DNA of 34,289 bases from Anaerolineales bacterium (GTDB taxonomy: Bacteria; Chloroflexota; Anaerolineae; Anaerolineales; DRKV01), in contig JANTFR010000009.1 of the NCBI GenBank assembly GCA_024763355.1, forward strand, positions 1-34,289, read 5' to 3'. Below, in pieces: positions 1 through 34,289 of this stretch. The translations under genes were made by a program, and so were the position numbers. The notes below the pieces were generated by a model. The model was not told the DNA's origin. It worked only from the letters and a program-made list of their open reading frames with translations, and searched no databases. How positions within the stretch are numbered: position 1 is the first letter of the stretch; every line of letters starts with the position of its first letter.

Positions 1-432
1 GATGTCTTTCTTCGTTTGTATCGTTTTGCCCACCGCATAGACGCCCGGCGTCCTCTGGAACCCTGGCTCTACCGCATGACGGCCAATCTGGCCTATTCCT
101 GGCTCAAGCGCCGCAAGCGCTGGCTTCGCCCCCTGGAAGACCTGGCAGACTGGTTTTCCGGAATCTCCAAGGGGCGCTCCCTGCAGCAACGCGTGGAACG
201 GGATGCCGAAGCGGAACGGGTACAGCAGGCTATCCTCAAATTGTCTCCCCCGCAGCGCGTGGTGGTAGTTATGTATTACATCAACGACTTGCCGTTGCAA
301 GAAATCGCCGACGTGTTGGGCATCCCTGTCGGTACGGTGAAATCCCGTTTGCATTATGGACGACAGGCTTTGCGGAAGCATCTGGGGCTGGATGACGAAA
401 TGGTAGGTGAGACGCGCTATGAATTCACGTAG
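1..432 (+). CDS. ECF-type RNA polymerase sigma-70 factor, 5'-truncated by window edge
   Basis: Frame open from base 1 (DVFLRLYRFAHRID...); C-terminal region 4 HTH: LSPPQRVVVVMYYINDLPLQEIADVLGIPVGTVKSRLHYGRQALRKHL. Confidence 0.9.
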   Translation, partial: DVFLRLYRFAHRIDARRPLEPWLYRMTANLAYSWLKRRKRWLRPLEDLADWFSGISKGRSLQQRVERDAEAERVQQAILKLSPPQRVVVVMYYINDLPLQEIADVLGIPVGTVKSRLHYGRQALRKHLGLDDEMVGETRYEFT

Positions 433-688
433 ACGAGATGAGCAAGCCTTTGTGGATGGAGATTTGTCGCGTCTCCTGAAGCGTTGGGCTGTTGAAGCAC
501 AGCGCGTTGCACCTGTGGAGCGTCGCACGCTGCTGCAACGTGCTGCCGCGTTATTTGGCGAAAGCCGTTCCGGCTTGCGGGGAGTATGGCCTTTTTCTTT
601 TGGATTGTCAGCCCCCGAATACCTCCGGGTTTCAACGCCTTATTTGATGATGACTTTTCAGACCGTCAATCTGCGCCTGGTGATTTGA
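419..688 (+). CDS. Short hypothetical protein overlapping the sigma factor 3' end; possible decayed anti-sigma/DUF5667-like partner
   Basis: ATG at 419 overlaps sigma stop by 14 bp; 90 aa, no clear family. Confidence 0.4.
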   Translation: MNSRRRDEQAFVDGDLSRLLKRWAVEAQRVAPVERRTLLQRAAALFGESRSGLRGVWPFSFGLSAPEYLRVSTPYLMMTFQTVNLRLVI

Positions 689-1067
689 TGGGAAAATCCG
701 CAGTTTGAACCTTAGGAGTGCAGAACGGGATAATGCGGCTTTGACCGTTTCATGTTTGGGACGAGCGAGCGTGGGGTAGTCGTAGGGCTTCCGTAGGTTT
801 CTTGACGAACCTGCGTTCTTGTGCTATATATGGTGGCAGTTTTGTCTTTGTGGCCTAAAACCACACGGATAAATGTGTAAAAGGAAATTCATCTTAAACT
901 GCAAAAGCCGTGTTTTACCGTTCGGCCTGAAAGGGAAGCGGTAATGCAGGCTTTGGCGGAAGGAGGTGGTGCTTAGCCCTCATAATCCTTGATGATATTT
1001 CCCCGGCAAGTGGCCGCCTTGGCGGCTTATGTTCATCCCCTTTCCCTATTCAGGAGGAGAAATCCAA

Positions 1068-3050
1068 ATGTCCAAGAAGTTGATGTATGTCCTCGGGCTG
1101 CTTATTATCGCCAGCATGGTGCTGGCGGCTTGTGCCCCTGCGGCGACTCCCGAAAAAATCGTCGAGACTGTTGTCGTGACGAAAGAAGTTCAGGGAGAAA
1201 CCGTTATCGAAGTTGTCACTCCTACCCCCGAACCGGTACAGATGCCCGATACGCTGGTCATCTGTATGGGGCAGGAACCCGAAACCCTGTACCCCTATGG
1301 CGGCTCCATGCTGGCCATGAGCAGTGTCCTCGAAGCCGTCTTCGATGGCCCCATTGACGCTCGCTCCTTCGACTATCAGCCCGTCATTCTGGAGAAACTC
1401 CCCAGCCTGGCCGATGGCGATGCCGTTATCCAGCAGGTCACCGTCAAAGAAGGCGACAAGGTCGTGGATGCCAACGGCAACCCCGCTGAACTCGCTGCCG
1501 GCGTTATGATTGTCGAGAGCGGCGCTACTGAGCCTACCGAATATCAGGGCGGCGAGGTCACCATGGACCAGATGGTCGTGACCTTCAAACTGCTCCCTGA
1601 CCTGAAATGGTCCGATGGCGAACCCCTGACCGCGGCCGACTCGGTGTACTCCTTCAACCTGGCTGCCGACCCCGACACCCCCGCCAGCAAGACCACCATT
1701 GACCGCACCGCTTCCTACGAAGCGCTGGACGATGTTACCTTGCAGTGGACCGGCCTGCCTGGTTACAAGGATTCTACCTACTTCCTCAACATGTGGACTC
1801 CCTACCCCGAACACCTGTGGGGACAGTTCACGCCCGCCGAATTGGTTGAGGCCGAAGAATCCTCCCTGCGCCCGACCGGATGGGGCCCCTACATCATTGA
1901 CGAATGGGTGAAGGGCGACCACATCTCCATGCACAAGAACCCCAACTACTTCCGCGCCAGCGAAGGCCTGCCCAAGTTTGACAACCTGGTGTACCGCTTC
2001 GTGGGTGAGAACTCCAACGCCAACATCGCCGCCATCCTCTCCGGCGAGTGCGACATCGTTGACCAGACCTCCGGTCTCGATGACCAGAGCGAACTGCTTC
2101 TCGAACTGCAGGCTTCCGGACAGGTACAGGCTACTTTCGTGACCGGCACCGTGTGGGAACACGTAGACTTCGGCATCCAGCCCGTGGGCTATGACGATGG
2201 CTACGACCCCGCCACCGACCGCTATGACTTCTTCAGCGACGTGCGCGTCCGCCAGGCGATTGCCATGTGTATGGACCGCCAGCAGGTGGTTGACACCGTG
2301 CTTTACGGACAGTCCGTGGTGCTCGATACTTACCTGCCGCCTCAGCACCCCCTCTTCAATTCCAACGTCAAGCACTACGACTACGACCCCGAAGCCGCCA
2401 AAGCCCTCCTGGCTGAAGCCGGCTGGACGGACACCGATGGCGACGGCGTGCTCGACAAGGACGGCGTGCCCTTTGAGGTGGCTTATGAAACCACCACGGC
2501 TGCCCTGCGCCAGCAGGTCACCCAGATTATCGCTCAGTCCCTCTCCGAGTGCGGCATCAAGGCCAACTTGCAGTACTACCCCGCTGGCGAATGGTTCGCC
2601 GACGGCCCCGACGGCAAACTGTTTGGCCGCCGCTTCGACCTGGGTGAGTTCGCCTGGCTGACCGGCGTGGAACCGCCCTGCGACCTGTGGATTACCGACG
2701 GCATCCCCGGCCCCGATGATGGAACCTGGACTTCCATCATGACCGGCGAAGAAGGCCTGACCTTCCCGAACGGCTGGGGCGGCTGGAACGACTCCGGTTA
2801 CCACAACCCCGAATATGACAACACCTGCAACGCTGCGATGCAGTCGCTGCCCGGTGAACCGTCCTACGATGAGATGCACCTGAAGTCCCAGGAAATCTTT
2901 GCCAACGACTTGCCCGTTGTGCCTCTCTTCCTGCGCTTGAAACTGGCGGCTACCCGCCCCGATATGTGCGGCTTCATCATGGACCCGACCGCCAACAGCG
3001 AAATGTGGAACATCGAAGAGTTCGGTTACGGCCCGCTGTGCCAGCAGTAA
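1068..3050 (+). CDS. Peptide/nickel-type ABC transporter substrate-binding lipoprotein (SBP family 5)
   Basis: AGGAGGA SD at 1052; lipobox-like LVLAACAPAATPE; LKWSDGEPLTAADSVYSF, DVRVRQAIAMCMDRQQVVDTVLYG typical of SBP_bac_5. Confidence 0.93.
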   Translation: MSKKLMYVLGLLIIASMVLAACAPAATPEKIVETVVVTKEVQGETVIEVVTPTPEPVQMPDTLVICMGQEPETLYPYGGSMLAMSSVLEAVFDGPIDARSFDYQPVILEKLPSLADGDAVIQQVTVKEGDKVVDANGNPAELAAGVMIVESGATEPTEYQGGEVTMDQMVVTFKLLPDLKWSDGEPLTAADSVYSFNLAADPDTPASKTTIDRTASYEALDDVTLQWTGLPGYKDSTYFLNMWTPYPEHLWGQFTPAELVEAEESSLRPTGWGPYIIDEWVKGDHISMHKNPNYFRASEGLPKFDNLVYRFVGENSNANIAAILSGECDIVDQTSGLDDQSELLLELQASGQVQATFVTGTVWEHVDFGIQPVGYDDGYDPATDRYDFFSDVRVRQAIAMCMDRQQVVDTVLYGQSVVLDTYLPPQHPLFNSNVKHYDYDPEAAKALLAEAGWTDTDGDGVLDKDGVPFEVAYETTTAALRQQVTQIIAQSLSECGIKANLQYYPAGEWFADGPDGKLFGRRFDLGEFAWLTGVEPPCDLWITDGIPGPDDGTWTSIMTGEEGLTFPNGWGGWNDSGYHNPEYDNTCNAAMQSLPGEPSYDEMHLKSQEIFANDLPVVPLFLRLKLAATRPDMCGFIMDPTANSEMWNIEEFGYGPLCQQ

Positions 3051-3073
3051 TGCCGAACGAGTTGTAATCCATG

Positions 3074-3101
3074 AGGAGGGGCTGCTGAAGCAGCCCCTCC
3101 T
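3074..3101 (+). terminator. Intercistronic hairpin after SBP gene (AGGAGGGGCTGC-TGAA-GCAGCCCCTCCT)
   Basis: Perfect 12-bp inverted repeat with 4-nt loop; only weak T tail. Confidence 0.65.
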
Positions 3102-3442
3102 TACTTTGTTAGGGATGGATTTTGGCAAGACGAACCTTTGACTGAACGAGAAGAAAGGCTGGTCTTGCCAGAAACTATCTGCCAGAGTGAAGCACGTTCA
3201 AGAATTCTTGTCTCTATGCTTCCCGTGATATAATTTCGCCCACTTTTCTATATCAAGATGGTGAACTTTTCCTCTCGTTTGCTGGTAATAATTGGTAGTG
3301 AAAAGACACCGCTATAGGTATGCTGCATAGTGGCATAAGTCTTATGATGCTTTGCCTGCCGCCGGCCTTCTCTGTGGAGAGAAAAGAGCCGGTTTTCTGG
3401 TGGAAATGGAGAAAATCATTTTGAGAAAGGAGTTGCGAGCCG

Positions 3443-4972
3443 ATGACTAATTATCTGATACGGCGCACCTTCCAGATGATATTGGTGGTGCTGTTGTCCT
3501 CGCTGGCCATTTACGTTTTGTTGAATGTGGCCCCCGGAGGTCCCCTTTCGGGGATTCGACTCTCGGCGGACCGCAAGAGCCGAGTCAGCGACACGGACAT
3601 CGCCCGTTTGGAAGCCTATCTGGGGTTAGATAAACCCATGATGTTGCGTTACGTAGTCTGGCTGGTCGGCGATGACTGGCTGGGGGCTAATTGGATGTAT
3701 GCTGGTCTGGGTCGGTATTCGCGTGAGAAAATGGGGCGCAATGGCAAACCCATGACTACTCTCAATCGAGATACAGGGGAACGGGAACCAGTCATGGAAT
3801 ATTTCCGCTTCTGGGCAGACCCCGGTGTGGCCCTGCTCAACCCCGGCTATCAGTTGTGGGTCTGGGGCGAAAAAATTGACGATACTCATTTTCGGGCTGA
3901 GCGTATCCGTGTCAAACCGCCGGCTACCGCAGAACGCCCCGATGACATCGTGATTGCCGGTTCGGTCTTTGCCGGACACGGTCCGGTGGTGGAAATTGCC
4001 GACCTTAATAACAATCATTACTTCATCGAAACCGACCAAAACACACAGTTTGAATTCCCCGAAGGGGAAGGCCTGCCGCGCCCTGAAGATGGCCGCTGGG
4101 TAGATGTCTCCTGGCTGTTTGGCGCGCATGGCATTTTGGGTAAGTATGCCGGTTTTCACGGTGACAGCCACGGCATCCTGCGCGGCGATTTCGGCTTCTC
4201 CTGGAAACTTTCTCCATCGCAACCGGTGACCAGCCTCATCAAAAGCCGCCTGGGCAACACCGTGCTTTTGATGACCACGGCTTCGCTAATTTCACTGTTG
4301 ATTGCTATCCCGATTGGGATTTATTCTGCCGTCCATCAGTACAGTAAGGCCGACTATGTGTTCACCACCTTTGCCTTCTTCGGCTCGGCCATGCCCGTCT
4401 TCTGGTTTGGCCTGATGCTTATTCTGGTGTTCTCTTATCAATTCAAGAACTGGGGGCTGCCATATATGCCATCCGGTGGAGTGGCCCTGGTGCGCGCCGC
4501 CCCACCCGGCAGTCTGGAAGCCACCCTCAACATCACCCCGCGCAGTCTGGTAGACCGGCTCATCCACATCATCATGCCGGGGGCCATGCTCAGCCTGCTC
4601 TACATGGCCGGTTGGAGCCGTTACATGCGCGCCTCCATGCTGGAGGTCTTGCGGCAGGATTATGTGCGTACGGCGCGCGCCAAGGGGCTTGTGGAGCGCA
4701 TGGTTATTCTCAAGCACGCCATGCGCAATGCCCTGGTGCCCATCATTACCATTGTGGTCTTTGAAATCCCCGGTATTTTTGGCGGTGCTACCCTCACAGA
4801 GACGGTATTCTCCTATCCGGGGATTGGGCGGCTGTATTTCGATGCCCTGGGCGGCAATGACTGGCCGGTGGTAATGGCAATCTTGTTCATTACCGCAATC
4901 CTGGTGGTTATCGCAACCCTCCTGGGTGACATCCTCTACACCGTTGTAGACCCGCGCATCCGCTTCAGTTAG
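3443..4972 (+). CDS. Peptide ABC transporter permease (DppB-like) with large extra periplasmic/extracellular domain
   Basis: N-term MTNYLIRRTFQMILVVLLSSLAIYVLLNVAPGGP; C-term permease EVLRQDYVRTARAKGLVERMVILKHAMRNALVPIITI; 509 aa against a usual ~310-340. Confidence 0.9.
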   Translation: MTNYLIRRTFQMILVVLLSSLAIYVLLNVAPGGPLSGIRLSADRKSRVSDTDIARLEAYLGLDKPMMLRYVVWLVGDDWLGANWMYAGLGRYSREKMGRNGKPMTTLNRDTGEREPVMEYFRFWADPGVALLNPGYQLWVWGEKIDDTHFRAERIRVKPPATAERPDDIVIAGSVFAGHGPVVEIADLNNNHYFIETDQNTQFEFPEGEGLPRPEDGRWVDVSWLFGAHGILGKYAGFHGDSHGILRGDFGFSWKLSPSQPVTSLIKSRLGNTVLLMTTASLISLLIAIPIGIYSAVHQYSKADYVFTTFAFFGSAMPVFWFGLMLILVFSYQFKNWGLPYMPSGGVALVRAAPPGSLEATLNITPRSLVDRLIHIIMPGAMLSLLYMAGWSRYMRASMLEVLRQDYVRTARAKGLVERMVILKHAMRNALVPIITIVVFEIPGIFGGATLTETVFSYPGIGRLYFDALGGNDWPVVMAILFITAILVVIATLLGDILYTVVDPRIRFS

Positions 4973-4980
4973 CATTTCAG

Positions 4981-5006
4981 GGGCTGGCGGGAGTCCTCGC
5001 CAGCCC
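4981..5006 (+). terminator. Intercistronic hairpin GGGCTGGCG-N8-CGCCAGCCC
   Basis: Perfect 9-bp inverted repeat between permease genes, no T tail. Confidence 0.45.
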
Positions 5007-5030
5007 TAAATCCAGAAGGAGAATTTCGGT

Positions 5031-5984
5031 ATGGCTGTTGCTGAACTTGATAGCGAAAAACTACTTACCGTAGAAGAAGAGAGTTATTGGTCGGTCGTCT
5101 GGCGGCGTTTTCGCAAGCACAAATTGGCGGTGGCGGGATTGGTCTCCATTATCCTCATCGCGGTAGCCTGCTTTGCTGCCCCTATTATTGCCCCTTACGA
5201 CCCGGTCAACGACCTGGCAAAGGACCCCGAAACGGGCATCCTGCTGCGCAATGCTCCGCCTTCCTTTGCTCCGGGGAACTTTCATCCCATGGGCACGGAC
5301 GCCATCGGGCGGGATGTCTTCAGCCGCTTGCTCTACGCCGGGCGCATTTCCCTGAGCGTTTCCATCATCGTGGTGTTCTTCAGCCAGTTACTTGGCGTGG
5401 TGATTGGAGCGATTTCCGGCTACTTTGGCGGACTGATTGACGATGCCATCCAGCGTTTCGTGGAATTTCTCATCACCCTGCCTTTGCTGCCCCTCTTGCT
5501 GGCCTTTTCCGCCCTTTTGCGGGGCATCACCATTCCGGGGCTGCCGCGTGAATGGAGCAGCGCGGTCATCATCACGGTCATCCTCATCATCTTCGGGTGG
5601 ATGGGCTCCAGCCGTCTGGTGCGCGCCCAGGTACTCTCTCTCCGCAACCAGGAATTTGCTGAGGCTGCCAAAGCCCTGGGCATGGGAGATTTCGAAATCA
5701 TCTGGCGGCACATGATTCCCAACTCGCTGGCTCCCATCATCGTGGCCGCCACGCTTGGTTTGGGCGGAGTCATCATTCTGGAATCGGCCCTCTCCTTCCT
5801 GGGGTTCGGCATCCAGCCCCCCATCCCTACCTGGGGCAACATGCTCAACGAGTACCAGAACGATATGTGGACTCAGCCCGCCAAAGTTTTTTATCCCGGC
5901 CTGGTCATTTTCATCTGCTCGCTGGCCTTCAATTACATTGGTGATGGTCTTCGCGACGCGATGGACCCGCGCCTCAAGCACTAG
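5031..5984 (+). CDS. Peptide ABC transporter permease (DppC-like)
   Basis: APYDPVNDLAKDP, GTDAIGRDVFSRLLYAGRISL, EAAKALGMGDFEIIWRHMIPNSLAPIIVAATLGLGGVIILESALSFLGFG. Confidence 0.93.
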   Translation: MAVAELDSEKLLTVEEESYWSVVWRRFRKHKLAVAGLVSIILIAVACFAAPIIAPYDPVNDLAKDPETGILLRNAPPSFAPGNFHPMGTDAIGRDVFSRLLYAGRISLSVSIIVVFFSQLLGVVIGAISGYFGGLIDDAIQRFVEFLITLPLLPLLLAFSALLRGITIPGLPREWSSAVIITVILIIFGWMGSSRLVRAQVLSLRNQEFAEAAKALGMGDFEIIWRHMIPNSLAPIIVAATLGLGGVIILESALSFLGFGIQPPIPTWGNMLNEYQNDMWTQPAKVFYPGLVIFICSLAFNYIGDGLRDAMDPRLKH

Positions 5985-6036
5985 ATGACATCGCGGAGGG
6001 GCGCGTGAGCCCCTTCACGTATTGGCAGGAAAACCT

Positions 6037-6582
6037 TTGTCCGAAGAACGTCGTACACCATCCATTTGGCAATTTCTTGTTTCGACTGGCGTCGTTGTCT
6101 TCATCCTGATTTACGGGATGATAACCATCAATACCGGAGACCCGCTCTGGTTCCAGAAAAAGTTCACGGAACAACCGGTTACCATCACGGTTTACTGCCG
6201 GGGCGAAGCCGTTGAAGTGCCGCCCGGTTCTCAGGAATTCCGGGAAATCACCGAGTTGTTCAACGATGCAATTTCTGGCCCTAAACGCTGGGATTCTTTG
6301 AGCCTTTCTGATGCTACCTACAATGACTATCACACCCATCCCCGCATGGTGGTGTTGGAATTGCGGTACGCCGTCCCGGTGCGGATACACTCTAACGTCA
6401 AGTATTTTTCCAATGTGGAATATCTGATTATGCCGCTGGAAGGGCGCCATGCCGAGACCAACGCCGTCTTCGGACGCAACCAGGGGTACCCTATCGCCGG
6501 GTCTTTTCACATCGAAAGTCGGCAGCCCCTGGTGGATTACGTGCGTACGCACGGATTGTGTGACGTTTCGATGGACAAATGA
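6037..6582 (+). CDS. Membrane-anchored hypothetical protein inside the peptide-transport operon
   Basis: One N-terminal TM (IWQFLVSTGVVVFILIYGMITI) then a soluble region; no ATG, candidate TTG starts at 6022 or 6037. Confidence 0.6.
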   Translation: MSEERRTPSIWQFLVSTGVVVFILIYGMITINTGDPLWFQKKFTEQPVTITVYCRGEAVEVPPGSQEFREITELFNDAISGPKRWDSLSLSDATYNDYHTHPRMVVLELRYAVPVRIHSNVKYFSNVEYLIMPLEGRHAETNAVFGRNQGYPIAGSFHIESRQPLVDYVRTHGLCDVSMDK

Positions 6583-6595
6583 CAAATCAAAGCCT

Positions 6596-6674
6596 ATCCG
6601 AAAATCCGGGTAAGGGTGTGTTTTTGGCGGGCGAAGCCCGCCAAAAACACACCTCCTCGCCATTTCTTTCGGAT
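6596..6674. repeat. 79-bp near-palindromic intergenic element (MITE-like)
   Basis: Outer arms ATCCGAAA (6596-6603)/TTTCGGAT (6667-6674); perfect 18-bp inner arms GGTGTGTTTTTGGCGGGC (6615-6632)/GCCCGCCAAAAACACACC (6636-6653), 3-nt loop. Confidence 0.75.
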
Positions 6675-6729
6675 GAGAGTCTAAAACGGATACCAAGACC
6701 TTACTGAACTCCATTCTGGGAGGAAGCCT

Positions 6730-7770
6730 GTGACTGACCAAACCCCTGATAACTTGTTGGAAGTGCGTCATCTAAAAACGTATTTCTTCACCGAAGACGG
6801 CGTCGTCAAGGCCGTGGATGGTGTGGATTTCACCGTTCGCCGCGGTGAAGTGCTCGGCCTGGTGGGAGAATCGGGCTGCGGCAAAAGCGTGACCTCGCTC
6901 TCTATCATGCGCCTGGTAGGCGTGCCCGGCAAAATCGTGGACGGAGAAATCATCTTCGATGGCCGCAATCTGCTGGAACTTAGCGAGGATGAGATGGTAC
7001 ACATGCGCGGCAACCGCATGTCCATGATTTTCCAGCAGCCGCAGACCAGCCTCAACCCGGTCTTCAAGGTCGGAGACCAGGTGGCCGAAGTTTTCCAAAT
7101 CCATGAAAACATGAGCAAAGAGGAAGCCTGGGAGAAGGCGGTTGAATTGCTGCGCCTGGTGGGTATCCCCGACGCGGAAAACAAAGCCCATGCCTTTCCG
7201 CACGAAATGTCTGGTGGGCAGGCGCAACGCGTTATGATTGCCATGGCCCTGGCGCTCAGCCCCCAATTGCTCATTGCCGACGAGCCTACCACCGCCCTGG
7301 ATGTGACCATTCAGGCGCAAATCCTCGATTTGATGCGCGACCTGCAGAAACGCACCAACACCTCCGTCATCCTCATCACCCATGACCTGGGTGTGATTGC
7401 CGAGATGGCTGACCGGGTGGCGGTTATGTACGCCGGACGGATTGTAGAACAAAGCGACGTGCGCACTATTTTTGAGGAGCCGAAACACCCTTACACCCGC
7501 GGCCTGATTGCCTCCATCCCCGTGCTGGGGCGCGTTACGGAACGCCTGGAAACTATCCCCGGCTCCGTGCCGAACCTCGTCAACCTTCCGCCGGGTTGCC
7601 AGTTTGCCCCCCGCTGTCGGGCGCGCATTGAAAATCAACTCACCATCTGTACCGAAGTGGAACCCGACCTCATCCCTGTGGGGGAAAACCACCTGGTGCG
7701 TTGCTGGCTGTATCAGAGTACCGATGAACATCAGGCTCCGTTGGCTGAAGATGCCGCAGAGATTGTCTGA
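6730..7770 (+). CDS. Peptide ABC transporter ATP-binding protein (DppD/OppD-like)
   Basis: Walker [36 protein letters not shown]-terminal oligopeptide/dipeptide motif [13 protein letters not shown] start. Confidence 0.95.
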
Positions 7771-7799
7771 TAACTATCCCGTAGCACGAGAGGCAACCT

Positions 7800-8795
7800 A
7801 TGAGTGAAATGACTGCAACCGACAACAAACCCAAAGAACTTATTCAGGTCAAGAACCTGGTGAAATACTTCCCCGTGCGCGGCGGGTTGCTCCAGCGAGT
7901 CAAGGCCTGGGTGCAGGCGGTGGATGATGTTTCCTTCTTCATTCGGGAGGGCGAAACGCTGGGGCTGGTGGGCGAATCCGGCTGCGGCAAGACCACCGTT
8001 GGGCGTACCATGCTGCGCTTGCTTGAACCCACTGGCGGCTCCGTCTTCTTTGATGGCGTGGATGTGGCTTCGCTGCGCGGGCGCGAACTGAAAGCCTTGC
8101 GCCGCGATATGCAAATCATCTTCCAAGACCCCTACGCATCGCTTGACCCCCGCATCCCGATTGGAGAATCCATTGCCGAAGGGCTGAAAATCCACAAAAT
8201 TGGCACGCCCAAAGAACGCTTTGAGACCGTCATCGAGATGCTGCGCAAAGTCGGCCTGGAAGATTACCACGCTCGCCGCTACCCGCACGAATTCTCCGGC
8301 GGACAGCGCCAGCGCATCGGGATTGCCCGTGCCCTCGCACTGCGCCCCCGCTTCATTGTTGCCGACGAACCCGTCTCGGCGCTGGATGTCTCCATCCAGG
8401 CCCAGGTGCTCAACATCCTCAAAGATTTGCAGAAGGAATTCGGCCTTACCTACTTGTTCATCGCTCACAACCTGAGCGTCGTCGAACACATCTCCGACCG
8501 GGTCGCCGTGATGTATCTCGGCAAGATGGTTGAGATGGCTCCCAGGGACGAACTCTTCCGCAACCCCCTGCACCCTTACACCCAGGCGCTTATGTCGGCT
8601 ATCCCCATCCCCGACCCGACAATTCAGCGCGAGCGTATCATTCTCGAAGGGGATGTGCCCAGCCCCTTGAACCCGCCCTCTGGTTGCCGCTTCCATCCCC
8701 GCTGCCCCGTGGCTATGGAGCATTGCTCTCAGGAAGAACCCCCCTTCAAAGAAGTCCTTCCCGACCACTGGGTTGCCTGCTGGCGGGTGGAATAA
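7800..8795 (+). CDS. Peptide ABC transporter ATP-binding protein (DppF/OppF-like)
   Basis: [50 protein letters not shown]. Confidence 0.95.
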
Positions 8796-8892
8796 TCTTA
8801 TCCAGGACGTGCAGAATGGCCTCCGGCTCTGATATGCTTTCTTCGGCGTGTCGCAGCCCGGAGGTCTTCGTGTTCCGCTCACCGACGTTTGA

Positions 8893-8904
8893 TACAATAG
8901 CCCC
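8893..8904 (+). promoter_or_regulatory. Predicted leaderless promoter -10: TACAAT-AGCCCC-ATG (extended -10 TGATACAAT)
   Basis: -10 hexamer 8893-8898, ATG at 8905, no SD. Confidence 0.55.
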
Positions 8905-10050
8905 ATGACCAGCCTCAACCGCATCCTGCTTGTCCATCATAACGGGGAAACGCGCAACCGTCTGCGTACCGCTGTAGAGAGTCTCGGCCCCGATTTTTCC
9001 GTAGACGCCGTGCGTTCTGGCGAGGAGGCTTTTCTGGAGTTCATGCGCCAGCCGGTGGATTTGCTCGTTGTCGGGCTGTCTTTGTTGGGGATGTCTGGCC
9101 TGGAATTGGTGGAGCGCGCCCGCATCCGCAAGCCGGATGTCCGTGTGATTGCGCTCTCCGGCGCAGCCACGCGTGATTTGGAACGCCGTGCAAAGCGTCT
9201 CGGCATTGATGCTATCCTTCCCTCGGATGTGGACCCGGCCCGCTTCATTGTCTCTGTGGAAGAGATTTTTGGCATCTCTGAGGAAATCCTTGCCCCCGTA
9301 GAAGTGTCATCGTCTTCCCCTGTGGCGGCTCCCGTTGTTGAGAAGGCCTCTCCCCCCTCCGGGGAGCCTGCTTCCCGTCTGCCCGTGGATGAATTGACGC
9401 GTCCCAGCCTTTCGGTTCCACTCACCCGGCTTCGTCACAGCCTGGATGCGCTCAGCGTCACTTTGCTCAACGACCACGGGCGGGTATTGGCTCAGGCCGG
9501 TGATTATCCCAACCTGGATACCGGTTCTCGCCTGATGTCTGCTTTGACCACTTCGCTCAGCAGCAGCCTCAAAGTCACCAGTTTGCTGGGATGTAGCGCC
9601 GGGCAAAACTTCCTCGCCTTTCGCGGAGAAAGCGAGAACCTGTTTGTGCTCACCATGCAGGATACTTTTGCCCTGGCGGCGGTTGTGGCTGCTGATTCGC
9701 AGGTCTCCTGGGATGTCTTGCGGCAGGATTTGCAACGCACAGGCGATATTCTCACGGATGTCTTCCGCGACCTGGGGCTGCTCTCGGCGGAATCTCCCGC
9801 CACCCCTCTTCCGCAAACTGGCGCCCTGGATAGCGCTCTTCTGGAGGAACTGCCTGTTGCCGATGAAGCCCTGGATGCTCTTTTTCAGGATGCTCCCCAG
9901 GAATTGCCGGATGCGGACATCTTCTGGGAATCGCTCACCAGCGAGGAAGCGGTTGTTGATGCTCCTTCCCTCAATCTGGCGGACGCACTTTCCTACGAGG
10001 AGGCTTTGCGGTTGGGATTGGCCCCCAGCGAAGACGAAGATACCCCTTGA
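8905..10050 (+). CDS. Degenerate response-regulator receiver domain plus Roadblock/LC7-like domain and acidic C-terminal tail
   Basis: REC-like fold RILLVHHNGETRNRLR...VDLLVVGLSLLGMSGLELVERARIRKPDVRVIALSG; second domain LDALSVTLLNDHGRVLAQAG...ENLFVLTMQDTFALAAVVAADSQVSWDVL. Confidence 0.6.
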   Translation: MTSLNRILLVHHNGETRNRLRTAVESLGPDFSVDAVRSGEEAFLEFMRQPVDLLVVGLSLLGMSGLELVERARIRKPDVRVIALSGAATRDLERRAKRLGIDAILPSDVDPARFIVSVEEIFGISEEILAPVEVSSSSPVAAPVVEKASPPSGEPASRLPVDELTRPSLSVPLTRLRHSLDALSVTLLNDHGRVLAQAGDYPNLDTGSRLMSALTTSLSSSLKVTSLLGCSAGQNFLAFRGESENLFVLTMQDTFALAAVVAADSQVSWDVLRQDLQRTGDILTDVFRDLGLLSAESPATPLPQTGALDSALLEELPVADEALDALFQDAPQELPDADIFWESLTSEEAVVDAPSLNLADALSYEEALRLGLAPSEDEDTP

Positions 10051-10105
10051 GTATACGCCGCACAGCGCGAAATGACGGAGTTGCTCTGCCCTGCTTGGAC
10101 GGCCC

Positions 10106-10135
10106 TTGCCACTTCCTTGTGCAGTGTGATAAAAT
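10106..10135 (+). promoter_or_regulatory. Candidate tRNA promoter TTGCCA-N18-TAAAAT
   Basis: -35 at 10106-10111, -10 at 10130-10135, 30 nt upstream of the tRNA. Confidence 0.4.
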
Positions 10136-10165
10136 TCTGCCCGCCCTCCGGGAGGGCAAAACCTT

Positions 10166-10236
10166 TGGGGCGTGGTGCAACGGCAGCACAGCGGACTTTG
10201 GATCCGTTGATTCTGGTTCGAATCCGGACGCCCCAG
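10166..10236 (+). tRNA. tRNA-Gln (anticodon TTG)
   Basis: TGGGGCG...CGCCCCA acceptor pairing, anticodon loop CTTTGGA, T-arm TCTGGTTCGAATCCGGA; CCA not encoded (CCT follows). Confidence 0.92.
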
Positions 10237-10402
10237 CCTGTCTTTTTTATGCCTGACCCAGCCTCTGGCCGCAGATACGGTATGCGCACGCCTGTGGGAA
10301 TGTTCCCCAAAGAGGTGCGCCTCTCCTTTCCATGAGCAAAGCGTCGCGTTCCTCTCGCAGACAGGGGCGCGGGGCTTTTTGTTTTTTTACAGGAACAACA
10401 CC

Positions 10403-11752
10403 ATGAGCATACAAACTGTAATTATGGCTGCCGGGCAGGGGACACGCATGCGTTCCTCTACCCCCAAGGTATTGCATCCCATTCTGGGGAAACCGATGCT
10501 GTGGTACAGCCTCCGGGCGGCGCGAACTATTAGCAACGACCTTCCGGTAGTGGTCATAGGACATCAATCTGAGCATGTGCGGCAAGCCGTTGCCGGGCAG
10601 GCCCGTTTCGCCGTGCAGGAACAGCAACTGGGGACGGCACACGCCGTCGAGCAGACGCGCGCCTTGCTGGAAGGGGAGGCTGAAATCGTCCTGGTCACCA
10701 GCGCCGATATGCCCCTCATCTCCGCTGAAACCCTGCGCTCCCTGGCTGAAGCCCAGCAGGCGCACGCAGGCCCTATGACCATCCTGGTTACCGTATCCGA
10801 ATCCCCGCGCGGCTTCGGGCGGGTGGTGCGCGACGAACAGGGCTTCGTCCGTGCCATCGTGGAAGAGGCCGATGCCACCCCGGAAGAACTTGCCATTCGC
10901 CTGCTCAACGTTGGAGTCTACGCCTTTGATGCCGCCTGGCTGTGGGAGGCCCTGCCCCGCGTTCCGCTTTCTCCCAAAGGCGAGTACTACATTACTGCTC
11001 TGGTGCATCTCGCCGTGCAAGACGGGCTGGATGTCCAGGCGCTGACGCTCACCGACCCGGATGAAACCATCGGCGTCAACACGCGGGTACATCTGGCGGA
11101 GGCCGCCGCCGCCATGCAGCACCGTATCAATACCCGCTGGATGCTGGCAGGTGTCACCCTTCTGGACCCCGCCACCACCTACATTGAGCCGGAAGTGACC
11201 ATCGGACAGGATACCGTCGTGTGGCCCAACACCCACTTGCGGGGAGAGACCACCATCGGGAGAGAGTGCGAACTTGGCCCCAATACCTACGTTCTGGATA
11301 CCACCATCGGCGACCGCTGCAAGGTGTTCTCCTCCGTTTTGGAGCACGCCCTTCTGGAAGACGAGGTGGACATCGGCCCCTTTGGGCACCTCCGCAAGGG
11401 GGCGCACTTGGCGCAGGGCGTCCACATGGGCAATTTTGGGGAGGTAAAGAACTCTTACCTGGGGCCGGGTTCCAAAATGGGGCATTTCTCCTACCTGGGC
11501 GATGCCACCCTGGGCGCCAATGTCAACGTCGGGGCAGGGACGATTACCTGCAATTACGATGGCGTGCACAAAAACCCTACGAGTATCGGAGACAACGCTT
11601 TCATCGGAAGCGATACCATGCTGGTAGCCCCTCTCACCCTGGGAGAAAACGCCCGCACAGGAGCGGGCGCGGTGGTCACGAAGAACGTGCCTCCCAATTC
11701 TCTGGCGGTGGGAATGCCGGCGCGGGTCATCAAAAAATTTGAAAAATCGTGA
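10403..11752 (+). CDS. glmU: Bifunctional UDP-N-acetylglucosamine pyrophosphorylase / glucosamine-1-phosphate N-acetyltransferase
   Basis: VIMAAGQGTRMRSSTPKVLHPILGKPM plus left-handed beta-helix hexapeptides and NVNVGAGTITCNYDGVHKNPTSIGDNAFIGSDTMLVAP. Confidence 0.95.
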   Translation: MSIQTVIMAAGQGTRMRSSTPKVLHPILGKPMLWYSLRAARTISNDLPVVVIGHQSEHVRQAVAGQARFAVQEQQLGTAHAVEQTRALLEGEAEIVLVTSADMPLISAETLRSLAEAQQAHAGPMTILVTVSESPRGFGRVVRDEQGFVRAIVEEADATPEELAIRLLNVGVYAFDAAWLWEALPRVPLSPKGEYYITALVHLAVQDGLDVQALTLTDPDETIGVNTRVHLAEAAAAMQHRINTRWMLAGVTLLDPATTYIEPEVTIGQDTVVWPNTHLRGETTIGRECELGPNTYVLDTTIGDRCKVFSSVLEHALLEDEVDIGPFGHLRKGAHLAQGVHMGNFGEVKNSYLGPGSKMGHFSYLGDATLGANVNVGAGTITCNYDGVHKNPTSIGDNAFIGSDTMLVAPLTLGENARTGAGAVVTKNVPPNSLAVGMPARVIKKFEKS

Positions 11753-13062
11753 ACGAATCTATTTTGTGGTTGTCGGTTTCTTTACTGGTAATCTGGCTGC
11801 TGAATACCTGGGTGGTAGTCGCGCAGGCCAGTCTGCGGAGTGTGACCTTGCCGAAACTGGTCGGGCAGGGGGATTTGAGCGAAACCGCCGGCAAACAAGC
11901 ACTGACCTTGTTGAGCACCTCTCGTCATCGGGCCCTGGCGGGCGTGCATCTGGCGCACGTCAGTTTGTGGACCGGCGGTATCTTGCTGGTCAGCCGCCTG
12001 TTCTCCGCCTGGAATTTGCCCCCCTGGGGGATGACCCTGGGCCTCCTGGCCGCGGCGCTGGCAACGGGAGTGTGGGAGTGGTGGCTGGCGGAAGGCGTGG
12101 AGCGCCATCCCGTGGAGTACCTCCTGCGAATGGAGCCTTCCATCCGTTTGTTGATGGCGGTCTTCTACCCGATTTACGCCTTGCCCCTGCATCTCTTCAC
12201 CCCCACAGCGGGTGCCGAGCCGGTTTCTTTCGTCACCGAAGACGAACTCAAAAATCTGGTGGATGCCGGTCAGCAGGAAGGCGTTCTGGAACAGGGGGAA
12301 CGGCGTATGATTTACTCCATCTTCGAACTGGGCGAGACCCTGGCGCGCGAAGTGATGGTCCCCCGCATTGACGTGCTTGCCCTGGACATTCATACCTCCT
12401 TGCCGGAGGCCGCCGATACGCTCTTGCAGTCGGGGTATTCCCGCGTTCCGGTGTACGAAGAGACCATAGACAACATCATCGGCCTGTTGTACGCCAAGGA
12501 TTTGCTCAGTGCATGGCGCGCCGATGCTTCGATGGATTCGCTGCGCCCTCTGCTGCGTCCCGCCTACTTTGTGCCCGAAGCTAAGCCCGTAGACGATTTG
12601 CTGGCCGAGATGCAGTCCCGGCGCATCCACATGGCGATTGTCGTGGATGAATACGGCGGCGTGGCCGGCATCGTCACCCTGGAAGACATCGTCGAAGAAA
12701 TCGTTGGTGAAATTCAGGATGAGTACGATGAAAGCGAGGAGGCCCTTTACCGGCAAATTGCCCCGGAGGAATACGAGGTGGCCGGGCGGATGGACATTGA
12801 CGACTTCAACGAATTGATGGATGCCGACCTGCCCGCGGAAGATGCCGATACCCTGGGAGGGTTCCTTTACAGCCGCATGGGACACATCCCCGTAGCCGGC
12901 GAGCGCCTTCTGGTCGGAAACCTGGAACTCGTCGTCCAGCAGGTCTCCCGCCGCAGGATTACCAAAATCCGTGCCCGTCGTCTTTCCCTTTCGGAGAAGG
13001 ATGACTTTCCTGCTCCCGATACTCCCTCTGCCCATATCTCTACCGAAGAGGACGCCTCGTGA
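11749..13062 (+). CDS. CNNM/DUF21 transmembrane + CBS pair + CorC/HlyC domain protein
   Basis: N-terminal TM domain; [68 protein letters not shown] overlap with glmU stop. Confidence 0.92.
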
Positions 13063-13472
13063 CCACCATGGAACTCCCCCCTCACACCGCCCATCTGCTC
13101 ATCGAGCAGGCTCTCCAGGCCCGGCGCAACGCCTACGCCCCTTACTCGCACTATCCCGTCGGCGCGGCCCTCCTGGCGGAGAGCGGCAAAATCTACCGCG
13201 GCGCCAACGTCGAAAACGCCGCTTATCCTACCACCATGTGCGCCGAGCGCACTGCCTTGTTCCACGCCGTTTCGGAGGGGGAGCGCAGTTTCCGGGCGCT
13301 GGCTCTGGTAACCGAAGACGGCGGCTCTCCCTGCGGGGCCTGCCGGCAGGCCCTCTCCGAATTCGGCCTGGATTTGCTCATCCTGATTGCTGATAAAAAC
13401 GGGAACATCCTAGAAACGCTCCCCCTTCGCGACCTCCTCCCCCGCGCCTTTACCCCCGACAATCTCCCCTGA
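13059..13472 (+). CDS. cdd: Cytidine deaminase
   Basis: NAYAPYSHYPVGAALL, GANVENAAYPTTMCAERTALFHAV, GGSPCGACRQALSEFG; GTGA overlap with upstream gene. Confidence 0.95.
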   Translation: MTTMELPPHTAHLLIEQALQARRNAYAPYSHYPVGAALLAESGKIYRGANVENAAYPTTMCAERTALFHAVSEGERSFRALALVTEDGGSPCGACRQALSEFGLDLLILIADKNGNILETLPLRDLLPRAFTPDNLP

Positions 13473-13490
13473 GGAGCAGTCGGTCAACAA

Positions 13491-13534
13491 AAGAAGGTGA
13501 CGGTCACTTCCAAAGTGACTGTCACCTTCTTTTT
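13491..13534 (+). terminator. Hairpin AGAAGGTGACGGTCACTT-N3-AAGTGACTGTCACCTTCT-TTTT
   Basis: 18-bp arms with one G.T mismatch plus T run. Confidence 0.8.
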
Positions 13535-13630
13535 ATTCGTGCTATTCGTATCCATTCGTGTCATTCGTGGATATTCGTGTCATTCGTGGATATTCGTGTC
13601 CATTCGTGAATATTCGTGGATATTCGTGGA
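13535..13630. repeat. Degenerate ATTCGTG heptamer array (~10 units, 9-10 bp period)
   Basis: ATTCGTGCT ATTCGTATCC ATTCGTGTC ATTCGTGGAT ATTCGTGTC ATTCGTGGAT ATTCGTGTCC ATTCGTGAAT ATTCGTGGAT ATTCGTGGA. Confidence 0.9.
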
Positions 13631-14803
13631 CTACCACCCCGGCGCCGGCTCCGCGGCGGTCAACAGCGACTGCAAAATCCAGCCCTCCTTGCCATCCGGG
13701 CCGCGCACGTGCAGCCAGATACCGCTTTCCTGCTCCACGGGCGGAGAATCCAGAATTTGCACCCGCGTTCCCTGCAGGTAACTGCTCACAATCACCCCGC
13801 CCGGTGTCTCCCGGATGACCGCGCCTTTGGCGGGCGCAATCGCCGCATAGTAGGGCGTGGAGGTCGGGCTGGGCGTAGGACTGAGCGTGGGGGATGGGGT
13901 AAGCGTGGCCGTAGGAGTGGGCGTTTCCGTTGGCGGTATAGGAGTAGATGTCAACGTCGGGGTCAGCGTGGGGGTGGACGTAGCGGTGGGTGTAAAGGTA
14001 GGGATGGCGATTTGCCCGCCGACCGCTGCTCCGGCGGTGCCCAGGGCCACCATCAGGACCACGCCTATCAGCGCCAGGGCCGCCCCAAAGGTGTAGCCGA
14101 ACATCGTCAGAGGGCGGAAGCGTAAAATGGCGAAAGTCAGCGTTCCCAGCAGGATACTCCACGTCAGGTGCAGGGCAAACACCACCATCCCGTCCGGCCA
14201 CAGATGGGGCTGCCCGGAGAGCAGGCCGAAGCCCGCCGCGCTCAAAGGCAGATACAGCCCGTAAGCCAGCGCCACGCTGGGCAATTCCGGATGATTGTCT
14301 TCGTGGTTCAGCCGCGCTGTGGTCAAAATTGCCCCGATAGCCACCACCAGGAAGACCGCTGCCGAGAGGCGCGTGTGGATGTGTGCCTGCGTCAGTCCCA
14401 TCGGCGGCATGCCGCGACTAAGAAGCCCCCCCAGCGCCCCAAACCCGAAGACGAGCAGCGACCCGATGGCAAAACCCCCGAAACTGCGCCCGAAAAAGCG
14501 CGGCGACCCTAAAATCGTGCCCAATGCCATCCCCACCAGCGGCGACATGAGCGGCGCAGCCAGCGCCCCTAATACCAGTACCGCGGGAGAATCCAGCCAC
14601 AGTCCCAGCGCAATCAGCACCCCCGCCAGGGCGGAGAAGAGGAAGAAATCAAAAGTGGGCGAAACCCTGTGGGCAATGGTGTCCACTGTAAGGGCGCGTT
14701 CGTCCGCTTCCATGGGGGCCAGCAACCGCCGAGCCCGCCGCCGGCGGGCAGGGGGCAGGGCATCCACGTCGTCATCCACGAATTCGCTGCGGTTGAAAGT
14801 CAT
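13631..14803 (-). CDS. DUF389 membrane protein with Thr/Pro-rich linker and C-terminal SH3b-like domain
   Basis: VDTIAHRVSPTFDFFLFSALAGVLIALGLWLDSPAVLVLGALAAPLMSP; TPTATSTPTLTPT linker; AAIAPAKGAVIRETPGGVIVSSYLQGTRVQIL...WLHVRGPDGKEGWI. Confidence 0.8.
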   Translation of the reverse strand: MTFNRSEFVDDDVDALPPARRRRARRLLAPMEADERALTVDTIAHRVSPTFDFFLFSALAGVLIALGLWLDSPAVLVLGALAAPLMSPLVGMALGTILGSPRFFGRSFGGFAIGSLLVFGFGALGGLLSRGMPPMGLTQAHIHTRLSAAVFLVVAIGAILTTARLNHEDNHPELPSVALAYGLYLPLSAAGFGLLSGQPHLWPDGMVVFALHLTWSILLGTLTFAILRFRPLTMFGYTFGAALALIGVVLMVALGTAGAAVGGQIAIPTFTPTATSTPTLTPTLTSTPIPPTETPTPTATLTPSPTLSPTPSPTSTPYYAAIAPAKGAVIRETPGGVIVSSYLQGTRVQILDSPPVEQESGIWLHVRGPDGKEGWILQSLLTAAEPAPGW

Positions 14804-14815
14804 GCCGTTATTATA
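14804..14815 (-). promoter_or_regulatory. Predicted leaderless promoter -10 (minus strand): TATAAT-AACGGC-ATG
   Basis: attata 14810-14815, CAT 14801-14803. Confidence 0.55.
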
Positions 14816-14825
14816 CCCCGTGTAG

Positions 14826-14837
14826 TACAATCACCGC
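14826..14837 (+). promoter_or_regulatory. Predicted leaderless promoter -10: TACAAT-CACCGC-ATG
   Basis: -10 14826-14831, ATG 14838, no SD. Confidence 0.55.
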
Positions 14838-15869
14838 ATGCCCTCCCTTTACCGTCGCTTCTTTTTTATCTTGATGACGGGGATGCTGCTGGCCGCCTGT
14901 AGCGGAAGCCCTGCCCCCCAGGTTTCGCCTGCTCCTACGGATGTGTCCGTGGAGACGTCCCCCACCTTGACATCTGCTCCCGCGCCCACGGAGACGCCCG
15001 CCCCCCTGATTCCCCGCCTGTTGCTTCTCGCCCCGGAGACTTTGCCGTTTCCCTACGATTCCCTGCCCTCTGAAGTGGAAACCCTGGCCGCCGCGCAGGG
15101 CTGGCAGGTGGAGCGGCAGGCCGCCGTGCCGGAAGCCGCCCCCCTGGATGCCTCCGTCCGGGCTGTCGTCGTCCTGCCCGGCGCGGGCGACCCTCTCCCT
15201 TTGGCGAGTGCCAATCCCCAGACGCCTTTCCTGCTCGCGGATGCCGCGTCTGATGCTGGCCTGCCCTCCAATGTGTACGCCCTGGATGCCTCCCATGCCT
15301 CGCCGGAGAAGCGCGCCTTCCTGGCAGGCTACATCGCCGCTCTCACCACCGCGGATTGGCGGACAGGTATCATCGCCGACGACCCCGCCCTGGTGGAGGC
15401 TTTTCGGCAGGGAGCGGTGTACTTCTGCGGATTGTGCCGCCCGGCATATCCTCCCTTTGCCGCCTATCCAGCCTACGCCCAAATTCCCCGCGGCGCATCT
15501 GCGGATGTGTGGTATTCGGCCTCTGCCGCCTTTTCCGAACAGGCCGTCGAGACGGTTTACATCCCCGCCGCGCTGCTGGAGGAGGACGTCCCTCTGGCGC
15601 TCCTTCCCGACACGGATTTCCGCCTGATAACGGATGCTCCGCCCCCCGCGGCGCTCTCCAACCGGTGGCTGGCCGCGGTGTTCCCCGATGTCTCTGCCGC
15701 CTTCGATACCGCCTGGGAAGATTTACTCGCTGACGAGGGCGGAGAGCGGATAACCGTTCCCCTGACTTTCGCGGTCGGCAATGAAGAGTGGTTCTCGGAG
15801 GGCCGCCAGCGCCTTGCCCGTCAGGCCGCCGAGGCCCTGACCGAAGACGCCATCTCCGTCACGCGGTAG
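14838..15869 (+). CDS. Lipoprotein with BMP-family-like ligand-binding fold
   Basis: Lipobox MLLAACSGS; KRAFLAGYIAALTTADWRTGIIADDPALVEAFRQGAVYFCGLC resembles the BMP core; adjacent to a BMP transporter. Confidence 0.6.
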   Translation: MPSLYRRFFFILMTGMLLAACSGSPAPQVSPAPTDVSVETSPTLTSAPAPTETPAPLIPRLLLLAPETLPFPYDSLPSEVETLAAAQGWQVERQAAVPEAAPLDASVRAVVVLPGAGDPLPLASANPQTPFLLADAASDAGLPSNVYALDASHASPEKRAFLAGYIAALTTADWRTGIIADDPALVEAFRQGAVYFCGLCRPAYPPFAAYPAYAQIPRGASADVWYSASAAFSEQAVETVYIPAALLEEDVPLALLPDTDFRLITDAPPPAALSNRWLAAVFPDVSAAFDTAWEDLLADEGGERITVPLTFAVGNEEWFSEGRQRLARQAAEALTEDAISVTR

Positions 15870-15929
15870 CAGCACAAAGCCGCGAAGCGTATCCCTAACG
15901 CCGGCTTATAGCACAACTGCTTGGGCATG

Positions 15930-16006
15930 GCTCAGAATCAAGGGGGCACTTTCCCCGGCGTCATTCTGCGGATAGCAACGCAGCGGCGCAGAGACGCGGA
16001 GAAAAA
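15930..16006 (+). repeat. Dispersed repeat family R1, copy A (CAGAATCAAG..CACTTTCCC..AACGCAG..GACGCGGAGAAAAA)
   Basis: Visible alignment to 33569-33642. Confidence 0.7.
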
Positions 16007-16020
16007 CGGGTCAACGTGGA

Positions 16021-16117
16021 ATTGTGGGTAGGCGAAGGAGACTTCCGAGATTTGTCGGGTGAGATGCCCCTCCGGAGCGGTTCTCGTCAAAATCTCGGAA
16101 GTCTTACCCCCACAAAT
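16021..16117. repeat. Imperfect palindromic element with perfect core arms GACTTCCGAGATTT (16040-16053)/AAATCTCGGAAGTC (16090-16103)
   Basis: Core 14-bp inverted repeat; outer TTGTGGG/CCCACAAA also complementary. Confidence 0.7.
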
Positions 16118-16162
16118 CTGGGTAGAGCCAGAAAAACAAAGAGAAATCTGCCGGTATGGCGC

Positions 16163-16194
16163 ACGCTGTACCCTGTACGCTGTACGCTGTACCC
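16163..16194. repeat. Short tandem array of CTGTACSC (GCTGTACCCTGTACGCTGTACGCTGTACCC)
   Basis: Direct reading. Confidence 0.75.
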
Positions 16195-16238
16195 TTTGCG
16201 CCTTGGCGTCCCTGCGCCCCCGCGTTTCTCCTTTGGCG

Positions 16239-16333
16239 CGGGCAGACGAACCGGCAAAAATCAGCGAGAATCAGCGTGCATCAGCGCCATCAGTGTTCTG
16301 CCGCCTGCTGCCCGGCAGGATGGAACGCGCCGT
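16239..16333. repeat. Dispersed repeat family R2 containing ATCAGCG heptamer array, copy A
   Basis: AATCAGCGAGAATCAGCGTGCATCAGCGCCATCAG; aligns with reverse complement of 26549-26640. Confidence 0.75.
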
Positions 16334-16449
16334 CCAACACGTTTTTGGCCCTTCCGATGATTTTCTGTGGGTGGTAATTTTTGTCAAATTGTGGTACTTT
16401 AAAGCCGTTCCATCCACCATTCCTTTCTCTCTATGGAGGAGAATAGTTT

Positions 16450-17502
16450 ATGAACAAGAAAATCACCATTCTGTTTTCCCTGCTTGTGCTGGCGGCTATG
16501 ATTTTGTCCGCCTGTGCTACGGCCACCCCGGAAACGACCGGTGGGGAAGAAGCCGCCGCCGAAAAGGACTGCAAGAGCGCCGAGGTGCTTTGCGTGGGCC
16601 TGGTGACGGATGTCGGCGAGATTGACGATAAATCCTTCAACCAGTCCGCCTGGGAAGGCGTCAAGAAGGCCGAGGCCGAACTGGGCGCTCAGGTCAAGTA
16701 CATCGAGACCAAAGACGCCAAGGATTACGCTGCCAACATTGACCTGTTTGCTCAAGACAACTACGACGTCATCGTCACCGTGGGCTTCGCCCTGGGGCAG
16801 GCTACGGCTGAGGCCGCCCAGAAGTACCCCGACATCAAATTCATCGGCGTTGACCAGTTCCAGGCGGAGCCTCTCCCCAATCTGGCCGGTCTCATCTTCC
16901 CCGAAGACAAAGCCGGTTTCATGGCCGGTGCGCTGGCTGCCCAGTTGACCAAGAGCGGCACCATCGCCGCCGTGCTCGGCACAGACCTGGTTCCCCCCGT
17001 GGTGGCCTTCAAAGAAGGCTATGAGGCGGGCGCCCGCTACATCAACCCCGACATTAACATTATCTCCACCTACCACCCCGGTGGCCTGGATGTGGCTTTC
17101 GTTGACCCCGAATGGGGCGCGGCGACCGCCAAGCAGGCTATTGACCAGGGCGCGGACGTTATCTTCGGCGCGGGCGGAAAGACCGGCAACGGTGCCCTCA
17201 TTGAAGTGGCCTCTCACCCCGGCCTGTACTGCATCGGCGTGGATAGCGACCAGTGGGAGACCGTTCCCGAGGCGCACCCCTGCCTGGTCTCCAGCGCCAT
17301 GAAACTGATTACCCCCGGCGTCTTCGACCTGATAGGCAAAGCCAAGAGCGGCGATTTCCCCAGCGGAAACTATATCGGCGATACTGGCTTGGCTCCCTTC
17401 CACGACTTCGACAGCAAGGTTCCTCAAGAAGTCAAGGATAAACTGGCTGAAATCGACAAGGGCCTGCGCGACGGCTCCATTGATACTGGCTATCACCCGT
17501 AA
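16450..17502 (+). CDS. BMP-family ABC substrate-binding lipoprotein (nucleoside/purine type)
   Basis: GGAGGA SD; MILSACATATPETT; VGLVTDVGEIDDKSFNQSAWEGVKKAEAELG. Confidence 0.93.
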   Translation: MNKKITILFSLLVLAAMILSACATATPETTGGEEAAAEKDCKSAEVLCVGLVTDVGEIDDKSFNQSAWEGVKKAEAELGAQVKYIETKDAKDYAANIDLFAQDNYDVIVTVGFALGQATAEAAQKYPDIKFIGVDQFQAEPLPNLAGLIFPEDKAGFMAGALAAQLTKSGTIAAVLGTDLVPPVVAFKEGYEAGARYINPDINIISTYHPGGLDVAFVDPEWGAATAKQAIDQGADVIFGAGGKTGNGALIEVASHPGLYCIGVDSDQWETVPEAHPCLVSSAMKLITPGVFDLIGKAKSGDFPSGNYIGDTGLAPFHDFDSKVPQEVKDKLAEIDKGLRDGSIDTGYHP

Positions 17503-17537
17503 AGTGAGGCTGTTTCAGTCAGCCCGTTAGAAACGCA

Positions 17538-17566
17538 GAGGGGCACGCATTTCAGGCGTGCCCCTC
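17538..17566 (+). terminator. Intercistronic hairpin GAGGGGCACGC-N7-GCGTGCCCCTC
   Basis: Perfect 11-bp inverted repeat between SBP and permease genes. Confidence 0.6.
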
Positions 17567-17611
17567 GTCTTGCATCTTGTCACACGTGCTCCGCGAGTTG
17601 AGGTTGTTCGC

Positions 17612-18712
17612 ATGACTGAATCTGCTGCACCAAAAGAGAACTGGCTGCGCTCTCTGTGGAGGGCGGTAAACATCCCTGTCGCCGCTGTGTTGCTGGCGGC
17701 CCTGATTGGCGCGGTCATCTTGCTGATTTCCGGGGCAAATCCGCTGGCCGCTTATGGGGCTTTGCTCAAAGGCTCGTTTGGCTCTCTGGATGCCCTCAGC
17801 CGCACCCTGGAGAAGGCCACCCCGCTGGTCTTCAGCGGGTTGGCAGTAGCCTTTGCCTTCAAAGCCGGATTGTTCAACATCGGCGCGCAGGGGCAGTTGC
17901 TCCTGGGAGCCATTACGGCAGCGGTGGTCGGCTTTGGCATCCACGGCCTGCCGCCTTACATCCACATCCCCCTGGCGCTGACCGCTGGGGCGATTGCAGG
18001 CGGCTTGTTCTCTGCCATTCCGGGAGCACTCAAGGCGTACACGGGGGCGCATGAGGTTATCACCACCATCATGCTGAACTACGTCGCCATCAACCTCACC
18101 GATTACCTGGCAGACGGCCCCTGGAAGGACACTTCTCCCGGCAACATTGTGGCGCGCACCCCCGAAATCGCCGCCGCGGCCCGTATTCCGGTGGTGGCCG
18201 GCATTCCCCTGGGCTTCATCATCTCCCTGGCGATTGCTTTTATTGCCTGGTGGCTGTTGTGGCGCACCACATTGGGCTTCGAAATCCGCACCGTGGGCCT
18301 GAATCCCCATGCGGCGCGCTACAGCGGCATGAAGGTCGCCCGCACCATCATCCTGACCATGGTCATCAGTGGCTTGCTGGCGGGCATCGGCGGGGCGGTC
18401 GAGACGCAAGGCGTGGTGTACCGCTACCAGCCGGGTTTCAACGTGGGATTGGGCTTCGACGGCATCACCATCGCCCTGCTGGGACGCACCCACCCCTTTG
18501 GCGTCATCCCCGCGGCCTTGCTGGTGGGGGCCATGAAAGCCGGTTCCAGCATGATGCAGTTCAATGCCGGGGTCGCCAAGGAAATCACGGACGTGGTGCA
18601 GGCGCTTATCCTCTTCTTCGTAGCCGCGGATATGATTGTGCGCTGGATTTTGCGCATCCGCGCCGAAGAGGGCGAGAAAATTACCCTCAGCACCGGCTGG
18701 GGACAACAGTAA
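17612..18712 (+). CDS. ABC transporter permease (BMP/nucleoside-type, BPD_transp_2)
   Basis: GLAVAFAFKAGLFNIGAQGQLLLGAI, GAHEVITTIMLNYVAINL, multiple TMs. Confidence 0.92.
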   Translation: MTESAAPKENWLRSLWRAVNIPVAAVLLAALIGAVILLISGANPLAAYGALLKGSFGSLDALSRTLEKATPLVFSGLAVAFAFKAGLFNIGAQGQLLLGAITAAVVGFGIHGLPPYIHIPLALTAGAIAGGLFSAIPGALKAYTGAHEVITTIMLNYVAINLTDYLADGPWKDTSPGNIVARTPEIAAAARIPVVAGIPLGFIISLAIAFIAWWLLWRTTLGFEIRTVGLNPHAARYSGMKVARTIILTMVISGLLAGIGGAVETQGVVYRYQPGFNVGLGFDGITIALLGRTHPFGVIPAALLVGAMKAGSSMMQFNAGVAKEITDVVQALILFFVAADMIVRWILRIRAEEGEKITLSTGWGQQ

Positions 18713-18724
18713 CGGGAGGCTGCG

Positions 18725-19741
18725 ATGCAAACTACTTTGGAATCTCCTCCTGCCTGGAAAGTGTACCTCTCCCGTTGGGGCTGGGGATTGGGAACCGCAC
18801 TTGTCTTACTGGTGCTCGTGTTATGGAATTATGCCCAGAACCCGACTTCTACCGAGGCGGTGCTGGCTTCCACCGTGCGGCAGTCCACGCCGCTGGTGCT
18901 GGGGGCCTTGTGCGGCCTGTGGGGAGAGCGCGCTGCGGTCATCAACATCGGCATTGAAGGGCAGATGCTCCTGGCGGCTTTCATCGGCTTTCTGGTCAAC
19001 GTCTGGACGGGGAATCTCTTCCTGGCCGTGGTGGCCGGCGTGCTGACCGGCGCGGTGCTGGGGGCGCTGCTGGCCTTCATGTCCGTGACCCTCAAAATTG
19101 ATCAGATTATCGGCGGGACGGTCATCAACATCCTTGCCCTTGGTCTGACGGGATACTTCTACCAACAAGGGCTGACCACCCATGGCAAATTGCAGGCCAT
19201 TCCGCTGGGGGCGCTGGCGAAAATCCCGCTCATCGGGCCGGTTTTCTTCGACAATCCCCCCATCACCTACCTCACCATCCTGCTGGTCTTCTTCAGCCAT
19301 TATTTGCTGTTCTACACCCGCTGGGGGCTGCGGACTCGCGCCGTAGGTGAACATCCGCGGGCGGCGGATACCCTGGGGGTGGATGTCTACCTGATGCGCT
19401 ATGCCAACGTCATCTTTGGGGGCGCTATTGCCGGGCTGGCCGGGGCTTTTCTGACCCTGGAAGCGGTCGGCTCTTTCGAGCGCGCCATGACCAACGGACG
19501 CGGCTTCGTCGCCCTGGCGGTGATGATTTTCGGCAAGTGGACGCCTCTCGGCTCCTGGGGCGCGGCGCTGCTTTTTGGTTTCGCGACCGCTATGCAGACC
19601 CAGTTGCAATTTGCCGGGTTGAACATCCCGCACCAGTTCATCGGGATGCTGCCCTACCTGCTGACCATCATCGTCCTGGCCGGTTTCGTTGGACGGGCAC
19701 GCCCGCCTGCCGCCGATGGCGTACCTTACGAGAAGGAGTAA
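18725..19741 (+). CDS. ABC transporter permease (BMP/nucleoside-type, second)
   Basis: GLWGERAAVINIGIEGQMLLAAFIGFLV; GRGFVALAVMIFGKWTPLGSWGAALLFG. Confidence 0.92.
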   Translation: MQTTLESPPAWKVYLSRWGWGLGTALVLLVLVLWNYAQNPTSTEAVLASTVRQSTPLVLGALCGLWGERAAVINIGIEGQMLLAAFIGFLVNVWTGNLFLAVVAGVLTGAVLGALLAFMSVTLKIDQIIGGTVINILALGLTGYFYQQGLTTHGKLQAIPLGALAKIPLIGPVFFDNPPITYLTILLVFFSHYLLFYTRWGLRTRAVGEHPRAADTLGVDVYLMRYANVIFGGAIAGLAGAFLTLEAVGSFERAMTNGRGFVALAVMIFGKWTPLGSWGAALLFGFATAMQTQLQFAGLNIPHQFIGMLPYLLTIIVLAGFVGRARPPAADGVPYEKE

Positions 19742-19754
19742 CGGAGAGAAACCC

Positions 19755-21281
19755 ATGTCCGAAACTTTGGCTCTGGAAGTACGCAACATCACCAAGCGCT
19801 TTCCCGGCGTGCTGGCTAACGACAGGGTGAATTTCACCCTCCACAAAGGCGAAATCCATTCCCTGCTGGGCGAGAACGGGGCGGGCAAATCCACCCTGAT
19901 GAACATCATCTACGGGCTGTATTCTCCTGACGAGGGCGAATTCTTCATCGACGGCCAGCGCGTGGAAATCAAGAATCCGCACGATGCTATCACCCGCGGT
20001 ATCGGGATGGTGCATCAGCATTTCATGCTCGTCCCGGTCTTCACCGTGGCGGAGAACATCATCCTCGGTTCGGAAGTTACCCGCGGCTTTACGCTGGATA
20101 TGACCCGCGCCCGAAAGGAAATTCGCGCCCTTTCGCAAGAGTACGGGCTGGAGGTGGACCCCGATGCCGTGGTGGAAGATTTGCCGGTGGGCATCCAGCA
20201 GCGCGTCGAAATCGTCAAGGCGCTCTACCGCCAGGCGAAAATCCTGGTGCTGGACGAACCTACCGCCGTTCTTACCCCGCAGGAGGCCGAAGACCTTTTC
20301 CGCATCATGCGCCACCTGACGGAACGCGGCGTCTCGATTATCTTCATCAGCCACAAACTCAAGGAAGTTCTGGAAATCTCCGACCGTATCACGGTCATGC
20401 GCCGCGGCAAAGTGGTGGGCACCACCACCCCGGCGGAAACCGATGAGAGCGGGCTGGCCGCCATGATGGTGGGACGGCAGGTGGTCTTGCAGGTGGAAAA
20501 AGGCCCTGCCCACCCCGCCGAGCCGGTCTTCGCAGTGCGCGACCTGCGTGTTCTGGACGAGCGCAAACTGGAAGCGGTGCGCGGCGTCTCCTTCCAGGTG
20601 CACGCCGGGGAGATTTTGGGGATTGCCGGCGTGCAGGGCAACGGGCAGACCGAACTGGCGGAGGCCATTACGGGGCTGCGCCGGGTGGAAGGCGGCGCAA
20701 TTACCGTGGACGGCGCGCCCGTGCCCGACCGGGACCCCCGCTTCTTGTTCGAGCGCGGCATGGGGCACATCCCCGAAGACCGCCAGAAGCACGGTCTCGT
20801 GCTGCCCTACCCCGTGGCGGACAATCTGGCCCTGGTGGCCTACTACAAGCCGCCCTTTGCCGACGGTATCCAGCGCAACGACGCCGCCATCATGGAGAAT
20901 GCCGTCCGCCTGATAGATGAGTATGACATACGCACGCCCGGCCCGCTTGTGCCGGCCGGAAATCTTTCGGGCGGCAACCAGCAGAAGGTCATCGTGGCGC
21001 GCGAATTGAGCCGCCACCCCCGTTTCCTGCTGGCGAATCAACCCACCCGCGGCCTGGATGTCGGTTCCATCGAGTACATCCACAAGCAGATGGTGGCCGC
21101 CCGCGACAACGGGGCAGCGGTGCTCCTCATCTCCGCCGAACTGGATGAGGTCATGTCCCTGGCCGACCGCATCGCGGTCATTTTCCACGGGCAGATTGTA
21201 GCAGTAGTGAAGCCGGGAGAAGTCACCAAAGAGCAACTGGGCTTGATGATGGCTGGTACGCCGGCGGAGGAAGTGCTGTAA
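19755..21281 (+). CDS. ABC transporter ATP-binding protein, duplicated NBD (nucleoside/simple sugar type)
   Basis: ITKRFPGVLANDRVNFTLHKGEIHSLLGENGAGKSTLMNIIYGLY; second NBD LSGGNQQKVIVARELSRHPRFLLANQPTRGLDVG. Confidence 0.94.
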   Translation: MSETLALEVRNITKRFPGVLANDRVNFTLHKGEIHSLLGENGAGKSTLMNIIYGLYSPDEGEFFIDGQRVEIKNPHDAITRGIGMVHQHFMLVPVFTVAENIILGSEVTRGFTLDMTRARKEIRALSQEYGLEVDPDAVVEDLPVGIQQRVEIVKALYRQAKILVLDEPTAVLTPQEAEDLFRIMRHLTERGVSIIFISHKLKEVLEISDRITVMRRGKVVGTTTPAETDESGLAAMMVGRQVVLQVEKGPAHPAEPVFAVRDLRVLDERKLEAVRGVSFQVHAGEILGIAGVQGNGQTELAEAITGLRRVEGGAITVDGAPVPDRDPRFLFERGMGHIPEDRQKHGLVLPYPVADNLALVAYYKPPFADGIQRNDAAIMENAVRLIDEYDIRTPGPLVPAGNLSGGNQQKVIVARELSRHPRFLLANQPTRGLDVGSIEYIHKQMVAARDNGAAVLLISAELDEVMSLADRIAVIFHGQIVAVVKPGEVTKEQLGLMMAGTPAEEVL

Positions 21282-21303
21282 CGCAGAACCAAAAGGAGAA
21301 ACG

Positions 21304-22383
21304 ATGTCCACATTCAAGGAACAAATTCCTGCCGGGGTAGTCACCGGCGACGATGTGCAGAAAATCTTTGCTTACGCCAAAGAGCACGGCTTTGCCCTGC
21401 CGGCTGCTAACGTGATAGGCACCAACAGCGTCAACGCCGTGATGGAAACGGCCCGCGATGTGAACGCCCCTGTCATCATCCAGTTTTCCAATGGGGGAGC
21501 GCGCTTCTTCGCCGGTAAGGGGCTGGATAATGCCGGGCAGCGCGCCGCGATTGCCGGCGCGGTCTCCGGGGCGCAGCACATCCATCAACTGGCGGAACTC
21601 TACGGGGTGCGCGTCATCATCCACACCGACCACGCCGCCAAAAAACTCTTGCCCTGGATTGATGGGCTGCTCGACGCGGGCGAGGCCTTCTACAAAGTCC
21701 ACGGTAAACCGCTGTTCAGTTCCCATATGCTCGACCTTTCCGAAGAACCGTTGAAGGAGAACGTCGAAATCTCCAAGCGTTATCTGGAGCGAATGAGCAA
21801 GATGGGCATGACCCTGGAAATCGAACTGGGCGTGACCGGCGGCGAGGAAGACGGAGTGGACAACACGGGCGTGGATAGTTCCCGCCTGTACACCCAGCCC
21901 GAAGAAGTGGCCTATGCCTACGAAGAATTGATGAAGGTTAGCGAGCGCTTTACGATTGCGGCCGCGTTTGGGAATGTCCACGGCGTGTACCGCCCCGGCA
22001 ACGTGAAACTGCGCCCTATCATCCTGCATAACTCGCAAAAGTACGTGCAGGAGAAATTCGGCACAGCGGAGAAGCCCATCAATTTCGTCTTCCACGGCGG
22101 TTCCGGCTCGGCGCTGGAGGATATCCGTGCCGCTGTCTCCTACGGCGTGGTCAAGATGAACATCGATACCGACCTGCAATGGGCCTTCTGGGACGGCGTC
22201 CACGCCTACTACAAAGAGAAGAAGGACTATCTGCAAACCCAACTGGGCAATCCCGAAGGGCCAGATAAACCGAATAAAAAATACTACGACCCGCGCGCCT
22301 GGCTGCGCAGCGGGGAGGAATCCTTCAAGGCGCGTCTGACCCGTGCCTTCGAGGAACTCAACGCTATCAATACTTTGGGGTAA
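21304..22383 (+). CDS. fbaA: Class II fructose-bisphosphate aldolase (FbaA type)
   Basis: IHTDHAAKKLLPWIDGLL, MTLEIELGVTGGEEDGVDNTGVD, FVFHGGSGSALEDIRAAVSYGVVKMNIDTDLQWAFWDGV. Confidence 0.93.
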   Translation: MSTFKEQIPAGVVTGDDVQKIFAYAKEHGFALPAANVIGTNSVNAVMETARDVNAPVIIQFSNGGARFFAGKGLDNAGQRAAIAGAVSGAQHIHQLAELYGVRVIIHTDHAAKKLLPWIDGLLDAGEAFYKVHGKPLFSSHMLDLSEEPLKENVEISKRYLERMSKMGMTLEIELGVTGGEEDGVDNTGVDSSRLYTQPEEVAYAYEELMKVSERFTIAAAFGNVHGVYRPGNVKLRPIILHNSQKYVQEKFGTAEKPINFVFHGGSGSALEDIRAAVSYGVVKMNIDTDLQWAFWDGVHAYYKEKKDYLQTQLGNPEGPDKPNKKYYDPRAWLRSGEESFKARLTRAFEELNAINTLG

Positions 22384-22393
22384 GGTTTTTCTG

Positions 22394-22430
22394 GGGAGGA
22401 CGCGCTGCTGCAAGGGCGCGTTCTCCCTTT
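22394..22430 (+). terminator. Rho-independent terminator-like hairpin after aldolase
   Basis: GGGAGGACGCGC-N10-GCGCGTTCTCCC (1 mismatch) then TTT. Confidence 0.6.
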
Positions 22431-22494
22431 TCGCGGGGGAAACTACGGGTAGAGACGTATCCTTTTGATAGAAATTCCGTTATGCAGGGTGCAA

Positions 22495-23055
22495 ATGAAC
22501 CGTCTCAACGATGAAGCAGCATTGATAAGACGCGCCCAACAAGGCGACCGTGCGGCGCTGGCTGCGCTGCACGACCAGTATTACCGCGCCATTTACACCT
22601 ACTTTGCCACGCGGCTGGAAGCCCCGCAAGTTGCTGAAGACCTGACCTCCGAAGTGTTTGTACGCATGGTGCAAAAGATATCGAAGTTTCGCTATACCGG
22701 CAGACCGTTGTTGGCCTGGCTGTACACCATTGCCCGCAATCTGTTGACCGACTACCGTCGAGAGCAACAGCAGCGCAATGCTCCCCTTTCGTTGGAGGAG
22801 CATCTGGTAGCCGGGGATGACAACCCGGCACAGGCTGCGGAGAACAGCATGGCGATAGACTGCCTGCGCAAGGCCTTGAAGCATATCACCGAAGAACAAC
22901 GGATGGTCGTCATTGGGAAGTTCCTGGAGGGGCGGAGTGCCCGTGAGGTGGCCCGCTTGTTGGGAAAGACTGAAGGAGCCGTCAAAGCGTTGCAACATCG
23001 TGCCCTGGCCGCTCTGCGTCGCGCTATCGAACAGGAAGGTTGTTATGAACCCTGA
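22495..23055 (+). CDS. ECF-type RNA polymerase sigma-70 factor
   Basis: DEAALIRRAQQGDRAALAALHDQYYRAIYTYFATRL...AEDLTSEVFVRMVQ; region 4 ITEEQRMVVIGKFLEGRSAREVARLLGKTEGAVKALQHRALAALRR. Confidence 0.92.
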   Translation: MNRLNDEAALIRRAQQGDRAALAALHDQYYRAIYTYFATRLEAPQVAEDLTSEVFVRMVQKISKFRYTGRPLLAWLYTIARNLLTDYRREQQQRNAPLSLEEHLVAGDDNPAQAAENSMAIDCLRKALKHITEEQRMVVIGKFLEGRSAREVARLLGKTEGAVKALQHRALAALRRAIEQEGCYEP

Positions 23056-24229
23056 TTTTGAAACTGCCCTGGAGGAAAGCATTACCCTGTTGCGTTCTGG
23101 CAGCAGCGTGGAAGAGTGCTTGCAGCGCTTTCCCCAATATGCCGGGGAACTGCGTCCCCTGCTGGAGACCGCAGCCGCGATTTCTGCGGTGCGGTTGCCC
23201 GCGCCCTCCCCTGAAGTCATGCGCCGCAGCCGCGAGCGGATGTTCCGGGAAGCAGACAAGCAATTTGCTCAACAGGCCGTACCCATTTCTCCGTTTTCCC
23301 GTTATGTGGGTAGATTTTTCAACCTGCTAACAGGAAAGGAGACTTTGAATATGAAAACTACAACTCGCCTCGCTTTTACGGTTGCAATTCTGGCGCTCTT
23401 CATTGTCAGCGGCCTGGGTGTCAACCTGGTTTCGGCCAATGCCCTGCCCGGAGACGCTCTCTACCCGGCCAAACGTTTCTTCGAGAAAGCGCGTCTGACC
23501 TTTACCGTCAACCCCCAGACACGCGTCCAGGTGGAGCGTCAACTGCAGGAGCGCCGCCGGGAGGAAGTACGCACAGTCCTCGAAATGCAGCGTCAGGTGG
23601 ATGTCGAATTCTCCGGCGAATTGATGGCCTTCGATAATGAAACCTGGACGGTAGGCGGTTTCACCCTGCAACTGAATGCTCGCACCGAAATCCAGGGCGC
23701 CCCGCAAATCGGTGTAATGGTAAGTGCGCGGGCCGCGGTCGGGAAGGACGGCGTTTTGCAGGCCGAGTCCCTCGTGGTCTCGCCGCTGAACCAGCCTGCG
23801 GCGTACCCCGGCCCGGAGAATACGGCCCCGGCCATGCCGAGCCAGACTCCCATGCCCACTCATACCCAAATGGCCAGTGAGACGCCGGAGTGGACGCATA
23901 CCCCGATGTCCAGCCACACGCCGGAGCCCAGTGAGACCTGGGAACCGCCGCACGAAACGCCGGAGCACACGTCGGAGCCCAGCGAGACCTGGGAGCCGAG
24001 CGAAACGCCGGAGCAAGAACACACTCCCATGCCTAGCGCAACCTGGGAGCCGAGTGAGACGCCGGAGTGGACGCATACCCCGATGCCCAGCCACACGCCG
24101 GAGCCCAGTGAGACCTGGGAACCGCCGCACGAAACGCCGGAGCACACGCCGGAGCCCAGTGAGACTTGGGAACCGCCGCACGAAACACCAGAGCACACGC
24201 CGATGCCGACTGGGATGCCGCATCCCTGA
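23045..24229 (+). CDS. DUF5667-like membrane protein with DUF5666-like domain and long P/E/T/H repeat tail
   Basis: ALPGDALYPAKRFFEKARLTF; VDVEFSGELMAFDNETWTVGGFTLQLNARTEI; SETPEWTHTPMPSHTPEPSETWEPPHETPEHT repeats; overlaps sigma gene by 11 bp. Confidence 0.75.
   Translation: MNPDFETALEESITLLRSGSSVEECLQRFPQYAGELRPLLETAAAISAVRLPAPSPEVMRRSRERMFREADKQFAQQAVPISPFSRYVGRFFNLLTGKETLNMKTTTRLAFTVAILALFIVSGLGVNLVSANALPGDALYPAKRFFEKARLTFTVNPQTRVQVERQLQERRREEVRTVLEMQRQVDVEFSGELMAFDNETWTVGGFTLQLNARTEIQGAPQIGVMVSARAAVGKDGVLQAESLVVSPLNQPAAYPGPENTAPAMPSQTPMPTHTQMASETPEWTHTPMSSHTPEPSETWEPPHETPEHTSEPSETWEPSETPEQEHTPMPSATWEPSETPEWTHTPMPSHTPEPSETWEPPHETPEHTPEPSETWEPPHETPEHTPMPTGMPHP
23876..24158 (+). repeat. 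In-frame duplication: ~105-bp near-identical copies at 23876-23981 and 24053-24158 (offset 177 bp)
   Basis: AGTGAGACGCCGGAGTGGACGCATACCCCGATGYCCAGCCACACGCCGGAGCCCAGTGAGACCTGGGAACCGCCGCACGAAACGCCGGAGCACACG... in both. Confidence 0.9.
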
Positions 24230-24245
24230 GATATCCCCTCCCCTC

Positions 24246-24278
24246 AACAGGCGCTCGATTGAGCGCCTGTTTTTTTTA
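24246..24278 (+). terminator. Rho-independent terminator AACAGGCGCTC-GATT-GAGCGCCTGTT-TTTTTT
   Basis: Perfect 11-bp stem plus T8 run. Confidence 0.93.
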
Positions 24279-24282
24279 CACC

Positions 24283-24329
24283 TTGACAAAGTGTGTTTTG
24301 TACACTAAAATTCGTGTATAAAACACACT
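24283..24329 (+). promoter_or_regulatory. Promoter TTGACA-N17-TAAAAT overlapped by palindromic operator AGTGTGTTTTGTACAC-N8-GTGTATAAAACACACT
   Basis: -35 24283-24288; -10 24306-24311; arms 24290-24305 and 24314-24329 match 15/16. Confidence 0.8.
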
Positions 24330-24343
24330 AAAAAGGAGTTCTC

Positions 24344-25765
24344 ATGGACTGGCATCATCCCTCTCCCCAAGACACGACCCGTTTCGACCCTGCCGAGGTC
24401 TTTGCCGCCGGATTGCGACAGCATCACATCGCCAACACTGCCTACCCCATCCACCACGTCACGACCATGCGTCCCTACCGCGTGCCCCGCGCCGAGGTGC
24501 AATCTCTCGCCCCGCAGGCCTGGGAGGGGATTGACGGCATCGGTCTCTACGTCCACATCCCCTTTTGCGAAGCGCGTTGCGGCTTCTGCGAATACACCGT
24601 AATTGACCCCGCCGTGCGGGAGGAGACCGAAGGCCCTTATTTTGACCTCCTGATGGAAGAATTTGCCCTCTGGAAGCGCGCCATCGGTCCCCGGCGGCTG
24701 ACCGGCTTCGACATCGGCGGCGGCACCCCCTCGCTGGCTCCCCTCTCCCAGATTGCCCGTTTGATGGAGACCGTCCACGCCAATTTCACCCTGCTCCCCG
24801 AAGTGGAAGTCAGCATCGAGACCACGCCCAAAATCGCCGCCCTCGTTCCCGGCAAACTGCGCGCCTACTACCGGATGGGGATTCGGCGCATCAGCATGGG
24901 CGTGCAGACCGTCAGCCCCCGTCTGCTGGAGGCTGTGGGACGCAGCGCCACCCGGCTGGACTGGGACCGCCGCGCTGCCGACAACATCCGCGCCGCCGGC
25001 TTCGCCAAATTCAACGTGGACATCATGTACGGCTTTGCCGGGCAGTCCCTCGCCGGCGTAGAGGCCACGCTTCGCCACGCGATTTCCTTGCAGCCGGAAC
25101 ACATCACCCTCTACCGGATGCGTTACAAGGGAACTCGTCTTTTTGCCCAGGCGGAGCGCGTCACGCGGGGGGAGGTCAACCGCCAGAAGGCGCTGCTGCG
25201 CTCCCTGCTGCTGGAGGCAGGCTACCACGCGCCGGTGGGCAAGAACACCTACACCCGCCTGCCTGATGATTCCGGGGCCAGCGATTACCTCACCAACCGC
25301 GTCGTTTACGGCACGCCCTACCTGGGGTTGGGGCTGGGAGCGCAATCCCTCAGTGAGCGCACCCTGTCCTACAACGCCGGGGCCGCTGACAAACGCCTGC
25401 GGAATTATCAACGCAAAATTTCTGCCGGGCAACTGCCTATCCAGGACCTTTACCACCTTTCTCCGCAGGCGGCTATGGGCAAGTTCATCAGCGTTTCGTT
25501 CTACTTCGGTGGGATTCATCGGACCTCTTTCCGGCGCAAGTTCGGCCAGTCGCTGGAAGATGCTTTCCCTGCCGAGATGGATTTCGTCCTGCGGGAGGGA
25601 CTGATGGAGTTCACCCCCGAAACGCTGCGCCTGACTTCCTGGGGAGACAAGCATTACAACGGCGTGATTGCCCTCTTCTATGCCGGCGCGGTCAAAGCCG
25701 CGCTGCTGGGGGGTGGCGTACGGACGGCAGACCACGAACGACAGACGGCAGACCGTGGACAGTAG
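24344..25765 (+). CDS. HemN/HemW-like radical SAM protein
   Basis: LYVHIPFCEARCGFCEY (CX3CX2C), GFDIGGGTPSLAPL, MGIRRISMGVQTVSPRLLEAVGR, FNVDIMYGFAGQS; SD AAGGAG. Confidence 0.87.
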   Translation: MDWHHPSPQDTTRFDPAEVFAAGLRQHHIANTAYPIHHVTTMRPYRVPRAEVQSLAPQAWEGIDGIGLYVHIPFCEARCGFCEYTVIDPAVREETEGPYFDLLMEEFALWKRAIGPRRLTGFDIGGGTPSLAPLSQIARLMETVHANFTLLPEVEVSIETTPKIAALVPGKLRAYYRMGIRRISMGVQTVSPRLLEAVGRSATRLDWDRRAADNIRAAGFAKFNVDIMYGFAGQSLAGVEATLRHAISLQPEHITLYRMRYKGTRLFAQAERVTRGEVNRQKALLRSLLLEAGYHAPVGKNTYTRLPDDSGASDYLTNRVVYGTPYLGLGLGAQSLSERTLSYNAGAADKRLRNYQRKISAGQLPIQDLYHLSPQAAMGKFISVSFYFGGIHRTSFRRKFGQSLEDAFPAEMDFVLREGLMEFTPETLRLTSWGDKHYNGVIALFYAGAVKAALLGGGVRTADHERQTADRGQ

Positions 25766-25806
25766 ACCAATGACCAATCTGACCAATCAGACCAACCCGA
25801 CCAATG
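25722..25806. repeat. Two abutting degenerate arrays: GGCAGACC/ACGAACGACAGAC units (25722-25763) then GACCAAT units (25765-25806)
   Basis: CGGACGGCAGACCACGAACGACAGACGGCAGACCGTGGACAGTAGACCAATGACCAATCTGACCAATCAGACCAACCCGACCAATG. Confidence 0.85.
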
Positions 25807-26616
25807 CCCCAATTCGACTTCGCCGCCATCTTGTTTTCGGGGCCGTGCAACGCCCGGTGTCCCTTCTGCATTGGGAAGCAAATCGCCCCTGCCTTGACGC
25901 CCCCGAACCTGCACATCTACCCGCCGCGTAACCTGGACGCGCTGGTGGAGGCCGTGCGGCGTTACCGCATTCCCCGTCTCATCTTCACGGGGACGAGCAC
26001 CGACCCGCAGATGTACGCTTACGAAGCGCGCCTGCTGCGGAGGCTGCGCGGCGACCTGCCGGGCGTCCATTTTTCCCTGCACACCAACGGACGGCTGGCG
26101 CTGCGTAAAATGGCAACCTTCGACGCCTACGACAGCGCGACCCTCTCCTTTCCCGCCTGCGACCCCGCCGTATACCGCCGGGTGATGGGCGTGCCGCGCC
26201 CGCCCGACCTGGAGACCATCTTGCGCCGCGCCCGCCTCCCGCTTAAGGTTTCGATTATTGCCACCGAGGATACCCTCCCCGTGTTGGCGGATACCCTCAC
26301 CCGCCTGGCCGATTTGGGCATCCGGCGGGCCGCGCTGCGGAAACTGTACGGGGATTCACGCCCCTGGGAGCAGATACTCCCTTCGGGGCTGGCACTCACC
26401 CCCAGGGGGCGCTACCGCAACAATCCGGTCTTCACCTTCCGGGGGGTAGAGGTTACCCTCTGGGATTTCGCGGCCACGCAAAGCCGTTCCCTCAATTTGT
26501 TCTCCTCGGGGGTCATCAGTGAGCGCTATCTGCTGACGGAGGCCTCTCCATCGAGGGGCGCACTCCATCCGGGCAGCAAAACGCGGATGGCGCTGAGGCG
26601 CGCTGATTCTCGCTGA
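25804..26616 (+). CDS. Radical SAM protein, second of tandem pair
   Basis: ILFSGPCNARCPFCIGKQ (CX3CX2C), RLIFTGTSTDPQMYAYEARLLRRL, FSLHTNGRLALRKM. Confidence 0.75.
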   Translation: MPQFDFAAILFSGPCNARCPFCIGKQIAPALTPPNLHIYPPRNLDALVEAVRRYRIPRLIFTGTSTDPQMYAYEARLLRRLRGDLPGVHFSLHTNGRLALRKMATFDAYDSATLSFPACDPAVYRRVMGVPRPPDLETILRRARLPLKVSIIATEDTLPVLADTLTRLADLGIRRAALRKLYGDSRPWEQILPSGLALTPRGRYRNNPVFTFRGVEVTLWDFAATQSRSLNLFSSGVISERYLLTEASPSRGALHPGSKTRMALRRADSR

Positions 26617-26640
26617 GGCTTGCCGGTGCGTTTGCCTGCT
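26549..26640. repeat. Dispersed repeat family R2, copy B (inverted relative to 16239-16333)
   Basis: Reverse complement GGCAAACGCACCGGCAAGCCTCAGCGAGAATCAGCGCGCCTCAGCGCCATCCGCGTTTTGCTGCCCGGATGGAGTGCGCC. Confidence 0.75.
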
Positions 26641-26662
26641 TGGGGGTATCTGCCGCGTCGGG

Positions 26663-26674
26663 TACAATTCGGGT
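26663..26674 (+). promoter_or_regulatory. Predicted leaderless promoter -10: TACAAT-TCGGGT-ATG
   Basis: -10 26663-26668; ATG 26675; no SD. Confidence 0.55.
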
Positions 26675-27829
26675 ATGGATATTCACACAGACATCATTGC
26701 CAACGGCGATATCGTGCGCCCCACGTATGTGGAGGTCAACCTGACGCGCCTGCGCCGCAACTTCGAGGCCATCCGCCGCCGCGTGGGAGGGGCGAAAATC
26801 ATGTCCATCCTCAAGGCCAACGCCTACGGACACGGCCTGCTGGAGGTCGCCCGCCGCGTGGTGGCCTGGGGAGCGGATTACATCGGCGTCGCTGTCCTGG
26901 AGGAAGCGCTTCTGCTGCGCCGGGCTGGGATTGGCGCGCCTATCCTGGTGCTGGGGGGCATCTGGGGAAACCAGATTCCCGCCTTCATCGAGAACGACAT
27001 CACCGTCACGGCCTCCTCGGTGGAGAAACTGGAGCAAATAGAGGCCGCCGCGGCGGCGATGGGACGGCGCGCCCGCGTGCACCTGAAAATTGATACCGGC
27101 ATGGAGCGTATCGGCGTACACTACTATAGCGCCGATACGCTGTTGGAGACATCCCTGCGCTGCCCGCACGTGGAGGTGGAGGGCATCTACTCGCACTTTG
27201 CCAACGCCGATGCTGCCGACCTGACCTCGGCGCGCCTCCAACTGGAGCGCTTCGAGGAGGTGCTGCACTTTTACGAACGGCGCAGTTTGCCCGTTCCCGT
27301 GCGGCACATGGCGAACTCCGGGGCAATTTTGCAACTGCCGGAAGCCACCTTCGACATGGTGCGCCCCGGAATCCTGTTCTACGGCGTGTACCCATCCGAG
27401 GAAGTGCCTCGCACAGTGCAGGTGAAACCGGCCCTGACGTGGAAATCTCGCGTCGTGTACTTCAAGGTGGTCAAACCGGGGCATCCCGTCAGTTACGGCT
27501 GGACGTGGCAGAGCGACCGGCTGACGCGGGTGGTGACCGTGCCGGTGGGGTACGGCGACGGTTATTTTCGCAGTATGTCCAACAAAGCGCAGGTGCTCAT
27601 CCGCGGGCGGCGTTACCCCCAGGTGGGGCGGATTTGCATGGACCAGATGGTGGTCAACATCGGTTGGGAAAGCGCCTACAACGGCGATGAGGTGGTGCTG
27701 ATTGGGGAAGACGGCGGCGAGCGCATCACCGTCGAAGACCTGGCGGCCTGGGCGGGGACGATACCTTACGAGGTGCTCACGAATATCAACACGCGGGTGC
27801 CGCGGGTGTACGTTCAGGGGGATGCGTAA
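26675..27829 (+). CDS. alr: Alanine racemase
   Basis: PTYVEVNLTRLRRNFEAIRRRVGGAKIMSILKANAYGHGLLEVAR; RVHLKIDTGMERIGV; YPQVGRICMDQMVVNIG. Confidence 0.96.
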   Translation: MDIHTDIIANGDIVRPTYVEVNLTRLRRNFEAIRRRVGGAKIMSILKANAYGHGLLEVARRVVAWGADYIGVAVLEEALLLRRAGIGAPILVLGGIWGNQIPAFIENDITVTASSVEKLEQIEAAAAAMGRRARVHLKIDTGMERIGVHYYSADTLLETSLRCPHVEVEGIYSHFANADAADLTSARLQLERFEEVLHFYERRSLPVPVRHMANSGAILQLPEATFDMVRPGILFYGVYPSEEVPRTVQVKPALTWKSRVVYFKVVKPGHPVSYGWTWQSDRLTRVVTVPVGYGDGYFRSMSNKAQVLIRGRRYPQVGRICMDQMVVNIGWESAYNGDEVVLIGEDGGERITVEDLAAWAGTIPYEVLTNINTRVPRVYVQGDA

Positions 27830-27842
27830 GCGTCTCGCGGCC

Positions 27843-28307
27843 TCACGGCGCGGCGAGATAGGCCTTTCGAATTTGCGCTATCCGCTTGCGGTTCACCCCC
27901 AAATCGGAATACCCGCTGCGGGAGGCGGAGCGGAGATGGATGCGGTCTCCGTCCCGATAAAACTCCACGTCGTCAATGTACCCCACCAGGGCGGTGCGGA
28001 AAATGTAGTGCCGGTAATTGTCCTCGGCGTCTGCCAATGCAGCACCCGGCATGGCGGAAACGACTGCATCCAGGCGCGCCAGGGCGGTTTCGGGGTCGCC
28101 CTCGACGGGCAAAGGGGCAATTCGGTGTTCGGGGGATGTTTCGTAGGACGAAACGCAATTCGGAGAAGCGGGACAGGGAGACAATTTCCCATCATGTATC
28201 CCCGGAGGGAGGGGCGGTTGGGCGCGGGCGGCCATGACGCGCAGCCCTGTCCACCCCAACGCGAGCAGCAGTAACAGAGCCACTGGAATTTTCACCACGT
28301 TTCTCAT
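27843..28307 (-). CDS. DUF1499 family protein
   Basis: LSPCPASPNCVSSYETSPEHRIAPL...DNYRHYIFRTALVGYIDDVEFY; RSASRSGYSDLGVNRKRIAQIRKAY. Confidence 0.85.
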   Translation of the reverse strand: MRNVVKIPVALLLLLALGWTGLRVMAARAQPPLPPGIHDGKLSPCPASPNCVSSYETSPEHRIAPLPVEGDPETALARLDAVVSAMPGAALADAEDNYRHYIFRTALVGYIDDVEFYRDGDRIHLRSASRSGYSDLGVNRKRIAQIRKAYLAAP

Positions 28308-28309
28308 AG

Positions 28310-28340
28310 GCTCACGCATCCACCGGCGGCGCGGCGTCGC
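28310..28340. repeat. 31-bp perfect direct repeat, distal copy (end of toxin gene)
   Basis: GCTCACGCATCCACCGGCGGCGCGGCGTCGC, identical to 29075-29105. Confidence 0.95.
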
Positions 28341-28755
28341 TCAGGGACTGTATTTCGGCAATCAACGCCGGAAGGTTGGGGGAGGTAAAACTCATGTTAG
28401 GGGCAGGGATGCGGTGGTGCTTGATATCTGGCGGAATGTGCTTGTGGTGCGGGTGCGTGCTTTGCAAATTTTCATCGTTAGGATGGGGTTGGGGGTCGTA
28501 CCAGTACAGTTTTTCCTCTCCCTGATACACTTCATAGCCGTACCAGGTTATCACAACTGGCAGATGGTGAAAGGCCAACCGCTCGCGCACAACCAGCCGA
28601 ATCCCGTTGGAGAAGAACAACGTTCCTGCGACACGCGCCAAAGTAGCCCCGCGGCGTACAAAAGTCAATGTAGAGCGCCTGATAGACGGGTAGCGCTCTT
28701 TCAACGTGTAGATGAACAATTCGTAATCTTCGGGAGTACGAAAGTACTGATTCAT
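28312..28755 (-). CDS. DUF6516/TumE-like toxin
   Basis: YPSIRRSTLTFVRRGATLARVAGTLFFSNGIRL...YGYEVYQGEEKLYWYDPQPHPNDENLQSTHPHHKHIPPDIKHHRIPAPNMSFTSPNLPALIAEI. Confidence 0.7.
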   Translation of the reverse strand: MNQYFRTPEDYELFIYTLKERYPSIRRSTLTFVRRGATLARVAGTLFFSNGIRLVVRERLAFHHLPVVITWYGYEVYQGEEKLYWYDPQPHPNDENLQSTHPHHKHIPPDIKHHRIPAPNMSFTSPNLPALIAEIQSLSDAAPPVDA

Positions 28756-29024
28756 GTGCGTTCCCGCACCAGGCCCGCCAGACCTGGCTGACGGCGTTGC
28801 CGGCGCTGAATCTCGTTGCGATATTCTGCCTGACGCTCCAACCAGGTGCGGTACACGCTTGCCCATTCCCCAAAATCCATCCACCACTCTTCGTTTTCCG
28901 GCTCTTCCCCCGCTGTGTACGCTGCGTACAATGTTTCAGAGCGGATGCCGTATTTCCGCTCGAACTCCAGCAATTCCTCTTCCAGAGCGTGAATATCCGC
29001 CAGGATACTGCGTATATCGTTCAT
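28752..29024 (-). CDS. Putative cognate antitoxin (TumA-like)
   Basis: 90 aa, acidic, overlaps toxin start by 4 bp (ATGA); SD GGTGGAGGT and TATAAT upstream. Confidence 0.65.
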   Translation of the reverse strand: MNDIRSILADIHALEEELLEFERKYGIRSETLYAAYTAGEEPENEEWWMDFGEWASVYRTWLERQAEYRNEIQRRQRRQPGLAGLVRERT

Positions 29025-29074
29025 CGTGCACCTCCACCTGTATTATAACGCTAATGCCCGTGTCTGTTTTCGCC

Positions 29075-29105
29075 GCTCACGCATCCACCGGCGGCGCGGC
29101 GTCGC
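29075..29105. repeat. 31-bp perfect direct repeat, proximal copy (end of ftsK)
   Basis: Identical to 28310-28340. Confidence 0.95.
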
Positions 29106-31476
29106 CCCAATCCAGGATTTCGCGGTGGGTCGTGCCCGGCAGCGGGGCGCTGACGATGCCCTTCTCCTCCATCTGCTCCACCAGGCGGGCGGCGCGGGTA
29201 TAGCCAATTCGCAGGCGGCGCTGGAGCATGGAAATCGAGACGCGCCCCTGGCGGCGCACTAAATCCACCGCATCGGGGTAGAGCGGGTCGCCGGGGTTGG
29301 CGGCCTCCTCCATCTCGTCCAGGAGGGCCATTTGCTTGAGCGGAATGCCGGCGGGCAGGCCGCCGACCGGAGCCTCGTGCGCCGTCGGAGTCAGGTCTTG
29401 CGGGCGCAGGAAAGCGCGCCAGTAGCGCACCACCCGGCGGATTTCCTCATCGGAAACGTACACCCCTTGCAGGCGCACCGGCGCGGGCGCGTCGGGAGCC
29501 TGGAAGAGCATGTCGCCCTGCCCCAGGAGACGCTCCGCCCCCGGCTGGTCGAGAATGACGCGGCTGTCCACCCCGGAGGCCACGGCGAAGGCAACCCGTG
29601 CCGGGAAATTGGCCTTGATGAGACCGGTCACCACGTTGACCGAGGGGCGCTGCGTAGCAATCACCAAATGGATGCCGGTAGCGCGCGCCAACTGCGCCAG
29701 GCGCGTTACGCTTCGCTCCGTCTCTTCGGGGGCCAGCATCATCAGGTCGGCCAGTTCGTCAATCACCACTACCAGGTAAGGCAGTTTCTTCTCGCCGGCG
29801 GCCTCCTTACGGGCATTGTACTCCGCCAGATTCCGCACCCCCAGGTCGGAGAACTTGCGGTAACGCATATCCATCTCGCGGGTCACCCATTGGAGCGCGC
29901 CCACCACCCGCTCCAGGTCCACCACCACGGGGGCCAGCAGGTGCGGGATGCCGTTGTAGCCGGTCAATTCCACCCGCTTGGGGTCTACCATGATGAAGCG
30001 CAGGTCGTCGGGCGTGTTGTGCAGCAGGAGGCAGGTAATCAGCCCGTTGACGCACACCGATTTACCGGAACCGGTCGCCCCGGCAATCAGCAGGTGGGGC
30101 ATGGCGCTCAGGTCGGCGGCCACGGCGTTCCCGGCCACATCCTGCCCCAGGGCGAAGCGCAAAGGCGATTTCAGACGCTCGAAGGCCGGGCTTTCGATGA
30201 CATCCCGCAGGGCGACCAGGTTGGGGGCCTCGTTGGGCACTTCGATACCCACGTACCCCTTGCCGGGCACGGGGGCCTGGATACGCACCCGCCGGGCGGC
30301 CAGCGCCAGCGCCAGGTCGTCGGCCAGGGCCGCGATTTTGTTGACACGCACCCGCGTGCGCCCGCTGCGTGTTTCCAGGAAGTCTGGCTCCACGCCAAAC
30401 TGGGTAATCGTCGGGCCGCGGTTGATTTCCACCACGCGGGCCGGGGCCTTGAAGAGCGCCAGGGTCTCCTCGATGAGGCGGGCGCGCTGCAAATCGTAGT
30501 CGTCGTCGTAAACCGCTTCGGGGCTGGAATCGAGCATCTCGGAGACGGGGGGCAAAATCCAGACGGGCGATTCTTCGGGGGGAGATTCGGGGGAAGCGGC
30601 CCCCTCCGGAAGGGGCTGTCCGCTTTGGGATGCCTCCGCTCCCTCAAATGGGGTTGCGCCTTCGGGCGCGGCGGGAACGGACCCCCTTCGGGCGGCCAGC
30701 CATCCCCGAAGGGGAATCCACCCTTTGGGGCGGTACTGCTCCCAGCGCCCCTTCAAACTCTCCCCGATGGGACGCAGCCAGGCAAACAGGGAGAGAACGG
30801 GGCGGTCGAGGGTCAGGGTGAGGGCCGCCAGCAGCCAGGCCAGCAGGACGATGACCGTTCCGGCCCAGCCCAGGGCGTAGCGGAGGACTTCCAACGCGGC
30901 CGCGCCGAGGTAGCCGCCGCCGTGACCCTGCCGGGCGAGGGTGAAACTCTTCGCGCCGTTTGGGGGCAGGAGGAGCAGGTGCAGCCAGACGAGCAGGTTG
31001 AGGTAACCCAGCGCCGCGCCGAGAAGCCGCTCCGGGGCAGGCCAGGGGAGGCGCTCGAAATCGCGCAGGATGAGCCACAGGCCGAGGGCCAGCAGCGCCA
31101 GCGGAAAGACCCACGCTCCCCAGCCCAGGGCGCGCCGCAGGAACGTCACCCACGCTCCGGCCAGGGCGCTGCGTTCCCCGGCGGCTAAACTAAGCACACT
31201 GAGCAGCCCGACGAGAACGGAAAAGATGCCGACCAGGTCCAGTTTGCGGTCCAGCGAGAGGGTGGGCGGGGGCGGGGAGGGCGTTGCTTTGGGAGCGGCG
31301 CGTTTTGCGCCTTTGGAAGATGCCGGTTTGGCGGGAGCGCGGCGCGCCTGCCAATCCTGCCAGCGGGCGCGCACCCAGGCGAAACGTCCTGCGGGGACGT
31401 TTTTGGGCTTGCGTTTGCGTGCCGTGGATTTCCCCTTCTTCGCGGCGGGCTTTTTGCGGGGTTTGCGAGCGCTCAT
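29077..31476 (-). CDS. ftsK: FtsK/SpoIIIE-type DNA translocase
   Basis: [67 protein letters not shown], gamma-like winged-helix C-terminus; N-terminal TMs. Confidence 0.95.
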
Positions 31477-31488
31477 GCTGCGATTATA
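31477..31488 (-). promoter_or_regulatory. Predicted leaderless promoter -10 (minus strand): TATAAT-CGCAGC-ATG
   Basis: attata 31483-31488; CAT 31474-31476. Confidence 0.55.
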
Positions 31489-31567
31489 CACGAATGTCCA
31501 CGAATGGACACGAATAACACGAATAGCACGAAAATGGTGACAGTCACTTGGGAAGTGACTGTCACCT
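31489..31567. repeat. CACGAAT array plus hairpin GGTGACAGTCACTT..AAGTGACTGTCACC; inverted copy of 13495-13630 unit
   Basis: Reverse complement GGTGACAGTCACTTCCCAAGTGACTGTCACCATTTTCGTGCTATTCGTGTTATTCGTGTCCATTCGTGGACATTCGTG. Confidence 0.9.
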
Positions 31568-31632
31568 GCAGCCTGCTGCCTCTCACCTGCGGTACAATAC
31601 AGACCACACCATACAAAGCGAGGCACAAGACT

Positions 31633-32580
31633 TTGTTCGAGATTGTTTTTTTGGGAACTTCAGCATCCGCCCCCTCCATTCGGCGGGGGCTTTCGGCGCA
31701 GGTGGTCAAGCACGACGAACACCGCTTTCTGATTGACTGCGGCGAGGGCACCCAGCGCCAGATTTTGCGCTCCGGCATCGGCTTCAAACGTCTGAACCGC
31801 ATCCTGATTACCCACGGTCATCTTGACCACATCCTGGGGCTGGCGGGGCTGCTCTCCACGTTCATGCGCTGGGAGGCGATTGAGGAACTGGAAATCATGG
31901 GCGGCGGCTGGGCGCTGGAGCGCATCCATGATTTGCTCTACGGCGTGGTGCTGCGCGGCGGGCGTTCCCCCATGCCCATTCACCTGCGCGAAATTCAGCC
32001 GGGCGTGATTGTGGAGGAAAAGGATTTCACCGTCACGGCATTCCCGGTCAAGCACCGCGGTCCGGATTGTTTCGGCTATTTGTTCGAGGAGAAGTCCCGC
32101 CGGCCTTTCCTGCCGGAGAAGGCGGAGGCCCTGGGGATTCCGCCCGGCCCGTGGCGGCGCGACCTGGCGGCGGGTCAACCGGCTACGCTGCCGGACGGGC
32201 GCCTCATCCAGCCGGACGAGGTGCTGGGAGAGGTCCGCTCCGGAACGCGTTTCGTCCACGTGGGCGATACGGGCGACATCGAAGGGATTCTCCCCTACGC
32301 CCGCGGGGCGCACGCCCTGGTGATTGAGGCCACCTATCTGGAGGAGGAACGCGATATGGCGCGGCGCTTTGCCCACCTGACGGCGCACATGGCCGCCGAC
32401 CTGGCCCGCCGGGCGGAGGTCGGGAAACTCATCCTCACCCACGTCTCGCGGCGATACCGCGAACGAGATATTCTGGAGGAGGCGCGGGCGGTGTTCCCAC
32501 ACACGGTTGTGGCGCACGATTTCGATGCCTTTCAGGTGCGCCGAGGGTCCACGAATGAGTCCACGAATAAACACGAATAA
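31633..32580 (+). CDS. rnz: Ribonuclease Z
   Basis: [70 protein letters not shown]; likely TTG start. Confidence 0.9.
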
Positions 32581-32597
32581 ACACGAATGGCACGAAA
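32549..32597. repeat. CACGAAT heptamer array encoding the RNase Z tail and stop
   Basis: TCCACGAATGAGTCCACGAATAAACACGAATAAACACGAATGGCACGAA. Confidence 0.88.
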
Positions 32598-32626
32598 AAG
32601 CGCCCGCTTCAGCGGGCGCTTTTTAT
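32595..32626. terminator. Bidirectional terminator AAAAAGCGCCCGC-TTCA-GCGGGCGCTTTTT between convergent genes
   Basis: Perfect stem with A/T tails both ways. Confidence 0.92.
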
Positions 32627-32899
32627 GTTCAGGTAGATTTGCCATAGGAAGGCCAGGGCCAGCAGCCCCCACAGGACTTGCGCCCAGCGGCGGGCTTCGG
32701 TCATCCCCACGCCAATCGAGAACAGGAGGCCGCTCAGGTTGAAGACAATCTGGTAGCCGCGGCTGTTCAGCAGGGAACGGAAGGCGGTTTCGGTGGTTCC
32801 CGCTTCCCACCAGGCAAATCCCAGGGCGGTCAGGGAAATGGCAAGCGCTACAATCCAGAGGGCGTTGGCAAACAGGTTGTACCAGTCAATCAGTTGCAT
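32609..32899 (-). CDS. Small membrane protein of unknown function
   Basis: MQLIDWYNLFANALWIVALAISLTALGFAWWE...; 3 TM-like segments; AGGGGAAACCATG start context. Confidence 0.65.
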   Translation of the reverse strand: MQLIDWYNLFANALWIVALAISLTALGFAWWEAGTTETAFRSLLNSRGYQIVFNLSGLLFSIGVGMTEARRWAQVLWGLLALAFLWQIYLNIKSAR

Positions 32900-32907
32900 G
32901 GTTTCCC

Positions 32908-33537
32908 CTAGCGGGCAAAGCGTTCCTCTTTCCAGACATCGGCATCGTTGTGGTATCCGGCCTGCTCCCAGAAACCCAGGCGGTCTTCGGCGGCAAACTC
33001 CAGGCCGCGCAGCCATTTGGCGCCCTTCCAGAAGTAGGGCGTCTTCAGGTCTTCCCTCCCGCGGATGTAGCCCACCACCCCGCGCAGGGGATATCCGTGT
33101 TCGGGGGTGAGCGGTTCTCCGTTGAAGTGGGTCGCCAGGAGGAAGTTTTCGGCCAGCACTACCTCCAGCGGCAGGTTGGCGGTGAAGCCGTACTCGGCGT
33201 GCTGGATGACGTAACGGGCGGTGTCCTTCAGACGGATGAAGCCCTCATCCACGAGGGTGCGTACCGAAACGCCCTCCCACTCGGTATCGAACTTGCTCCA
33301 GCGGGTGACGCAGTGGATGTCCATCACGATTTTGGTGCGCGGCAGTTGTTGAAACTCGTCCCACGTCCAGCGGCGTTCCGCTTCCACTTCACCCCAGACG
33401 CGAAAATTCCACGTTTCCGGGTTGAAGGAGGGCACCGGCCCGTAATGCAGGACGGGGAACTTGAGGGTCAGAGATTGCCCGGGGGGCAGGCGGCCCTCGC
33501 GGCGGACGTCTTCTTCGTGTTTCCGGCGGTTGAACAT
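32908..33537 (-). CDS. Molybdopterin-dependent (sulfite oxidase/YedY-like) oxidoreductase
   Basis: MDIHCVTRWSKFDTEWEGVSVRTLVDEG; HGYPLRGVVGYIRGREDLKTPYFWKGAKWLRGLEFAAEDRLGFWEQAGYHNDADVWKEERF; GGAGGT SD. Confidence 0.88.
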   Translation of the reverse strand: MFNRRKHEEDVRREGRLPPGQSLTLKFPVLHYGPVPSFNPETWNFRVWGEVEAERRWTWDEFQQLPRTKIVMDIHCVTRWSKFDTEWEGVSVRTLVDEGFIRLKDTARYVIQHAEYGFTANLPLEVVLAENFLLATHFNGEPLTPEHGYPLRGVVGYIRGREDLKTPYFWKGAKWLRGLEFAAEDRLGFWEQAGYHNDADVWKEERFAR

Positions 33538-33568
33538 GCTGTTACCTCCATCGCTCTGGGGATTGCGC

Positions 33569-33642
33569 CAGAATCAAGATGACACTTTCCCTGCGTTGCA
33601 CCGCGAGTGACAACGCAGAGCCGCGGGGACGCAGAGAAAAAA
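33569..33642 (+). repeat. Dispersed repeat family R1, copy B
   Basis: CAGAATCAAGATGACACTTTCCCTGCGT..ACAACGCAGAGCCGCGGGGACGCAGAGAAAAAA aligns with 15930-16006. Confidence 0.7.
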
Positions 33643-33760
33643 CAAGGCAGATGTGAATTATATCAACCCCAACCGCTTTCCCAGATGAGCCGTGCCTGAA
33701 AAACGGACAGGCCGCCCCGTTGGAGCAGCCTGTGGTGTGAGATTCGCGGGAAACAGCGCC

Positions 33761-34289
33761 TTACAGGGAGAAAGATTCCCCCGGCTGGAGCACGTGAACC
33801 TGGGCATCGGTTTCGGCCTCCACCCGCTTCGCCCAGGCGTTGGGGTCCTGCTCGATGACCGGCCAGGTGTTGTAGTGGACGGGAATGACATGCTTCGGGC
33901 GGATGAATTGCACAGCCCGCAGGGCGTCATCCGGCCCCATGGTGAAGTTATCTCCGATGGGCAGCACGGCCAGGTCGATGCCCTCGTCGCCTATCAGACG
34001 CATGTCGCCGAACAGGCCGGTGTCGCAGGCGAAGTAGATTTTCTCGCCCTCCGTGGTGGTGAGAAGCAGACCTGCGGGGTTGCCGCCATAGGAGCCGTCC
34101 GGCAGGCCAGAGCCGTGGTGCGCCTGGGTCAGTTTCAGGTAGCCAAAGGGATGATGGAAGCCGCCGCCGATGTGCTGGGGATGCGTTTTCTCCACGCCCT
34201 GGGCGTTGAGCCAGTTGGCGACCTCGAAGTTGGCAATCACCAGCGCTCCGGTGCGCTTGGCAATCGCCACCGCGTCGCCTACGTGGTCG
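33761..34289 (-). CDS. UPF0173-type metallo-beta-lactamase-fold hydrolase, 5'-truncated by window edge
   Basis: DHVGDAVAIAKRTGALVIANFEVANWLNAQGVEK...GGFHHPFGYLKLTQAHHGSGL; IDLAVLPIGDNFTMGPDDALRAVQFIRPKHVIPVHYNTWPVI; frame open to window end. Confidence 0.9.
   Translation of the reverse strand, partial: DHVGDAVAIAKRTGALVIANFEVANWLNAQGVEKTHPQHIGGGFHHPFGYLKLTQAHHGSGLPDGSYGGNPAGLLLTTTEGEKIYFACDTGLFGDMRLIGDEGIDLAVLPIGDNFTMGPDDALRAVQFIRPKHVIPVHYNTWPVIEQDPNAWAKRVEAETDAQVHVLQPGESFSL

What the first reader, a model, noticed from the sequence alone, without database searches (positions are those of the whole stretch)
28310..29105. Toxin-antitoxin cassette bounded by a 31-bp direct repeat that supplies the C-termini of both FtsK and the toxin
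Seen directly: GCTCACGCATCCACCGGCGGCGCGGCGTCGC occurs perfectly at 28310-28340 and 29075-29105, 765 bp apart. FtsK ends ...[11 protein letters not shown] and the TumE-like toxin ends ...[13 protein letters not shown], both encoded in the same frame by the repeat and using the same stop. Removing one repeat plus the 734 bp between copies would leave ftsK only 4 nt upstream of the DUF1499 ATG (28307), a tight operon junction. Inference: a promoter-antitoxin-toxin cassette inserted at, or duplicated, the 3' end of an essential gene without disrupting it, with no recombinase in the cassette. This looks like a minimal att-like or recombination-mediated TA insertion, possibly a way for TA modules to tie themselves to ftsK.
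Basis: partly seen in the sequence, partly recalled or inferred. Interest (0 to 1): 0.85.

Follow-up and report, generated by a model that had tools for sequence, protein, structure and literature searches.

The report
Toxin-antitoxin inserted behind duplicated ftsK tail
A small toxin-antitoxin gene pair has been inserted just after the essential gene ftsK, leaving a second copy of that gene's last 31 bases on its far side; the same pattern recurs behind other housekeeping genes, so it looks like one case of a general, transposase-free way in which addictive gene pairs enter genomes.

Summary
The repeat is real: 31 bp, exact, 765 bp apart, far beyond chance. It is the native 3' end of ftsK: FtsK orthologs end in the same type of tail, while none of 180 other TumE toxins ends in DAAPPVDA. 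A TumA-TumE module was inserted right after the ftsK stop; the toxin takes its last eight codons and stop from the second copy.

ftsK is not special. Tight flanking direct repeats occur at 27/143 TumE, 11/42 BrnT and 4/24 ParE loci, against 0/28 acetyltransferase loci and 8/238 sham positions. Many are the 3' end of an unrelated housekeeping gene (nadA, DNA ligase, acyl-CoA dehydrogenase). Empty sites with one repeat copy were found for a BrnTA insertion in a single-contig genome and a TumAE insertion behind DNA ligase. The window's own empty site is untested: no informative close relative.

The pattern matches 'insertion with long target duplication', described for restriction-modification genes. 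New here: its frequency in type II toxin-antitoxin modules and its anchoring at stop codons. Repeat copies often differ mainly at third codon positions, so one copy probably often arrived with the module as a homology arm. The insertion reading is strong; the mechanism is inferred.

The parts
29075..29105 (-). Repeat copy 1: genuine 3' end of ftsK (GDAAPPVDA, stop, 2 nt)
   Evidence: Exact 31-bp repeat; FtsK orthologs end in the same type of tail
28310..28340 (-). Repeat copy 2: supplies the last 8 codons and stop of the toxin and lies 2 nt before the sequence leading into DUF1499
   Evidence: tail absent from 180 other TumE genes
28341..29074 (-). 734-bp insert holding the TumA-TumE module; 54% G+C against 67.5% in ftsK
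28752..29024 (-). Antitoxin, TumA-like (90 aa)
   Evidence: NF045776 at 4.2e-5, below cut-off; PADLOC PDC-M44A 4.9e-6
28312..28755 (-). Toxin TumE (147 aa); residues 140-147 encoded by repeat copy 2
   Evidence: PF20126 at 5.5e-14 over residues 47-137
29077..31530 (-). ftsK, intact, upstream neighbour and source of the repeat
   Evidence: FtsK domains; orthologs in 58 of 61 relatives searched
27843..28307 (-). DUF1499 gene, downstream neighbour; 4 nt from the ftsK stop if the insert and one repeat are removed
   Evidence: PF07386 at 5.1e-34

Best explanation
A type II TumA-TumE module, carried without any recombinase, was inserted in the same orientation immediately behind the ftsK stop codon. 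The insertion left the 3' end of ftsK on both sides, so FtsK stays intact and DUF1499 keeps its lead-in; the right junction fell inside the last toxin codons, so the toxin ends with the copied ftsK tail. [quoted passage not shown] Most likely mechanism (inferred): incoming DNA holding the module next to a stretch of the target gene's 3' end is joined in by homologous recombination in that stretch on one side and by non-homologous joining on the other; an in-place duplication during break repair or template switching is the close alternative. Addiction would explain why the insert is not lost again through the repeats (inference, untested).
For: Exact repeat equal to the ftsK tail; tail foreign to TumE. 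Same architecture at TumE 27/143, BrnT 11/42 and ParE 4/24 loci, 0/28 GNAT loci, 8/238 sham positions (also 26/149 against 7/542). Empty sites with one repeat copy: BrnTA in G013, at least 12 empty congeners; TumAE behind DNA ligase, G317 empty and G189 split with a 70-bp overlap. Left repeat ends within 15 bp of the upstream gene's stop in 14 of 32 loci, background about 7%. Repeat copies differ at codon positions 1:2:3 as 34:17:82 in 13 loci (7:3:32 in five BrnTA loci), the mark of two once-functional gene ends.
Against: No relative with the ftsK-DUF1499 junction exists in the genomes searched, so the window's own empty site is unseen. The window copies are identical and cannot tell a carried copy from an in-place duplicate. 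At the ligase site the differences are spread over codon positions, as plain decay would give. No significant crossover mosaic in the repeats. No donor found; retention by addiction not measured. Most genomes are metagenome assemblies.
Confidence: 0.8

Rival explanations
1. Plain target-site duplication: a staggered break or a replication template switch at the ftsK end captured the module, and both repeat copies are native ftsK sequence.
For: Window copies identical and 195 bp identical in L141; neutral-looking decay at the ligase site L212/L224; lengths vary as in break repair.
Against: Third-position bias in most of the diverged repeats, above all at BrnTA loci (7:3:32); anchoring of one repeat end at the stop codon is not predicted except through selection.
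Confidence: 0.35
2. Remnant of, or passenger mobilised in trans by, a site-specific integrative element: the repeat is attL/attR at the ftsK 3' end, as for islands that replace the end of their target gene.
For: Repeat ends at the stop codon and rebuilds the gene, as att sites in protein genes do; coding-type differences between copies; serial insertions at one site in G296.
Against: No integrase in the inserts; many unrelated target genes and variable repeat lengths; homology between modules at different sites ends at the two genes and their leader; inserts hold little but the TA pair.
Confidence: 0.1
3. Chance or assembly artefact: the two copies are coincidental or were made by joining contigs at a shared 31-mer.
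For: The genome is a draft in 285 contigs, and 31 is a common assembly k-mer (own knowledge).
Against: 5e-10 expected pairs; in frame in both genes; the same architecture in the single-contig G013 with empty sites in congeners.
Confidence: 0.03

Closest known systems
Insertion with long target duplication of restriction-modification genes (Nobusato et al. 2000, Gene 259:99, as cited in PMC1643837, PMC3031569 and PMC3874152)
   Same: Addictive gene unit without a transposase, flanked by long variable direct repeats of target DNA (order of 100 bp); single copy at the empty site
   Different: Cargo is a type II toxin-antitoxin pair, not R-M; here the repeat is often exactly a gene's 3' end ending at the stop codon, and it can become part of the toxin; seen mainly in Chloroflexota and some other phyla rather than Helicobacter. 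The original paper was not readable here.
TumE/TumA toxin-antitoxin family (PF20126; paper PMC10584680; PADLOC PDC-M44)
   Same: Antitoxin-toxin order, TumE domain over the Pfam cut-off, weak TumA match
   Different: The toxin carries an ftsK-derived tail of eight residues
Integrative elements that dock in protein-gene 3' ends (such as e14 in icd; from own knowledge)
   Same: Target gene end rebuilt and displaced end left on the far side; copies differ mostly at silent sites
   Different: No integrase, no fixed core, many targets, insert under 1 kb

Membership tests
Insertion with long target duplication | Insert flanked by direct repeats of target DNA, long and variable in length | tested here: met
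   31 bp in the window; mostly 31-204 bp at other TumE loci, 46-248 bp at BrnT loci
Insertion with long target duplication | Related genome has the empty site with a single repeat copy | tested here: inconclusive
   Met for BrnTA in G013 and TumAE at DNA ligase; not testable for the window itself
Insertion with long target duplication | Insert holds an addiction-type gene unit and no transposase or integrase | tested here: met
   Only TumA and TumE in 28341-29074
TumE/TumA toxin-antitoxin | TumE domain above the curated cut-off | tested here: met
   52.4 bits, cut-off 23.4
TumE/TumA toxin-antitoxin | Cognate TumA antitoxin upstream | tested here: inconclusive
   Right place and overlap; 23.7 bits, cut-off 100; PDC-M44A 4.9e-6
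TumE/TumA toxin-antitoxin | Toxicity of TumE and rescue by TumA | not testable with these tools
   Needs expression in a laboratory strain
Site-specific integrative element | Integrase gene within the element | tested here: not met
   No such gene between the repeats
Site-specific integrative element | Same att core at independent insertions | tested here: not met
   Each insertion has the end of a different gene

The most novel reading that the evidence does not exclude
Type II toxin-antitoxin modules spread as integrase-free elements that travel with a stretch of a housekeeping gene's 3' end as a homology arm, dock behind that gene's stop codon by host recombination, leave both operon neighbours intact, and persist despite long flanking repeats because loss kills; serial rounds build arrays behind one gene, as at the DNA ligase of G296.
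Probability: 0.35. Interest if true: 0.8.

Novelty: new variant of a known kind. Interest (0 to 1): 0.62.

Why it matters
How chromosomal toxin-antitoxin pairs move without a transposase is an old open question. Here the footprint is visible and countable: roughly one in five of the modules tested sits between two copies of host sequence, often a gene end, and single-copy empty sites exist in congeners. That makes the mechanism testable in a naturally transformable laboratory strain and gives a simple signature for recently arrived addiction modules. It also shows how a protein can gain a new C-terminus from an unrelated essential gene.

Tried and rejected
Other copies of the repeat in the own genome: only a weak 35-bp hit inside an unrelated gene on contig C6, treated as chance. 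ftsK as a special docking site: the longest repeat of the ftsK tail downstream in 39 relatives was 8-14 bp, no more than in controls. Unbiased scan of 400 kb of G185: most repeat pairs are paralogous genes or domain repeats; a BrnT locus and an antirepressor-like gene behind lpd were the clear cassette-type cases. Crossover mosaics in the repeats: combined p = 0.08, not significant. Integron attC as an account of the multi-copy repeats at L146: no special fold, not pursued. Bro-N survey: family nearly absent in the class, so no control from it. A second BrnT sample of 15 gave no new positive locus, so the rate varies. Other insertions at the G013 site in congeners (L369, L370 and protease genes) carry no repeat. 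Paper searches found target duplications for R-M genes but no report for toxin-antitoxin modules; subscription papers, including the original one, are not in the library.

Full report
Observation. Chance is negligible. Both coding claims hold: FtsK and the TumE-like toxin end in DAAPPVDA and use the same stop. The toxin is TumE by Pfam; the antitoxin resembles TumA but scores well under the curated cut-off; PADLOC lists both as candidate system PDC-M44. The neighbourhood is ordinary: radical SAM genes, alanine racemase, DUF1499, ftsK.

Which gene owns the repeat. FtsK orthologs from relatives mostly end in LDYGxAAPPVDE-type tails, so the tail is native to ftsK. TumE homologs align up to about residue 138 and then stop or carry unrelated tails. 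Among 181 distinct TumE genes only the window's carries this tail. The toxin therefore acquired it from the ftsK copy.

It recurs. Scanning TumE loci for direct repeats just outside the two genes gave 22 strong hits (a few are the same locus fetched twice), against none when flanks were exchanged between loci. With gapped alignment and duplicates removed, 26 of 149 testable loci had tight repeats against 7 of 542 sham positions. The inserts mostly measure 717-890 bp and the repeats mostly 31-204 bp, at 74-100% identity, with a few longer. BrnT/BrnA loci, taken as a control, show the same thing. With one uniform criterion: TumE 27/143, BrnT 11/28 in the first sample and 11/42 with the second, ParE 4/24, acetyltransferase genes 0/28, sham 8/238.

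What the repeats are. [quoted passage not shown] The left copy ends within 15 bp of that gene's stop in 14 of 32 loci, against about 7% background; the mirrored arrangement is rare. In L059 the toxin takes its last codons and stop from nadA exactly as the window's toxin does from ftsK.

Empty sites. The junction predicted by removing the BrnTA insert and one repeat from G013, a single-contig genome, matches without a break in at least 12 congeners, while G013 itself splits with a 112-bp overlap. The DNA ligase junction is unbroken in G317 and split with a 70-bp overlap in G189. In G296 four copies of the ligase end separate a 244-aa gene (DUF3800-like by eye), a TumA gene with a broken TumE, and a lipoprotein-like gene. 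The window's own junction has no counterpart: neither congener yielded the ftsK ortholog and DUF1499 is rare in the order.

Mechanism. If the second copy were a plain duplicate decaying as non-coding DNA, differences should fall on all codon positions, with at most a modest excess at the third from silent change in the intact gene. They are spread at the ligase site, but in 13 loci together they are 34:17:82 for positions 1:2:3, and 7:3:32 for five BrnTA loci; both depart from the modest excess I would expect, 1.1:1:1.7 (p = 1e-4 and 2e-4, that expectation being my own estimate). This is what two functional orthologs look like, so in those cases one copy probably came in with the module. The window copies are identical and do not decide. 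I take recombination through a carried 3' end as most likely overall, with in-place duplication close behind; both give the same architecture. Shown: the repeats, their enrichment, the empty sites elsewhere, the borrowed tail. Inferred: the direction and route of insertion in the window, and retention by addiction.

Known or new. Insertion with long and variable target duplications is described for restriction-modification genes (Nobusato et al. 2000 as cited in PMC1643837 and PMC3031569; PMC3874152 gives about 100 bp). A review of TA systems cites it only by analogy (PMC2654758). No report for type II TA modules was found in the open library. I file this as a new variant of that known kind. 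It works somewhat like an att-type element but is not one by the two features tested.

Limits. Most genomes are metagenome assemblies; some listed repeats are probably of other kinds (hairpin repeats in L157/L161, multi-copy repeats in L146/L274, repetitive genes in L269); no function was measured.

Noticed in passing
window 23850-24220: Coding repeats rich in Pro, Thr and Glu (SETWEPP...ETPEHTPE) at the end of a gene, with the longest direct repeat in the window (62 bp exact).
   Followed up: no
L386 (G296:C79:28500-32200, read on the minus strand): Array behind DNA ligase: four copies of the ligase 3' end separated by a 244-aa DUF3800-like gene, a TumA gene with an internally deleted TumE, and a lipoprotein-like gene; looks like serial insertions at one site.
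   Followed up: partly
L390 (G185:C1:1931814-1932895): A 262-aa antirepressor-like gene behind lpd, flanked by a 65-bp, 83% copy of the lpd 3' end: the same architecture with a cargo that is not a known toxin-antitoxin pair.
   Followed up: partly
L146 and L274 (G366:C8): A TumE module in a series of about 180-bp repeats spaced roughly 0.7-0.95 kb; possibly an integron-like or other cassette array.
   Followed up: partly
L157 and L161: Ignavibacteria and Kapabacterium genomes share a TumE module (95% identical) flanked by the same terminator-like hairpin repeats, with homology ending at them.
   Followed up: no
window 27843-28307: DUF1499 gene behind ftsK is absent from the two congeners and family relative and found in only 7 of 121 genomes of the sample, so it may itself be a recent arrival.
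   Followed up: partly
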